Assembly (NCBI GenBank): GCA_021802775.1
Contig: JAJZRJ010000004.1
Span: 1-64,000, forward strand
Reading direction: 5' to 3'
DNA from: Deltaproteobacteria bacterium
GTDB taxonomy: Bacteria; Desulfobacterota; Desulfobulbia; Desulfobulbales; Desulfurivibrionaceae
Length of the DNA stretch: 64,000 bases
Below are positions 1 to 64,000 of this stretch, piece after piece (position 1 is the stretch's first letter; every line of letters starts with the position of its first letter). A program made the translations under genes and the position numbers. The notes under the pieces were generated by a model. The model saw only the letters and a list, made by a program, of their open reading frames with translations, made no database searches and was not told the origin of the DNA.

Positions 1-78
1 GCCCGGAAAGCCAAAAATGACCTCAACGCCCTGCTCTTCGAGGCATTTGACAAATGCCTGCGCTCCTTTGATCTTCAT
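1..78 (-). CDS. ilvB: Acetolactate synthase large subunit, N-terminal fragment (cut by window edge)
   Basis: Only the first 26 codons lie in the window. They read MKIKGAQAFVKCLEEQGVEV and continue IFGFPG, the typical opening of the ThDP-binding large subunit of acetolactate synthase, which condenses pyruvate (or pyruvate and 2-ketobutyrate) in branched-chain amino acid synthesis. The start is the ATG at 78 on the minus strand. A good sigma-70-like promoter lies about 140 nt upstream (219-246), so the gene has a long leader. Other ThDP enzymes such as glyoxylate carboligase begin in a similar way, so the assignment rests on a short stretch. Confidence 0.72.
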   Translation of the reverse strand, partial: MKIKGAQAFVKCLEEQGVEVIFGFPG

Positions 79-112
79 ACCTCTGTCGTCCCTGCGTTTG
101 GATTGACCTGAA

Positions 113-139
113 AAAATCTGCAAAAACGCGCTGCGTTTT
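113..139 (-). terminator. Possible attenuator hairpin in the ilvB leader
   Basis: On the minus strand, AAAACGC-AGC-GCGTTTT forms a perfect 7-bp stem with a 3-nt loop, followed by more T residues. It lies between the promoter at 219-246 and the ilvB start at 78, where a transcription attenuator could sit. No leader peptide rich in Leu, Ile or Val codons is visible upstream of it, so regulation is only suggested. Confidence 0.3.
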
Positions 140-218
140 CGTATATGCCACCTTATTTCCGCCGCCACGGACCGTGAGAAAACGGACAACCCGGCACAAT
201 CGCAGCAGAAAATTTTGA

Positions 219-246
219 AATATAGTCGGTATAACACGCTTGTCAA
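219..246 (-). promoter_or_regulatory. Sigma-70-type promoter for ilvB
   Basis: On the minus strand TTGACA (246-241) is separated by 16 bp from TATATT (224-219). This matches the -35 consensus exactly and the -10 at five of six positions. It fires toward ilvB and lies just past the 3' end of mqnD. Confidence 0.6.
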
Positions 247-290
247 GCACGATTGTTGCCCTTTCGGGTGACAAATCGGAGCGTTACCGC

Positions 291-1151
291 TTAGCCCTCG
301 GCCCGGACCACCAGCGGCAAATCCGGCAACGGCGGCAGGACGCCGGCCGCGCTGCCCCGGCGCAGGAACTCGCCCACCGCCGCAAGGCCATCCGGGCCGA
401 GATTTTCGGAGTAATCGTTGACATAGAGACCGATGTGGCTCGCGATCACGCTCTCGTCAAGCTCCTGGGCGTGCTGCCGGATATAGGGCATGGCCGCCTG
501 CGGCGCGGCAAAGGCCAGACGCACACTGGCCCGCACTGCCCGGTCGATGGCGCCAAGCGCTGCCTGCCCGAGGGAACGCCTGGCCACAATCCCGCCCAGC
601 GGGATCGGCAGACCGGTCATCGTCTCCCACCACTGCCCGAGGTCATGCAGCATTACCAGACCATGCTGCTGGTAGGTGAACCGGCTCTCGTGGATGATCA
701 CCCCGGCATCCACCGTACCGCTCACGATGGCCGGCATGATCCGATCAAAACGCATGGTCACCAGGTTGGTGCACGCCGGGGCGAAAAGTCTGAGCAGCAA
801 CGCCGCGGTGGTGTAGCGGCCGGGGATGGCAATGGTGAGCCCGGTCAGTTCAGCCTGGTCCAGCCTTTTTCGCGCGACCAGCAAGGGGCCGCAGCCCCGG
901 CCCAAGGCGCTGCCCGCATTGAGCAGGACATACCGATCCCACACCTGGCCATAGGCATGGAACGAAAGCTTGGTGACATCGAGCCGGCCGCTGATCGCCC
1001 ACTCGTTCAGGGTCTCCACGTCCGCCAGCACCGGCTCCGCGAATTGGGGGCAATCGGTGCCCAGCAGACCATGCACCAGGGCATGAAAGATAAAGGTGTC
1101 GTTGGGGCAGGGAGAAAAGCCGAGGGAATACAAAGAGGGATGCGGCGCCAT
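291..1151 (-). CDS. mqnD: 1,4-dihydroxy-6-naphthoate synthase (futalosine pathway)
   Basis: MqnD converts cyclic dehypoxanthinyl futalosine into 1,4-dihydroxy-6-naphthoate, the naphthoquinone precursor of menaquinone. The protein (286 aa from the ATG at 1151) opens LYSLGFSPCPNDTFIFHALV, the signature of the MqnA/MqnD family, which has a periplasmic-binding-protein-like fold, and its length is normal. An in-frame codon 23 residues upstream would overlap mqnB, so the ATG at 1151 is preferred. It follows mqnB by 5 bp in the same direction, and both enzymes belong to the same pathway. Menaquinone made this way serves anaerobic respiration. Confidence 0.93.
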   Translation of the reverse strand: MAPHPSLYSLGFSPCPNDTFIFHALVHGLLGTDCPQFAEPVLADVETLNEWAISGRLDVTKLSFHAYGQVWDRYVLLNAGSALGRGCGPLLVARKRLDQAELTGLTIAIPGRYTTAALLLRLFAPACTNLVTMRFDRIMPAIVSGTVDAGVIIHESRFTYQQHGLVMLHDLGQWWETMTGLPIPLGGIVARRSLGQAALGAIDRAVRASVRLAFAAPQAAMPYIRQHAQELDESVIASHIGLYVNDYSENLGPDGLAAVGEFLRRGSAAGVLPPLPDLPLVVRAEG

Positions 1152-1156
1152 GGGAA

Positions 1157-1801
1157 TCAGACCAAGGTGGTTGCCAGCGCCGGGGCCAGAACCGCCATCG
1201 CGTCCGCGGCCTTCCGGCACGCCTCGTTCAAGCGCCAGCGGGACGGGTCACGGTCTTCCACCAGATTGCTCACTACCCGCACCTCAAGGCACGGCACCGC
1301 ATATTCCCGGCAAACACGAACCACGGCCGCGCCCTCCATGTTCTCGCAAATGGCGCCGAAACGGTCCCGCAAGGCGGCGCCACGGGCGGCGGTAGCGGTG
1401 GCGGTATTGACGGTGACAAAGGTGCCGATTCGGCAACCAGGCAGTAAGGCGGCCGCCTGCCGGCACAACGCGGCGTTCAGGGGAAACTCGACCGCTACCG
1501 CCAGATTGCCCGGAAAGGGAATGATCCGGCCGTTGCCTTCAATGCCCAGATCGCCGAGCACCTCGCGTTCCGCCAGGCAGACATCAAGCAGTTCGCCGCC
1601 GGCCCCGGCATAGGCGCCAGCCACCCCGCCGTGAAGAATCAACCGGTACCGCCGGGGATGGGCGGCAAGAAAGGTGCTGAGCCGCACCGCCGCCTCCACC
1701 GGCCCGATGCCGCAGACCAGGAAATCGAACCGCGCCTGATCGCCGAGACGCTCCCGCACCGGCCCCATTTCCAGCTCGGTGGCGGCAACAACGAGGATCA
1801 T
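1157..1801 (-). CDS. mqnB: Futalosine hydrolase
   Basis: MqnB removes hypoxanthine from futalosine in the alternative menaquinone pathway. The 214-aa protein has the PNP/nucleosidase fold: MILVVAATELEM at the start, HGGVAGAY near residue 60, and the purine-nucleosidase motif ENMEGAAV near residue 150. It resembles MTA/SAH nucleosidases, but the adjacent mqnD (5 bp downstream) settles the assignment. panD lies 30 bp upstream on the same strand, so these genes may be co-transcribed. Confidence 0.92.
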   Translation of the reverse strand: MILVVAATELEMGPVRERLGDQARFDFLVCGIGPVEAAVRLSTFLAAHPRRYRLILHGGVAGAYAGAGGELLDVCLAEREVLGDLGIEGNGRIIPFPGNLAVAVEFPLNAALCRQAAALLPGCRIGTFVTVNTATATAARGAALRDRFGAICENMEGAAVVRVCREYAVPCLEVRVVSNLVEDRDPSRWRLNEACRKAADAMAVLAPALATTLV

Positions 1802-1831
1802 CGGCGCGCTTCCTTCGGCTGCCTTAAGGAA

Positions 1832-2212
1832 TCACAACGAGGGAGCGCGGCCGGTATGGACCCGCTTCTTGATGAGGTTGTCCTTGTCGAGGACAATGAT
1901 CTTCGGCGCATACTCCTTCAACTCCTCGGGAGTATACAGGCCGTAGGTCACGATGATGATGAGATCGCCGACCATGCCCTTGCGGGCCGCCGCGCCGTTG
2001 AGACAAATCATGCCGGAATCGGCCGGCCCTTCGATGGCATAGGTCTCGAACCGCTCGCCGTTGTTGACGTTGTAGACCATGATCTGCTCAAAGGGGAGCA
2101 GCCCCACCTCGTCCATCAGTGCCCGGTCGATGGTGAGACTCCCCTCGTAGTTGAGGTTGGCGCCGGTCACGGTGGCCCGATGGATCTTCGATTTCAGCAT
2201 GGAACGCAGCAT
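1832..2212 (-). CDS. panD: Aspartate 1-decarboxylase (pyruvoyl enzyme)
   Basis: PanD makes beta-alanine from aspartate for pantothenate and coenzyme A synthesis. The 126-aa precursor has the self-cleavage site Gly24-Ser25 in NYEGSLTID; Ser25 becomes the pyruvoyl group. The following [11 protein letters not shown] and [10 protein letters not shown] segments are family-typical. It sits 5 bp after panC, which uses its product, so the pair forms a compact pantothenate unit. Confidence 0.96.
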
Positions 2213-2217
2213 GGTTG

Positions 2218-3075
2218 TTATTTCACCTCTTCCGCAAAAAGATCGTCGTTGTCGATCAGCCGCGTCGTGCCGACCCGTGCCGCCATGGCCAGTACCACAC
2301 CGGGCGCCAGCCGCGCAGCGGGTGCCAGCGTCTTCTCGTCAACGCACTCGACATATTCCACCGCGATCCCTGGCGTCGCGGTCAATATTTCCCGCACCTC
2401 GCGGAGCAACATCGCGGCATCGGCAAGCCCCTCGCGCACCCGTTGCCGGGCGTGCCGGATTGCCCGGGACAACCCCAGCGCCGACTGCCGCTCTCCGGCG
2501 GAGAGATACACATTGCGCGAACTCATGGCCAGCCCGTCCGCCTCGCGGACGATGGAGTGGCCCACAATCTCGATGTCCCAGTTCAGGTCCGCGGTCATCC
2601 GGCGGATGACGGCCAATTGCTGGAAGTCCTTCTGACCGAAGACCGCAAATCGGGGCTTCACCAGATGAAAGAGCTTGGCCACCACGGTGGTGACCCCTTC
2701 AAAATGGCCGGGCCGCGAACCACCGCACAACCCGCCGGTCAGCCCGGCAACCGCCACCCGCGTCCGGCTCCCTTCCGGGTACATGGCCGCAACCGCCGGG
2801 GCAAAAAGCACATCCACCCCCTCCTGTTCCGCCAAAGCCGCATCGCGGTCAAAATCCCGGGGATAGCGGGCAAGATCCTCCTGCGGGCCGAACTGGATCG
2901 GATTGACAAAGAGGCTCACCACTACCCGCTTGGCCAACTTTCTGGCCTGCCGCATCAGACTCAGGTGCCCCTCATGGAAATAGCCCATGGTCGGCACCAG
3001 GGCGATGGAATCGCCGGCAGCGATCATCCGGTTGGCCCAGGCGGTCATGGCGACCGGTGTACGGATGATCTCCAT
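2218..3075 (-). CDS. panC: Pantothenate synthetase
   Basis: PanC joins pantoate and beta-alanine in an ATP-dependent reaction. The 285-aa protein has the HIGH-type nucleotide motif [11 protein letters not shown] (His34, His37), the [12 protein letters not shown] segment, FGQKDFQQL, and the KMSKS-like MSSRN motif. Length is normal. It lies upstream of panD with a 5-bp gap, and 6 bp downstream of the TPR membrane protein gene, so all three are probably one transcript. Confidence 0.97.
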
Positions 3076-3081
3076 GCAGGA

Positions 3082-3762
3082 CTACAGCAGGCCGAGCTGG
3101 ATCTGGGCCGCCTCGCGCAACGGCGGATAGACGTTTTCGAGCGCGATCACCTTCTGGAGAGCCTCCCGGGCCTTGGCAGAATTGCCGGCCAAGGCATGGA
3201 CCCGGCCCAGGGCAAGGTTGGCCATGCCCGCAAAGCCGGCGGTATCTTTCAGCTGTTCCAGCAGCGCGATGGCCTTGTCATAGGCCTTCTGGTCGGCATA
3301 CGCCTGGGCCAACTCCAGTTGCACCAAAGGTTGCATCGGGTTTTCCGCGTCCATGATCTTGAGCGCCGCCTCGTAGCCGGTGATGGCCGCCGCGAGATCG
3401 CCGGCCCCATAGGCAAGATGGGCTTCCTCGATCCCACTCAACAGGGCGGCATCGGTCCGGCCATATTTCTGGCGCACCTCGGCAAGCAGTGCCCGCCGCT
3501 GGGCAGGCGTCTGCGCCTCCATGGCCTTGGCCAGCAAGACGGCCGCCTGGTCCTCGCGGCCGGCGGCGTATTGGGAATACCAGTTCCAGCCCACAATCGC
3601 CGCCACGCTTACCACGACTGTCACCAGCAGCAACCGCCGGTTCTGACGAATGAACGAAACGGCCTGCGACGGCAGGTGCAATTCTTCCAACAGACCACGC
3701 TTGCCGGTGGTGACTGCCAGGATATTTTCCGAACTGAAGGCGCTCTTCTCAGACTCAGACAT
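3082..3762 (-). CDS. Single-pass membrane protein with periplasmic TPR domain (YfgM-like)
   Basis: A 226-aa protein beginning MSESEKSAFSSENIL, preceded by a GGGGAGAA ribosome-binding site; an in-frame codon 12 residues upstream is less likely. It has a cytoplasmic N-terminus, one hydrophobic helix at about residues 45-65 (LLLVTVVVSVAAIVGW), then tetratricopeptide-like repeats to the end (for example QPLVQLELAQAYADQKAYDK). This layout matches the YfgM/TPR_21 family, which in Escherichia coli associates with the SecYEG/PpiD translocon site. The function here is inferred from architecture only. It leads the panC-panD run. Confidence 0.7.
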   Translation of the reverse strand: MSESEKSAFSSENILAVTTGKRGLLEELHLPSQAVSFIRQNRRLLLVTVVVSVAAIVGWNWYSQYAAGREDQAAVLLAKAMEAQTPAQRRALLAEVRQKYGRTDAALLSGIEEAHLAYGAGDLAAAITGYEAALKIMDAENPMQPLVQLELAQAYADQKAYDKAIALLEQLKDTAGFAGMANLALGRVHALAGNSAKAREALQKVIALENVYPPLREAAQIQLGLL

Positions 3763-3919
3763 GGATTCTCCCCTTCCATCTGCCGGTTTATTCTTCAAAC
3801 CTTAAAATATACTCATAACGCCTGAAAAAAGCATCAATTTTGCACACAAGGCCCGGCAACACGCCGCCTTGACAAAAAAAATCTTGTGCCGCCCGATACC
3901 GCATGCTACCTCTGCCCCT

Positions 3920-5299
3920 ATGACCATTCCCTTTGAAGAACGCATCCAGACCGTCAGCGAACTGACCCACTCCATCCGGGGGCTGCTCGAAACCACCTTC
4001 CCCTTTGTGACGGTGACCGGCGAGATCTCGAACCTGCGGCAGCCGACCTCGGGCCACCTCTACTTTACCCTCAAGGACAGCGACGCACAGATCAAGGCCG
4101 TGCTCTTCAAACCGCAGCAGCGCTATCTTGCCTGCACTCCAAGCGACGGCCTGGAGGTGCTGTGCCGCGGCCGGCTCTCGGTGTATGAACCGCGGGGCGA
4201 ATACCAGATCATCGTGGATTACCTGGACACCAAGGGGGCCGGCGCGCTGCGCATCGCCTTTGAGCGGCTCAAGGCCAAACTTGCCGCCGAGGGGTTGTTC
4301 GATCCGGCGCGCAAGAAAAGATTGCCCTTCCTGCCGGAGAAGATTGCGCTCGTGACCTCGCCGCAGGGTGCGGCAGTGGTCGATTTTCTCCGCATGGCCC
4401 GGAACCGATTCCCCGCGGTATCCATCGAAATCCATCCCGTGCGGGTACAGGGAGACGGCGCAGCGGGCGAGATTGCCGAGGCCATCGACGAGGCCAATCG
4501 CCGCCGCACCAGCGAGCTCATCGTTCTTTGTCGTGGCGGCGGCTCCAGCGAGGACCTCTGGGCTTTCAACGAGGAAGTCGTCGCCCGGGCCATCGCCCGT
4601 TCGGAACTCCCGGTGGTCTCGGCCATCGGCCACGAGGTGGATATCACCATTGCCGATCTGGTGGCGGATGCCCGGGCTGCCACCCCCACGGCGGCGGCGG
4701 AACTGGTGCTGCCCGATGGCCGGATTCTCAAACAAAAAACCGCGGAGTGCACCGGCCGGCTGCTTGGTGCCATGCGCCGGCATCTCACCGGATACCGCCA
4801 CCAGGTGGCAACCAGCCAGCGCCTTTTGGGCGACCCGACCATGATGGTCGCCCACCTTCTTCTGCGGCTCGATCACGCCCGTGATACCCTCGTCCGCGCC
4901 ACCCAACTCCGCCTCCATCGCGACCACGCGGCAATCAACGAGCTTCTCGGCCGCGTGCTGCGCAACGACCCGCGGCAACGGCTGGCAAACGCCCGGCTGC
5001 GGACCAGGGAATGCCAGGAGCGCCTCAGCCTCCTCATCAATCATCAACTGGAACGCAAACAGGGGCTACTGGCTCAGGGAGCAGGCCGTCTCGATGCCGT
5101 GAGCCCGCTCGCGGTGCTCGGGCGCGGCTATGCCGTGGTGCGGACCGCAGCCACCGGCGCCATCATCCGCTCGGCCAGCCAGGCGGCGATTGGCGATGGG
5201 CTCCGGGTCACCCTGCATCAAGGGAGCTTGGACTGTACGGTCGCCGCGGTCAATGAGGGCACCGAGCCGATCCGGGCAACAACACCCCGGCAACGATAG
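3920..5299 (+). CDS. xseA: Exodeoxyribonuclease VII large subunit
   Basis: XseA with XseB forms exonuclease VII, which degrades single-stranded DNA from both ends. The 459-aa protein has the N-terminal OB fold (VTGEISNLRQPTSGHLYFTL), the catalytic domain with LCRGGGSSEDLWAFN and AIGHEVDITIADLVADARA, and a coiled C-terminal region. The start MTIPFEERIQTVSELTHS at 3920 fits the family; the frame is open for 17 codons further upstream without family similarity. No xseB follows: the next sequence is insertion-sequence debris. A hairpin (5317-5344, 8-bp GC-rich stem, no T-run) lies just after the stop codon. Confidence 0.96.
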   Translation: MTIPFEERIQTVSELTHSIRGLLETTFPFVTVTGEISNLRQPTSGHLYFTLKDSDAQIKAVLFKPQQRYLACTPSDGLEVLCRGRLSVYEPRGEYQIIVDYLDTKGAGALRIAFERLKAKLAAEGLFDPARKKRLPFLPEKIALVTSPQGAAVVDFLRMARNRFPAVSIEIHPVRVQGDGAAGEIAEAIDEANRRRTSELIVLCRGGGSSEDLWAFNEEVVARAIARSELPVVSAIGHEVDITIADLVADARAATPTAAAELVLPDGRILKQKTAECTGRLLGAMRRHLTGYRHQVATSQRLLGDPTMMVAHLLLRLDHARDTLVRATQLRLHRDHAAINELLGRVLRNDPRQRLANARLRTRECQERLSLLINHQLERKQGLLAQGAGRLDAVSPLAVLGRGYAVVRTAATGAIIRSASQAAIGDGLRVTLHQGSLDCTVAAVNEGTEPIRATTPRQR

Positions 5300-5404
5300 A
5301 ACACCACTCGACACCAGCCGCACGAACGCCCTGTTCCGTGCGGCCGCGACACGACCTGTAGTAACTTGCGACGATATACGAAAAAAAGAGGCGCTTCCGG
5401 GTTT

Positions 5405-5578
5405 TCAGTGGGTAACGGGGTATAGGTCGAGACCACCGAGATGAAACAGGATCACTGTCCTAAACCGCTCCTTGTTGCGAAAGCCGCAGGCCGATTTCCA
5501 GAGGGTTTCGATCCTGGAGTTGATGCCTTCGGCCGGGCCGTTGCTGATCCGATATTTGAAAAAGTTCATATTAAATTC
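5405..5578 (-). pseudogene. C-terminal remnant of a second ISL3-type transposase
   Basis: The minus-strand frame ending with TGA at 5407-5405 encodes FFKYRISNGPAEGINSRIE and then GFRNKERFRTVILFHLGGLD, the usual C-terminus of ISL3-family (IS204/IS1001/IS1165 group) transposases. Only about 55 codons survive. The frame runs into the left terminal repeat of the complete ISL3 element at 5580, and no 5' part is found beyond that element's right end. The sequence differs from the C-terminus of the intact neighbour, so it derives from another insertion sequence. Confidence 0.75.
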
Positions 5579-5579
5579 C

Positions 5580-6999
5580 GGCTCTTCAGCAGAATTTGTG
5601 GGTTGATTTTGGCTCAGGCAAATTACCAAGCGTATGATACAGCGCGATTTTCATCACATCAAAGCTCCTGAAGCCATACGATTTTCTGGTGGTCACCTTG
5701 ACCTTGTTGTTGAACCCTTCCACAGCGCCCAGAGCGATTCGATCCCGGCAGCGAAACCAGTTGAGCAAGTGCTCTCGATGCACACGCAACATCTTGACGA
5801 TCTTCTTCATCGGCTTGAGCCGGGACCGCATGGTTCTCCGGCACCAGTCGTCCAGGAATCGTGCGGCCCAGGCCGGACTCCGGTAGGCCCAGAAGGCTTG
5901 AAAATCCTCCTTGAGCAGATACGCCCGGACGGCCTTGAGGTTGATGGCCAGCAACGCCTCAAGCTTGACCACCTGGTTATCCGTCAGATTTTCCGGCCGC
6001 TTGAGCAGGCACCAACGGCTGCCGGTCAATACCGGTTCCTGCCCCTTGACCTTCAGCTCCTTGACCTCGGTTGCCCGAACCTTGTCGATGGCCTTGCCAA
6101 AGTGGGTCATGACATGGAAGCGATCGACAATATGCATGGCATGCCCCGCCACCTCCGCCACGATCCTGAGATACGGCTTCCACATGTCGCTGCAAACGAA
6201 CCGGAGTCTTTGGGTTCGTTCTTCCCCGAATTCCTTGAAGAATTTCCGCAGGGTCTTCTGCGTTCTTTCCTGGCCGATCCACAGCAGCCGTTTGCAGCCG
6301 GCATCGATCTGATAGACCAGGGTCAGATACCTGTGGCCCTTTTTCCAGGCGATCTCATCGATGCCGATGGCGGTCACTCCATCAAGGTTGCGCTGGGCCA
6401 GACCCCAGGCTACCGCCATCGCCACCGCCCGATAAACAGAATCCCAGGTGGTGTGAAAGACCTCGGCAACCTCCTTCCAGCTCAACCGTCTGGCCCAGCG
6501 GGCAAAAAACCAGGCGTAGGTGGTGGTCAGATGGTTCTTGCCCTCGGCCCACGGCACCCGCTCAACCTTCACCCCGCAGGTGGCACAATCAACCCGGCGC
6601 AGGGCGTAGAGAAAGAACACCGCCAGCCCCCAGAGCGGAACAAACTCGAAGCGCCGCTTGGGCATGGTGTCGTACCCCGGACCAGGCCGGCCGCATTTCG
6701 AACAGACAGGCCGGCTCCCCTTGCGGGGGCGAATTTCGATATCAAGGATCATGCGCGTCCGCGGATCACGCCAACGGATAGCGCCGTATACAAAACCATG
6801 GTGCAACTGCACCCGATTCAGGATAGACTTGAGCAGCATCCCCGTTCTCTCCTTCTTGGCCATGGATTTCTTGGTCGATCTCCATAATGCCAAAGAGGAA
6901 GACGGGATGCTTTCTTTTCAACCTCCGTCAGGGAATGACCTCAACCGGCCAACATTACCTTTGGCCCTGACGGGTACCCACAAATTCTGCTGAAGAGCC
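5580..6999 (-). mobile_element. Complete ISL3-family insertion sequence, about 1.42 kb
   Basis: The element is bounded by perfect 24-bp terminal inverted repeats at 5580-5603 and 6976-6999, beginning GGCTCTTCAGCAGAATTTGT. It carries one transposase gene on the minus strand. ISL3 elements normally create 8-bp target duplications, but the flanking 8-mers here (taaattcc on the left, aaaaattt on the right) do not match, which suggests a deletion or recombination after insertion. It lies between the fragment of another transposase and ndvB, whose start codon is 38 bp from the right end. Confidence 0.9.
5586..6893 (-). CDS. ISL3-family transposase
   Basis: A 435-aa transposase. The N-terminal zinc-binding region has two CxxC pairs (Cys64/67 and Cys103/106: CSKCG, CATCG). 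The catalytic DDE residues are visible: Asp179 in GIDEIAWKKGHRY, Asp236 in CSDMWKPYL and Glu392 in GAVEGFNNKVK. The stop codon is only 3 bp inside the left inverted repeat. Possible starts are ATG at 6893, 6863 and 6839; the conserved family N-terminus (MLLKSILNRVQ) begins at 6839. The gene looks intact, so the element may be active. Confidence 0.93.
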   Translation of the reverse strand: MALWRSTKKSMAKKERTGMLLKSILNRVQLHHGFVYGAIRWRDPRTRMILDIEIRPRKGSRPVCSKCGRPGPGYDTMPKRRFEFVPLWGLAVFFLYALRRVDCATCGVKVERVPWAEGKNHLTTTYAWFFARWARRLSWKEVAEVFHTTWDSVYRAVAMAVAWGLAQRNLDGVTAIGIDEIAWKKGHRYLTLVYQIDAGCKRLLWIGQERTQKTLRKFFKEFGEERTQRLRFVCSDMWKPYLRIVAEVAGHAMHIVDRFHVMTHFGKAIDKVRATEVKELKVKGQEPVLTGSRWCLLKRPENLTDNQVVKLEALLAINLKAVRAYLLKEDFQAFWAYRSPAWAARFLDDWCRRTMRSRLKPMKKIVKMLRVHREHLLNWFRCRDRIALGAVEGFNNKVKVTTRKSYGFRSFDVMKIALYHTLGNLPEPKSTHKFC

Positions 7000-7037
7000 A
7001 AAAATTTTATCATACACATTGAGTAAAGGATAACTTA

Positions 7038-10000
7038 GTGAGCATTGGCACTTTAATTGGTTATTTCGCAAAATACGATGAAGCGCACAACGCCCGTCGG
7101 CAACTCGCGAAACAAAAATTCCGTCGTACTGCCTTGGTGCATAAGGGGGCGAATGGAGATGTTCGCATAACGAATTCTTTCCTCAGGCTTCGTATTTACG
7201 GCGTGACCCTGACTGTCATTCTGTTTAGCGGGATCGCCGAAGTGGCATCCCTTGTCCTCCAACAGTCAGGCGTGCTTCCGGGCGGCAACCTTTTTCCTCT
7301 TCTTTTGCCAGCAGTCACAATCGGCGCTTTGGCCGCTCTATTAGGGATAAGACGTTCCAGGCTTGGTGTTGAGCCAAGGGTCATACATGATCACGCCCGC
7401 TGGCTCGTGTCCGGGGAATCCGTTCTGATTCTCCAGGCACCCGTCGAATCTTTGCCCCGCCCGTTGGCTTTGCTACGGGAAAGCGGTGATATTCCTCCGA
7501 CGTTGTTCGTCATGCATCGCAAGTGCGAGCGGCGTGTCGAGGCTCGGGGGCACAAGGTACAGCTTTCCCCTGCCCAGGTCATTGAGCATGCGCAACGTCA
7601 TGCCCGAGAGCAGCAGGTGGACCTGAAACCGCATCGTAGTTTTGAATTGCTCAAGCGCCTCAAGCACTCCCGGCAATGGGTCCGTCAAGTCTGTATGGAC
7701 CTTGCCGCGGCGAGCCGCTTGGAACAAAAAGCCACGCCGGCGGCCGATTGGATCCTTGATAACGAGTACATTCTGGAGGGGAATACACGCGATGTATTAC
7801 GGAACCTCCCCCGGCGTTTTTACCAACATCTGCCCACCTTGGCCTCTGATCCCTACCGCGGGTTGCCGTGCGTCTATGGTCTGGCCAAAAATCTTGTTTC
7901 CCATACAGAGCTGCGCCTTGACCGGGAGAATATCCTGGCGTTTATCGAGGCCCACCAATCCGTGCGCACGCTGACCATCGGCGAACTCTGGGCCACCCCC
8001 CAGATGCTGCGCATCGCGCTGATCGAAAGCATCCAGAATCTGGCCGTCACCGCTCTGACCAATCTGCGTGAGCGTCAGTTGGCCAACTTCTGGGCGAATC
8101 GGCTGATCGCCGCCAATCGCCGCGATGCCAACCAACTCTTTGCAATCCTGGAAGAACTCGCCACCACAGAGTTGCATCCCAGTCCGTATTTCGCCACGCA
8201 GTTGGTAAGCCTGCTGTATGACGAGGCCGCCGCATTGGCGCCGATCAAAAACTGGCTTGAGCGCACGCTCAAAACCCCCCTGCACGACCTTAATCTACGG
8301 GAGCAGAACCGGCAGGCCAGGGAGCAGTTGGCCAGCGGCAATGCCTTCACCAGCCTGCGTCAGCTTACCCTGCTGGACTGGCGGGAGATCTTCGAGCAAC
8401 TCAGCCGGGTGGAGCAGGTGTTGCGCCGCGATCCTTCCGGGATTTATGCACAAATGGATTTCGCCACCCGCGATCGTTGTCGCCGGACGGTCGAAGACCT
8501 TGCCCGCGCTGCCGGACAACCCGAGGAACAGGTTGCCGAGCGCGTCATCATGCTGGCGACGCAGGCAGGACATGAAGCAACAAGCGGTGAACAAGACAGC
8601 TACGTCGGCACCTGGCTGGTCGGCAAGGGACGGGCTGAGCTGGCCCGGTTGCTGGCTTGCAGTGAAAAGCTCCGTTACCGCATGCTGGAATGGATCTATT
8701 GCCACCACCTCGCTATCTACGCCTTTGGCATCGGCGGCTTCTCCGCGCTGTTCGTTTTTTTGATCGTCGTTTTTGGCCTGCTCCCAGGCTTCGGCCAGGC
8801 TGGGACATCGCTTGCCATCCGATTCGGCCTGAGTCTGCTTCTACTTATTCCGGTCAGCCAGCTGGCCATCGAGGTGGTCAATTACCTGATCACGCGATTT
8901 TTGCCGCCCCGATCTTTGCCCAAGATGGATTTCGAGAAGTCTGGGATTCCCGATGCCTTCCGCACTTTGGTGGTCGTGCCGATGATGCTGGTGAATGCGG
9001 AGACGATCCGAGACGAGGTGGAAAAGCTGGAAATCCGCTACCTGGCCAACAAGGAAGCAAATCTCTTTTTCAGCCTGTTCTCGGACTACACCGATTCAGC
9101 CACGTTTTCCCGTGAAGAGGACAAAGGGCTGCTCGAAATCGCGAGAGCATACCTCACAGAGCTCAATGGGCGCCATGGCGGCGAGCGTTTTTTCCTCTTC
9201 CATCGGGAACGCACCTGGAGCGAATCCGAGCAGAAATTCATCGGCTGGGAGCGAAAGCGGGGCAAGCTGGAGGAACTGAATTGCCTGATCGACGGGACGC
9301 GGCCAGAAAATGCTCCTGATTTGGTATACGTGGGCGACCCGGATCAGCTGGCAGACATCCGCTTCATCATCACCCTGGACAGCGACACCCAGTTGCCGCA
9401 CGCCTCGGCCCGCAGACTGGTCGAAACCCTGGCGCACCCCCTCAATCAGCCCCGCTTCGATGCCGCAGGCAGGATCATGGACGGCTATACCATCATCCAG
9501 CCGCGGGTGAGCCCGACCTTACCGAGCACGAGCGCCTCGGTCTTCAGCCGCCTTTTCAGCGATGCAGTGGGGATCGACCCCTATACCCAGGCGATTTCCG
9601 ATGTCTATCAAGACTTAAGCGGAGAAGGATCGTACCACGGCAAGGGGATATACGATGTCCGCGCCTTCAGCCGGGTGCTCTCGGGACGATTCCCTGAAGA
9701 GTGGGTGCTGAGCCATGACCTGCTCGAAGGGGCGCATGTCCGGGTGGGTCTGGCCAGCGATATTGAGCTTTTTGATGATTTTCCTCAAGGGTATCAGAGC
9801 TACAGCAGTCGGGCCCATCGCTGGATTCGCGGGGACTGGCAGATAGCGGGGTGGATTTTTCCGCTTGTTCCCCAGGCTTCAGGCGGACAGGGGCCGAACC
9901 CGCTTTCCCCCTTGAACCGTTGGAAGATCCTCGACAATTTGCGCCGTAGCCTCCTGCCGATCACGAGCCTGCTCCTGTTGACCGCCTCCTGGTTTATCTC

Positions 10001-13000
10001 CCCAAAGATCGGTGGAATCGCCACGCTGGTGGTCGGCATGCAACTGCTCTTTCACCCCTTGGCGCAGCCCTTCACCATGGCTACCACCCACAAGGGATTG
10101 ATGTACTTCTCCCCGACCAAACTGTTGCACGACCTGCTGCGGGCCTTTGTCGATGGGGCGCTGTTGCCGCACCAAGCAGCGGTGGCCCTGGATGCCATCC
10201 TCCGGGTCTGCTACCGCCGCATGATCTCCCGGCGCGATTTATTGGAGTGGACCGCCCAATCAACCCATTGGCGCGCCTCCCGCCACCAACCGCTCTTTCT
10301 CGCGCACCTGGCTCTGGGGAGCCTCTTCAGCATGATCGTGGGTGCGGCGATCTGGCACCTCATGCCGACCAGCCTGCCTGTTGCCGCCCTCTGGCTCGTT
10401 TTGTGGTTTTTCTCTCCGTTGTTCGGTTGGCTCCTGAATCTGCGACCCATTGAACAGCGGCGGGGAAAACCGTTATCCGAGACGGACCGCCGTTTCCTCA
10501 GGCAGGTTGCCCGGCGGACCTGGCGTTATTTCTCCTCCTTTGTCAACGCCGACACCTCCTGGTTGCCCCCCGATAACTACCAGGTTGCCCACCAAAACAG
10601 TCTGGCCATGCGAACCAGCCCGACCAACATCGGCCTCTGGATGACCAGTGCCCTAGGGGCCTATGATTCCGGCTATCTGACCATTAACCAGGTCGTGGAA
10701 AAGCTTACCGATACCATGGCAACCATCGGCCGTCTGGAGCGCTACCAAGGCCATCTTCTGAACTGGTACGATATCCAGACCCTGGTCCCGCTTGAACCCC
10801 GCTACGTCTCCACGGTGGACAGCGGCAATTTGCTGGGTGGTCTGTGGGCCTTGGAGCAAGGTCTTGACGAGTTGATGCATGCTCCCCTCTTGGATGGCAA
10901 GGCCTTTGCCGGCCTTGCCGACACCGGGGAAATCTTGAAACAAGACGCAGCCCTGGAAGGAATTACCGGCCTGTATCATCAGACACTCGACCAACTCCTT
11001 GCTGAATGGAATGCTCCGTTGTCTAGCATCGTCGATCTTCTCCGGTTGCAACGGCGGACGGAGGTCAATGTCAAGTCTATGGTCGTTGCCGCAGGAGCCG
11101 CCGCGCCATGGACTGCTGAACTTGCACAACAGGTGGCGGCCTGGGCTCAGAACAGTGACCGCTATCTCGCCTGGATCGAAATCCTTGCGGAAAAAACCGA
11201 AGATGAGCTGGCCCCCTTGGGCACGGTGGCCCTGCTCGCCATCCAGCATGATCTTTTAAGGGCGCCTTCGCTGCACGATCTTGCCCATGACCGGATCGGC
11301 TCGATCACGATTCTTCGCGCGATCCGCAAGGAATCTCTCACAACCAGCGACCCCCTCACCCCCTGGCTCGACCGGGTTATCAAGGCCTTCGCTACCTCGC
11401 AGTGGCTGGCCGGAGAAACCCTGGGAATGGCGACTCGGCTCCTTGAGGATGTCCGCGAGTTGTCCGTGGCGCTGGACATGCAATTCCTCTATGACCGAGG
11501 AAGCAAACTGTTCGCCATCGGCTTTAATGTTTCCACGGACGTTCTGGACACTTCCCGCTATGATCTCCTGGCCAGTGAGGCGCGATTCGGGAGTTTCGTT
11601 GCCATTGCCCGGGGCGATGTCCCCCTGGAACACTGGTTCTCCATGAGCCGCCTCTATGGCGCCATAGGGAGGCAGCGGGTGCTGCTCAGCTGGGCCGGGA
11701 CCATGTTCGAATACCTGATGCCGCTCTTGTTCCAGTACTCCTACGGCAACTCGCTGTTGGACAAGGCGGCCCGGGAAGCGGTGCAGGCGCAGATCGCTTA
11801 TGGTCGCACGCGGCGGGTGCCGTGGGGTATTTCCGAGTCCGCCTTTGGCAATATGGATCTCAACAAAACCTATCAGTACAAGGCCTTCGGCGTTCCGCTG
11901 CTCGGCTTGAAACGCGGCCTGGAGGAACAGCTGGTCATCGCGCCCTATGCCACCTTGCTGGCCCTGAACCTGGCGCCCGGTGAGACCGTGCGGAACCTGA
12001 AACAACTTGCCGGGTTGGGGCTGCTCGCTGATTATGGGTATTACGAGGCCATGGATTTCAGCCGCCAAACGCAGCGGGTGGGCAAACGCGGGGTGATAAT
12101 CAAGGCGTATATGGCCCATCACCAGGGCATGGCGTTTCTGGCCTTAACCAACTTCCTCCACGGCAACCCGTTCCCGCGCCGCTTTCATAGCGATCCACGG
12201 GTGCGTGCCTTTGAGGCGCTCCTTCAGGAACGCATCCCGACCCTTCCTGCGCTGCACCTGACCTCAACGCGGGAGAATGAGCCCACGTTGCTGGGCGTAG
12301 ACCAGATTGCCCCGGCGGAAAGCATCTTTACCACGCCCCATACCGCCATTCCCCACAGTCTGTTGCTCAGCAACGGCCGCTATGGCGTGATGGTCACCAA
12401 CAGCGGAGGCGGCTACAGTCAGTGGGGCGGCCAGGAACTCACCCGCTGGCGGTCGGATCAGACCTGTGATGCAATGGGAACCTTCTGTTACATCCATGAG
12501 GCCAATCCGGATCGGGTCTGGTCCAGTACCTATCAACCGGCCGATGGGAAGCTGGAAGGGTATTCGGTCAACTTTGCTCTTGACCGGGCCGTGTTCCGGC
12601 GTGACGACAATGGGCTGCATACCGAAACAGAGGTGATCGTCTCGCCGGAAGATGACGTGGAGATTCGGAGGATTACCCTGATCAACAGGACAACCCACGC
12701 CCGTCATCTTAACCTCACCAGCTACGTTGAACTCTCCATGGCGCCCCACCGCGCGGATCGCCAGCATCCAGCCTTTAACAAGCTGTTCATCCAGACCGAA
12801 GCGCTTCCAGAGCAGCAAGTTCTCCTCGCCTACCGGCGACCACGCAGCAAAAACGAACGGCATCTGTATGTGGCCCACCGCTTGACCTTTGAGCACACAG
12901 GTGTTGACAGCCCTCCTGAAAAAGATTGGCAGTTTGAAACCGACCGCAGAAGGTTTATCGGTCGTGGGCACCCCCTCGCCAAACCCATGGGGGCCATGCA

Positions 13001-16000
13001 AGAGCTCGGCAACAGCCAGGGATTTGTCCTGGACCCGAGCTTAAGCCTGCGGCGGAGTCTTACTCTGGAACCGGGCCAGCGCACCCAGGTTTCCCTGGTG
13101 CTTGCTGCCGGGGCAACCCGCCAGCAGGTTCTGTTGCTGATGGATAAATACTCTGACCCCCAGGAGATCAACCGGGCCATGGATTTTGCCTGGGTCTCGA
13201 CCCAGCAGCAGTTGCAAATGCTGCACCTCCAGCCCGACGAAGCCCGCCGTTTCCAGCAACTGGCAAGTCATCTGCTGTTCCCCAACCCCCTCTTGCGTGC
13301 TGCCGGCGAGCGCCTCGCAGCGAATCGCAAGGGTCAAGCCGGATTGTGGCCCTACGGCATCTCGGGCGACCTGCCCATAGCCCTGGTTACCATCGGGGAG
13401 ACGCGGGATATCAGTCTGGCCCGCCAGATGCTCCAGGCCCATACCTATTGGCGGATGCACGGATTATCATCCGATCTGGTGATCCTCAATGAGGAACCCG
13501 GGAGTTATGAGCGTCCTCTCCAGGAACGATTGGAACGGTTGATTCAGGCCCATTCCCTCCTGAGCGGGACGGACCAACCGGGCGGAATTTTCCTGCGCAA
13601 TGCGGCGCTCATTCCGGAGGAAGATCTGAATCTTCTCAAGACCGTGGCCAGTGTCATGCTGGTGGCGGCACGCGGCACACTGCCCCAGCAATTGCGGGCG
13701 CCGGTGGAGGCTCCCGAATTGTTGGAAAGACTGGGCCGCAAACGCGCGGTCCGAGAGCCCTCGGCTCCGCTCCCTTTCATGGAGCTGAACTACTTCAACA
13801 GTCTCGGTGGGTTTACCCCGGATGGCCGTGAATACGCGATCTATCTCGGCCCCAACACCAACACCCCGGCCCCCTGGGTGAACGTCATTGCCAACCCGAC
13901 CTTCGGCACCATGGTCAGCGAAACCGGGTCCGGCTTTACCTGGTACGGCAACAGCCAGCGCAATCGTCTGACCGGCTGGTCCAACGACCCGGTCCTGGAC
14001 CCGGCCTCGGAAGCGCTGTACATCCGCGACGAGGAGAGCGGCGTCTTTTGGTCGCCGACCGCGGCGCCGATCCGTGAGGCAACCGCTTATCGAGCCCGGC
14101 ACGGGGCGGGCTATACGGTCTTTGAGCATAACAGCAACGGGATCGAACAGGAGCTGACCGTCTTTGTCCCCGTGGATGAAAATGGGGGGCAGCCGATCAA
14201 GCTCCAGCGGCTGCGGCTTACCAATGGTTCTTCCAGAAGACGCAGGCTTTCGCTGACCTATTATGTGGAGTTGACCCTGGGCGAGAATCGGGAAACCTCC
14301 CAGATGCACGTGATGACCAACTGGGATGACGAAGCCCAGGCCGTGCTCGCGCAAAACCGCTACCACCCCGAGTATCCGGAGCGGATCGCCTTCGCGGCCA
14401 TGAGTCCGCGGGCCGACTCATACGGCGGCGACCGCACCGCCTTCATCGGTCGAAACCGCACGTTGGCAAACCCGCTAGCCATGGAACTGATCCAGTTGTC
14501 ACAACGGACCGGCGCTGGACTGGACCCATGCGCAACGCTTCGGGTTTCCCTGGAATTGGCTCCGGGCGAGCAACGTGATATCACCTGTATGCTGGGGCAG
14601 GCTGAGTCCATGGCCCAGGCCCGGCAGCTGGTGCTCCGTTTTCAAGAGGAGAATGCCTTGGAGGAGGCTTTGGAGCAAACCAGGGCCTGGTGGGATGCAC
14701 TGCTCGGTACCATTGAAGTACACACCCCGGAACTGGCCGCCGATCTGCTGATCAACCGTTGGCTACAGTACCAGTCCTTAAGTTGCCGCCTCTGGGGGCG
14801 TTCCGCTTTTTATCAATCCGGCGGCGCTTTCGGTTTCCGCGATCAGCTGCAGGATGTCATGGCCTTTCTCTACTCCAGACCCGAACTTGCCCGCGCTCAG
14901 ATTCTGTTGGCCGCCAGCCGACAGTTCAAGGAAGGGGATGTCCAGCATTGGTGGCATGAGCCTGCCGGAGCAGGAATCCGCTCACGAATCTCCGACGATC
15001 TGCTCTGGCTCCCCTATGTGGTGGCGCAGTATGTCCGTACAACCGGCGATGTGGACATTCTCAAGACGGAGGTGACCTTCCTCAACGCCCCCATCCTGGC
15101 AGATGATCAGTATGAGGTGTTCTCCACCCCGGAGGTCACCTTTGAACGCGCCACCCTCTTTGAACACTGTCAGCGTGCGGTCAGTCACGGTCTGACCGTC
15201 GGACCCCATGGCCTGCCTCTAATGGGAACCGGGGATTGGAACGACGGCATGAATCTGGTGGGCGCCGGAGGCAAGGGAGAAAGCGTCTGGCTCGCCTGGT
15301 TCCTCTGCGAGCTGCTACAGGGAATGGTCGAAATGTCCAATCTGCTGCAAGAACCGAAGCTGGGACAAACCTACCAAAAGGAAAGGCATGAGCTGATCCA
15401 GAGGGTAGAGAAGGCGGGATGGGATGGAGAGTGGTATCTGCGCGGGACCTTCGATGATGGCTCTCTCCTTGGTTCCGCGGCAAACACCGAGGCACGAATC
15501 GATTCCCTGCCCCAATCGTGGGCATGGCTTTCCGGTGGTGCCGACTCGAACCGTGCGGATCAAGGCCTGGAATCGGCCTGGAACCATCTTGTCCGCAAGG
15601 ATGAAGGGCTGGTCCTTCTTTTTACGCCTCCCTTCGACACATCCGAACCCTCGCCCGGCTACATAAAGGGGTGTCCCCCTGGAGTGCGGGAGAATGGCGG
15701 CCAGTATACCCATGCCGCCCTCTGGATGGCCATGGCCATGGCCCGCAAAGGGGATGGGGAGCGGGCGGTGCAGATGCTGCGCATGCTCAATCCCATCGAG
15801 CATGCCCGCGATGCGGAATCGGTGTGGCACTACGGGGTTGAGCCGTACGTGGTCGCGGCCGATGTATACCGTTTGCCTGGACGGATCGGGCAGGGAGGCT
15901 GGTCCTGGTATACCGGGGCGGCAGCATGGATGTACCGGGCCTGGGTGGAAGAGGTCTTGGGTTTACAGGTGCAGGGCGACGAGCTGCGGGTATATCCGGT

Positions 16001-16244
16001 CATTCCTGCGGCCTGGCCGGGCTTCAGTATCAGCTATCGGCACGGAGAAACAATCTACGCGATTCAGGTAGAGAATCCGCAGGGTTGTGAGCGCGGGGTC
16101 GCTTGGGTGGAGATGGACGGCCAGCGCGTGATCGGTGACGTTATCCCTCTGAAACGAGAATTGACAAAACATCAAGTTGTGGTCAGGATGGGAGATAAGA
16201 AAAAATCGAGTGAGGATGCAAAACCGCATCCCGGCAAAAATTAA
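7038..16244 (+). CDS. ndvB: Cyclic beta-1,2-glucan synthase (NdvB-type GT84-GH94)
   Basis: A 3068-aa membrane enzyme that builds cyclic beta-1,2-glucans from UDP-glucose, exported for envelope or osmotic functions. It starts at GTG 7038, seven bases after AAAGGA. Residues 1-190 form an added N-terminal region with two membrane helices (about 45-68 and 85-104). Further helices lie near 554-615 and 975-1150. The GT84 glycosyltransferase domain spans about 640-960, with DSDTQ at 781 and RWIRGDWQ near 928. Two carbohydrate-binding segments follow (about 1750-2020 and 2260-2440). The GH94 phosphorylase domain (about 2560-3040), which trims chain length, carries GTGDWNDGMN at 2730-2739. The gene is intact and not in an operon. 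An insertion sequence ends 38 bp upstream, so the native promoter may be lost. Confidence 0.93.
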   Translation: MSIGTLIGYFAKYDEAHNARRQLAKQKFRRTALVHKGANGDVRITNSFLRLRIYGVTLTVILFSGIAEVASLVLQQSGVLPGGNLFPLLLPAVTIGALAALLGIRRSRLGVEPRVIHDHARWLVSGESVLILQAPVESLPRPLALLRESGDIPPTLFVMHRKCERRVEARGHKVQLSPAQVIEHAQRHAREQQVDLKPHRSFELLKRLKHSRQWVRQVCMDLAAASRLEQKATPAADWILDNEYILEGNTRDVLRNLPRRFYQHLPTLASDPYRGLPCVYGLAKNLVSHTELRLDRENILAFIEAHQSVRTLTIGELWATPQMLRIALIESIQNLAVTALTNLRERQLANFWANRLIAANRRDANQLFAILEELATTELHPSPYFATQLVSLLYDEAAALAPIKNWLERTLKTPLHDLNLREQNRQAREQLASGNAFTSLRQLTLLDWREIFEQLSRVEQVLRRDPSGIYAQMDFATRDRCRRTVEDLARAAGQPEEQVAERVIMLATQAGHEATSGEQDSYVGTWLVGKGRAELARLLACSEKLRYRMLEWIYCHHLAIYAFGIGGFSALFVFLIVVFGLLPGFGQAGTSLAIRFGLSLLLLIPVSQLAIEVVNYLITRFLPPRSLPKMDFEKSGIPDAFRTLVVVPMMLVNAETIRDEVEKLEIRYLANKEANLFFSLFSDYTDSATFSREEDKGLLEIARAYLTELNGRHGGERFFLFHRERTWSESEQKFIGWERKRGKLEELNCLIDGTRPENAPDLVYVGDPDQLADIRFIITLDSDTQLPHASARRLVETLAHPLNQPRFDAAGRIMDGYTIIQPRVSPTLPSTSASVFSRLFSDAVGIDPYTQAISDVYQDLSGEGSYHGKGIYDVRAFSRVLSGRFPEEWVLSHDLLEGAHVRVGLASDIELFDDFPQGYQSYSSRAHRWIRGDWQIAGWIFPLVPQASGGQGPNPLSPLNRWKILDNLRRSLLPITSLLLLTASWFISPKIGGIATLVVGMQLLFHPLAQPFTMATTHKGLMYFSPTKLLHDLLRAFVDGALLPHQAAVALDAILRVCYRRMISRRDLLEWTAQSTHWRASRHQPLFLAHLALGSLFSMIVGAAIWHLMPTSLPVAALWLVLWFFSPLFGWLLNLRPIEQRRGKPLSETDRRFLRQVARRTWRYFSSFVNADTSWLPPDNYQVAHQNSLAMRTSPTNIGLWMTSALGAYDSGYLTINQVVEKLTDTMATIGRLERYQGHLLNWYDIQTLVPLEPRYVSTVDSGNLLGGLWALEQGLDELMHAPLLDGKAFAGLADTGEILKQDAALEGITGLYHQTLDQLLAEWNAPLSSIVDLLRLQRRTEVNVKSMVVAAGAAAPWTAELAQQVAAWAQNSDRYLAWIEILAEKTEDELAPLGTVALLAIQHDLLRAPSLHDLAHDRIGSITILRAIRKESLTTSDPLTPWLDRVIKAFATSQWLAGETLGMATRLLEDVRELSVALDMQFLYDRGSKLFAIGFNVSTDVLDTSRYDLLASEARFGSFVAIARGDVPLEHWFSMSRLYGAIGRQRVLLSWAGTMFEYLMPLLFQYSYGNSLLDKAAREAVQAQIAYGRTRRVPWGISESAFGNMDLNKTYQYKAFGVPLLGLKRGLEEQLVIAPYATLLALNLAPGETVRNLKQLAGLGLLADYGYYEAMDFSRQTQRVGKRGVIIKAYMAHHQGMAFLALTNFLHGNPFPRRFHSDPRVRAFEALLQERIPTLPALHLTSTRENEPTLLGVDQIAPAESIFTTPHTAIPHSLLLSNGRYGVMVTNSGGGYSQWGGQELTRWRSDQTCDAMGTFCYIHEANPDRVWSSTYQPADGKLEGYSVNFALDRAVFRRDDNGLHTETEVIVSPEDDVEIRRITLINRTTHARHLNLTSYVELSMAPHRADRQHPAFNKLFIQTEALPEQQVLLAYRRPRSKNERHLYVAHRLTFEHTGVDSPPEKDWQFETDRRRFIGRGHPLAKPMGAMQELGNSQGFVLDPSLSLRRSLTLEPGQRTQVSLVLAAGATRQQVLLLMDKYSDPQEINRAMDFAWVSTQQQLQMLHLQPDEARRFQQLASHLLFPNPLLRAAGERLAANRKGQAGLWPYGISGDLPIALVTIGETRDISLARQMLQAHTYWRMHGLSSDLVILNEEPGSYERPLQERLERLIQAHSLLSGTDQPGGIFLRNAALIPEEDLNLLKTVASVMLVAARGTLPQQLRAPVEAPELLERLGRKRAVREPSAPLPFMELNYFNSLGGFTPDGREYAIYLGPNTNTPAPWVNVIANPTFGTMVSETGSGFTWYGNSQRNRLTGWSNDPVLDPASEALYIRDEESGVFWSPTAAPIREATAYRARHGAGYTVFEHNSNGIEQELTVFVPVDENGGQPIKLQRLRLTNGSSRRRRLSLTYYVELTLGENRETSQMHVMTNWDDEAQAVLAQNRYHPEYPERIAFAAMSPRADSYGGDRTAFIGRNRTLANPLAMELIQLSQRTGAGLDPCATLRVSLELAPGEQRDITCMLGQAESMAQARQLVLRFQEENALEEALEQTRAWWDALLGTIEVHTPELAADLLINRWLQYQSLSCRLWGRSAFYQSGGAFGFRDQLQDVMAFLYSRPELARAQILLAASRQFKEGDVQHWWHEPAGAGIRSRISDDLLWLPYVVAQYVRTTGDVDILKTEVTFLNAPILADDQYEVFSTPEVTFERATLFEHCQRAVSHGLTVGPHGLPLMGTGDWNDGMNLVGAGGKGESVWLAWFLCELLQGMVEMSNLLQEPKLGQTYQKERHELIQRVEKAGWDGEWYLRGTFDDGSLLGSAANTEARIDSLPQSWAWLSGGADSNRADQGLESAWNHLVRKDEGLVLLFTPPFDTSEPSPGYIKGCPPGVRENGGQYTHAALWMAMAMARKGDGERAVQMLRMLNPIEHARDAESVWHYGVEPYVVAADVYRLPGRIGQGGWSWYTGAAAWMYRAWVEEVLGLQVQGDELRVYPVIPAAWPGFSISYRHGETIYAIQVENPQGCERGVAWVEMDGQRVIGDVIPLKRELTKHQVVVRMGDKKKSSEDAKPHPGKN

Positions 16245-16376
16245 CACTACCGGCAGTTGGTTGAGACAAGCAAGACCGAACCGGGCAAGTTTACAGAATG
16301 TTGAACGGTTGCCATTTCTGCTGGGCACAATCAGTAACAGTTTTCCACTATTGGCCAGAAATAGGAAACAGAATGA

Positions 16377-16541
16377 TTGAAAAAAATTTACTTTTTTTCA
16401 CTACAAGAACTGCTTGAAGCATCAGATGTTCTAATGCACGAACAACCTCCATCTACGAGCCAGATTGAACGCTATCACCGTGCTCGTGAATCGGCGCAGC
16501 GCCTTATTAACCGTGCAGAAAAATCACGAACACTGAAATAG
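16377..16541 (+). CDS. Small hypothetical protein or gene fragment
   Basis: A 54-codon frame (TTG start, TAG at 16539-16541) encoding KKIYFFSLQELLEASDVL and then a charged helix with ERYHRARESAQRLINRAEKS. The amphipathic composition looks protein-like rather than random, but no family is recognised and no strong ribosome-binding site is present. It may be the tail of a degraded gene. Confidence 0.25.
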   Translation: MKKIYFFSLQELLEASDVLMHEQPPSTSQIERYHRARESAQRLINRAEKSRTLK

Positions 16542-16575
16542 TGCCATGTTGAGAAACCTAGCATATGCAGCAGAA

Positions 16576-17025
16576 TCAAAAAAAATATCTGCGGACTTCG
16601 GTCTCGGCCTCAGAATCGTAGCACCTTTTGAAGGCATAAAAGGTACCATAGTTCTGCTCACGGGATTCGAAATTCTTCTGCTTATCAATCAGGATTTGCA
16701 TCAAGCTGCGGCAGACATTCTCAGGTATTTCCACTGCGATCCATCCAGTAAATACCCTCTCATTTTTCTCGATTTCGCTGACCACACCAGTGATGCGAAT
16801 CTGTGGGCCATGGCCTGTGCTGCGGTCAGTTATGCAGCGATCCTCCTTACCGAAGCTGTTGGCCTCTGGTTTATCAGCCCGTTGAAAAACTCTGTCTTCC
16901 CCCACAAAGCAATTGAGCCATACGGTTGATCGGGTAAAATACGGAAAACAATAACCATACAGGGAATCCTTATGGCCATTGGCAAACGCAAGAAACCCAA
17001 ACAGCAACCGCTCTGGATAGCTCAC
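16576..17025 (-). CDS. Hypothetical protein, possibly truncated at its 5' end
   Basis: A 149-codon minus-strand frame. Its C-terminal two thirds (IRITGVVSEIEKNERVFTGW, then VEIPENVCRSLMQILIDKQK) has natural codon use and protein-like composition. The first 30-40 codons overlap the transposase fragment on the opposite strand and are unlikely to be original. An AGGAGG near 16835 on the minus strand is not followed by a good in-frame start. A competing plus-strand frame (16546-16929) is hydrophobic and less convincing. No family is recognised; it may be a decayed gene. Confidence 0.3.
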   Translation of the reverse strand: MSYPERLLFGFLAFANGHKDSLYGYCFPYFTRSTVWLNCFVGEDRVFQRADKPEANSFGKEDRCITDRSTGHGPQIRITGVVSEIEKNERVFTGWIAVEIPENVCRSLMQILIDKQKNFESREQNYGTFYAFKRCYDSEAETEVRRYFF

Positions 17026-17091
17026 AGCGACTTGGTGCCCAAACTTTTTGTATCAAAAATTGTATCACGAACAAAATATCCGAGACACTAA
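16972..17091 (+). pseudogene. N-terminal fragment of a transposase
   Basis: After GGAATCCTT the frame reads MAIGKRKKPKQQPLWIAHSD, resembling the start of IS1182-like/ISNCY transposases, which open with a basic stretch, QQPLWIATSDLP and then a helical segment. Similarity ends after SDLV, and the frame stops at 17091 after 39 codons. The remaining 90 percent of the gene is absent. The truncation point lies about 60 bp from the 3' end of tRNA-Pro. The family identification rests on about 20 residues. Confidence 0.4.
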
Positions 17092-17111
17092 TTGGCGGGA
17101 AAGATGAAAGA

Positions 17112-17188
17112 TGGTCGGGATGAGAGGATTCGAACCTCCGACCCCATGCTCCCGAAGCATGTGCTCTACCAGGCTGAGCCACATCCCG
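17112..17188 (-). tRNA. proK: tRNA-Pro (anticodon CGG)
   Basis: A 77-nt gene on the minus strand with a 7-bp acceptor stem CGGGATG/CATCCCG, discriminator A and encoded CCA. The D arm contains AGCCTGGTAG, the anticodon stem is CATGC/GCATG with loop TTCGGGA (anticodon CGG), and the T arm contains GGTTCGAATCC. It decodes CCG proline codons. Its 3' end faces the scar at 16245-17111. Confidence 0.95.
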
Positions 17189-17492
17189 ACCCAAATGAGG
17201 CGGCGCCGAGCAACCGGCACCGTGATGGTTCGGCATAATGCTAAAATTTATCTAAGATTGCAACAAAAATAACACGCCCTGCGGCAGGCGCGGAATCGGC
17301 ATAGGGGGCAGCCGTTCATCCAGGTGCGCCAGCCTGAAATAGGATTCCATCCCGGCAAATGCGGTTGCGCTTCGTTCGCTGCGATCAACTTGCGGTGGGA
17401 CTTGCAGCCGCAAGAGTGCGCCCGTGCCGGGCGCACCGGAAAAAAACCCGGGGGGAGACCCCGGGCTTTTTCATCCTCCGGCGTGGGGGCAC
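17189..17492. other. Intergenic region between tRNA-Pro and hemB
   Basis: About 300 bp without a supported gene. It includes a perfect 9-bp stem with 3-nt loop (17416-17436, GTGCGCCCG-TGC-CGGGCGCAC) and the hemB terminator at 17440-17471. A 62-codon minus-strand frame (17248-17436) has Cys- and Arg-rich composition typical of chance translation. Confidence 0.5.
17440..17471 (-). terminator. Rho-independent terminator after hemB
   Basis: A GC-rich stem CCCGGGG/CCCCGGG with a 5-nt loop is flanked by A- and T-runs on both sides, so on the minus strand it ends in a run of T residues about 20 bp after the hemB stop. Its symmetry could let it act in both directions. Confidence 0.75.
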
Positions 17493-18473
17493 TCAGCCGA
17501 TCTTGCCGTACACCTTGGCGTACTCCTTGGCAAAATAGGTGAGGATCATATCCGCCCCGGCGCGGCGGATGCTGATGAGGCTCTCGGCCATGACCCGTTC
17601 GCCGTCGAGCCAGCCGCGCTCGGCCGCGGCCTTAATCATGGCGTACTCGCCGCTCACCTGATAGGCGGCAATGGGCAGATCGAACTCATCGCGCAGCAGG
17701 CGGATCACATCAAGGTAGGGCATGGCGGGCTTCACCATCAGGATGTCGGCGCCCTCATCCACATCAAGTGTCGCCTCGCGCAGCGCCTCGCGCATATTGG
17801 CCGGGTCCATCTGGTAGGCCTTGCGGTCGCCCTCCTGGGGCGCGCAGTCGGCGGCATCGCGGAAGGGGCCGTAAAAAGCCGAGGCGTACTTCACCGCGTA
17901 GGACATGATCGGCACCATCTCGAAGTTGTTCTCGTCAAGTATGGCGCGGATCGCCCCAACCCGGCCGTCCATCATGTCGGAGGGCGCCACCATGTCGGCC
18001 CCGGCCACCGCGTGCGACAGGGCGGTCTGGGCGAGAATCTCCAGGGTGGCGTCGTTGTCCACCTGCCGATTGAGGATCACCCCGCAATGGCCGTGGCTGG
18101 TGTATTCGCAGAGGCAGACGTCGGTGGTGACCATGAGCTGCGGCGCCTTGTTCTTCAGCTCCTTGATCGCCCGCTGGATGATGCCGTCCTTGGCGTGCGC
18201 GCCGGAGCCCACTGGATCCTTCTTCTCCGGCAGACCGAAAAGGATGACATGGTTGATCCCGAGCTTCAGGCACTCCTGGGCCTCCCTGGTCAACTGATCG
18301 ACGCTCATCCGGAAGACGCCGGGCATGGAGCCCACCTCCTCCCGCTTGTTCTTGCCCGGCATGATGAAGAGCGGACAGATGAGCTGCGCCGGCGACAGCG
18401 AGGTTTCGCGGATCAGCGCGCGCAACGGCTCATTACGCCGCAGGCGGCGGGGACGATACTCGGGGAACATCAT
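17493..18473 (-). CDS. hemB: Delta-aminolevulinic acid dehydratase (porphobilinogen synthase)
   Basis: HemB condenses two 5-aminolevulinate molecules to porphobilinogen in haem, sirohaem and cobalamin synthesis. The 326-aa protein has the zinc-type cysteine cluster [13 protein letters not shown] (Cys120, Cys122, Cys130) and two Schiff-base lysines, Lys195 in [17 protein letters not shown] and Lys248 in [10 protein letters not shown]. It is the last gene of the run from the DUF4390 gene through ntrYX and the ClpX-like ATPase, 26 bp after the latter, and ends at a strong terminator. Confidence 0.97.
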
Positions 18474-18499
18474 GGAATCTCTCCTTTTCCTTGCAGAAG

Positions 18500-20257
18500 C
18501 TATTCGACTTTAAATGCCTTGCTCACCAGGGCGTTGATGAATTTGTCCGGCGCCTCGATTCCCTCGGCCGGGATCACCACGCTGGTGATTTCCTTTTTCT
18601 GGCTCAGCAACCGCAGCCCGTATTCCATGGTCTGGAGAATGGTGTCGCAGGTCCGGCCGATGGCCGCCTCGTCGCGCGGCTCGCGAGCCAGGATGCGGTC
18701 GATGGCATCGTCACCGAAAGTGACCGTGATCCCGCACTTTTCCGAGATCCTCTTCGCGCAGTCGAGCACCCGCTGCACCAGGAGAATGAACTGGTCGCAC
18801 ACCTCGCGCGGGTCAAGGTCTTCAGCCTGGGCCTGCCTGGCCATCATCGCGAGCCTTGCGGGCGTGGCCAGTACCTCGTGGGTTTCAAGATAATCGCCCA
18901 TGCGCTCCAGGATGAAATCGACCAGTCGCTTGTACTCCACATGCTCCAGCACCTCATAGCGTTCCCGGTGCAGGGCCTGGCAGGCCGGATCGTCGAGCAG
19001 TCGCAGCAACTCGGCCTTGGGGTTGCGCACCATGTCGAGGGAGACCACCAGATGACGGATCGAGGTGGAAGGCAGCTTCTTTTCAAAATGGAGCAGGGTG
19101 CGCTCCATGACGCTCGACAGGCCCCGGGCACCGGTGCGCTCGCGGCTCGCCCGCTCGGCAATCTCGCGCAGGGCCACATCCTCGAACTGAATCTTGATGC
19201 CATAGGCGCGGAAATCCTGCTTCTTGCCCACGGTCACCGCGCTGTTGGGGTTGAGCAAAATCGCATAGAGGTCATCGACGCTCAGTTCATCCAGTACCGC
19301 CAGCACCGGCAACCGGCCAACAAACTCGCTCTCAAAGCCGAACTGGATAAGATCCTCGGCCTTGACCTGCTTCAGGAACTTGCCGCTATCCTTGGCGGAA
19401 TGGACCGCCTTTTCAAAACCGATGGCCTGCTGCTGCACGCGCTTGCGGATAATCTCGTCAAGGCCGGCAAAGGCGCCGCTCATGATGAAGAGGATGTTGC
19501 GGGTGTTCACACTCCGCTTCTCCCGCTTGCCGGTGGAGCGGAAGTGCTCGATGGCCTCGATCTGCGAGATCGGGTCGTGGGGCACCTTCAGTTCCACCTC
19601 GGTCTCTTCCATCGGCTTGAGCAAGGCGCGTTGCACGCCGGTGCGGGAAACATCGGCACCGAGACGGTATTCGCTGGCCGCGATCTTGTCGATCTCGTCG
19701 ATGTAGATGATGCCGTACTGGGCGCGGTCGAGGTCGCCGTCCACCTGGCGCACCAGGTCGCGCACCAGGTCCTCCACGTCGCCGCCCACGTAACCGGTCT
19801 CGCTAAACTTGGTGGCATCGCCCTTGATGAACGGCACGCCCAGGCGCTGGGCGATGAGCTTGATGAGAAAGGTCTTGCCCACGCCGGTGGGCCCCATCAT
19901 CAGCACGTTGTTCTTGATCTGGCCGACGTTGCGCTTGGCCTGGCGCGGGTGCTTCAGGGCGTAGCTGATGCGGTTGAAGTGGGTGCAGATCTTGGTGGCA
20001 AGGATTGCCTTGGCCTCGTCCTGCCGCACCACGTACTGATCGAGGTAGGTGATCAATTCCTCGGGGGTGATGTCGAAGTGGAACGGCGCAGCCGCCTTGG
20101 GCGGGATCACGATGCCGCCACCCTCCTCCGGCTCGGCCATGGGGAAGAGGCCGGAGGAGACGATCTTCACCTTGCGGCCGTACTTGCGGGTCAGATATTC
20201 GCCGATCTCGCGCTCCAGCTCTTTCTGATCCGGCAGGTTGGTGTCGTGATCCGTCAT
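18500..20257 (-). CDS. ClpX-like AAA+ ATPase lacking the zinc-binding domain, with a long C-terminal extension
   Basis: A 585-aa protein starting [16 protein letters not shown]. The AAA+ core matches ClpX: Walker A GPTGVGKT (122-129), Walker B IIYIDEID (183-190), an IGF tripeptide (279-281) at the place of the ClpP-docking loop, EFVGRLPV (311-318) and sensor 2 TGARGL (375-380). Ordinary ClpX (about 420 aa) begins with a four-cysteine zinc domain; here a charged, cysteine-free segment replaces it. Residues from about 405 to 585 form an extra helical region of unknown role. An unfoldase working with ClpP is inferred, with substrate choice probably different from ClpX. It lies between ntrX and hemB in one direction. 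Confidence 0.85.
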
Positions 20258-20297
20258 CTGCGTACTCCGCCAAGCAATCAAGGAAACGGCTGCGCCG

Positions 20298-21683
20298 TTA
20301 TTCCCCTTCGCCTGCCTCCAGAGCGAACGACTTCATCTTCTTATGGAGATGACTCCGCTCCAGCCCGATTTGTTCCGCGGTCTGCGAGACATTGCCGTTG
20401 TTCGCCGCCAGTTGCAGGCCGAGATAGTCGCGCTCAAAGAGCCGCTTCGCCTCCTTGTAGGAGAGGTTTCTGTAGGCGGCCAGATACTCCTCCGGGCTTG
20501 AGGGCACCACCTTGGCCACGCCGCCACCGAGCAGCATCCGCACCTCCACCTCACCAACCTCCTCGCCAAGGCTCATGATCAATGCGCGTTCGACAAAATT
20601 CCGTAACTCGCGGACATTGCCGGGCCAGGGATGCTGGGCCATGAGCTGCAACGCGGCCTTGGCAAAGCGTTTGCGGCCGAACCCCTTACGGGTGCAATCG
20701 GCCACGAAATCATCCACCAAAAACGGCAGATCCTCCAGCCGCTCGCGGAGCGGCGGCACAAAGATGGGCACCACATTGAGCCGGTAGAAGAGGTCGGCCC
20801 GGAAGGTGCCCCGCTCGATCTCCTGTTCCAGATTCTTGTTGGTGGCGGCCAGCACCCGGACATTGACGCTGATGGTCTTGGCGCCGCCCACCCGCTCGAA
20901 CTTCTGTTCCTGCAAAATGCGCAGGATTTTGGCCTGGGTCTTCAGGCTCATGTCGCCGATCTCGTCGAGAAAGAGCATGCCGCCGTTGGCCAGGTCGAAC
21001 TTACCGCGCCGGCGGTCGGTGGCGCCGGTAAACGAACCTTTTTCATGGCCAAAAAGTTCGCTCTCGATCAATTCCTCGGGAATGGCTGCGCAGTTGATCG
21101 CCACCAGGGGCTTGGCGGCCAGCGGCGAGAGCCGGTGGATGGTCTGGGCCACCAGTTCCTTGCCGGTGCCATGCTCGCCGCGGATGAGCACCCAGGCCTC
21201 GGTGGGAGCGACCCGCTCGATCTGTGCCTTGAGCTGCTGCATGACCGGCGAGTTGCCGGTGATCCCGCGATGCTGGCCGGCCTGCTCGCGCAAGATGTGG
21301 TTTTCCTGGGCCAGTGCGGCGAGTTGCAGGGCATTGTGCAGCGCCAGAATGATCTTGTCGTAGGAGAGCGGTTTTTCGATGAAGTCAAAGGCGCCGAGGC
21401 GGGTGGCCTGCACCGCGGTCTCAATGGTGCCGTGACCGGAGATCATGATTACCGGCAGGTCAGGATAGAGTTCCTTGATCCTTTTGAGCGCCTCCATGCC
21501 GTCCATGCCCGGCATCCAGATGTCGAGCAGCACCAGATCGGCCCGCACCTCTTCAAGGCGGGCGAGGCCTTCCTCGGCGTTGGCGGCAGAGAGCGGCACA
21601 AATCCCTCGTCCGACAGGATGCCGGAGAGCGATTCGCGGATGCTCGCCTCGTCGTCGATGATCAGAATCCGTTGCTGCGCCAT
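20298..21683 (-). CDS. ntrX: Sigma-54-dependent response regulator, NtrX type
   Basis: A 461-aa activator with a receiver domain (phospho-acceptor Asp54 in LLDIWMPGMDG), a central AAA+ sigma-54 interaction domain (GEHGTGKE Walker A near 170; the loop motif is GSFTGA instead of the usual GAFTGA; FLDEIGDM Walker B) and a C-terminal Fis-type helix-turn-helix (GNVSQTAEQIGLERSHLHKKM). It is 44 bp downstream of the cognate kinase gene ntrY. Phosphorylation by NtrY should permit activation of sigma-54 promoters; targets cannot be read from this sequence. NtrX proteins often function in envelope, respiratory or nitrogen control. Confidence 0.9.
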   Translation of the reverse strand: MAQQRILIIDDEASIRESLSGILSDEGFVPLSAANAEEGLARLEEVRADLVLLDIWMPGMDGMEALKRIKELYPDLPVIMISGHGTIETAVQATRLGAFDFIEKPLSYDKIILALHNALQLAALAQENHILREQAGQHRGITGNSPVMQQLKAQIERVAPTEAWVLIRGEHGTGKELVAQTIHRLSPLAAKPLVAINCAAIPEELIESELFGHEKGSFTGATDRRRGKFDLANGGMLFLDEIGDMSLKTQAKILRILQEQKFERVGGAKTISVNVRVLAATNKNLEQEIERGTFRADLFYRLNVVPIFVPPLRERLEDLPFLVDDFVADCTRKGFGRKRFAKAALQLMAQHPWPGNVRELRNFVERALIMSLGEEVGEVEVRMLLGGGVAKVVPSSPEEYLAAYRNLSYKEAKRLFERDYLGLQLAANNGNVSQTAEQIGLERSHLHKKMKSFALEAGEGE

Positions 21684-21727
21684 GTTCCCACTATACCAGA
21701 CCAGTCATGCTTTACTGAGCCTTTTCG

Positions 21728-23965
21728 CTATTCAAGGAGCAGGGGCAGTTCCACCACAAAGACCGCACCAGCCGGCTCGTTGTCCCGCACCCGGATGACG
21801 CCGCCGTGATCCGCCACCGCGGTGCCGGCAATGGCAAGGCCGAGGCCGGTGCCGGATTTCTTGGTGGAGAAATAGGGCTCGAAGAGCCGCGACTTGTCCT
21901 CGTCGCGCACACCGGGGCCGTTGTCGCGCACCTCCAGGATCACCAGCTTTTGTTCGCGGTCGCAGCCGATCACCACGTCGATGGCCCCGCGTTCCGCCAT
22001 CGCGGCCACCGCGTTATCGAGCAGGTTGATGAAGACCCGTTTCAACTGCTTCAAATCGAATAAAAACTCCGGCATCCCCTCATCCACTGCCAGACTGAAA
22101 GCAATGTCCCGGTGTGCCTCCTGATAAAGGGCCAGCACCTCCTTCGCCATCTCGGCCAGGTTGTTGCGCGACTTCTGGATGGCCGGCATGCGGGCAAAGC
22201 TGGAGAACTCGCTCACCAGCCGCTGCAACTCATCGACCTGGTTGATGATCGTCTTGGTGCAGAGATCAAAGACCTCCCCCTCCGAGGCGAACCGATCGAG
22301 GTATTTCTTGCGCAACCGCTGCGCCGAAAGCTGGATCGGAGTCAGCGGATTCTTCACCTCGTGGGCGATGCGGCGCGCCACCTCGCGCCAGGCTGCCATG
22401 CGCTGGGCCTTTTCCAGCTCGGTCAGGTTGTCGAAGACCAGCACCACACCGAGCGGCCGGTGCTCCTCATCCTCCAGGCGGGTGAAATTCACCCGCAGCG
22501 AGAAGGTTTCCTCGCCAACAGTGAGCCGCAAGGGGCGCTGGATCGAAGGCCTGCCCGAACGGGCCAGCTCGGCGAGGAAGGTCTCCAGGACATGCAGATG
22601 CTCCTGGCGCAGGATGGCCCGATAATGGCGGCCGAGCAAGTCCTCCTTGCGGATCTTGAGCAGTTCCTCGGCAAAACGGTTGATGGTGATGATCTTGCCG
22701 GAATCGTCGAGGGAGATGACGCCGGCGGCCACGTTCTGGAGGATGATTTCGGTATAGCGCCGCCGGTTGTCGAGTTCCTGGCTGGTGGCCACGATCTGCC
22801 CGCGGCTGACGCGGAGGTCGTGGGTCATCTGGTTGAAGGAATCAACCAGGGTGCCCATCTCGTCGCCCGAGGTCTTTTCCAGCACAAAGTCGAGATCCCC
22901 CTCGGCGATCCGATGGGTGGCGTCGGCGAGCCGCTTGATCGGGCCGGTGAGGCCATTGGCCACATAAAAACCGAACCAGACCGCGCAGAAAACAATAAGC
23001 AGGGTCACGATGAGCAGTATGACGATAAGGCTCGTCTTGAGCGGCGCCTTGAGCATCATGAGCTGGCGGTAGCCTTCGAGACCGGTGGAGATGGTCTCCA
23101 TCCGCGCCAATCGCTCCGGCGGGATGAGGCGGGCGATGACCAGCACCCCGGGCCGGTCCTCGCCAAAACGAACCAGGGTAAAACCGCGGATCAGTTCCCC
23201 GCCGCCGGGGAAAGGCTGGGCCGCCACCAACTCCCGCTCGCCCTCCAGGGTACGGCGCAGATATTCCATGGGGATCTCCGGCAGGGCCTGCCCGGCCAGA
23301 GAGCGCGTGACCTCGGCGGCCACCACCACGCGCTCGTCGGAGAGTACTTCCACGCTGGCCAGACCATGTCCGGTCAGCGCCTCCTTCAGGGTCGGGGTCA
23401 GGGGGTGCCCGACCGGGCGCGCTTCCAGCTGCCCGGCGATGTTCCGTCCCTGGCGTACCACCTCGTCCTTGGTGCCCTGGTAGACCTCTTTGGCGATATT
23501 GAGCGATTCGAGCAGCGACTGCTCGACATTGCTGTTGAACCAGTAGTCCATGCTGGTGGAAACGAACTGCAGGGCCACGAAAAAAAGCAGCCCGGTAGGG
23601 ATGAGCGATAGCGAGATAAACGAGATAACCAGCTTGGTGCGCAATCGGGTGCCGAGGATGCGGCGTTTGCGCTCGAACACAAGCTGGGTCAGTTCGCGCA
23701 GCACCAGGAAGATCACCAGCAACAGGAGCAGCATATTGAGGTTGATGAGCACGAAGATGAGGACGTTGCCGCTGACCGGCAACGGCACGGTACCCAATTC
23801 GAAGACGCGGGTTTCCAGATAGGTGAAGAGCGCGAAAAGGACCAGGGAGACGAGGATGATGATCCGGATGCGCTTCTTGCGGCGCCGCCGATCCCGCTCG
23901 ATGACCGCTTCCTCGGGATTCCGAGGATCAGTAGCGGAACTGAACCGTGTACCAGTCGGTTTCAA
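21728..23965 (-). CDS. ntrY: NtrY-type membrane sensor histidine kinase
   Basis: A 745-aa sensor with several N-terminal membrane helices (IIILVSLVLFALFTYLET, VLIFVLINLNMLLLLLVIFL, VISFISLSLIPTGLLFFV), a periplasmic domain, another helix near 335, HAMP, PAS, a HisKA domain with the phospho-site in RRIAHEVKNPLTPIQLSAQ and an ATP-binding domain (NLLDNAVAAM, DNGPGV, GTGLGLAI). This is the NtrY layout. The assigned start is TTG at 23965, overlapping the DUF4390 gene by 38 bp; the ribosome-binding site is weak, so the true start may be slightly downstream. Paired with ntrX. Confidence 0.9.
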   Translation of the reverse strand: MKPTGTRFSSATDPRNPEEAVIERDRRRRKKRIRIIILVSLVLFALFTYLETRVFELGTVPLPVSGNVLIFVLINLNMLLLLLVIFLVLRELTQLVFERKRRILGTRLRTKLVISFISLSLIPTGLLFFVALQFVSTSMDYWFNSNVEQSLLESLNIAKEVYQGTKDEVVRQGRNIAGQLEARPVGHPLTPTLKEALTGHGLASVEVLSDERVVVAAEVTRSLAGQALPEIPMEYLRRTLEGERELVAAQPFPGGGELIRGFTLVRFGEDRPGVLVIARLIPPERLARMETISTGLEGYRQLMMLKAPLKTSLIVILLIVTLLIVFCAVWFGFYVANGLTGPIKRLADATHRIAEGDLDFVLEKTSGDEMGTLVDSFNQMTHDLRVSRGQIVATSQELDNRRRYTEIILQNVAAGVISLDDSGKIITINRFAEELLKIRKEDLLGRHYRAILRQEHLHVLETFLAELARSGRPSIQRPLRLTVGEETFSLRVNFTRLEDEEHRPLGVVLVFDNLTELEKAQRMAAWREVARRIAHEVKNPLTPIQLSAQRLRKKYLDRFASEGEVFDLCTKTIINQVDELQRLVSEFSSFARMPAIQKSRNNLAEMAKEVLALYQEAHRDIAFSLAVDEGMPEFLFDLKQLKRVFINLLDNAVAAMAERGAIDVVIGCDREQKLVILEVRDNGPGVRDEDKSRLFEPYFSTKKSGTGLGLAIAGTAVADHGGVIRVRDNEPAGAVFVVELPLLLE

Positions 23966-24527
23966 AATCCCACAGGCTCCAGAAAGGGATGACGTAATGG
24001 AAATAGAGCGGCAGCGTCTTCTCCGCCAGACGCGCCTTGACCTTGAGCGTATATTCGGCGTCCGCCATCAGGGCAGTGAGCGGACTTAAGCCAAAGCCGT
24101 TGACCTGGGCCATCAGTTCACGGGCCTGGGCCATGGTCTTGACGATGACGGTCTTGCCGTTGTGTTCGCCGTACACGATGCGGTACTCTTCCTTCAGATT
24201 ATCGTAGGTCAGGATGTGCTCGAAGGTGCGGACCACCACCTTCTGGTCGAGCCAGCCGCTGCGATGGCGGTAGAGCTCGACATAAAAGGTGAAGGTCACC
24301 GGGATACCGCTCTGCACCCCCTTTTCCATCTCCGGGGTAAAGGCGTTGCGCACCGTGAGGTAGAGCAGCACCTCGCGGCTCGAATTGGTGACGATCACCT
24401 CGTCGATATTGGCCTGCCTGGCCGGCTGCGCCGACACCGGCACCGGCAGCACGAGAGCCAGCAGCAAGAAGAGCATGGGCCAGTTCCAGCCGCGCACCAT
24501 GGGATGAAAAAAACGCGCCACGTCCAT
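23928..24527 (-). CDS. DUF4390 domain protein, exported
   Basis: A 199-aa protein from the ATG at 24527, six bases after AAGGA; a longer in-frame start exists at 24599. It has a signal-like hydrophobic segment (MLFLLLALVLPVPVSA) followed by a beta-rich domain that matches DUF4390 (ANIDEVIVTNSSREVLLYLT; DFETDWYTVQFRY at the C-terminus). Proteins of this family are commonly encoded just upstream of NtrY-like kinases, as here with a 38-bp overlap, so an envelope role connected with NtrYX sensing is inferred. The biochemical function is unknown. Confidence 0.75.
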   Translation of the reverse strand: MDVARFFHPMVRGWNWPMLFLLLALVLPVPVSAQPARQANIDEVIVTNSSREVLLYLTVRNAFTPEMEKGVQSGIPVTFTFYVELYRHRSGWLDQKVVVRTFEHILTYDNLKEEYRIVYGEHNGKTVIVKTMAQARELMAQVNGFGLSPLTALMADAEYTLKVKARLAEKTLPLYFHYVIPFWSLWDFETDWYTVQFRY

Positions 24528-24718
24528 CGGTATCCTTCGCTGCCCCCGCGCCGGAGTCAGAGGCATCCGGCAACGGCGAGCAGTCATGAGCTTCGCCATA
24601 AAAAAACGCGCATCCGGGACATCCCCACGCGCCGGTCACATCCACCCTTATAACTGGCAAAGAATGTTTTGGCAAGCAAATCAGCGCGTTAGCGCCGCAA
24701 GCCGATACCGGGCGGCGA

Positions 24719-26374
24719 TCAGACCTGACCGCCTTCGGCCAGCGGGGTCCACTCCTTGAGCACCAACTGCCGGGCCTTGTCGAGAAAGGGGCCGAAGGTG
24801 GAAGGATCCAAAGCGCTCAACGCCACCGCCTCGTGACTGGCCAGCTGCTCCGCCACCACGGCCGGATCGACCTGATCGATCTTGTTGAACACCGTCAGCC
24901 GCGGAATATCGCCCAGATCGAGCTCCCGCAGCAGTCCCTCCACCACGGCCATATGATCGGCAAAGCGGGGGTTGCTCAGGTCCACCACGTGGAGGAGCAC
25001 GCCGGCCTCGTGAAGTTCCTCGAGCGTCGCCTTGAAGGCCTGCTTGAGTTCGGCCGGCAGATGGCTGATAAAGCCCACGGTGTCGGTGACGATCACCTCC
25101 ATGTCCTGCGGGAAGCGGAGCCGCCGGCTGGTGGGGTCGAGGGTGGCGAAGAGCTTGTCCTCGGCCAGAATGTCGCTGCGGGTAAGGGTGTTGAGCAGCG
25201 TCGATTTGCCGGCATTGGTGTAGCCGACCAGGGAGAGCACCGGCAGTTCACGCTTGCGGCGCCGGGCCCGGCGCTGGGAGCGCTCGCGGGCCACCTCTTC
25301 CAGCTTCTTGTCGAGCTTGTTGAGCCGGTCCTTGATGCGGCGGCGATCCACCTCCAGCCTGGTCTCACCGGGGCCGCGGCCGCCGATGCCGCCGGTGAGG
25401 CGCGAAAGCGCATCATCGCGGGTGGTGAGCCGCGGCATCAGGTACTTGAGCTGGGCCATCTCGATCTGCAACCGGCCCTCCCGGCTCAGAGCCCGGCGGG
25501 CGAAGATGTCGAGGATGAGCTGAGTGCGGTCGATGACCCTTAATTCGGTGTGATCGGTGATGGAGCGAATCTGCGAGGGGTTCAGCTCCTGATCGAAGAC
25601 CAGCAGGTTGGCATGGAGCTGCAGGGCCTTGAGCATGATCTCGCCCAATTTGCCCTTGCCGAGAATGAAACGGGGGTTGATCCGGTCGCGGCGCTGGATC
25701 ACGGTGTCGAGCACCACCACATCGTCGGAGCGGGCCAGCTCCACCAGTTCGTCCATGGATTCCTGCGCCCTGGCCTTGGGCGCGGTGGTAACGCTCACCA
25801 GGATGGCGCGGTCCTTGCCCTGGTCCACGGTCTTGGTGGGCCGCGACCGGGCAAACTCGTCCTCCAGGGCGGCAAGCTGGGCCCGCAGGGTGCGGGGCTG
25901 CTGCGAGGGCACCACCGGCGGCAAAAAGGCCCACGGCGTGCCTGCCGTTGCCGCCGGCACCAGATGGGCGCTGTAAAGCCGCTCCGGCAGGCCGTCGGGC
26001 TGGGCCTTGATCATTGTGAGCAGATCGAGCCGCAGGAAGAGGAGGTCCATGAGGTCGTCCTGGCTGATCTCCTCGCCCGCCAGGTGGGTGTGGACCAGGC
26101 GCAACCCCTTGAGGCGGCCGCCGGCAGAACGGAAGCCGGTGAGGGCCGGGATCAGCAGCCCCTTGTGGTCGCCGACGATGACCAGTTCCACCTGGCCGGC
26201 GCGATTGAGCAGGATGCCGACCTGCCGGTTGAGCTCCACCGAGAGCACGGTGAGCTCCCGGGCCAGCTCCGGGCTGACGATGAGGTCCGGCTCCACCCGG
26301 CGGCGCGCCAGGCGCTCCAAGGCCTTCATCTGCGCGGTTTTGAGTCCCGCGATATTGCCGCTGATCGTGCTGAT
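24719..26374 (-). CDS. hflX: GTPase HflX (probable non-ATG start)
   Basis: HflX is a ribosome-associated GTPase that can split stalled ribosomes. The protein has an N-terminal extension, the HflX domain (ILGKGKLGEIMLKALQLHAN, DRTQLILDIFARRA, LTGGIGGRGPGETRLE), then the G domain with GYTNAGKST, DTVGFISHLP and NKID. The first ATG is at 26329, but the in-frame sequence just upstream encodes ISGNIAGLKTAQ, which matches the conserved family N-terminus, and ATG 26329 has no ribosome-binding site. An AAGGA lies eight bases before an in-frame ATC at 26374, so a rare AUC start (or an ACG/CUG nearby) is proposed. It follows selB by 26 bp. Confidence 0.88.
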   Translation of the reverse strand: MSTISGNIAGLKTAQMKALERLARRRVEPDLIVSPELARELTVLSVELNRQVGILLNRAGQVELVIVGDHKGLLIPALTGFRSAGGRLKGLRLVHTHLAGEEISQDDLMDLLFLRLDLLTMIKAQPDGLPERLYSAHLVPAATAGTPWAFLPPVVPSQQPRTLRAQLAALEDEFARSRPTKTVDQGKDRAILVSVTTAPKARAQESMDELVELARSDDVVVLDTVIQRRDRINPRFILGKGKLGEIMLKALQLHANLLVFDQELNPSQIRSITDHTELRVIDRTQLILDIFARRALSREGRLQIEMAQLKYLMPRLTTRDDALSRLTGGIGGRGPGETRLEVDRRRIKDRLNKLDKKLEEVARERSQRRARRRKRELPVLSLVGYTNAGKSTLLNTLTRSDILAEDKLFATLDPTSRRLRFPQDMEVIVTDTVGFISHLPAELKQAFKATLEELHEAGVLLHVVDLSNPRFADHMAVVEGLLRELDLGDIPRLTVFNKIDQVDPAVVAEQLASHEAVALSALDPSTFGPFLDKARQLVLKEWTPLAEGGQV

Positions 26375-26400
26375 GGCCGCCGTCCTTCGCCGTGCGCCGG

Positions 26401-28320
<1,920 letters not shown>

Positions 28321-28323
28321 CGT

Positions 28324-28962
28324 CTACCAGCCCCCGACAAGGAAGGGGTTGTTGCGGGCCTCGTCGCCAATGGTGGAACGCGAACCGCCGTAGCCATGGC
28401 CCGGCCATACCACGGTGTCGGCCGGCAGGGTGAGGATCTTCTGCTTGATGGACTCCATGAGCTGGCGGGTGTCGCCGCCGGGGAAATCGGTGCGGCCCAC
28501 CCCGCCGGCAAAGAGGGTATCGCCGGAAAAGAGGTGCGGTGCGCTGTAGAGGCAGATGCCGCCCGGCGTGTGGCCGGGGGTATGGAGTACGGTGAGATGC
28601 ACGGTGCCGGCGGTGAGTACCTCGCCGTCGCGCACCACCTTGTCCGCCGGCGGCGAGGCCGGCAGCCCCAGCATGGAGAAATACTCCCGCACCTGCGGAT
28701 CGCCGAAAAAGACGGCATCCTCGACGTGCAGCACGATCTGGGCGCCGGTGGCCGCCTTGATCCTGGCGTTGCCGCACACGTGATCCGGATGGCCGTGGGT
28801 GCCCACGATGTAACGAATCGTCAGCCCATGGCGGTCGCAGTAGGCGAGGATCTCCTCCTCGTTGCCGCCGGCATCGATGATGAGCCCTTCTTTGGTTTCT
28901 TCGCAGGCCACCACATAGCAGCAGACGCCCATCCCGCCCACCACCATCTGTTTGATCAGCAT
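28324..28962 (-). CDS. MBL-fold metallo-hydrolase (glyoxalase II-like)
   Basis: A 212-aa metallo-beta-lactamase-fold hydrolase with the metal motif THGHPDHVCG (His56, His58, Asp60, His61), then HTPGHTPGG, FSGDTLFAGGVGRTDFPGG and WPGHGYG carrying further ligands. This matches the short glyoxalase II-like thioester hydrolases found in many anaerobes. A GGGGAAAAT lies before the ATG. Substrate is not predictable. It directly precedes selB, an arrangement suggesting only co-transcription. Confidence 0.85.
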   Translation of the reverse strand: MLIKQMVVGGMGVCCYVVACEETKEGLIIDAGGNEEEILAYCDRHGLTIRYIVGTHGHPDHVCGNARIKAATGAQIVLHVEDAVFFGDPQVREYFSMLGLPASPPADKVVRDGEVLTAGTVHLTVLHTPGHTPGGICLYSAPHLFSGDTLFAGGVGRTDFPGGDTRQLMESIKQKILTLPADTVVWPGHGYGGSRSTIGDEARNNPFLVGGW

Positions 28963-29010
28963 ATTTTCCCCTTCACGGAGCGTGATGCAAGGCGGGGCCC
29001 GCCGACATCC

Positions 29011-29961
29011 TTAACAATTGCATTTTTGCGGATCGCAGCCGCCCGGCCCGCAGGCGCAGCCGGAGCTTACCGTGGCCAGCGGGATCGACCCCTTGGCCGG
29101 CAGTTCCTCCTCGACCCTGGCGAGCATCGCCTCGAAGGCCGCGGTGGTCTGACTGGCGGCACCCGAAGAGAGATAGGGGGTGCCGTCGTCGCCGGCCGTC
29201 ACCACCTTGGGATCCACCGGGATGCGGCCCAGGAACTTGAGGCCGAACTCCCGGGCCAGCTGCTCGCCGCCGCCGGTCTTGAAAATTTCCACGGTCTTGT
29301 TGCAGTGCGGGCAGATGAAGCCGCTCATGTTCTCAACCAGGCCCAGGATCGCCATCTTCACGTGCTTGCAGAAGTTGATCGACTTGCGCACGTCGGCCAG
29401 GGCCACCTGCTGCGGGGTGGTCACCACCAGGGCCTTGGCGTCCTTGATGGTATGGGCCACGGTCATCGGCTCGTCGCCGGTGCCCGGCGGGGCGTCGATC
29501 ACCAGATAGTCGAGATCGCCCCAGGCCACGTCGGCGATGAACTGGCGGATTGCCTGGTTTTTGAGGGGGCCGCGCCAGATGATGGGCTCATCGCGGTTCT
29601 CCATCATGCTTTCCAGCGACATCACCTTGAGGTTCTCGTTGTACCGCATGGGCGGCATCTTGCCGTCCTTGGTCAGCTCCCCTTCCATGCGGCCGTGCAT
29701 GTTGAGCATGCGGACGATGTCCGGGCCGTGCAGGTCCACGTCCATGAGCCCGACCTTGTAGCCCTTCTTGGCCAGGCCAATGGCCACGTTGACCGAGACC
29801 GTGCTCTTGCCCACCCCGCCCTTGCCGCTCATCACCAGGATCTTGTGGCGGATGCGGCCCAGGGACTGGTCGATGGCCACGTTCTGCTGCGCCACCGCGG
29901 CATCGGCCGACCCGCAGGTCTGTTTCTTGCTGCCACAACTGGAACCACACGACTTTTCCAT
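29011..29961 (-). CDS. mrp: Mrp/NBP35-family iron-sulfur cluster carrier ATPase with cysteine-rich ends
   Basis: A P-loop ATPase of the Mrp/ApbC family that binds and transfers [4Fe-4S] clusters. The start is the ATG at 29961, ten bases after GGAGG; a TTG two codons upstream is less likely. Visible motifs are the deviant Walker A SGKGGVGKST, the switch DAPPGTGD and the cluster-binding CPHC. The N-terminus (CGSSCGSKKQTCG) and C-terminus (CACGPGGCDPQKCNC) add cysteine clusters; the N-terminal one resembles Nbp35-type ferredoxin motifs, while the C-terminal tail could bind metal or serve in cluster hand-off. 316 aa. Confidence 0.9.
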   Translation of the reverse strand: MEKSCGSSCGSKKQTCGSADAAVAQQNVAIDQSLGRIRHKILVMSGKGGVGKSTVSVNVAIGLAKKGYKVGLMDVDLHGPDIVRMLNMHGRMEGELTKDGKMPPMRYNENLKVMSLESMMENRDEPIIWRGPLKNQAIRQFIADVAWGDLDYLVIDAPPGTGDEPMTVAHTIKDAKALVVTTPQQVALADVRKSINFCKHVKMAILGLVENMSGFICPHCNKTVEIFKTGGGEQLAREFGLKFLGRIPVDPKVVTAGDDGTPYLSSGAASQTTAAFEAMLARVEEELPAKGSIPLATVSSGCACGPGGCDPQKCNC

Positions 29962-30138
29962 GAGCAAACCTCCAAACGTATATAAAAATTACAAGTCTGT
30001 GAACGCGAGTCGGAACTGGCGAGACTATAATGCACCAGCAGCCAATTGGAAAGGATGAAACCGGAACCGCGCCGCAGCCGCCGGAACCAAGGCCGGACAG
30101 TGCCGGCCTTGCCCGGAAGCTGACGACGCGGACGCCGT

Positions 30139-30678
30139 TTACTTCATCTGGATGAACTGGGTGCGTTCCATGGCCAGTTCCATGGAGAAACGGAAGGTCT
30201 CCAGGCTGAAGACCAGGCGCCGGTTGTCCTGGAACTCGGAGTCCGGGGTGAGGGTGATGGCGCTGTTCAAGGCAATGGCCTTGGGCTGGCCAATGTTGGA
30301 AACCAGGTCGAATTTGCTCTCCACCATGCGCAGCGAACGGCCCATGACCTGGTTGGTCATCTCGCCCATGGTGTCCACCACCTCGGCCGAGGTGTAGTCC
30401 TTGGCCAGTTCACTCTCCGGCAACCCCATGGTGAGCATGTAACTCCGGTAGAGTTCCATGGCGGCATCGGCGGAAAAATTCATCACCAGCAAACCATTGT
30501 AGTCGCCGGTGAACTGGACAAAGCAGCCCAAATCCGGCCGCAGGCTCACCTTGGGGATGGACTGCAGGGTATTCGAGTACTTGACGCTCTTGCCGGTGCT
30601 CTTATCCAGAGTCTTCTTGGTCGCCTGGCAAAAGAGGTTGGCAACGGTATCGATGGTGGCGAGTTGTTCGTGATGCAT
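30139..30678 (-). CDS. CheX/CheC-like phosphatase family protein (DUF3334-like)
   Basis: A 179-aa cytoplasmic protein carrying DTMGEMTN (Asp102, Glu106, Asn109), which fits exactly the D-x3-E-x2-N active-site consensus of the CheC/CheX/FliY phosphatases that dephosphorylate CheY-P. The rest resembles DUF3334 proteins. AAAGGGACACGAC precedes the ATG. No chemotaxis operon is adjacent, so the partner receiver protein is unknown. A hairpin with an 8-bp stem (AAGGCCGG/CCGGCCTT, 30089-30110) lies after the gene and may aid termination, though it has no T-run. Confidence 0.72.
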   Translation of the reverse strand: MHHEQLATIDTVANLFCQATKKTLDKSTGKSVKYSNTLQSIPKVSLRPDLGCFVQFTGDYNGLLVMNFSADAAMELYRSYMLTMGLPESELAKDYTSAEVVDTMGEMTNQVMGRSLRMVESKFDLVSNIGQPKAIALNSAITLTPDSEFQDNRRLVFSLETFRFSMELAMERTQFIQMK

Positions 30679-30849
30679 GTCGTGTCCCTTTCTTTGAGCT
30701 GATACCAGCCGCGATTGGCCGTAATGGCGGCGCTCCCCTCACGGGCGCCTCACCATTTCTAGCCGAAATTTCCCTGTCCGGCAAGCAGGAAGAGCGGCAG
30801 TTTCAGCGGCAACCCCGGTCGGGCCGGCACGCTGCGCGCCAAAGCAATC

Positions 30850-31302
30850 TCACAACAGGATACCCAGCCCCAAAACCGCCTGAACCAGGTAAAGGCCGAG
30901 AAGGAGCACACCGAGGCGTGCGTGTGGGGTCCGATACGGGGAATCGGTGCCGGTGATCCGGCGGGAGAGGGAATAAAGAACGAAGAGCACCAACACGATC
31001 ATGCTGCCGACCGCAAAGTGCAGCGGATACCCGATCAGATGGCCCTTGTCGAACAAGACCAGAATGGTGCCGGCCAGAAAACCGAGGCCGGCAAGCATGG
31101 CGGCCCATGGCCCGGTCCGCCGATGACTCCGGATCGCGGCAACCGGCGGCGGAGCACCGCTCCGCCGCGCCTGCCGGATGCCAAGGCCCAGCCAGCCCTG
31201 CCGAACGAAGAGCCCGAAGACCAACAGATTGAAGAGCCCATGCCCCAACGCCAGATAGGGAACCAGTTGCCGGGCCCAGAAGGGCAAGGCCTCACCGATC
31301 AT
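30850..31302 (-). CDS. DUF4079-family four-helix membrane protein
   Basis: A 150-aa integral membrane protein with four predicted helices (about 10-32, 65-84, 92-112, 129-148). Histidines occur in helices 1 and 3 (ALGHGLFNLLVFGLF; GYPLHFAVGSMIVLVLFVLY), giving the look of a cytochrome b561-like domain, as in DUF4079 proteins. It lies 15 bp downstream of a cupredoxin gene in the same direction, so a small membrane redox pair is plausible, but haem binding is inferred only. Confidence 0.65.
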   Translation of the reverse strand: MIGEALPFWARQLVPYLALGHGLFNLLVFGLFVRQGWLGLGIRQARRSGAPPPVAAIRSHRRTGPWAAMLAGLGFLAGTILVLFDKGHLIGYPLHFAVGSMIVLVLFVLYSLSRRITGTDSPYRTPHARLGVLLLGLYLVQAVLGLGILL

Positions 31303-31317
31303 CGCAGCCTCTCCTCG

Positions 31318-31734
31318 CTACTCCACCACCAGCACGCCGTGCATGCCCCGTTCCTTATGACTCGGGAAAAACGGCAGCTTTTTGGTGCATTCGAATTCGT
31401 AACGCCCTGCCTTGGTCGGCGTGAAGCGAATGGCCCGCGGTTCGGTGCTCAATTCCTGCGCAAAATCGATCCCGGCCTCGGGCGCTTTCAAGACGATGTC
31501 GTGCGGGGCAATCCCGCCCTCCTTGCGGACCAGGAGTTCCACCGGCACATTGGCCTTGACCACGATCACGTTGGGGTCGAAGTAATAGCCGCCGCCCAGC
31601 ACCGCCACCCGCTGGACGCCGTCCGGGTCGATAGTGGCGACGTAAGGCGTCCCCTTGGCTGGTTCGGCGGCAAAGGCAACTGCGCTGGTCAGAAAAACGC
31701 CGATAACGGCCCAAAGAAATCTTCCGTACCCCAT
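31318..31734 (-). CDS. Exported cupredoxin-like protein
   Basis: A 138-aa protein with a signal peptide (MGYGRFLWAVIGVFLTSAVA then FAAEP) and a cupredoxin fold. Candidate copper ligands are His78 (APHDI), Cys116 (YEFECTKKL), His126 (FPSHKERG) and Met131 (GMHGVL), the usual His-Cys-His-Met set of a mononuclear type 1 site. It probably carries electrons in the periplasm or is related to the CuA-less domain of oxidases. It precedes the DUF4079 membrane gene by 15 bp. Confidence 0.78.
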   Translation of the reverse strand: MGYGRFLWAVIGVFLTSAVAFAAEPAKGTPYVATIDPDGVQRVAVLGGGYYFDPNVIVVKANVPVELLVRKEGGIAPHDIVLKAPEAGIDFAQELSTEPRAIRFTPTKAGRYEFECTKKLPFFPSHKERGMHGVLVVE

Positions 31735-32008
31735 AGCCTGCCTCCTTTCCGATCTGGATAGAGAACATCATCCCTGCACTTACTCTCCACCAGGTTCGCC
31801 CCGCCTGTCAAGAGGAGATGCCAGGCGTTGCCGGCGGCCGGTATGCATCACGCCTTAGCCTGGCGCCGCTGGCAGATGATGGTACCGGCCGGCCTGACCT
31901 ATCTCCTGGCCTGGCCGGCAACCGGCTGGTCGGCAAACGCGCCCGGTTGCCCTCCCTCGCGTCCTTGGTTCTTTCCCTTGGCCGCCAAAAGCACCACAAA
32001 CAGCACGA
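31735..32008. other. Divergent intergenic region before the toxin-antitoxin/RM island
   Basis: About 270 bp between the cupredoxin gene start and the promoter of the toxin-antitoxin pair. A frame open upstream of the antitoxin start (from 31828) encodes a Trp- and Ala-rich stretch without recognisable similarity and is probably not translated. No RNA gene is evident. Confidence 0.4.
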
Positions 32009-32037
32009 TTGACAGAACGATTGTCCGGGCGTATAGT
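32009..32037 (+). promoter_or_regulatory. Sigma-70 promoter for the Phd/RelE toxin-antitoxin pair
   Basis: TTGACA (32009-32014), 17-bp spacer, TATAGT (32032-32037). Position is about 40 bp before the antitoxin start. The match and spacing are near consensus. Confidence 0.7.
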
Positions 32038-32076
32038 GGTTTTTATTTATTTATGATCCGTTACCCAGGTGAAAAC

Positions 32077-32334
32077 ATGGCGAGCATCACGGCAAACGAA
32101 CTGAAAACCAGGGGGATATCATCCATCCAGGAAAATCTGATGGGTGAACCGGAGGCGATCATCACGGTCCGCGGCCGGCAAAAATACGTGGTCATGGATA
32201 TTGCCCATTACCACTACCTGCGCGAATGCGAACTGGAGGCGGCGCTGCTGGAGGCCCAGGCCGATGTCGCCAAGGGCCGGGTGATGGTGGAGAGCGTCGC
32301 CGCACACATCGCCCGGATCAGCGATGGTCTATAA
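32077..32334 (+). CDS. Phd/YefM-family antitoxin
   Basis: An 85-aa protein starting MASITANELKTRGISSIQEN at the ATG at 32077 (CCAGGTG eight bases upstream). The N-terminal half has the Phd/YefM fold that binds operator DNA (EAIITVRGRQKYVVMDIAHY); the C-terminal half is a helix that would wrap the toxin. The toxin gene overlaps its last 11 bp, the usual translational coupling. It should repress its own promoter at 32009-32037. Confidence 0.85.
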   Translation: MASITANELKTRGISSIQENLMGEPEAIITVRGRQKYVVMDIAHYHYLRECELEAALLEAQADVAKGRVMVESVAAHIARISDGL

Positions 32335-32599
32335 GCTCGTCTTTCCGGAGAGCTACATCAAGCGGGCTCGGGCATTCATCAAAAAACACCCCACCCTGCT
32401 CAAACAGTACGAAAAAACCCTGCTCCTCTTGGAACGCAACCCGCACCACCCTTCGCTGCGCCTGCATCCGCTCAAGGGCAAACTCCAGGGGCTGCACAGC
32501 GTCTCCATCAACATCGGCTACCGTATCACCATCGAACTGATTATCACCGAACAGACCATCATCTGCATCAACGTGGGCAGCCACGAAGAGGTGTATTAG
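32324..32599 (+). CDS. RelE/YafQ-type toxin
   Basis: A 91-aa RelE/ParE superfamily protein (MVYKLVFPESYIKRARAFIK; YRITIELIITEQ; VGSHEEVY at the C-terminus), in the range of type II mRNA interferases and most like the YafQ/RelE branch. It overlaps the antitoxin gene by 11 bp. Ribosome-dependent mRNA cleavage is inferred from the family. The pair lies immediately upstream of a DNA methyltransferase gene. Confidence 0.82.
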   Translation: MVYKLVFPESYIKRARAFIKKHPTLLKQYEKTLLLLERNPHHPSLRLHPLKGKLQGLHSVSINIGYRITIELIITEQTIICINVGSHEEVY

Positions 32600-32646
32600 A
32601 TTTCACCTTCAAGCGAGACAATGGATGATTTTTTGCCAAAAGCGCT

Positions 32647-32675
32647 TTGACACAAGGCCTCACCCTCGTTAGGAT
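32647..32675 (+). promoter_or_regulatory. Promoter for the DNA methyltransferase
   Basis: TTGACA (32647-32652), 17-bp spacer, TAGGAT (32670-32675), about 40 bp before the presumed TTG start of the methyltransferase. The -35 is a perfect match and the -10 matches at four of six positions. Confidence 0.5.
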
Positions 32676-32713
32676 GGAGCCATTACTTCTCTTCCCCCAA
32701 AACAGGTGCGCAT

Positions 32714-34186
32714 TTGCTGTCAACCGTTGAGCGATCACGATTGAGGGTATCGAAAGATACTTCCGCCCAAAAGAAGGCACAGCTTGGCCAATTTTTAACT
32801 CCGGCCGAAACGGCTCGCTTCATGGCGGGCCTGTTTGATCCCCCCTCCGGGAACGCCTGTCGTCTGCTTGATGCCGGGGCAGGCATCGGCTCCCTCTCCG
32901 CCGCCTTTCTGGACAGATTGGCCTGTGGCGTCACTCCCCCCCGGGTCAAGGTTGATCTTTTTGAAATAGACGAACACCTTCGTCCCTATCTGGTTCAGAT
33001 GCTGGATGGGTACAAACAACGCCTGAACATTGTAGCGAATGTCCGGGGAGGTGATTTCGTGGAGACCGCCGTTCACTCTCTCTGCGGGAACCTCTTTACC
33101 GCTTCTCTTCCGAAATACACGCACGCCATCCTGAATCCTCCCTATAAAAAAATACGAAACAATTCCTTACATCGTGTATTGCTGCGACAGGCCGGCATTG
33201 AGACGGTCAATCTGTATTCGGCGTTCGTGGCCCTCTCTTTATCCATGTTGGAACCAAAGGGGCAGCTCGTTGCCATCATCCCGAGAAGCTTCTGCAATGG
33301 CCCTTATTATCGTCCCTTCCGCCAATTCGTCCTGAAACGCGCCGCAATCCGACACATTCATCTCTTCGGAGCGCGAAACAAAGCGTTCAAGGATGACAAC
33401 GTGTTACAGGAAAACATCATCATCATGCTGGAGCGTGGCGCCACGCAAAAGGCTGTAACCGTCACCACCTCGACTGATGACAGCTTCGTCGATCTTCAGG
33501 CGCACACGCATCCCTTCACCCACATTGTGCTCCCCGACGATCATGAACATTTTATTCATATTCCGACTTCCCCGGCCCGCGACGCCATCGCTCTTTCAGA
33601 CTCAATCCGCTACTCGCTGGCGGATATAGGCGTCACAGTCTCCACCGGGCCGGTAGTCGATTTCCGCTTGAAGGAATATCTCCGCGGCATGCCGGAGGCA
33701 GATACCGTGCCCCTGCTTTATCCCAGTCATTTCACGCGTCGTGACACCGATTGGCCGAAACCGGACATAAAAAAACCCAACGCCATCCAGCTCAACAGCT
33801 CAACGGAAAAATGGCTTTACCCCATCGGCTTCTATTGCGTGGTGCGACGTTTCTCGACAAAGGAAGAAAAACGCCGGATTGTGGCCAGCGTTGTGCAGCC
33901 GGATCGTTTCTCCAATGCGACCCTGCTGGGCTTTGAAAATCATCTGAACGTCTTCCATACAGACAGGCGAGGTCTGCCCAGGGAACTCGCCTATGGATTA
34001 GCCACATTTCTCAACACAACCGCTGTTGATATAAATTTCCGAACTTTCAACGGTCATACCCAGGTGAATGCAACCGACCTTCGGCTCATGAAGTATCCGA
34101 ACAGAACCGCCTTGATTACATTGGGGAAATGGGCCTTACAGTGCCAAGAACCGACCCAGGCCATGATCGACAAACAATTGGCATGA
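32714..34186 (+). CDS. PstI/BsuBI-type adenine-specific DNA methyltransferase
   Basis: A 490-aa N6-adenine methyltransferase. Near the N-terminus are KKAQLGQFLTPAETARFMAG, the AdoMet motif LLDAGAGIGSLSAAFL and, near residue 140, the catalytic NPPYKKI. The C-terminal half is a target-recognition region. Both the sequence and the adjacent endonuclease piece place it with M.PstI and M.BsuBI (about 500 aa), which modify CTGCAG; the target here is inferred. The start is probably TTG 32714, with a weak AGGTG upstream. Its stop overlaps an ATG (ATGA at 34183) in the usual place of the endonuclease start. It appears intact and may now be an orphan methylase. Confidence 0.87.
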   Translation: MLSTVERSRLRVSKDTSAQKKAQLGQFLTPAETARFMAGLFDPPSGNACRLLDAGAGIGSLSAAFLDRLACGVTPPRVKVDLFEIDEHLRPYLVQMLDGYKQRLNIVANVRGGDFVETAVHSLCGNLFTASLPKYTHAILNPPYKKIRNNSLHRVLLRQAGIETVNLYSAFVALSLSMLEPKGQLVAIIPRSFCNGPYYRPFRQFVLKRAAIRHIHLFGARNKAFKDDNVLQENIIIMLERGATQKAVTVTTSTDDSFVDLQAHTHPFTHIVLPDDHEHFIHIPTSPARDAIALSDSIRYSLADIGVTVSTGPVVDFRLKEYLRGMPEADTVPLLYPSHFTRRDTDWPKPDIKKPNAIQLNSSTEKWLYPIGFYCVVRRFSTKEEKRRIVASVVQPDRFSNATLLGFENHLNVFHTDRRGLPRELAYGLATFLNTTAVDINFRTFNGHTQVNATDLRLMKYPNRTALITLGKWALQCQEPTQAMIDKQLA

Positions 34187-34751
34187 CCGACTAACGGATT
34201 ATCTCGCCAAACGTGAAACACTAGCGGCCAAATATGCCAAAGCACGCGAGCAGAAGCGCATCCCTGTGCAGATCGCTCCGGGCAGGAAAATCGCCCTCAG
34301 CCCCGGGGAACACAGCGAGCTTATTCGTGCGATCATCGAAGAATTCAGGCCGCGTTTTGCTCCCGGCAGCACACTGGTCTATGCCGGAGATACCGGCGAC
34401 AAATGGGGCTACTTCGACGCGGCCCTGCTTGCCAAACTGGGAGTTGAAATTGACGCGCATGGCAAGATGCCGGACGTGGTCCTCCATTATGTTGAGCGCA
34501 ACTGGCTGCTGCTGGTGGAGTCGGTCACGAGTCACGGGCCTGTTGATGGGAAAAGACATGCCGAACTGACGAAATTGTTCGCCGGGGCGACGGCTGGTTT
34601 GGTCTACGTAACCGCCTTTCCGAACCGCGCCGTCATGGCCCGATATCTGGGAGAAATTGCCTGGGAAACCGAGGTATGGATTGCCGAGACACCGTCACAT
34701 CTCATCCATTTCAATGGAGAGCGTTTCCTGGGACCATACAATATCTCATGA
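34183..34751 (+). pseudogene. Truncated PstI/BsuBI-type restriction endonuclease
   Basis: The C-terminal catalytic domain of the family is well preserved: GDTGDKWGYFDAALLAKLGV, HGKMPDVVL, LLLVESVTSHGPVDGKRHAE and HFNGERFLGPY. PstI-type enzymes are about 315-330 aa, but only about 190 codons are present. The expected start ATG at 34183 (overlapping the methylase stop) reads Met-Thr-Asp then TAA. The conserved frame enters one frame over, a few bases later (LTDYLAKRETLAAKYAKARE). The first 130-150 codons appear deleted, with a frame change at the junction. A GTG at 34266 could still start a 161-aa fragment. Confidence 0.8.
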
Positions 34752-34754
34752 CGC

Positions 34755-36086
34755 CTACTCCTGTCGGCTGACGATACTCCTAATCTGACCCGCGATCTCG
34801 TTGGCCTTGGCCAGGATGGCAGACTCATCGAGCGTCAGCAGCCGGCGATCCTGCATCACCACCTGGCCGTTGATGATGGAATGGATCACGTCCCCGCCGC
34901 GGGCCGCGTAGACCAGATGGGAGGGGATATGGTACAGGGGGGTGAGGTGGGGCTGGTCGAGGTCGAGCACGATGCAATCCGCCTTCTTGCCCGCTTCGAG
35001 GCTGCCGATGGACTGCTCCGCACCAAGCACCCTCGCCCCGCCGCGGGTGGCCATGCCGACCACCGTTTCGGCTGGCATCACCGTGGGATCGAGTCGCTGC
35101 ACCTTGTGGATCTTGGCCGCGGTGTCCATCTCGCCGAACATATCCACGTCGTTGTTGCTTGCCGCGCCGTCGGTACCTAGCCCCACGGCAACCCCGGCCG
35201 CCAGCAGATCGGGCACCGGCGCGATGCCTGAGGCGAGTTTGAGATTGCTCTCCGGGCAGTGGGCCACCCGCACGCCCCGCTCGGCCAGCAGCGCAATCTC
35301 CGCGCTGGTCAGTTCCACGCAGTGGTCCGCCACCACCCGGCTGTCGAGCAGCCCGAGCCGATCAAGATGGCCTACCGGGCGCACGCCATACTGCTTGAGG
35401 CAGCCCGCCACCTCGTCCCTGGTTTCGGCGAGGTGGATCACATAGAGGGCGCCGTGCTGCGCCGCCACCTTGTGCAATCGCTGGAGCAGGGACGGCGAGC
35501 AGGTGTAGACCGCATGGGGATCAACGGTGATGGTAATCAACGGATCCCGCCGGTACGCGGCGAACAGCTCCTCCACGTACGCAAAGCCGTTCCCCGGTTC
35601 GCCGTAGTTGGGCGAGGGAAAGTCGTAGAGCACCTCGCCGATCCAGGCCCGCATCCCGCTCGCCTTGGTGGCCGCGGCCACCTCCCGGGCAAAGAGGTAC
35701 ATGTCGCAGAAGCTGGTGGTGCCGGACTTGATCATCTCGGCCAGGGAAAGCAGGGTGGAGTGGTAGACGATCTCGCCGGTGAGCCTGGCCTCGGCCGGGA
35801 AGATGTACTCGCTGAGCCAGGTCATCAGCGGCAGGTCGTCGGCCAAGCCCCGGAAACAGGCCATGGGGGCGTGGGTATGGGTATTGACCAACCCCGGCAT
35901 GATGAGGCCATGCGGGGTATGGAGCCGCCGGGCGCCGGGGTAGCGGGCTGCCAGCTCCGCAGCTGATCCTACAGCCACGATGGTGTCGCCGGAAATAACC
36001 ACGGCACCCTGTTCCACCACGCTGCCTGCATCGTCCATGGGCAGCAGATGGCTGCCGCTCACCAGTAACTCGGCCTGTTCCGTCAT
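34755..36086 (-). CDS. mtaD: 5-methylthioadenosine/S-adenosylhomocysteine deaminase (amidohydrolase)
   Basis: A 443-aa member of the amidohydrolase superfamily, starting MTEQAELLVSGSHLLPMDD. Metal ligands are visible in NTHTHAPM (His70, His72), HLAETRDE and DGAASNND. It should deaminate S-adenosylhomocysteine, methylthioadenosine or related adenosines. The purine nucleoside phosphorylase gene 17 bp upstream makes a short salvage route from SAH/MTA/adenosine to the hypoxanthine base. Related amidohydrolases (SsnA, guanine deaminase-like) share the fold, so the exact substrate is inferred. Confidence 0.87.
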   Translation of the reverse strand: MTEQAELLVSGSHLLPMDDAGSVVEQGAVVISGDTIVAVGSAAELAARYPGARRLHTPHGLIMPGLVNTHTHAPMACFRGLADDLPLMTWLSEYIFPAEARLTGEIVYHSTLLSLAEMIKSGTTSFCDMYLFAREVAAATKASGMRAWIGEVLYDFPSPNYGEPGNGFAYVEELFAAYRRDPLITITVDPHAVYTCSPSLLQRLHKVAAQHGALYVIHLAETRDEVAGCLKQYGVRPVGHLDRLGLLDSRVVADHCVELTSAEIALLAERGVRVAHCPESNLKLASGIAPVPDLLAAGVAVGLGTDGAASNNDVDMFGEMDTAAKIHKVQRLDPTVMPAETVVGMATRGGARVLGAEQSIGSLEAGKKADCIVLDLDQPHLTPLYHIPSHLVYAARGGDVIHSIINGQVVMQDRRLLTLDESAILAKANEIAGQIRSIVSRQE

Positions 36087-36103
36087 CGTCCCTCTGTCCT
36101 GAA

Positions 36104-36940
36104 TCAGATTTCCCGCACAAAGGCCACCAGCAGTTCCTGGAGGCGTTCCTCGCATTTGCGGGTCTCGTCGATGATCTCCTCGATGCGAATGGGCTTGAAG
36201 TTATCCGGATCGTTCACGTTCGCCACCACCGAGATCCCGAGCACCTTGAGTCCGGCGTGGACAGCGACAATGACTTCCGGCACCGTGGACATGCCCACCG
36301 CATCCGCCCCGATACTGCGCAGATAGCGCGTCTCGGCCGGGGTTTCGAGGCTGGGGCCGGGGATGGCCACATAGATGCCGCTGGTCACGTTGGGGGTACC
36401 GAGCCGGGCCGCTGCGCGGAGCATGGTCGCCATCAGTGGCTGGTCATACGGGGCCGAAAAGTCGGGGAAACGCGGCCCCCAGGCGTCGATGTTCGCCCCG
36501 CGCAGGGGGTTGTCGGGAATCAGGTTGATGTGATCGCGCAGCAGCATGATGGTACCGGGGGCAAAATCCGGATTGAGCCCACCCGCGGCATTCGAGACAA
36601 CGAGCGTCTTTGCCCCCAGGAGCGAGAGCACCCGCACCGGCCTGGTCAGCTCGCGGGTGGAGTATCCCTCATAGAAATGGAAACGCCCCTGGAGCGCCGC
36701 CACCCGCTTGCCACCGAGCGCCCCGACAATGAGATTGCCGGCATGGCTTTCCACGGTGGCGTGGGGGAAATGCGGAATTTCATGGTACGGGATGGTGAGG
36801 GCGTCATCGATACGGTCGGCCAAACCGCCCAGGCCGGTGCCTAGCACCAGAATGATTTCCGGCAATGGGCCGATGCGGGCCGCCAGATAGTGTACCGCCG
36901 ATTCCGCTTCCTCCCGAAAACGCTCCATCGCCTCACGCAT
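36104..36940 (-). CDS. Purine nucleoside phosphorylase
   Basis: A 278-aa class II (trimeric-type) PNP: LGTGLGGLADRID at residues 33-45, ESHAGNLIVG, the signature FHFYEGYSTRE, SNAAGGLNPDFAPGTIMLL, IPGPSLETPAETRYLRSIGADAVGMS, and VVANVNDPDNF where substrate base specificity is set (Asn, as in hypoxanthine/guanine-using enzymes, rather than the Asp of MTA phosphorylases). It phosphorolyses purine nucleosides. It lies directly upstream of the deaminase gene mtaD, consistent with inosine-type products of that enzyme being its substrates. Confidence 0.9.
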   Translation of the reverse strand: MREAMERFREEAESAVHYLAARIGPLPEIILVLGTGLGGLADRIDDALTIPYHEIPHFPHATVESHAGNLIVGALGGKRVAALQGRFHFYEGYSTRELTRPVRVLSLLGAKTLVVSNAAGGLNPDFAPGTIMLLRDHINLIPDNPLRGANIDAWGPRFPDFSAPYDQPLMATMLRAAARLGTPNVTSGIYVAIPGPSLETPAETRYLRSIGADAVGMSTVPEVIVAVHAGLKVLGISVVANVNDPDNFKPIRIEEIIDETRKCEERLQELLVAFVREI

Positions 36941-37008
36941 ACGTCACCCTCATGGTTGCCTGCCACGGGAGCACCTTACCTGATTGCCTCACGGCGAGGA
37001 AGGAGAAA

Positions 37009-38079
37009 TCACGCCAGCGGCAGCGTGAAGACGAAGGTGGTGCCGCGCCCCGGCGTGGATTCGAAATAGAGCTCACCGCCATGGCGTTTTTCGACGATGA
37101 ACTTGCAGGAGGCCAGACCCAGGCCGTTGCCCTGTGCCTTGGTGGTGAAATGCGACTGGAATATCTTGTCCTTCAGGGTATCGGAAATCCCCTTGCCCTG
37201 GTCCTTCACCCGCACCACGGCCTGGCCGTCGCGCCGTCCCACCTCGACCTCGATGGCCGAACCGGGGCCGCTCGCCTGGGCGGCGTTGACAATGAGATTA
37301 TTGAGCACCCGCCGGATATCAAGGCTGCTGAAGGAGAACTCCGGCAGCTCTTCCTCCACCCGCACCCGCAATTCCTTGCCCGCCAGATCGGGGTGGGCCG
37401 CGAACTCCGAGGCCACCACCCCACGCACCAGCTCGGGCAGCGAATGGGCCACCTTGCGCGACGGCCACTCCATGCGCTTGGCGCTGGCCAAGGCCTCCTC
37501 CATCATCAGCAAGAGGTTGTCGCGCGCCAGGGTCATGTACTCCACGTAGCGGTGGCCCCCCGCCTCGGGCACCTTCTTCCCCAGCACTTCCAGCAGGTAG
37601 AAGGGCGAAAGCAGGTTCTTCATGTCGTGGATCATCATGTTCGCCTTCTCGCACTCCGCGGCGATCTCCTCGGTGTCGCGGCGAATGCGCTGGCTCAGGG
37701 TGGTCATCATGGCAACCAGCGATGGCGGCTGGCGGGAGAAAAAATCGTGGAACAACTCCAGGGTGACCCGGAGCAGCAGGGAGGACATCAGGGCCTGGAC
37801 ACTGGCGGAGCGGGTCTTCTGTTCGATGATGGCCATCTCGCCCACGTAATCCAGGGGTTCGACCAGGGTGATGATGCGGCTTTCCCGGAAGACCTTGAGG
37901 CGGCCGGAGACCAGGATATACATGTCGTAGCCCGGCTCGCCCTGACGGAAGAGCAGATCGCCCGCGGAAAGATTGACCTCGTCGACCTTGGCGGCAAATT
38001 CGGCAAGGTCGACAGCGGAAAAAAAGGAAAAAAGATCGATTTTCCCGAGAAAGGCGAGACGTTCATCGAGTTGCATCAT
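37009..38079 (-). CDS. Soluble sensor histidine kinase with N-terminal cyclic-nucleotide-binding domain
   Basis: A 356-aa cytoplasmic protein. Residues 10-130 are a cNMP-binding fold with a phosphate-binding cassette-like GEMAIIEQKTRSASVQA (Glu81, Arg90). A linker carries the phospho-site candidate His151 in MIHDMKNLLSPF, followed by an ATPase domain (NNLIVNAAQA, DQGKGI, GNGLGLASCKFIVEKRHGG). No membrane helix and no receiver are present and no response regulator is adjacent, so it is an orphan. Control by cAMP or c-di-GMP binding is inferred from the fold. Confidence 0.85.
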   Translation of the reverse strand: MMQLDERLAFLGKIDLFSFFSAVDLAEFAAKVDEVNLSAGDLLFRQGEPGYDMYILVSGRLKVFRESRIITLVEPLDYVGEMAIIEQKTRSASVQALMSSLLLRVTLELFHDFFSRQPPSLVAMMTTLSQRIRRDTEEIAAECEKANMMIHDMKNLLSPFYLLEVLGKKVPEAGGHRYVEYMTLARDNLLLMMEEALASAKRMEWPSRKVAHSLPELVRGVVASEFAAHPDLAGKELRVRVEEELPEFSFSSLDIRRVLNNLIVNAAQASGPGSAIEVEVGRRDGQAVVRVKDQGKGISDTLKDKIFQSHFTTKAQGNGLGLASCKFIVEKRHGGELYFESTPGRGTTFVFTLPLA

Positions 38080-38169
38080 TTCCGGCCCCCCATGCCGACT
38101 CCATGATGCCTTAAGGCTATCAGCAACCCCGACCGGATGGCCAGTAAAAAATCCGGGGGGGTCAACGTG

Positions 38170-39570
38170 CTACAGGGCGTGATGCTCGACAAAGCCCTTG
38201 ACCGTGGCGATCTCGGCATCGAGCACCTGACAGCGCGTGGGCTTGCCGGTAAGATTCGCAAGACTGGCCGGCATCTCCGGCTCCCGGCCAATGGCCCGCT
38301 TGACCGCCTCGCCGAACTTGGCCGGATGGGCGGTGGAGAGGCAGACCAAAGGCACGCCTTGACGGCGGCAGGCCTGACCGGCATGAACGCCCACCGCGGT
38401 GTGCGGATCGAGGACATAGCCGGTGGCCCGATGGAACCCGCGAATGGTGGCGACGGTCTCCTCCTCGGTGGCGCTTTTCGAGGCAAAATCCGCCTGAATC
38501 CGCGCCCGGGCCGCAGGGTCGAACTGCAAGGTGCCGGAGGCGGCGAACTGTTCCATGGCCGCCCTGGTCCGCTCAGGGCTCTCGTTGTTCAGGTAGTAGA
38601 GGTAGCGCTCAAAGTTGCTCGCCACCTGGATGTCCATGGAGGGCGAACTGGTCGCCACCACCGTGCCCACGGAATAGTCGCCGTGAAGCACGAAACGGGA
38701 AAGCAGATTGTTCTCGTTGGTGGCGAGGATCAGCTGGCCGATCTCCTTGGGCAGTAGGTGACGGGCGACAAAGCCGGCGAAGATGTCGCCGAAGTTGCCG
38801 GTGGGCACCGCAAAATCCGCCGTCGCCGCCCGCCCTTCGCCGGTGAGCTTGAGCGCGGCGTAGACATAGTAAACCACCTGGGCCACGATCCGCGCCCAGT
38901 TGATGGAGTTGATGGCGCCGAGCTGGTGCTTTTCCTTGAAGGGGATGTCGTTGAAGATCTGCTTGACAATGGCCTGCCCGTCATCAAAGGTGCCGCGCAC
39001 CGCGATGTTGAAGACATTGGGGTCGGTCACCGTGGTCATTTGCAGTTCCTGGACCGGGCTCACCCGCTTGTAGGGATGGAGGATGAAGATGTTGATGCGC
39101 TCCTTGCCCCGCACTCCGTAGATGGCGGCGCTGCCGGTGTCGCCCGAGGTGGCGCCGAGGATGTTCATGCGGCCGCCGGATTTCTTGAGCAGGTACTCGA
39201 AAAGGTTGCCCAGGAGTTGCAGGGCCACGTCCTTGAAGGCCAGGGTCGGGCCGTGGAAGAGTTCGAGGATGTGGCAGTCGCCCTGCTTCACGAGCGGCGT
39301 CACCTCCGGATGGTTGAAGGTGGCGTAGGAGCGCCGGATGAGGTCCTTAAGGTCGGCCGGCGGGATGTCGTCGATGAAGAGCGAGAGCACCGCGCAGGCC
39401 AGTTCCGGATAGGAGAGGTTGCGCCAGGCCGCCACGGTAGCCGCGTCGACGGTGGGCAGTTTCTCGGGCAGCAGCAGGCCGCCATCGGTGGCGAGCCCCA
39501 TCATCACGGCCTCGGTAAAGGAGATCGGCGCAATGCCGCCACGGGTGCTGAGGTAACGCATACGTTCCAT
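38170..39570 (-). CDS. thrC: Threonine synthase
   Basis: ThrC converts O-phosphohomoserine to threonine with PLP. The 466-aa protein has the N-terminal MRYLSTRGGIAPISFTEAV, PLP lysine Lys113 in GPTLAFKDVALQ, and GATSGDTGSAAIYG, VPTGNFGDIFAG and PHTAVGVHAG. Length and motif order are those of the long bacterial type. It stands alone between an orphan kinase gene and gpmI, all on the minus strand. Confidence 0.96.
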   Translation of the reverse strand: MERMRYLSTRGGIAPISFTEAVMMGLATDGGLLLPEKLPTVDAATVAAWRNLSYPELACAVLSLFIDDIPPADLKDLIRRSYATFNHPEVTPLVKQGDCHILELFHGPTLAFKDVALQLLGNLFEYLLKKSGGRMNILGATSGDTGSAAIYGVRGKERINIFILHPYKRVSPVQELQMTTVTDPNVFNIAVRGTFDDGQAIVKQIFNDIPFKEKHQLGAINSINWARIVAQVVYYVYAALKLTGEGRAATADFAVPTGNFGDIFAGFVARHLLPKEIGQLILATNENNLLSRFVLHGDYSVGTVVATSSPSMDIQVASNFERYLYYLNNESPERTRAAMEQFAASGTLQFDPAARARIQADFASKSATEEETVATIRGFHRATGYVLDPHTAVGVHAGQACRRQGVPLVCLSTAHPAKFGEAVKRAIGREPEMPASLANLTGKPTRCQVLDAEIATVKGFVEHHAL

Positions 39571-39616
39571 TCCTACAATTACAGGTTCAAAAAAACTGAA
39601 AGCCGACCGCTGCCGG

Positions 39617-41167
39617 CTATCGCACCAGCAGGCTGGTGCTCTCCATCTCCGCCGGGATCGGCAGCCCCATCAGGTCCAGAATCGTCGGCGCGATATTGGT
39701 CAGGGTGCCGCCCTCGCGCAACCCGCATCCTTGCGTCCTGTTTCCCACCATGACCAGCGGCACCGGATTCGAGGAGTGGGCGGTGAACGGGCCGCCGGTC
39801 ACCGGATCGATCATGATCTCGGCATTGCCGTGGTCGGCGGCGATGAGCACCACGCCGCCCTGGGCGGTAAACGCCTCGACGATGCGGCCCAGGCACTGGT
39901 CCACCGCCTCGCACGCCTTGATGGCCGCGGCCAGGATGCCGCTGTGACCCACCATGTCGCCGTTGGCGAAGTTGAGCACCACCAGGCCGTAGGGCATGCC
40001 GTTGATCCGCCGGAGCAGTTCTTCGCTGACCTGAAAGGCGCTCATCTCGGGCTTCTGGTCGTAGGTGGCCACCTCCTTGGGCGAGGGGATCAGGGCCCGC
40101 TCTTCCAGCGGGAAGGGTTCCTCGCGGCCGCCGTTGAAAAAGTAGGTGACGTGGGCGTACTTTTCGGTCTCCGCGATGCGCAGTTGCCTGATCCCGTGGC
40201 GGCTCACCTCCTCGCCGAGGATATGGGTGAGCGACTGGGGCGGAAAGGCCACCGGCAGGGTAAAGTGCTTGTCGTAGCGGGTGAAGGTGACCAGCTCGGC
40301 CAGTTGCGGCGCGTGTCTGCGGGCAAAACCCTCGAAGCGCGCGTCGGTCAGGGCGTGGGTAAGCTGGCGGGCGCGGTCGGCCCGGAAATTGAAGAAGATC
40401 ACCACGTCACCATCGTCGATGATGGCCACCGGATTGCCGCCATCCAACAGGAGGGTCGGCTTGATGAACTCGTCGGTCTCGCCCCGGCCGTAAGCGGCCT
40501 CCACCGCCGCCACCGGCTCGGCCGCGGTAAATTCGGCCTCGCCATCGACCAGGGCCTGCCAGGCCAGGGCCACCCGCTCCCAGCGGTTGTCGCGGTCCAT
40601 GGCATAGTAACGGCCGCAGACCGTGGCCACTTTGCCCACCCCGATGCGGCCGATGGCCGCCTGCAACTGCGCCATGTAGCCGGCCCCGCTCTTGGGGGGG
40701 GTATCGCGGCCATCCATGAAGGCGTGGATGTAGACCTCGCTAAGCCCCTGTCCGGCGGCCATCTCCAGCAGGGCGATCAGGTGGTCGAGGTGGCTGTGCA
40801 CCCCGCCGTCGGAAAGAAGCCCCGGCAGATGAAGCTTGCCGCCCTTGGCCGCCTTGGCCATGGCTGCCGCCAGCACCGGGTTCTGCCTGAAGGTGCCGGT
40901 GGCGATCTCGCGGTTGATGCGGGTGAAATCCTGATAAACGATGCGGCCGGCGCCGATGTTGAGATGCCCGACCTCGGAGTTGCCCATCTGCCCTTCGGGC
41001 AGCCCCACGGCGCCGTTGTGGGCCACCAGGGTGGTGCAGGGGCATTCCCGCTGCCAGCGGTCCATGTTGGGGGTGTCGGCCAGGGCAACCGCGTTGCCCT
41101 CCGATGGCGCCGCGTAGCCCCAGCCATCGAGGATGGCCAGCAGCACCGGGGTGGTTGGCGAAGCCAT
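39617..41167 (-). CDS. gpmI: 2,3-bisphosphoglycerate-independent phosphoglycerate mutase
   Basis: GpmI interconverts 3- and 2-phosphoglycerate using two Mn ions and a phosphoserine intermediate. The 516-aa protein has Asp14 in [10 protein letters not shown], catalytic Ser64 in [30 protein letters not shown] and ADHGNAE. The start MASPTTPV at 41167 follows GGAGGACTAGGA, which overlaps the rsfS stop codon, so the two genes are translationally linked. Confidence 0.97.
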
Positions 41168-41169
41168 TC

Positions 41170-41571
41170 CTAGTCCTCCCCCGGCATGGCTGCGGGGGTC
41201 TCCGGCACCGGCACCCGGGGGGCGTCGTGCCACAACCCCTCCAGATCGTAGAACTCGCGGGTGTCGCTGTAGAAGATGTGCACCACGATCTCGCCGTAGT
41301 CGAGCAGCACCCAGTGGCCCTCGGTCAGCCCTTCGGTGTTGGCGGACTTGAGGCGCTTGCTGGCCAGGGCATCATCCACCGCCTGGGCCAGACCCTGCAC
41401 ATGGCGGGTGGAGCGGCCGCTCATGATGACGAAACAGTCGGTAAAAGAGGCGAGTCCCTCGACATTCATGATGACGAGGTTCTCCGCCTTCTTGTCGATG
41501 GCCGCCCGGGCCGCGAGCTGGGCCAATTCAAGGCTTGAGAGCTGGGCGAGATTCTTGGCAATTTTTTTCAT
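41170..41571 (-). CDS. rsfS: Ribosomal silencing factor RsfS
   Basis: A 133-aa RsfS/Iojap protein that binds ribosomal protein uL14 and prevents subunit joining in starvation. Visible family features are [56 protein letters not shown] and [12 protein letters not shown]. Length is normal with a short Pro-rich tail. It is followed directly by gpmI. Confidence 0.95.
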
Positions 41572-41848
41572 GGCAACTCACTATTCTTGCATGGAAACGA
41601 GGAAGCCCATCATAAATGGGAGCGGCCGATAACACAACCAGGAAAAAAAACCACCCCGCCAAAGAGAGGGGGACCGCTGGGTTACAGGGGGTACAACAGT
41701 CAACAGCTCCCTATTAAGAGGTCGGCAGGGCATCGAGATCGACGAGCAGGGCCGGCGTGCTATACAACCCCATGGCAAACAGCTGATGATCTCCACCCCG
41801 ATGAGGCGGTAGGCGGCGATAGCAGCCCGGAGCAGCAGGTGTTTGGGG
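41572..41848. other. Intergenic region between the response regulator gene and rsfS
   Basis: About 280 bp without a supported gene. The minus-strand frames contain two protein-like snatches in different frames (HLLLRAAIAAYRLIGVEI and LYSTPALLVDLDALPTS), which may be the residue of a decayed gene. A terminator-like hairpin is at 41643-41673. No known RNA family is recognised. Confidence 0.4.
41643..41673 (-). terminator. Terminator downstream of the two-component genes
   Basis: On the minus strand a CCCC/GGGG-cored stem around CTCTCTTTGG is followed by GGTTTTTTTT, a run of eight T residues. It would end transcription coming from the kinase and response regulator genes before rsfS. Confidence 0.6.
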
Positions 41849-42220
41849 TCATGCACTCCCCCGCCGGGCAATGATCTCGTGGAGCTCAAAGAGGCTGACC
41901 GGCTTCCGGAGCACCGCGTGCGCCCCGCTCCGCTCCAGCAACTCCTCCATGCGCGGTACATCGACGGCAGTCACCACGATGATGAACAATTCCGGGTTGA
42001 GACGTTTTGCGTGGTTGAGCACCTCATACCCATCCATGCCCGGCATGCGGATGTCGAGGGTCATCACCTGCGGCTGCTCCTCCTTGATGAGGTCCAGAGC
42101 ATGCTCGCCGTTGGTGGCGACGATCGCCTCGTAGCCCATCTTGGTCAGGAAGAGCTTGAGCGACTTGCAGAAGGCGTACTCGTCATCCACGATCAGAACC
42201 CGAACCTTGTCGTCTCCCAT
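41849..42220 (-). CDS. Single-domain response regulator
   Basis: A 123-aa receiver domain only (VRVLIVDDEYAFCKSL; phospho-acceptor Asp56 in LDIRMPGMDGYEVL; the Thr in VVTAVDV and Lys in LRKPVSL). There is no output domain, so it acts by protein contact, as a phosphorelay intermediate, or as a phosphate sink. Start ATG 42220 follows GGGAGGGAAAAC. It lies 20 bp after the hybrid kinase gene and is its probable partner. Confidence 0.9.
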   Translation of the reverse strand: MGDDKVRVLIVDDEYAFCKSLKLFLTKMGYEAIVATNGEHALDLIKEEQPQVMTLDIRMPGMDGYEVLNHAKRLNPELFIIVVTAVDVPRMEELLERSGAHAVLRKPVSLFELHEIIARRGSA

Positions 42221-42240
42221 GTTTTCCCTCCCTTGCAATT

Positions 42241-43821
42241 CTAGAGCTTGCCGCACGCGGGGGCAGGCCCTGCCGGCACATAGCACGTCAGTGGCAGATG
42301 GATGAAAAATTCCGTTCCCTTCCCTGGCTCGGAATGGACCTCAATGGTGCCGCCGTGGTTCTCGATGATCGAATAGGCGATGGAAAGCCCGAGCCCGGTG
42401 CCATGCCCCGGACCCTTGGTGGTGAAAAAGGGATCGAAGATCTTGCCGAGATGTTCCGGCGCAATACCGCTGCCGGTGTCGGCAAAGGAGATGGTGACCC
42501 CGTCGCCGGCCCGCCGGGTGCGGATGGCGATGCGCTGCTCCGGCCACTCGGCCATGGCGTCGCGGGCGTTGCTGATCAGGTTGAGAAAGACCTGGGCCAG
42601 CTGGTCCGCGTCGGCCTCGATCACGGGAAGTTCCGGATCGTAATCGCGGTCCACCAGGATGTTGTCGAGATTGAGGTCGTGCTCGACCAGCCCCAGCGTG
42701 CGATCGAGGAAGGCATTGAGGTCCACCGGCCCGACCGCGGCCTCCTTGTGGTGGGAGAACATCCGCAGGTTGTCGGTGATCTTGGTGGCCCGGCGGATCT
42801 GGGCCATGACCACCCCGAGCTGCTCCTGAACCGCGGCCGGCAACTCCTCCATCTGCAGGAGCTGGATGCTGGTACCGATGATGTTCAGGGGATTGAGGAT
42901 CTCATGGGCCACCCCGGAGGCCAGGGTGCCGATGGAGGCGAGCTTTTCCTGGCGCACCATGACCCGTTGCGCCCGTTGCAACTCCTCCAGCGCAGCCCGG
43001 AGTCGCTCGGTCGAACGGCGCAGGATATCCTGCGCCTGCCGCCGTTCGGTGACGTCGAGGAACAGGGCGATTACCGATGCGTCCCCAGTAGTTCCCACCG
43101 GATGGAAGACCACCGAAAGCTGCCGCTCCTGCAGGATGATCGGGTCTTTCTCGGGGAACGACACGGTCCCGAATTCGATGTGGGCCAAGGCCTCACGAAA
43201 CCGGTCGGCAGTGGCCGGATCAAACAGGGAAAGGAAGTCCCTGGCGAGCACTTCCTCTTCCGGGTGGCCGATGATCGCCGCGGCGGCCGGATTCACGTAG
43301 ATGATCCGCTGGCCCCGGGTGAACTCGACGACTCCCTCCGACATGTTGTTGAGGACCATCTCGTAATGGTGCTTCGAGGTAAGCAGCTCGCGGGTGATGG
43401 TACGCTCGTAAACCTCATCCAGTCCGATGATCCGGCCGGAACGTTCACCGGCGGGCCTGGCCGCCTCGGCAAGCACCTGATCCACATGGACGGCGATGCG
43501 ATTGAACGAGCCTTTGGCGATACAGGCATCGGCCCCGAACTGCTGCACGTCCAGCCGCTCTTCGGCCGCAATGGCGGAAAGGATGACGATATAGACCCCC
43601 TTGAGGTGCTCCATGCCACGGATGATGCGGCAGAGTCTCTCGCCGTCGATGTTGGGCATCACCAGATCGAGAAAAATGATGTCCGGCGTATACTCCTTGA
43701 GGACATCAATGGCCGCCAGCCCGTCGTCCGCAGTGCGCACCTCGTGGCCGAGCTTCTCGAACCGGCTGCTTAACAGCCGCAACACCACGGGGTTGTTATC
43801 CACCGCCAGAATCTTCTTCAT
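42241..43821 (-). CDS. REC-PAS-histidine kinase
   Basis: A 526-aa cytoplasmic hybrid. Residues 1-125 are an N-terminal receiver (Asp52 in IFLDLVMPNIDG), followed by a PAS domain near 155-270 (EFTRGQRIIYVNPAAAAIIG), a coiled segment, a HisKA domain with GVAHEILNPLNIIG and an ATPase domain (NLISNARDAM, ADTGSGI, GTGLGLSIAYSIIENHGG). The N-terminal receiver suggests it is itself a target of another kinase. The single-domain regulator follows by 20 bp. Input signal unknown. Confidence 0.9.
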   Translation of the reverse strand: MKKILAVDNNPVVLRLLSSRFEKLGHEVRTADDGLAAIDVLKEYTPDIIFLDLVMPNIDGERLCRIIRGMEHLKGVYIVILSAIAAEERLDVQQFGADACIAKGSFNRIAVHVDQVLAEAARPAGERSGRIIGLDEVYERTITRELLTSKHHYEMVLNNMSEGVVEFTRGQRIIYVNPAAAAIIGHPEEEVLARDFLSLFDPATADRFREALAHIEFGTVSFPEKDPIILQERQLSVVFHPVGTTGDASVIALFLDVTERRQAQDILRRSTERLRAALEELQRAQRVMVRQEKLASIGTLASGVAHEILNPLNIIGTSIQLLQMEELPAAVQEQLGVVMAQIRRATKITDNLRMFSHHKEAAVGPVDLNAFLDRTLGLVEHDLNLDNILVDRDYDPELPVIEADADQLAQVFLNLISNARDAMAEWPEQRIAIRTRRAGDGVTISFADTGSGIAPEHLGKIFDPFFTTKGPGHGTGLGLSIAYSIIENHGGTIEVHSEPGKGTEFFIHLPLTCYVPAGPAPACGKL

Positions 43822-43962
43822 AACTCGCTCTTCGCAAAAATGAGCCGAAAGAGGATGATGCCCGCATGACCCCGGGGTTCACTCTACCATAGCATAGCAC
43901 CGGCAGGAACGTTGCAAAAATCTTACGCGAGCCTCACCACCTCGGTTCCCCGGTTTTGCACT

Positions 43963-43990
43963 TTGACATCTCCGGCAGAAGAAGTATAAT
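43963..43990 (+). promoter_or_regulatory. Sigma-70 promoter for secDF
   Basis: TTGACA (43963-43968), 16-bp spacer, TATAAT (43985-43990): both hexamers match the consensus exactly. It lies about 90 bp before the secDF start and probably drives the run secDF to ftsB. Confidence 0.8.
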
Positions 43991-44078
43991 CTCGCCGCAA
44001 ATCGCAACGATCCGCGGCCTGGCGCCTGCTTGCGCCTGCCGCCAGAGTACCCACCCGCAGCAGGCAGAAGGAGCCGGT

Positions 44079-46667
44079 ATGCAGAAAGCCCTGAAATGGA
44101 AGATCGCCCTCATGCTGTCCATGATTCTCATCGCCGGCGTCATGGTGCTGCCTTCCTTCTATGCCGACACCCCCTCCTGGTGGAAAAAATATCTGGCGCC
44201 GGAAGGGTTGCGCCTCGGCCTCGATCTCCAGGGCGGCATGCATCTGGTGCTCAAGGTGGAACTGGACAAGGCCGTGGAGAACTCCCTCGACCTTGCCGCC
44301 CAGGAGCTGAAGGAGGCACTGGCGGAAAAACAGATCACCCTGGTGCAGACCAGATCGACGAACCCGCGCATCGCCATCTTCACCCTGCCCAACACCGGCG
44401 CCCTGGACCAGGTCCGCGAGGTGGTGAAAAACGACTTCCCCAACCTGGCCGCCGACATCCAGTCGGAAGCCGGCACCTTTCCCCGGGTGACCCTGCGTCT
44501 CACCGACGAACAGGTGAAATTCATCCGCAACCATGCGGTGGATCAGTCGCTGGAGATCATCCGCAACCGCATCGATCAGTTCGGCGTGGCCGAGCCGGTG
44601 ATCATCCGCCAGGGCGCCGATGAAATCGTGGTGCAGTTGCCCGGCGTCAAAGACCCGCAGCGCGCCCTTTCCCTCATCGGTCAGACCGCCCAGCTCGAAT
44701 TCAAATTGGTGGACGATGGCGCCGCCGTCAACCTCGACACCCTCATCGGCCAGGCGGTGGCCGCCGGCCAGTGGCAGCCGGGCCAGAGCCGCAAGCAACT
44801 GAATCTTGCCCTCCAGGGCCGGCTGCCCGCGGGTGCCGAAATCTACTTCATGCAGGACCTCGACAAAAAGACCGGCAAGGAGATCCGGATACCGATCCTG
44901 CTCAAGAGCCAGACCCTGATGACCGGCGAGATGATTAAGGACGCCCAGGTGCGGGTGGGGGGCAACTTCAACGAACCCTACGTCAGCCTCGACTTCACCA
45001 GCCGCGGCGGCAAGGTCTTCGGCCAGATCACCGAGCGTAGCGTGGGCAAACGCTTCGCCATCGTACTCGACGAGGTGGTCCGCTCCGCCCCGGTCATCCG
45101 CGAGAAGATATTGGGCGGCAGCGCCCAGATCTCCGGCGGTTTCACCTACAACGAGGCAGCGGACCTCGCCATCGTCCTGCGGGTCGGCGCCCTGCCGGCG
45201 CCGGTCTCCATTATCCAGAATCTCACCGTCGGCGCCTCGCTCGGTCAGGACGCCATCAACAAAGGCTTGATGAGTGGCCTGCTGGGCACCGGTCTGGTGG
45301 TGCTCTTCATGCTGGTCTACTACCGCTCCTCCGGTATCATCGCCAACGGCGCCATGGTGCTGAACGTTATCTTCCTCTTCGCCTGTCTGGCGGCGCTCAA
45401 GGCCACCCTGACCCTGCCGGGTATCGCCGGCATCATCCTCTCCATCGGCATGGCGGTAGACTCGAACATCATCATCTTCGAGCGCATGCGCGAGGAATTC
45501 GCCCTGGGCAAATCCGCCAAATCCGGCGTGGATGGCGGCTACAACAAGGCGTTCTGGACCATCGTCGACGGCCACGTCACCACCCTGGTCACCGCCTTTG
45601 CCCTCTTCCTCTTCGGCACCGGCCCGATCAAGGGTTTTGCCGTGACCCTTTCGCTGGGCGTCCTGCTCAACCTCTTCACCACCCTCTTCTGTTCGCGGGT
45701 GGTCTACGACTTCATCCTCCACAAACGCTGGTTGCGGGACCCCAAGTTCCTGCACTTCATCAGCAACCCGAAAATCGACTACATGCGGGTGAAAAAGATC
45801 ACCTTTACCGTCTCCGGCCTCTTCGCGCTTCTCGGGGTCATCGCCTTTGTCCAGATCGCCCGCGGTCACGCCAACCTGGGGGTTGACTTTGCCGGCGGCA
45901 CGCTGCTCCAGTACAAGGCGGCCCAGACCTTTACTCTCGCCGAGGCGCGCACGGCGCTCACCGCCTCCGGCCTCGAAGGGGTCGATCTCCAGCAGGTGGA
46001 GGGCGAGAATCGTCTGATCGTCAAACTGAAGAAAACAGAGGAAAAGGTGAGCGGCCGCACCGGCCAGGTCACCAAGGTGCTGCACGAGCAACTGCCCGCC
46101 AAGGGTTTTGCCCTCGAGAGCCAGTCCGAGATCGGCGCCTCGGTGAGCGACCAGTTACGCAGCAAGGCCTTGCAGGCCATCGCCATCTCGCTCCTCGGCG
46201 TGGTCATTTATCTCGCCTTGCGGTTCGACCTGCGCTTCGGCGTTGCCGCCACCATCGCCACCTTCCACGATGTACTCGCGGTCCTGGGCATCTGCTGGCT
46301 GATGGGTATCGAGATGAACCTGCTCATCGTCACCGCACTGCTCACCCTGGCCGGCTATTCATTGAACGACACGGTCATCATCTTCGACCGCATCCGTGAA
46401 AACCTCGGCAAGGCGAAAGACAGGGAGAATATCACCGACATTCTGATCAACCGCTCCACCAACGAGGTGCTGAGCCGCTCCCTCGTCACCTCGCTCACCG
46501 TCTTTCTGGTGCTGGTGGCCCTTTACTGGCTGGGCGGCTCGGTAATCCACGACTTCTCCTTCGCCCTGCTCCTCGGCGTGCTCATCGGCACCTACTCCTC
46601 GGTCTTCGTGGCCAGCCCGCTGCTCACCTTCTGGCGGCGCGGCAAGCTGGCAGAGGCCAGGGCATGA
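44079..46667 (+). CDS. secDF: Fused protein-export membrane protein SecD-SecF
   Basis: SecDF uses the proton gradient to help pull secreted proteins out of SecYEG. This 862-aa protein starts MQKALKWKIALMLSMILIAG after AGAAGGAG and joins SecD (GLRLGLDLQGGMHLVLKVEL; helices about 405-580) to SecF (VKKITFTVSGLFALLGVIAF, GVDFAGGTLLQYK; six helices to the end) in one chain, with twelve membrane helices in all. Many bacteria have separate genes. yajC is not adjacent. It is the first gene downstream of the strong promoter at 43963. Confidence 0.96.
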   Translation: MQKALKWKIALMLSMILIAGVMVLPSFYADTPSWWKKYLAPEGLRLGLDLQGGMHLVLKVELDKAVENSLDLAAQELKEALAEKQITLVQTRSTNPRIAIFTLPNTGALDQVREVVKNDFPNLAADIQSEAGTFPRVTLRLTDEQVKFIRNHAVDQSLEIIRNRIDQFGVAEPVIIRQGADEIVVQLPGVKDPQRALSLIGQTAQLEFKLVDDGAAVNLDTLIGQAVAAGQWQPGQSRKQLNLALQGRLPAGAEIYFMQDLDKKTGKEIRIPILLKSQTLMTGEMIKDAQVRVGGNFNEPYVSLDFTSRGGKVFGQITERSVGKRFAIVLDEVVRSAPVIREKILGGSAQISGGFTYNEAADLAIVLRVGALPAPVSIIQNLTVGASLGQDAINKGLMSGLLGTGLVVLFMLVYYRSSGIIANGAMVLNVIFLFACLAALKATLTLPGIAGIILSIGMAVDSNIIIFERMREEFALGKSAKSGVDGGYNKAFWTIVDGHVTTLVTAFALFLFGTGPIKGFAVTLSLGVLLNLFTTLFCSRVVYDFILHKRWLRDPKFLHFISNPKIDYMRVKKITFTVSGLFALLGVIAFVQIARGHANLGVDFAGGTLLQYKAAQTFTLAEARTALTASGLEGVDLQQVEGENRLIVKLKKTEEKVSGRTGQVTKVLHEQLPAKGFALESQSEIGASVSDQLRSKALQAIAISLLGVVIYLALRFDLRFGVAATIATFHDVLAVLGICWLMGIEMNLLIVTALLTLAGYSLNDTVIIFDRIRENLGKAKDRENITDILINRSTNEVLSRSLVTSLTVFLVLVALYWLGGSVIHDFSFALLLGVLIGTYSSVFVASPLLTFWRRGKLAEARA

Positions 46668-46692
46668 CCAAAACCCGGCGGGAGAATCCGGC

Positions 46693-47403
46693 GTGAGCCT
46701 CGGCCTGCTCTCAGATCACGTGCGGCCGCTGACGGACGACGAACGCTTCCGCTTCCGCTGCCATCCGGGGGTCGGTTGCTTTACCGAGTGCTGCCGCGAA
46801 CTGGAACTGGCACTCCACCCCTATGATGTGGTGCGCCTTGCCAGACGGCTGGGGATCATGACCGCCCTCTTTCTCGATCGCTACGCCCTGGTGGAACAGG
46901 GGGAGGGCGACCTCTTCCCCCGGGTCTTTCTCGCCATGATCGACGACGGCCGCGCCAGCTGCCCCTTTGTGGGCGCCGAAGGGTGCACCGTTTATACCGA
47001 CCGCCCGGCTCCCTGCCGCACTTATCCCTTGGGCCGGGGCGCCTCGCTCAAGGAAGACGGCACCGCCACCATCCTCCATGTGCTGCTCACCGAGCCGCAC
47101 TGCCAAGGCTTTGCCGAGGCCACGGAACAGGACGTGGCCGCCTGGACCGCCGACCAGGGGCTCATCCCCTACCAGCGGATGAACGACCTGCTGCTCCGCC
47201 TGCTCCAGCATCCGCAGACCAGAACGGGATGGCGGCCCAACGCCGAGCAGTGCCGGCGCTATCTCAACACCCTTTACGATCTCGATTGCTTCCGGAACAC
47301 GCTGCTCCCTGATACTCCGGAACGCGAAGCCCCGCTGGCCGACGACGAGAGGCTGCTCGCCCATGCCGTCGACCAGCTCGTCCGGGAATTTTATGGCGAC
47401 TGA
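46693..47403 (+). CDS. YkgJ-family cysteine-cluster protein
   Basis: A 236-aa protein from GTG 46693. Cysteines are arranged in RCHPGVGCFTECC near the N-terminus and CPFVGAEGCTVYTDRPAPC further on, the pattern of the YkgJ/UPF0153 family (CxxCC and CxxYxxRPxxC), thought to bind zinc or an iron-sulfur cluster. Function unknown. It follows secDF by 25 bp and overlaps the HD-domain gene by 11 bp. Confidence 0.83.
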   Translation: MSLGLLSDHVRPLTDDERFRFRCHPGVGCFTECCRELELALHPYDVVRLARRLGIMTALFLDRYALVEQGEGDLFPRVFLAMIDDGRASCPFVGAEGCTVYTDRPAPCRTYPLGRGASLKEDGTATILHVLLTEPHCQGFAEATEQDVAAWTADQGLIPYQRMNDLLLRLLQHPQTRTGWRPNAEQCRRYLNTLYDLDCFRNTLLPDTPEREAPLADDERLLAHAVDQLVREFYGD

Positions 47404-48136
47404 GCAGACGCCAACGCCGGCATACACCGACACGCTGCGCAAGGCCGAGACCAGCGCCGCGGCACCTCTGGGGCCGGATCTCACTGAACGCCTCCGCCGC
47501 ATCTCCCACGAATACTGCATCAGCGAAGGCGGCTGCCACGGGCCGGACCACACCGATCGGGTGCATGATCTCGCCATGCACATCGGCCGGCTCATGGGCG
47601 CCAAACTCGACATCCTGAGCGCCGCGGCCCTGCTGCACGACATCGGCCGCCGCCATGAGATGGAGAAACGGGGCAAGATCTGCCACGCGGAAAAAGGGGC
47701 GGAAATGGCCGAGGGTATCCTCATCGGCCTGGGGGTACCGGCCGATAAAATCGCCGGGGTCATCCACTGCATCGAGACCCACCGCTACCGCAACAACAAG
47801 ATTCCCCACAGCCTGGAGGCGCAAATCCTCTACGACGCCGACAAGATCGACTCCATCGGCGCCATCGGCATCGGCCGCGCCTTCCTCTTTGCCGGCCAGG
47901 TGGGCGCCCGGCTGCACAATCGCATGAGCGACATCACCAACACCACCTCCTATTCGGTGGAGGATACCGCCTACCGGGAGTTTCGGGTCAAACTCTGCAA
48001 GGTCAAGGAGACGATGCTCACCCCGGAAGGCCGCCGCATCGCCCAGGAACGCCACGATTTCATGGAACTCTTCTTCCGCCGCCTCGAGAAAGAGATCAAC
48101 GGCGACGACACCGCCCGTAAGGCCTCCCAGTCCTGA
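47393..48136 (+). CDS. HD-domain phosphohydrolase
   Basis: A 247-aa protein starting MATEQTPTPAYTDTLRKAET at 47393 inside the end of the previous gene. The HD motif is clear: HGPDHTDRVHDLA, LLHDIGRRHE, HCIETHRYRNNK and LYDADKIDSIGAIGIGR, matching the YedJ/HD superfamily of metal-dependent phosphohydrolases. Substrate (nucleotide or other) cannot be told. It is part of the secDF to tatC run. Confidence 0.85.
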   Translation: MATEQTPTPAYTDTLRKAETSAAAPLGPDLTERLRRISHEYCISEGGCHGPDHTDRVHDLAMHIGRLMGAKLDILSAAALLHDIGRRHEMEKRGKICHAEKGAEMAEGILIGLGVPADKIAGVIHCIETHRYRNNKIPHSLEAQILYDADKIDSIGAIGIGRAFLFAGQVGARLHNRMSDITNTTSYSVEDTAYREFRVKLCKVKETMLTPEGRRIAQERHDFMELFFRRLEKEINGDDTARKASQS

Positions 48137-48150
48137 GCCCGGCCGCCACC

Positions 48151-48852
48151 ATGACCACAGAATCCCCCAACCGGCTGGCGGTCATCATCAACACGCTGCG
48201 CAAATCGGTGCTGCGACTCTTGGGGCTGCTGCTCGCCACCACCATGGGCTGCTTCCTGCTGGCACCGCAGCTCCTCCGCCAATTCCAGCTTCATCTCAAG
48301 CAGGAACTCTCCTTCTTCACGGTGACCGAGCCCTTCCTTGCCCATGTCAAACTGGCCCTGGCCGCCGCCGCCTTCCTCCTGGCCCCGGTCTGCATCGCCT
48401 GGTTCTGGCGGGCGCTGGCCAAACCCTTCCGCCTGCCAGCCGCAACGGTCTTCTGGTTCATCCTCTTCACCTGCCTGCTCTTTTACAGCGGCGCCGGATT
48501 CTGCTACTTTATCACCCTGCCCTATGGCGTCGATTTCCTGCTCGGCTTCCAGTCGGCCCAGCTCAAGCCGCTCATCGCCATCGACCGCTTCGTCGCCTTT
48601 GTCACCCTCTTTGTCCTCGCCTTCGGCCTCATCTTCGAATTGCCCATCTTCATGGTCTTCCTCGCCAAGGCAGGCCTCTGCCAGCGCCAGGTCTTCGAAC
48701 GCAACCGCCGCTACGCGGTGCTCGCCATCAGCATCGTCGCCGCCCTGCTCACCCCGACCCCGGACGTCTTCAACATGATGCTCATGGGCGTGCCGCTCTA
48801 CCTGCTTTATGAGGGCGGAATCATCGCCATCCGGCTGCTCAAGATCACCTGA
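48151..48852 (+). CDS. tatC: Twin-arginine translocase subunit TatC
   Basis: TatC is the signal-peptide receptor of the Tat system, which exports folded proteins. The 233-aa protein has six membrane helices and the conserved TVTEPFLAHVKLALAAAAFL, FELPIFMVFLAKAGL and LTPTPDVFNMMLMGVPLYLLYE segments. The N-terminus is slightly short but complete. tatA and tatB are not in this window. Co-directional with secDF, so two export functions share a transcript. Confidence 0.95.
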   Translation: MTTESPNRLAVIINTLRKSVLRLLGLLLATTMGCFLLAPQLLRQFQLHLKQELSFFTVTEPFLAHVKLALAAAAFLLAPVCIAWFWRALAKPFRLPAATVFWFILFTCLLFYSGAGFCYFITLPYGVDFLLGFQSAQLKPLIAIDRFVAFVTLFVLAFGLIFELPIFMVFLAKAGLCQRQVFERNRRYAVLAISIVAALLTPTPDVFNMMLMGVPLYLLYEGGIIAIRLLKIT

Positions 48853-48948
48853 CCCAACGGAAGAGGGATTGCAGCCCGGCTGCTGCTGTGATATGAAGGA
48901 GCAGACACGTACCCCTGCTGTTACACTCTGAAACGGGCCACACCACCC

Positions 48949-49281
48949 ATGCCGAAGCCCTATAAAAAGATCCGGAGACCGGAACGGCATCGGCTGATCG
49001 CCGTCATCGCCGTAACGTTCCTGGCCTTTGCGGCATGGCTTGCCTTCAGCCCCCATGGTGCAATGCGGTACTATCGGGTGAGCCGGGACCTCCGCACCGC
49101 CAAGGCGGAAAATCAACGGATCACCGCGGAAAACAAGGAACTGGCCAAGGAAATCCACCGGCTCAAGAATGATCGCGCCTATCAGGAGGACATGGCGCGC
49201 CGGACCTTCGGCATGGTCAGAAAAAACGAGATAGTCTTCGATTTCGGCAGCGAGAAAAAGAAAGAGAAGGAAAAAGAATAA
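48949..49281 (+). CDS. ftsB: FtsB/DivIC-type septum formation initiator
   Basis: A 110-aa bitopic protein: basic cytoplasmic tail, one membrane helix at about residues 16-34 (LIAVIAVTFLAFAAWLAF), then a coiled coil (LRTAKAENQRITAENKELAK, EIHRLKNDRAYQEDMARRTF) and a Lys/Glu-rich tail. The layout and the final ARRTFGMVRKNEIVF match FtsB, which recruits late division proteins with FtsL and FtsQ. Its 3' end faces gmhB with a 6-bp gap. Confidence 0.82.
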   Translation: MPKPYKKIRRPERHRLIAVIAVTFLAFAAWLAFSPHGAMRYYRVSRDLRTAKAENQRITAENKELAKEIHRLKNDRAYQEDMARRTFGMVRKNEIVFDFGSEKKKEKEKE

Positions 49282-49287
49282 TAGGCG

Positions 49288-49872
49288 TCACGATGCCTGG
49301 CCGGCCAGGTCGGCGATGATCCAGGCCACTGCCTCGTAAAGATCATCGGCCACCCAATGCGGCTGCACCGACTGGGTGGGGCCGATGTACTCCAGGTCCC
49401 CGCGACCGTAACCGGTCAGCACCAATACCCCCTTGGCGCCGCAGGCCGCGGCGGCCTTCAGGTCTGCCCAGCGATCCCCCACCACATACGATTTCCCGAG
49501 GTCCAGTTCCAATTCGGCCGCCGCCTGCACGAAGAGTCCGGGCTTGGGCTTGCGGCACCGGCAGGCAAGCCGGTAGCGCTCCTCCTTGGCCTCGGGATGA
49601 TGGGGGCAGACGTAGATGCCGTCGAGCCGGGCACCGGCGACGGCGAGTTCCGCGATCATGCGGGCGTGTACCGCGGAGAGGAGCGATTCCGGAAAATAGC
49701 CGCGGGCCAGGCCCGACTGGTTGGTGGTCACCACCACCGGAATCCGGCGCTCGTTCAGGAGCCGGATCGCCTCTCCCACCCGCGGCAGCAGATGAAAGCG
49801 GCTCAGATGGTTGATGTAACCCATCTGCTCGTTGATGGTGCCATCCCGATCAAGAAAGACCGCCGGCCGCAT
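49288..49872 (-). CDS. gmhB: D-glycero-beta-D-manno-heptose 1,7-bisphosphate 7-phosphatase
   Basis: GmhB removes the 7-phosphate in ADP-heptose synthesis for the LPS core. The 194-aa HAD-family protein starts MRPAVFLDRDGTINEQ, with catalytic Asp8 and Asp10, TTNQSGLARGYF, the zinc loop CPHHPEAKEERYRLACRCRK and GDRWADLKAAAACGAKGVLV. Start ATG 49872 overlaps the 3' end of waaF by 23 bp, so the two LPS genes are coupled. Confidence 0.94.
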   Translation of the reverse strand: MRPAVFLDRDGTINEQMGYINHLSRFHLLPRVGEAIRLLNERRIPVVVTTNQSGLARGYFPESLLSAVHARMIAELAVAGARLDGIYVCPHHPEAKEERYRLACRCRKPKPGLFVQAAAELELDLGKSYVVGDRWADLKAAAACGAKGVLVLTGYGRGDLEYIGPTQSVQPHWVADDLYEAVAWIIADLAGQAS

Positions 49873-50926
49873 GCGCCACTCCCTCCCTGCCTTTGGCGAG
49901 CAGCCCGGCCACTGCGGCGAATACCTCATCCGTCTCGATGCCGAGCATGCACTGGTAATGGCCCTTGCGGCAATGGGTTTTGAAGCAAGGGTTGCATTCC
50001 AGCTCTTTTTTCAGGATCACCGCGGTATCGCAGAAGGGGCCGGTGGCCACCTCGTCGGTGGAACCGAAGATCGCCACCAGCGGCACCCGCTGCGCCGCGG
50101 CCACATGCATCAGCCCTGAGTCGTTGGTGACGAAGGCGTCGCAGCAGCCGATCAGGGCCATGGCCTCGGCCAGGGTGGTCTTGCCGGTAACATCCACCAC
50201 CTGCTCCGGGGCCTGCTCCTTGATAAGCGCGGCAGCCTCCTGGTCGGCCGTGGTGCCGAAAACCAGCAGTGTAGCGCCATATTCCCGAGCGAGCCGGGCC
50301 GCCAGGGCGGCATACCGCTCGGCCGGCCATTTCTTCGCCGGACCATAGGCCGCCCCTGGGTTCAGCCCCACCACCCGCACTGATTTGCGGCCCGCGAGGA
50401 ACTCCCGCGCCCAGCGGGTGGTTTCGGCCGGCAATTGCAAAAAGAGCTCGTCCGCGCCACGCGCAAGCCCCAGGTCGGCCAGCAACTCCTGGTAGTAATG
50501 CACCTGGTGGAGTTGCCGCACCTCGGGGCGGATGGTCACGCCGTGGGTGAGCAAGAGGCTGCGGCCATCCCGCCGGTAGCCGGCCCGGACCGGAATCCCG
50601 GCCAGCACCGCGAGCAGGGCCGCCTCAAAGGCATTCTGCAGCAGGATCGCCGCGTCGAAACGCCGTTCGCGTAACTCCCGGCCGAGCTGCCACAGGCCGT
50701 ATAGTCCATGATGCCGCCCCTTCTTGTGATAGAGCAGCACCTCGTCCACATGGGGGCTGGCGGCAAAGATGTCTGCCACCCACGGGTAGGCGAGGATGGA
50801 GATGGTGGCCTCGGGGAAATTGGCGCGAACGGTGCGCACCGCAGGCGTCGTCATAATGGCGTCGCCCACCCAGTTGGTGGAACGGAGCAGAATCGTGCGC
50901 GGATGGTATTCGGTAAGGCGTTTCAT
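49850..50926 (-). CDS. waaF: ADP-heptose:LPS heptosyltransferase II
   Basis: A 358-aa GT9-family glycosyltransferase that adds the second heptose of the LPS inner core at the inner face of the cytoplasmic membrane. Family motifs include ILLRSTNWVGDAIMTTPAVR, NPGAAYGPAKKWPAERYAAL, VTNDSGLMHVAAAQRVPLVA and IFGSTDEVATGP. The C-terminal CNPCFKTHCRKGHYQCM is typical of WaaF. It is translated ahead of gmhB with overlap. Confidence 0.94.
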   Translation of the reverse strand: MKRLTEYHPRTILLRSTNWVGDAIMTTPAVRTVRANFPEATISILAYPWVADIFAASPHVDEVLLYHKKGRHHGLYGLWQLGRELRERRFDAAILLQNAFEAALLAVLAGIPVRAGYRRDGRSLLLTHGVTIRPEVRQLHQVHYYQELLADLGLARGADELFLQLPAETTRWAREFLAGRKSVRVVGLNPGAAYGPAKKWPAERYAALAARLAREYGATLLVFGTTADQEAAALIKEQAPEQVVDVTGKTTLAEAMALIGCCDAFVTNDSGLMHVAAAQRVPLVAIFGSTDEVATGPFCDTAVILKKELECNPCFKTHCRKGHYQCMLGIETDEVFAAVAGLLAKGREGVAHAAGGLS

Positions 50927-51054
50927 GAATCGTTCAATTGGCTTCCAGTCAGCCCACTTTGGTTGTTTTGCCCTGCTGCGTCAAGATTTTTCTCGAAGTC
51001 CGGCCCGCAATCCTCCGCCCCGCTCCCCGGCGCCATTTTTTCCCGCCATCGCCC

Positions 51055-51083
51055 TTGCAAAATCGTGGAAACGGTGGTAAAAG
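51055..51083 (+). promoter_or_regulatory. Putative promoter of the rpsB operon
   Basis: TTGCAA (51055-51060), 17-bp spacer, TAAAAG (51078-51083). Each hexamer matches four of six consensus bases. It would give a leader of about 105 nt before rpsB, long enough for the autoregulatory mRNA structure known from S2 leaders in some bacteria; no specific fold is claimed. Confidence 0.4.
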
Positions 51084-51194
51084 ATGCGGGTTTTACAACG
51101 ACGCACATCCCACGCACACTCCCTCTGGTGCCCGGTGAATCCGGGTCGGGAATCGGGATGGAGGAACAACCAAAATGCACAAAGGAGTCGCACC

Positions 51195-51956
51195 ATGTCT
51201 CACGTCACCATGCAGGAAATGCTGGAGTCCGGCCTGCACTTCGGCCATCAGACCCGCCGCTGGAACCCGAAGATGAAACCGTATATCTTCGGCGAGCGCA
51301 ACAAGATCTACATCATCAACCTCGACAAGACCCTGCCTCTCTTCAACAAGGCGTACGACTTCGTGGAGAGCCTGGCGGCCAAGGGCGGCAACATCCTCTT
51401 CGTCGGCACCAAGCGCCAGGCCCAGGAGATCGTCCGCGAGGAAGCGGCGCGCTGCGGCATGTCCTACGTCGATTACCGCTGGCTGGGCGGCATGCTCACC
51501 AACCACCAGACCATCAAGAAGAGCGTTGACCGCCTGAAGCACTACAAGGCCATGGAAGAGGACGGCACCATCAGCCGCTACAAGAAGAAAGAAGCGCTCA
51601 CCATGCAGAAAGAGGCCGAGAAGCTGGAGCGCAACATCGGCGGCATCAAGAACATGAAGACCCTGCCGGACGCCCTCTTCATCATCGACCCCAAGCGCGA
51701 GGACATCGCGGTGGACGAGGCGAACCGCCTAGGCATCCCGGTCATCGCCATTGCCGACACCAACTGCGATCCGGACGGCATCGATTACCTGATCCCCGGC
51801 AACGACGACGCCATCAAGTCGATCCGCCTCATCACCTCGCGGATGGCCGATGCGGCGCTCGCCGGCCGGACCAAGTACGGCGAGCAGCGCCAGGCTGCGG
51901 CCGACAAGGACACCGCCGATAAGGACGCGGCTGCCGAGAAGGCCGCGACTGAATAA
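51195..51956 (+). CDS. rpsB: 30S ribosomal protein S2
   Basis: Ribosomal protein uS2 of 253 aa. The start [20 protein letters not shown] at 51195 follows AAAGGAG. Typical segments are [52 protein letters not shown] and [21 protein letters not shown] short Ala/Lys/Asp-rich tail follows. It heads the classical rpsB-tsf-pyrH-frr order. Confidence 0.98.
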
Positions 51957-52056
51957 CAATCCGGCAGAGGGCGGGCTCCAGCCGCACGACCAGGAGCCCG
52001 CCGGCCGTTCCCCTTCCTTTTTCACGTTGAACCCATAAGCAGAACGAGGTACCTCC

Positions 52057-52650
52057 GTGCAGATAACCAGCCAGATGGTCAAGGAACTCCGCGACAAGAC
52101 CAACGCGGGGATGATGGATTGCAAGAAGGCGCTCACCGACACGGGCGGCGACATGGAAAAAGCCGTGGACCTGCTGCGGCAGAAGGGGCTCGCCGTGGCC
52201 CGGAAGCGGGCCGACCGCGCCACCAGCGAGGGCGTGATCGAGACCTACATCCATGCCGGCGGCAAGCTCGGCGTCATGGTGGAGGTCGGCTGCGAGACCG
52301 ACTTCGTTGCCAAAAGCCCGGCCTTTGTCGAGTTCGCCAGGAACGTGGCCATGCACATCGCCGCCTCCAACCCGGTTTCCATCCGCCGCGAGGACGTCTC
52401 CCCCGAACTCATCGAGCGCGAGCGCAACATCTACAAGCAGCAGGCCATCGACTCCGGCAAGCCGGAGAACATCGCCGAAAAGATGGTGGGCGGCAAGATG
52501 GACAAATTCTTTGCCGAAAACTGCCTGCTGGAACAAAAGTTCGTCAAGAACCCGGATCTCTCCATGCAGGATCTGCTCAACGAACTCATCGCCAAGATGG
52601 GCGAGAACATCGGCATCAAGCGTTTCGCCCGTTTCCAGGTCGGCGCGTAA
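52057..52650 (+). CDS. tsf: Elongation factor Ts
   Basis: EF-Ts recycles EF-Tu by GDP exchange. The 197-aa protein from GTG 52057 (after ACGAGGTACCTCC) has VKELRDKTNAGMMDCKKALT, the TDFVAKSPAF motif and a C-terminal NCLLEQKFVKNPDLSMQDLL. It is the short form that lacks much of the second dimerisation subdomain of the E. coli protein (283 aa), as is common outside the Gammaproteobacteria. Confidence 0.97.
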   Translation: MQITSQMVKELRDKTNAGMMDCKKALTDTGGDMEKAVDLLRQKGLAVARKRADRATSEGVIETYIHAGGKLGVMVEVGCETDFVAKSPAFVEFARNVAMHIAASNPVSIRREDVSPELIERERNIYKQQAIDSGKPENIAEKMVGGKMDKFFAENCLLEQKFVKNPDLSMQDLLNELIAKMGENIGIKRFARFQVGA

Positions 52651-52668
52651 CCGCCCGGACCATCTGCC

Positions 52669-53385
52669 ATGGCGAAGAGCAAGTACAGACGCGTCCTGTT
52701 GAAGCTGAGCGGCGAAGCCCTGATGGGCGACGCCGCCTTCGGCATCAGCACCGCGGTGCTCGACTGCGTGGCCAAGGAAATCAAGGAGCTGATCGCCCTT
52801 GATGTGCAGGTCGCCCTGGTGATCGGGGCGGGCAACATCTTCCGCGGCGTCTCCGGCGCCTCCAGCGGCATGGACCGCGCTGCGGCCGACAACATGGGAA
52901 TGCTGGCCACGATGATCAACGCCCTGGCCCTGCACGACGCCCTGGAGCGCCATGGGGTCCCGGCGCGGGTGCTCTCCGCCATTCCGATGCTCACGGTCTG
53001 CGAATCCTTTTCCCGCCAGAAGGCGATCCACCACCTGCGGAAAGGCCGGGCGGTGATATTCGGGGCCGGTACCGGCAATCCCTACTTCACCACCGACACC
53101 GCCGCCATGCTGCGGGCCCTGGAGATCAATGCCGATCTCGTCTGCAAGGCGACCCGGGTGGACGGGGTCTACGACAAGGATCCGCTCAAGCACCGGGACG
53201 CGGTCAAATTCGACACGCTTAGCTACGATGAGGTGCTGCGCCGCCACCTCAAGGTGATGGACGCCGCCGCCATCTCGCTGGCCATGGACAACGACACGGC
53301 CATTCTGGTCATCGACATGAACACGCCGGGCAACATGAAGAAGGCGGTGTGCGGCGAAGCCATCGGCACACTGATCAGGGGGTAG
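52669..53385 (+). CDS. pyrH: UMP kinase
   Basis: PyrH phosphorylates UMP to UDP. The 238-aa amino-acid-kinase-fold protein begins [20 protein letters not shown] and shows [43 protein letters not shown] and [20 protein letters not shown]. It starts 18 bp after tsf and ends 3 bp before frr. Confidence 0.98.
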
Positions 53386-53388
53386 CAG

Positions 53389-53943
53389 ATGAATCCAACC
53401 ATTCTCGCCATGAACGAAAAGATGGACCACAGCATGGAGGCCTACCGCCGCGAGCTGACCAGGATCCGCACCGGCCGCGCCTCGCTCAATCTGCTCGACG
53501 GCATCAAGGTAACGGCCTACGGTTCGCCGATGCTGCTCAACCAGGTGGCCAACCTCACCATCCCGGAGAGCCGGATGATCGTGATCCAGCCGTGGGACAC
53601 GCAACTGCTCGGCGCCATCGAAAAGGCGATCTTCTCCTCCGACATCGGCCTCAACCCGTCGAGCGACGGCAAGGTGATCCGCATCTCCATCCCGCAGCTC
53701 ACCGAGGAGCGCCGCAAGGAACTGGTCAAGCAGGTGAAGAAGATCAGCGAGGAGTACCGGGTGGCGATCCGCAACTGCCGCCGCGACGCCCTCGACCTGC
53801 TCAAGAAGCAGAAGGGTAACAAGGAACTGCCCGAGGACGAGTTCTTCAAGCTGCAGGACGAGGCCCAGAAGGCCACGGACCAGCACATCAAGAAGATCGA
53901 CGAGATCATGACGGAGAAGGAAAAGGAGGTCATGGAGGTCTAG
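53389..53943 (+). CDS. frr: Ribosome recycling factor
   Basis: Frr (184 aa) dissolves post-termination ribosomes with EF-G. It has the family sequence AYRRELTRIRTGRASLNLLD, YGSPMLLNQVANLTIPESRM, PQLTEERRKELVKQVKKISE and a C-terminal coiled helix. It is the last gene before the terminator at 53987-54017. Confidence 0.98.
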   Translation: MNPTILAMNEKMDHSMEAYRRELTRIRTGRASLNLLDGIKVTAYGSPMLLNQVANLTIPESRMIVIQPWDTQLLGAIEKAIFSSDIGLNPSSDGKVIRISIPQLTEERRKELVKQVKKISEEYRVAIRNCRRDALDLLKKQKGNKELPEDEFFKLQDEAQKATDQHIKKIDEIMTEKEKEVMEV

Positions 53944-53986
53944 CCTCATGACATTCCGCCGCATTCCCCGCAAAGTCTCCGTGCAC

Positions 53987-54017
53987 AAAGGATATCGTCA
54001 TGGTATCCTTTTTTTAT
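53987..54017 (+). terminator. Rho-independent terminator after frr
   Basis: AAAGGATA (53987-53994) pairs perfectly with TATCCTTT (54004-54011), 9-nt loop, followed by a T-run to 54015. A wider GCACAAA/TTTGTGC pairing flanks it. It separates the rpsB operon from uppS, although the uppS start is only 30 bp downstream and read-through is likely. Confidence 0.8.
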
Positions 54018-54044
54018 TTGTGCGATCGTAACCCACCAGTGACC

Positions 54045-54788
<744 letters not shown>

Positions 54789-54793
54789 ACGCG

Positions 54794-55591
54794 ATGGAAC
54801 GCCTCCTTACCGGAATAGTCCTTGGTGCCGGCTGGTTATTGCTCCTCCTCTACGGCCAGGCCCTGCCCTTCTGGCTGGTGGCCTGCGGCCTCGGCCTCAT
54901 GGCACTCCATGAATACTGCGCCATGGCCTTGACCGGCGCCACCGAGCTGGCGCTGCGCCCCTTCGTCATCCTCGCCGCATCCCTGCCACTGCTGGCCTCG
55001 CTCTTCGGCCGCCTGCCCATGGTGAGCGCGGCCATGGTCCTGGCCTTCTGCTGCCTTACCTTCCTTACCCTGCGCGCTTACCAGCGGCTGAGCGACCCCT
55101 TCACCTTCCTGAATCGCGCCGCCTTTGGCACCCTCTATATCGGTTTCGGCGCCGCTCATCTGCCCCTGCTCTTCCAGCTGTCCAGCGGCAACCGCTGGGT
55201 CATCCTGCTGACCCTCATCATCGTCGCCAGTGACGCCGGCGCCTTCTACACCGGCTCAAACTTCGGCCGCCGCAAGCTCTGCCCGGCCATCAGCCCCAAC
55301 AAGACGGTGGAAGGATTGCTGGGCGGCCTGGGCCTCGCCATCGCCGTTGCCATGATCGCCGGCCCACTGCTCCTGCCGTCCATCACCCTCTTGTCATCGG
55401 CAGTGGCGGGCCTGATCCTCGCCGTGGTGGGCGCGGCCGGCGATCTGGCCGAATCGGTGCTCAAGCGCGCCATGGGCGTCAAGGACTCCGGCACCCTGCT
55501 GCCCGGCCATGGCGGCATCCTCGACCGGGCCGACTCCCTGCTGCTCGCGACCCCGGTCCTCTATTACCTGCTCATTCTCGGCGTGCTGTAA
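54794..55591 (+). CDS. cdsA: Phosphatidate cytidylyltransferase
   Basis: CdsA makes CDP-diacylglycerol, the phospholipid branch point. The 265-aa membrane protein has about seven helices and the C-terminal signature SVLKRAMGVKDSGTLLPGHG followed by GILDRADSL. Start ATG 54794 is 5 bp after uppS. The order uppS-cdsA-dxr-rseP is the widespread bacterial arrangement. Confidence 0.95.
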   Translation: MERLLTGIVLGAGWLLLLLYGQALPFWLVACGLGLMALHEYCAMALTGATELALRPFVILAASLPLLASLFGRLPMVSAAMVLAFCCLTFLTLRAYQRLSDPFTFLNRAAFGTLYIGFGAAHLPLLFQLSSGNRWVILLTLIIVASDAGAFYTGSNFGRRKLCPAISPNKTVEGLLGGLGLAIAVAMIAGPLLLPSITLLSSAVAGLILAVVGAAGDLAESVLKRAMGVKDSGTLLPGHGGILDRADSLLLATPVLYYLLILGVL

Positions 55592-55606
55592 GGAAGGGAC
55601 CGCGCC

Positions 55607-56833
55607 ATGACCAAACATCTCGCCCTGCTCGGCTCCACCGGCTCCATCGGCCGCAACGTCCTCGACGTGGTGCGGCAGTTCCCCGGCCGTTTCCGCATCG
55701 TCGGCCTGGCGGCCGGCAGCAACATCGCCCTGCTCCGCGAACAGATCATCGCCTTCAATCCGGTCAAGGTTGCGATCGGCAACCCGGAACTGGCGGGCGA
55801 CCTGGTGCAGAGCCTGCCTTCCGGCTGGGGCGACCGCATCGTCTCCGGCACCACCGGCAATGAAGAAGTCGCCGCCCTGCCGGAGGCGGACACCGTGGTC
55901 TCGGCCATTGTCGGCGCCGCCGGACTCACTCCGACCATGGCGGCCATCGAGGCGGGCAAGGACATCGCCCTGGCCAACAAGGAAACCCTGGTCATGGCCG
56001 GCAATCTGGTCATGGCCGCGGTGGCCAGGAAAGGGGTGCGCCTCTTGCCCATCGACAGCGAACACAGCGCCATTGCCCAGGCCCTGGAAGCGGGCCGCAG
56101 GGAAGACGTGAGCCGGCTGATCCTCACCGCCTCGGGCGGCCCCTTCCGCAACAAGAGCGAACGCGAGCTGTGGCAGGTCACGCCGGAGGCGGCCCTGGCC
56201 CATCCCAACTGGGACATGGGCGCCAAGATCTCCATCGACTCCGCCACCCTGATGAACAAGGGACTGGAGGTAATCGAGGCGCGCTGGCTCTTCGACATTT
56301 CGGTGGAGAACATCGAGGTGCTCGTCCACCCGCAGAGCATTGTCCACTCGCTGGTGGAGTACATCGACGGCTCGGTGATGGCGCAGCTCGGCATCCCGGA
56401 CATGCGCATTCCCATTATCTACGCCCTTTCCTATCCGGAACGCCTCCGTCTCGGCCTGCCGCGGCTCAACCTCGCCAAGGCCCACGACCTGCAATTCACA
56501 CCGCCTGATTTCGCCCGCTTCCCGGCCTTGCAGCTTGCCTACCAGGCCTGCAAACGGGGCGGCACCCTGCCGGCGGTGCTTAACGCCGCCAACGAGGTGG
56601 CGGTGGACGCCTTCCTGGCCAAGAAGATCCGCTTTCCGGAGATTGCCCTGGTAGTGGCAGAGGCGGTGAACCGGGTGGAAAAGAAGGAGGCGTCCACCCT
56701 CTCCATCGTGCTCGAAGCCGATCTTGCCGCCCGGATGCTGGCTGAATCGGTGGTGGAAGCCCTGCAACTCAAGATGCGGCAACGGCTGGCTGGCGAAGGC
56801 AGCGAAGCGGCACCGTCAACCCCCACCCCCTAG
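55607..56833 (+). CDS. dxr: 1-deoxy-D-xylulose 5-phosphate reductoisomerase
   Basis: Dxr forms 2-C-methyl-D-erythritol 4-phosphate in the MEP isoprenoid pathway. The 408-aa protein has the NADPH motif [48 protein letters not shown] (metal and substrate site), [26 protein letters not shown] and [12 protein letters not shown]. Its product feeds the substrate of UppS two genes upstream. Confidence 0.97.
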
Positions 56834-56844
56834 ATGGAACCCCA

Positions 56845-57921
56845 ATGAACTCGATCATCTCCTTTGTCATCGTCCTGGGCCTGCTAATTTTTGTCCATGA
56901 ATTCGGTCACTTCATCTTTGCCAAGCTCTTCGGGGTCAAGGTGCTCCGCTTCTCGCTGGGCTTCGGACCCAAGCTCTTCGGCAAGCAGGTCGGCGAGACC
57001 GAATACCTGGTGAGCGCCTTTCCGCTGGGCGGCTACGTGAAGATGTATGGCGAGAATCCGGGCGACGAGGTGGAACCGGCCGAGGCGGGCCGCGCCTTCA
57101 GCGACAAACCGCTGTGGCAGCGTTTCTGCATCGTGGCTGCGGGGCCCATCTTCAACCTGCTCTTTGCCGTGCTGCTCTTTTTCCTGATCTACGCCATTGC
57201 CGGCCTGCCGCAGCCGATCCCCGGCACCAGGATCGGCCAGGTCGCCCCGGACTCGCCGGCGGCTACGGCCGGGATCGTGGCCGGCGACGAGATTCTCTCG
57301 ATCAACGGCAAGCCCACCACCGAATGGGAGCAGATCTCCGAGATCGTCCGCGAAGGCAGCGGCGCCCCGGTGACTCTGGTGCTCAAACGCGGCAACGAGA
57401 CCATCACCACCACCGGCACCCCCACCCGGCAGGAGGTGAAGAACATCTTCGGCGAAAAGGTCGGGGAGCGCTATCTGCTGGGCATCACCCGCTCCGAGGA
57501 ACTGGTCTTCGAAAAGGTCTCGCTCTTCACGGCCCTGGGCGCAGGACTCGGTCAGACCTGGAACCTCATCTATCTCACCCTTCTTAGCCTGGTCAAGATC
57601 ATCCAGAAGGTGGTGCCGGCCTCGGAACTGGGCGGGCCGATCCTCATCGCCCAACTCGCGGGCCAGCAGATGGAGGCGGGCTGGATGAACCTCCTCTATT
57701 TCATGGGGTTATTGAGCGTCAACCTCGGCATTTTGAACCTTTTCCCGATTCCGATCCTGGACGGCGGCCACCTGCTCTTTTTCACGGTGGAGGGCATCAT
57801 GCGCCGGCCGCTCAGCATGAAGACCCGGGAGATGCTCCAGCAGGTCGGGCTGGTGCTGCTGGTGTCGCTGATGTTCTTTGTCTTCTACAACGACATCATG
57901 CGCCTCATGGGCCGCGGCTGA
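56845..57921 (+). CDS. rseP: RseP/RIP-type site-2 zinc metalloprotease
   Basis: An intramembrane protease of 358 aa that cuts anti-sigma factors or signal peptides within the membrane. The zinc site HEFGH is at residues 18-22 in the first helix and the second conserved element NLFPIPILDGGHLL is near 310. A single PDZ domain (about 125-200: DSPAATAGIVAGDEILSING) is present, whereas E. coli RseP (450 aa) has two. Twelve bases separate it from dxr. Confidence 0.94.
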   Translation: MNSIISFVIVLGLLIFVHEFGHFIFAKLFGVKVLRFSLGFGPKLFGKQVGETEYLVSAFPLGGYVKMYGENPGDEVEPAEAGRAFSDKPLWQRFCIVAAGPIFNLLFAVLLFFLIYAIAGLPQPIPGTRIGQVAPDSPAATAGIVAGDEILSINGKPTTEWEQISEIVREGSGAPVTLVLKRGNETITTTGTPTRQEVKNIFGEKVGERYLLGITRSEELVFEKVSLFTALGAGLGQTWNLIYLTLLSLVKIIQKVVPASELGGPILIAQLAGQQMEAGWMNLLYFMGLLSVNLGILNLFPIPILDGGHLLFFTVEGIMRRPLSMKTREMLQQVGLVLLVSLMFFVFYNDIMRLMGRG

Positions 57922-57928
57922 TCCTGCC

Positions 57929-58648
57929 GTGGCAGGCGATATCGCCCATACCCCGCCGCTGCTGCTGGCCCTTGAAACCTCGGGCGTGAGCGGCAGCGTC
58001 GCCCTGATCACCCCGGCCGGCTGCCTGGCCGAGCAAGCCATCGCTGCGAACCAGACCCACGCCCGGCACCTCCTGCCGGCCATCGACCAACTGCTGCGCG
58101 AGGCCAAAATCGACTGGCCGCAAATCGACGCCATTGCCATAAGCCTCGGCCCCGGCAGCTTCACCGGCCTGCGCATCGGTCTGAGTACCGCCAAGGGGCT
58201 GGCTATGGCCACCGGCAAACCGCTGATCGGCGTGCCGAGTCTCGACGCCTTGGCCAGCCAGGGCAAGGGCCAGGGGCTGCCGGTCTGCGCCCTGATCGAT
58301 GCCCGCAAAAAAGAGGTCTACGCCGCCCTCTACCGCGAGAACGCGGCCGGTGAAATGAAGCGGCAGAGCGACTACCTGGCCCTAGCGCCCGCCGCCCTGG
58401 CCGCTCGCCTCACCGAACCCACCCTGCTCCTCGGCAGCGGGGCGGAACTCTACCACGACCTGCTCACAGACCAACTCGGTTCACTCGCCCATTTTGCCGA
58501 TCCAACCCGCTTCCACGCCCGCGCCTCTGCCGTGGGCCAACTCGCCATCCCCCTCTTCCACCAGCAGATATTTCTCGCCCCCACCGCCGGCCCGCTCTAC
58601 GTCCGCGCCTCGGACGCGGAACTGCAACTGGGCACCCCGCACAAATAG
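57929..58648 (+). CDS. tsaB: tRNA threonylcarbamoyladenosine modification protein TsaB
   Basis: TsaB acts with TsaD and TsaE in making t6A37 of ANN-decoding tRNAs. The 239-aa protein (GTG 57929) has LLALETSGVSGSVALI, the SLGPGSFTGLRIGLSTAKGL signature and ALIDARKKEVYAALY. It follows rseP by 7 bp. Its last 16 or so codons (PLYVRASDAELQLGT) are partly duplicated 2.1 kb downstream at 60746-60803, beyond two toxin-antitoxin modules. Confidence 0.93.
   Translation: MAGDIAHTPPLLLALETSGVSGSVALITPAGCLAEQAIAANQTHARHLLPAIDQLLREAKIDWPQIDAIAISLGPGSFTGLRIGLSTAKGLAMATGKPLIGVPSLDALASQGKGQGLPVCALIDARKKEVYAALYRENAAGEMKRQSDYLALAPAALAARLTEPTLLLGSGAELYHDLLTDQLGSLAHFADPTRFHARASAVGQLAIPLFHQQIFLAPTAGPLYVRASDAELQLGTPHK
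58583..58636 (+). repeat. tsaB 3'-end repeat, copy 1 (within tsaB)
   Basis: The end of the tsaB coding sequence. Its core CCGCTCTACGTCCGCGCCTC and the following GCGGAACTGCAACTGGGCAC recur at 60746-60803 with two substitutions in about 42 bp and a 4-bp insertion just before the core. The two copies are in the same orientation, 2.16 kb apart. Confidence 0.85.
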
Positions 58649-58929
58649 CTTCGCTTTTCCGCCTGGGGTAGCTCTCCTTTCCCTTCTGACCCTTTCTGGT
58701 TGTCCCCAAAAGCGGGTCAGCTCTATTGCAGACCAGAGCCCCAAAGGGGGATTCCGTGTGGTATCCCACTAACTGCCCGGCTCTTCGCCCGGTCCCGGAA
58801 AACCTCGCCTCCCACCACCAGGACTGGCAGTTACAGAGAAAACTGCTTGCGGTACAGGTTAATTTTTTCTTGATATAATTAGTTTATAGATTAATAATAT
58901 CAAAAAATAATTAGCTTAAAGGTTAAAAA
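58649..58929. other. Intergenic region between tsaB and the toxin-antitoxin cluster
   Basis: About 280 bp with no supported gene. The first 200 bp are GC-rich without visible structure; the last 60 bp are strikingly AT-rich and hold the promoter and operator of the next module (TATAAT at 58874-58879). Confidence 0.5.
58875..58925 (+). promoter_or_regulatory. Promoter -10 and paired operator repeats of the XRE/Fic module
   Basis: Two direct repeats of the form ATAATTAGYTTAWAGRTTAA start at 58875 and 58907, 32 bp apart (about three helical turns). The first overlaps the -10 box TATAAT (58874-58879), the second the ribosome-binding region before ATG 58930. Their placement fits autorepression by the XRE protein encoded next. 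Confidence 0.5.
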
Positions 58930-59406
58930 ATGAAGCCATCCCATAAGCGATTGATACAACAGCAGCTCGAAACAACATTGGCGCGGCTCGCGTGCATCCG
59001 CGACGCGCAACGCCCGGCCAGGGGGTGGCTGCGCGCCATCCGGGAGGCCCTGGGAATGTCGGGGAAACAGTTCGCCCGGCGGCTGGGCGTTTCCGCGCCA
59101 TGGATCACCACCCTTGAAAAAAAAGAACTGGCCGGCTCCGTTACCATCAAGACCATGCGGCAGGCGGCCGAGGCCCTGGATTGCGTTTTTATTTACGCCG
59201 TAGTGCCCCGTGATAGCCTGGCCGATATTGTGCGCCGGCGGGCAAAAATTCTGGCCCCAAAACGCCTGGCATCGGTCTCGCACTCGATGCTTCTTGAGGC
59301 GCAGCAGCTCTCCGCGAGCGAACAGCAAAAAACGCTTGAACAGGAAGTAAACGTCCTGATCCAGGAGATGCCGAAAGAATTGTGGGAAGATGATCATGAT
59401 CTATGA
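58930..59406 (+). CDS. XRE-family regulator, mobile mystery protein A type
   Basis: A 158-aa protein with an XRE-type helix-turn-helix at about 35-85 (MSGKQFARRLGVSAPWITTL, then MRQAAEALDCVFIYAVVP). Family features such as RPARGWLRAIREALGMSGKQ match the protein known as mobile mystery protein A, always encoded beside a Fic-domain protein B, as here. It overlaps the Fic gene by 17 bp. By analogy it is the antitoxin/repressor of a toxin-antitoxin-like unit found in varied chromosomal contexts. Confidence 0.85.
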   Translation: MKPSHKRLIQQQLETTLARLACIRDAQRPARGWLRAIREALGMSGKQFARRLGVSAPWITTLEKKELAGSVTIKTMRQAAEALDCVFIYAVVPRDSLADIVRRRAKILAPKRLASVSHSMLLEAQQLSASEQQKTLEQEVNVLIQEMPKELWEDDHDL

Positions 59407-59980
59407 TTACCCGCCAGGCGCGACGCCGATAGACCCCGATGAGGCGGGCGGCCTGCTTCTCCCCCATATCACCAACCGAAGCGAACTCGATCGCTGGGAA
59501 CAGGACAATATCGCCGAAGCGGAAGCCTGGGCCTTGCGCCGCAAGCCAAAGGACCTGCTCAGCGCCGACTTTATCCGCAAGCTCCACCGGCGGATGTTCG
59601 GAAATGTCTGGAAATGGGCAGGAGAGTTTCGCCGGAGCGGCAAGAATATCGGGATAGACTGGCGAACCATCCGCCCGGCGCTCAAGGATTTGCTGGAGGA
59701 TGCAAAAGTCTGGATTGAATTTGGCAGCTATCCACCCGATGAGATTGCCGCTCGCTTTCACCACCGTCTCGTGTCCATCCACCCTTTTGCAAATGGCAAT
59801 GGCCGTCATGCCAGGTTAATGGCTGATCTTCTCCTTGTGCATGTTCTTGGTCGTCCCCGTTTCACCTGGGGGAGCAGGAATCTGACCCATGCCGGAGATT
59901 GCCGGCAACAATATATCACAGCGCTTCGCGCGGCGGATCGTCACGACTACCGGCCTCTGCTCGAGTTCGTGCGTTCCTGA
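59390..59980 (+). CDS. Fic/DOC-domain protein, mobile mystery protein B type
   Basis: A 196-aa protein with the Fic active site HPFANGNGRHAR (His131 onward), complete for AMP-transfer or related nucleotidyl/phospho-transfer to a target hydroxyl. The N-terminal PPGATPIDPDEAGGLLLPHI and FGNVWKWAGEFRRSGKNIG fit mobile mystery protein B. It overlaps protein A by 17 bp. Whether the XRE partner blocks it directly is not known; no separate small inhibitor gene is present. Confidence 0.88.
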   Translation: MIMIYDYPPGATPIDPDEAGGLLLPHITNRSELDRWEQDNIAEAEAWALRRKPKDLLSADFIRKLHRRMFGNVWKWAGEFRRSGKNIGIDWRTIRPALKDLLEDAKVWIEFGSYPPDEIAARFHHRLVSIHPFANGNGRHARLMADLLLVHVLGRPRFTWGSRNLTHAGDCRQQYITALRAADRHDYRPLLEFVRS

Positions 59981-60073
59981 TTCCATCACCGCGCTATCCT
60001 GGCGGACTGCCCCGCCCTGCCCCGCTTCCTGAAAAAATATCTGGAAATATGCATCCCTCTCCTGTTAAACTAA

Positions 60074-60089
60074 ACTAACAAAACTTAGT
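60074..60089 (+). promoter_or_regulatory. Possible operator of the Phd/VapC pair
   Basis: An inverted repeat ACTAA-6-TTAGT lies 15 bp before the antitoxin start at 60105, in an AT-rich stretch that also repeats CTAAAC. Position fits autoregulation by the antitoxin; the repeat is short. Confidence 0.3.
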
Positions 60090-60104
60090 CCAATGAGGCA
60101 CGCC

Positions 60105-60350
60105 ATGCACACGGTCAATATCCACGAGGCAAAAACGCACTTGTCGCGCCTGGTTGATCAGGCGGTCAAAGGGGATTCCTTCATCATCGCCAAGGCCGGA
60201 AAGCCCCTGGTCAAGGTGACCAGGCTGGATGCTCCCTCGGCCGAACGGGTCAAGAGACTGGGCTTCCTGGCTGGACAGATTGCGGTTCCGGATGATTTCG
60301 ATCAGATGGGCAGCGAGGAAATCAAACAGCTTTTTGGTGGTGAAGGATGA
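60105..60350 (+). CDS. Phd/YefM-family antitoxin (partner of VapC)
   Basis: An 81-aa protein starting MHTVNIHEAKTHLSRLVDQA, the hallmark of Phd/YefM antitoxins of VapC-type toxins; the C-terminal segment (FLAGQIAVPDDFDQMGSEEI) is the usual toxin-binding tail. ATG 60105 is chosen over an in-frame codon four residues upstream because of family alignment. The toxin gene overlaps by 4 bp (ATGA). Confidence 0.88.
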   Translation: MHTVNIHEAKTHLSRLVDQAVKGDSFIIAKAGKPLVKVTRLDAPSAERVKRLGFLAGQIAVPDDFDQMGSEEIKQLFGGEG

Positions 60351-60733
60351 AGCTGCTGCTGGACACCCACCTGCTGCTCTGGGCAGCCGGCTCGCCCGAC
60401 CGCTTGTCCGCCGCCGCCCGCACCTTGCTGGAAGATCCGGAGAACGAGCTCTTTTTCAGCGCGGCCAGCCTGTGGGAAATCGGCATCAAGCAGGGCCTTG
60501 GCCGGGCCGATTTTCGGGTGGACGCCAGGGTGCTGCGCCGGGAGCTGCTGGACAACGGCTATCAGGAACTGGCAATCAGCGGGGAGCATGCGGTTTCGAT
60601 AGACTGCCTGCCTGCCATCCACAAAGACCCGTTTGACCGCATCCTCGTTGCCCAGGCCCTGGTCGAGGGAATAGTCCTACTCACCGCCGATGCGCTGGTA
60701 GCGCAGTACCCCGGCCCGGTACGGCTGGTTTAG
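60347..60733 (+). CDS. vapC: PIN-domain toxin VapC
   Basis: A 128-aa PIN-domain ribonuclease with the acidic residues of the family: Asp6 (LLLDTHLLLWAA), Glu44 (SLWEIGIKQG), Asp94 and Asp97 (HKDPFDRILVAQA). VapC toxins usually cut initiator tRNA or rRNA; the target here is unknown. It ends about 12 bp before the second copy of the tsaB tail. Confidence 0.9.
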   Translation: MKLLLDTHLLLWAAGSPDRLSAAARTLLEDPENELFFSAASLWEIGIKQGLGRADFRVDARVLRRELLDNGYQELAISGEHAVSIDCLPAIHKDPFDRILVAQALVEGIVLLTADALVAQYPGPVRLV

Positions 60734-60745
60734 TTTCGTTAGTCC

Positions 60746-60803
60746 ATCGCCGGCCGGGCCGCTCTATGTCCGCGCCTCGGAGGCGGAACTGCAACTGGGC
60801 ACC
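60746..60803 (+). repeat. tsaB 3'-end repeat, copy 2
   Basis: An imperfect second copy of the tsaB 3' end (CCGCTCTATGTCCGCGCCTC, then GCGGAACTGCAACTGGGCAC). It is no longer joined to a gene: the frame continues past the former stop region. It lies between vapC and the yefM promoter. Confidence 0.85.
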
Positions 60804-60843
60804 ATCCATAACCAATGTGTGGCCTGGCACTCCCGCCTGACGC

Positions 60844-60883
60844 TTGACAATCCTCTGCCCCTTACTGTACATTATTCTGTACA
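60844..60883 (+). promoter_or_regulatory. Promoter and operator of yefM-yoeB
   Basis: TTGACA (60844-60849) and TACATT (60868-60873) with an 18-bp spacer. Two TGTACA hexamers (60866-60871 and 60878-60883), 12 bp apart, overlap the -10. TGTACA is the known core of YefM operator palindromes, so autorepression by YefM is well supported. Confidence 0.7.
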
Positions 60884-60896
60884 CACAGGAGGCGCC

Positions 60897-61145
60897 ATGA
60901 ACACCATCACCTATACCGCGGCCCGCGGCAATCTGGCCCAGACCATGAAGCAGGTCTGCGCCGACCATGAGCCGGTGATCATCACCCGCAAGGACGAGGC
61001 CGTGGTGATGCTGTCGCTGGAGGATTACAAATCCCTGGAAGAGACCGCCTATCTGCTGCGCAGCCCCAAGAGCGCCAGGCGGTTGCTGGAATCGGTGGCC
61101 GAACTGGAAGGCGGCAAAGGCACGGAACGGAAGCTCGCCAAGTGA
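60897..61145 (+). CDS. yefM: Antitoxin YefM
   Basis: An 82-aa YefM antitoxin: MNTITYTAARGNLAQTMKQV at the N-terminus, then EPVIITRKDEAVVMLSLEDY and a C-terminal helix ending SPKSARRLLESVAELEGGKG. ATG 60897 is preceded by AGGAGG. The toxin gene overlaps by 4 bp. It should bind the TGTACA operator just upstream. Confidence 0.93.
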   Translation: MNTITYTAARGNLAQTMKQVCADHEPVIITRKDEAVVMLSLEDYKSLEETAYLLRSPKSARRLLESVAELEGGKGTERKLAK

Positions 61146-61396
61146 AACTCATCTTCGCGGAGCACGCCTGGGAGGATTCCCTTTACTGGCAGCAAACCGA
61201 CCGCACGATGCTCCTGCGCATCAACACGCTGATTAAGGAAATCCAGCGCCATCCTTTCCAGGGCATCGGCAAGCCCGAACCGCTGCGCCACGCCCTGGCC
61301 GGCTATTGGTCCCGCCGCCTCAACGACGAACACCGCATTGTCTACAAGGTCACGGAAGACGCGGTGCTCATCGCCCAGCTCCGCTACCACTACTAA
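61142..61396 (+). CDS. yoeB: mRNA interferase toxin YoeB
   Basis: An 84-aa Txe/YoeB toxin that cleaves mRNA in the ribosomal A site. Catalytic residues of the family are all present: Glu46, Arg65, His83 and the terminal Tyr84 (LRYHY). GKPEPLRHALAGYWSRRLND is the family core. Length equals E. coli YoeB. Confidence 0.95.
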   Translation: MKLIFAEHAWEDSLYWQQTDRTMLLRINTLIKEIQRHPFQGIGKPEPLRHALAGYWSRRLNDEHRIVYKVTEDAVLIAQLRYHY

Positions 61397-61419
61397 CGCA
61401 AATCTGTTATATAAGAACC

Positions 61420-61448
61420 TTGATATTATCTAAGTTTTGATATATCAT
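61420..61448 (+). promoter_or_regulatory. Promoter/operator of the HigBA-like pair
   Basis: TTGATA (61420-61425), 17-bp spacer, TATCAT (61443-61448). Two palindromic motifs, GATATTATC (61422-61430) and GATATATC (61439-61446), overlap it and are candidate antitoxin sites. The transcript start would fall almost at ATG 61456, so the message may have little or no leader. Confidence 0.45.
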
Positions 61449-61455
61449 CCAAATC

Positions 61456-61776
61456 ATGAAGGCGCTGCAATTCATTGGCTCAAGCCTGGAAGACCTAAAG
61501 GATTTTCCGGCGGAAGCCAGAAGAGCCGCGGGTTTCGAGCTTGCCGCCATCCAACGCGGCCTGAACCCGTCCGACTGGAAGCCGATGGCTGCGGTCGGTT
61601 CAGGGGCATGTGAGATCAGAATCCACGTCTTGGGCGAGTGGCGCGTGCTGTATGTGGCCAAGTTCGGCGACTCGGTTTACGTGCTGCACGCCTTCCAGAA
61701 GAAAACGCAGAAAACGAGGCAGGCGGACATTGAAATCGCACGCCGACGCTATCGCCAGATCGGAGGGAAACCATGA
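61456..61776 (+). CDS. higB: RelE/HigB-family toxin (Gp49-like)
   Basis: A 106-aa toxin of the phage Gp49/HigB-like branch of the RelE superfamily: SSLEDLKDFPAEARRAAGFE, SGACEIRIHVLGEWRVLYVA, VYVLHAFQKKTQKTRQADIE. The toxin gene comes first and the antitoxin second, the reversed order typical of higBA. The genes overlap by 4 bp. Confidence 0.88.
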   Translation: MKALQFIGSSLEDLKDFPAEARRAAGFELAAIQRGLNPSDWKPMAAVGSGACEIRIHVLGEWRVLYVAKFGDSVYVLHAFQKKTQKTRQADIEIARRRYRQIGGKP

Positions 61777-62057
61777 AAGAAAAAATCACGCCCTCATCGG
61801 GCAATGTCTTCGAAGACCTTGGCTTTGACGCCGCCGAGGCGGCCATCTTGCAGATGCGCGCCAGCCTCATGAGCGACCTGCGCGCCTACATCGAAAAAAA
61901 CGGCCTCACCCAGGTGGCCGCCGCCGAACGGCTCGGCATTTCACAATCGCGGGTTTCCGATCTGGTACGCGGCAAGTGGGAGAAATTCAGCCTGGAAATG
62001 CTCATCACCCTGGAATCTCGATTGGGCCGCAAAGTAAGCCTCAAGCTGGCGGCGTAG
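61773..62057 (+). CDS. higA: XRE-family antitoxin (HigA-like)
   Basis: A 94-aa protein with a helix-turn-helix at about residues 43-72 (LTQVAAAERLGISQSRVSDL) and the family ending SLEMLITLESRLGRKVSLKL. The N-terminal GNVFEDLGFDAAEAAILQMR is typical of antitoxins paired with Gp49-like toxins. It should neutralise the upstream toxin and repress the promoter at 61420-61448. Confidence 0.9.
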   Translation: MKEKITPSSGNVFEDLGFDAAEAAILQMRASLMSDLRAYIEKNGLTQVAAAERLGISQSRVSDLVRGKWEKFSLEMLITLESRLGRKVSLKLAA

Positions 62058-62102
62058 ACAAATTTGCCGACAACAGGAAGATCCCTAAGCAAATACAAAA
62101 GG

Positions 62103-62126
62103 GAGAGAGCCGGTTGGCCCTCTCTC
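62103..62126 (+). terminator. Hairpin between convergent higA and cheZ
   Basis: GAGAGAG (62103-62109) pairs with CTCTCTC (62120-62126) around a GC-rich loop. Read on the minus strand it is followed by CCTTTTG, so it may stop cheZ transcription, and it may work weakly on the plus strand too. Confidence 0.45.
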
Positions 62127-62162
62127 TTCATTGTTTCGTCGTTGCTAATTCTCGGCTCCTGA

Positions 62163-62795
62163 TCAGAACCCGAACTCGGCCAGCAGGTCGTCCACCAGGT
62201 CCTGCTTCATGGGCGGGGTGCTGGCGGCCTGGACCTCGCGGAGCAGTTCCTTTTTCTTCTCCACGTTTTCCGCCGAGCTGTCCTTCTTGATGTTGAGGAT
62301 CACCAGCACCTCGATGAGCCAGTCGCGGATCTGGTTCAGGTCGGCCACGATCTTTTCCATCTTCTGCCGGGCCACGTCCTGGTAGGATTGAGAGGCAATG
62401 ATGTCGTACATCGCCGCCTTCATGGCCATCAACGCCGCCAGCATGGCGGCCTGATCGGCGCTTCCCTCCTTGAGCATCGCCTCCAGCGCCTCGGCATCGA
62501 CGATGATCTTGTCGGATTTGTCCAGCACCGCGCCCGTGGTCTGCTCCATGAGCTGCACCACATCCTGGGCATGACTGACCACACAGGGCGCCTGCTCGCC
62601 GGCACTGGCCAAAGGCTCCTGCACGGTCTGCATGTTGACCAGCATGGTATTGATCTTCAGAGCCAGGCTCGAAAGTACCCCCTCGGCATCGAGTTCCGGC
62701 AGATCCTTCCGAAACTCGCCCCGCAGCAGGGCGTCGGTCATCTCCACCAGGGAGGCGATACCCTTTTCGAACTGTGGACTGGTGTTCTTCGACAT
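62163..62795 (-). CDS. cheZ: Protein phosphatase CheZ
   Basis: CheZ dephosphorylates CheY-P. The 210-aa helical protein carries SQSYQDVARQKMEKIVADLN, where Asp140 and Gln144 match the catalytic Asp143/Gln147 pair of E. coli CheZ, and ends DLVDDLLAEFGF, which matches the CheY-binding C-terminal helix (DQVDDLLDSLGF in E. coli). The long N-terminal helical hairpin is present. No other che gene is adjacent. Confidence 0.88.
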   Translation of the reverse strand: MSKNTSPQFEKGIASLVEMTDALLRGEFRKDLPELDAEGVLSSLALKINTMLVNMQTVQEPLASAGEQAPCVVSHAQDVVQLMEQTTGAVLDKSDKIIVDAEALEAMLKEGSADQAAMLAALMAMKAAMYDIIASQSYQDVARQKMEKIVADLNQIRDWLIEVLVILNIKKDSSAENVEKKKELLREVQAASTPPMKQDLVDDLLAEFGF

Positions 62796-62927
62796 TACGG
62801 CAGCCCCCCATCACACGACACGATCACCGCACGAAAATCGCCCAAGAAAGGTAAGTTACCTTAATGCTCCGCTTCCGGCAATAGAATGTTGCGCAGGGGC
62901 GATCCCGCCACGTTGCGGGGCATTTCG

Positions 62928-64000
62928 TTAACGTCGCCCGCCCCTGGCCAGGTAGAAGGCTTCTTTCGCCGCATACATCTGCCGATCCGCTTCCGCCAAC
63001 AGGGATTCCACCGGATACCTGTCGGAGCCCGCACTGCCGATGCTCACCGTGACGGCAAAGTCGGTGCCATTCTGCAGCGGGATCGTGAGATACTGAAAGA
63101 CCTCCTGTTGCAGGCGAGTCACAAAATGCCCCGCCTCGGCATCGGTGGTGTTGGTGAGCAGGATGACAAACTCATCACCGCCGATGCGCGCCGCGACATC
63201 GCTGGCGCGCGGAGACCGTTGCATGGCCGCGGCAACGGCAACGATCAACACGTCACCGCACTCATGGCCATGCTGGTCGTTGAGCCGCTTGAGTCCGTTG
63301 ATATCCGCCACCACCACCGCGTGATGGATGCCGTACTTTTCCAGCTTCTGCCGCTCCTCACTCAGGGCCATGGTCAGATAGCCCCGGTTGAAGAGGCCGG
63401 TCAGGGCATCCTTGTTCGCCTTCTCCTCAAGCTGGCGGAAAAGCAGCTGGTTTTGAAAATAGGCCCCCAACGGCTCGGTGACCAGCCGGAGGAACCCCAA
63501 TTCCTCCTCGCCCATCTCACCCTCGAAGAGCACCAACCCCACCAGTTGTCCCTTGGCGCCCATCAACGGAATCCGCCGGCTCTGCCGCCAGGGCAGCATC
63601 CCTTCGGCAATGCATTCATCGGCCTTGCAGGTCTGCGCGCCCCGGCCAAGGCACGCCTTGGTCAACGACGTGAACTCCTCCTCCGCCATGTGGCGCTGCT
63701 CGGCAAGCCAGAGATTGCCGGCCCGGATATCCTGGACAAAAAGGGCCACCGCGCCCTGGTGCAACTTGGGCAGCACGGTATCGAGAAAATAATCGACCAC
63801 CTCCTGGACATCGCTCCCTTTATGCAGGTAGGTGCCGAAATCAACGAGCAGGGAAAGAATCTTGTTCTTGCGGGCGATCTCCTGCTGGTGCGAGCGGATC
63901 TGGTTGATGAGGTCGAACTGCCGGGTGATGTCCCGGAAGATCAGCAGCCCGCCCTGGCCATTGGGCGCCACGGAGAAAATTTCCGTAAAGACCCGTCCGC
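62928..64000 (-). CDS. PAS-GAF-GGDEF diguanylate cyclase (cut by window edge)
   Basis: The C-terminal 357 codons of a signalling protein. In order: the end of a PAS-like domain (APNGQGGLLIFRDITRQFDL), a coiled linker, a GAF-like domain (about 200 to 310 codons before the end), and a GGDEF domain (DALTGLFNRGYL, ADINGLKRLNDQHGHECGD, IGGDEF). The catalytic GGDEF is intact, and RASD five residues before it fits the inhibitory I-site RxxD. It should synthesise cyclic di-GMP. The N-terminus lies outside the window. Confidence 0.92.
   Translation of the reverse strand, partial: GRVFTEIFSVAPNGQGGLLIFRDITRQFDLINQIRSHQQEIARKNKILSLLVDFGTYLHKGSDVQEVVDYFLDTVLPKLHQGAVALFVQDIRAGNLWLAEQRHMAEEEFTSLTKACLGRGAQTCKADECIAEGMLPWRQSRRIPLMGAKGQLVGLVLFEGEMGEEELGFLRLVTEPLGAYFQNQLLFRQLEEKANKDALTGLFNRGYLTMALSEERQKLEKYGIHHAVVVADINGLKRLNDQHGHECGDVLIVAVAAAMQRSPRASDVAARIGGDEFVILLTNTTDAEAGHFVTRLQQEVFQYLTIPLQNGTDFAVTVSIGSAGSDRYPVESLLAEADRQMYAAKEAFYLARGGRR

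Follow-up and report, generated by a model that had tools for sequence, protein, structure and literature searches.

Unfoldases of the ClpX type are textbook machines, and in mitochondria ClpX is already known to control heme synthesis. The stretch of DNA analysed here (the window, 64,000 nt, to whose positions all coordinates refer) raises the question of what a ClpX-like protein without a zinc finger might be doing next to a heme biosynthesis gene. The first-pass annotation had placed such a gene between ntrX and hemB, and an intact 585-aa open reading frame is indeed found there, separated from these neighbours by 40 bp and 26 bp, respectively. We refer to the ClpX-like subfamily that it represents as ClpXL, a name coined in this analysis.

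A second ClpX-type gene between ntrX and hemB

17493..18473, minus strand: hemB, porphobilinogen synthase (NF006762, 518 bits against a cut-off of 297), downstream of clpXL
18500..20257, minus strand: clpXL, 585 aa, ATG start, no internal stop
20298..21683, minus strand: NtrX-like response regulator (NF051870, 503 bits, below the cut-off of 600), upstream of clpXL
21728..23965, minus strand: ntrY-like sensor kinase, assigned from the open reading frame and a gene order conserved in relatives

Over residues ~60–425, the ClpXL core shares ~40% identity with solved ClpX structures, and its best NCBIfam models are those of ClpX, but the scores fall below the equivalog cut-offs (320.8 against 359 and 295.2 against 370.75 bits). 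The window’s genome also encodes a genuine zinc-finger ClpX (L001) on contig C50, within a tig-clpP-clpX locus, and the single zf-C4_ClpX match in this genome is located at that gene and not at clpXL, bearing out the earlier reading of clpXL as a paralogue. One clear ClpP and one HslU are encoded beside the two ClpX-type proteins. We rejected the explanation of clpXL as a truncated replacement of ClpX, since the genome has ClpX as well.

Conserved motor motifs with an altered N-terminal segment and RKH loop

20072..20257, minus strand: N-terminal segment (residues 1–62), without Cys
19307..20071, minus strand: AAA+ large domain (63–317)
19871..19894, minus strand: Walker A, GPTGVGKT (122–129), near-invariant in 129 sequences
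19784..19795, minus strand: pore-1 loop GYVG (155–158), invariant in 129 of 129
19685..19711, minus strand: Walker B (183–191), D187 and E188 invariant
19508..19609, minus strand: conserved loop (217–250) at the position of the ClpX RKH loop
19415..19423, minus strand: IGF ClpP-docking tripeptide (279–281)
18986..19306, minus strand: canonical AAA+ small domain with sensor-2 GAR (318–424)
18812..18985, minus strand: helical linker (425–482), from AlphaFold models
18503..18811, minus strand: second, degenerate AAA+ small domain (483–585), by hhalign and VIA-align

Across 129 ClpXL sequences, the Walker A and B motifs, the GYVG loop, the arginine finger and the sensor-2 GAR are invariant or nearly so; a pseudogene reading of clpXL was rejected on this conservation. 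The IGF tripeptide that had been recognised at the ClpP-docking position is kept in orthologues as well: all 129 sequences have xGF (IGF in 94, MGF in 24, LGF in 10 and VGF in one), although the residues around it vary. An ATP-dependent remodeller that has lost its partnership with ClpP, and acts as a stand-alone, chaperone-like protein, would be compatible with an assembly changed by the extra C-terminal domain and the altered loops, ClpP binding itself being a prediction, but retention of the docking loop amid variable surroundings and the presence of one clear ClpP in the genome argue against it, and we consider it unlikely. Because another clpX exists and the xGF loop is universal in the sample, the earlier proposal that ClpXL uses ClpP and selects different substrates appears well grounded by sequence.

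As the first-pass annotation had stated, the N-terminal zinc domain is replaced by a cysteine-free segment of 62 residues, in which a Pfam search found no match and which bears a conserved PDQKELEKEL.EYL.KKYG helix. CxxC is absent from this segment in 129 of 129 ClpXL sequences, and 125 of them have no Cys there at all. The RKH loop, described as important for ssrA-tag recognition (PMC11423568), is replaced in ClpXL by a longer, highly conserved loop. ClpXL thus resembles ClpX (NF003745/TIGR00382) in its AAA+ core, GYVG pore loop, sensor-2 GAR and xGF loop, and differs from it in the missing zinc domain and RKH loop, in an added linker and second small domain, in its sub-cut-off scores and in its separate position on the tree.

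The C-terminal extension contains a second AAA+ small domain

ClpXL had been assigned a C-terminal extension of 180 residues, thought to form an extra helical domain. The extension exists, but with the canonical small domain reaching to about residue 424 it is ~160 aa long; its linker is helical, but the second half has an alpha/beta fold and duplicates the AAA+ small domain. In relatives the extension is steady in length (155–174 aa in all but one cut-off sequence) and much less conserved in sequence than the ClpXL core. Pfam recognised nothing in it, and a plasmid search with it gave no match. In hhalign comparisons, the second half of the extension matched ClpXL’s own AAA+ small domain (P 97.6, E 4e-12); it matched the small domain of genuine ClpX more weakly (P 91, E 1e-6) and did not match the AAA+ large domain, with 20 column-shuffled control profiles reaching P 2.8 at most. 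The extension profile had an additional match in several genomes, in the same frame and immediately upstream, where the canonical small domain is located.

Modelled alone with AlphaFold, the extension reached a pLDDT of 96, and AlphaFold predicts the order helix-strand-helix-helix-strand-helix-helix for both small-domain copies. Foldseek by itself gave weak matches to the C-terminal model (E of at least 0.19), most of them ClpX or HslU, and VIA-align and hhalign were used in addition; by VIA-align, the closest solved structures were the small domains of ClpX and HslU, with a best Z of 8.1 that alone would be modest. Because these independent lines agree, we conclude that the extension is a helical linker of ~58 residues followed by a degenerate second copy of the AAA+ small domain.

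ClpXL is an added paralogue in a separate clade

Our sample comprised 297 genomes of one phylum, most of them metagenome-assembled. Searching with the extension profile recovered ClpXL in 143 of the 297 and in 73 of 146 relatives. Zinc-finger ClpX is present in 283 of the 297 genomes, and ClpXL is therefore an added paralogue. The best 80 matches in a genome-collection scan were titled as Desulfobacterota/Deltaproteobacteria-type or unspecific MAGs. In a tree of 106 cores (67 ClpXL rows and 37 ClpX rows, including E. coli), ClpXL and genuine ClpX formed separate clades with 100/99 support, indicating that ClpXL did not arise by recent duplication of the local ClpX; the exact branching order is uncertain, the stems being long. 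HslU resembles ClpXL in being a ClpX/HslU-type ATPase without a zinc domain, but it branches outside both clades and lacks the xGF loop, and the window’s genome has an HslU of its own.

In the open-access literature we found no earlier description of the ClpXL subfamily and no link between ClpX and the ahb genes. ClpXL is an ancient, widespread ClpX relative, apparently undescribed so far. The nearest described protein, judging by its published description, is Myxococcus xanthus ClpX3 (MXAN_2743); it is reported to be 43.5% identical to E. coli ClpX, to be without an N-domain and RKH motif and to occur beside an ordinary ClpX, and the accessible part of that publication gives no description of its C-terminus and no heme link (PMC11423568).

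Linkage to heme genes is deep and linkage to ntrYX is lineage-local

Genomic context was counted in 48 genomes, one per family, with genes in relatives called by our own codon-usage caller and representatives of AhbC, AhbD, AhbA and HemB identified by NCBIfam models. Heme genes (hemB, ahbC, ahbD or ahbA/B) lie downstream of clpXL, within the next four genes and on the same strand, in 35 of the 48, and the genes upstream vary among families. The ahbC product is didecarboxysiroheme deacetylase, that of ahbD is heme synthase, and ahbA/B encode siroheme decarboxylase. Where both clpXL and ahbC occur, they are at most 3 kb apart in 66 of 94 genomes, against a chance expectation that we estimate at well under one genome; neither the counts nor the co-occurrence odds ratio of 2.9 is corrected for shared ancestry. 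ClpXL occurs without AhbC in 49 of 143 genomes and AhbC without ClpXL in 61.

The window’s own genome is among those 49, a model search having found no AhbC over the cut-off in it, and its heme-gene link to clpXL is hemB alone. This genome may have an unusual heme route, or its assembly may be incomplete; next to its hemE lies a gene (G000:C8:70326-71345, L199) for a radical SAM protein related to AhbC/AhbD.

The first-pass annotation had looked to the ntrY-ntrX-clpXL-hemB order as one that might be conserved across the phylum. It is found in the majority of loci with at least 57% identity, as would suit a regulator of the NtrYX two-component system or of envelope stress, but ntrX is immediately upstream of clpXL in only 3 of the 48 families, and we regard such a role as unlikely. 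One locus (L128) unites both contexts, as ntrY-ntrX-clpXL-ahbC-hemB-ahbD-ahbA. The ntrYX link is lineage-local, and the heme-gene linkage is deep. Of the targets that had been suggested for ClpXL, heme enzymes are favoured as the best candidate substrates because the heme-gene linkage recurs, and NtrX or envelope-stress proteins are weakened.

A DnaJ context and the case for general proteostasis

A DnaJ gene follows clpXL in 10 of the 48 families, and 3 of the 48 have neither heme genes nor DnaJ. The main rival to the heme-enzyme reading is general proteostasis, in which ClpXL would be a protein-quality-control unfoldase of these anaerobes and the heme genes merely stable neighbours. Consistent with this, one clade (28 of 128 loci) has a CbpA-type dnaJ directly after clpXL, mostly overlapping it or a few bases away, followed in part by genes for a Lon-like protease and rsmE; M. 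xanthus ClpX3, in which N-domain and RKH motif are likewise missing, contributes to heat tolerance (PMC11423568). Heme linkage is nevertheless the more frequent of the two and is retained from family to family as other neighbours change, and the DnaJ context, with or without the Lon-like protease gene, clusters in one part of the tree and groups there with few changes. We see general quality control as a possible explanation, though a rather doubtful one.

The block clpXL, CbpA-type dnaJ, Lon-like (COG1067-type) protease and rsmE is conserved in L052, L053, L055, L125 and others.

A candidate unfoldase for heme biosynthesis enzymes

Returning to heme enzymes as the likeliest substrates, our preferred reading, put forward tentatively and at a little below an even chance, is that ClpXL is a ClpP-docking unfoldase that works beside ordinary ClpX and is specialised for enzymes of tetrapyrrole/heme biosynthesis. 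The linkage of clpXL to heme genes is not function. As we envisage it, ClpXL would be a second, ancient ClpX-type hexameric unfoldase that threads substrates through its GYVG pore at the expense of ATP and could hand them over to ClpP via the xGF loop. Its presumed substrate-facing parts (the N-terminal helix, the conserved loop and the appended second small domain) are altered relative to ClpX, and the combination of a conserved motor and ClpP loop with these rebuilt parts suggests a ClpP-compatible unfoldase with substrates of its own. Most likely, ClpXL would unfold one or more enzymes of the heme pathway, such as HemB, AhbC/D or those upstream of them, and in this way control their amount or cofactor state, either with or without degradation by ClpP.

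Mitochondrial ClpX, which partially unfolds and thereby activates ALA synthase (PMC7077987), offers a functional analogy as a ClpX-type unfoldase that controls a heme-pathway enzyme; it is, however, a true ClpX with ALAS as its target, whereas the heme target of ClpXL is a candidate only. Lon and ClpAP target HemA when it is complexed with heme (PMC6399207).

If the heme-enzyme reading is correct, ClpXL would be a natural example of a ClpXP-type machine redirected to a single pathway. It is an ancient paralogue, carried by about half of the genomes sampled from the phylum; its motor is unchanged, the surfaces predicted to handle substrates have been replaced, and its gene keeps company with heme genes. 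With it, sulfate reducers and their relatives can be used to test the link between ClpX-type unfoldases and heme. A more specific version, which we think possible but less probable than not by a clear measure, is that anaerobic bacteria have in ClpXL a dedicated and conserved protease branch of the ClpXP type that serves their (siroheme-dependent) heme biosynthesis. In it, the tandem AAA+ small domain would be a new module for binding substrates or adaptors, and a pseudo-receiver protein would act as the adaptor in some lineages.

Neighbouring genes of note

In nine loci (L047, L131, L139, L147, L150, L151, L160, L162 and L166), a small receiver-domain protein is encoded between clpXL and hemB or ahbC, as the first gene after clpXL, the intergenic distances being about -4 to 33 bp; the phospho-acceptor Asp is missing in nine of nine. 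The response-regulator proteins RssB and CpdR serve ClpX as adaptors, and by analogy the Asp-less protein beside clpXL is a candidate adaptor.

Within the window, a 223-aa gene (23928-24599, minus strand) that we label DUF4390-like, and for which an NCBIfam search gave no match, is conserved in relatives in a position between hflX and ntrY. A 3068-aa open reading frame (7038-16244, plus strand) encodes a putative cyclic beta-1,2-glucan synthase, judged by eye from its resemblance.
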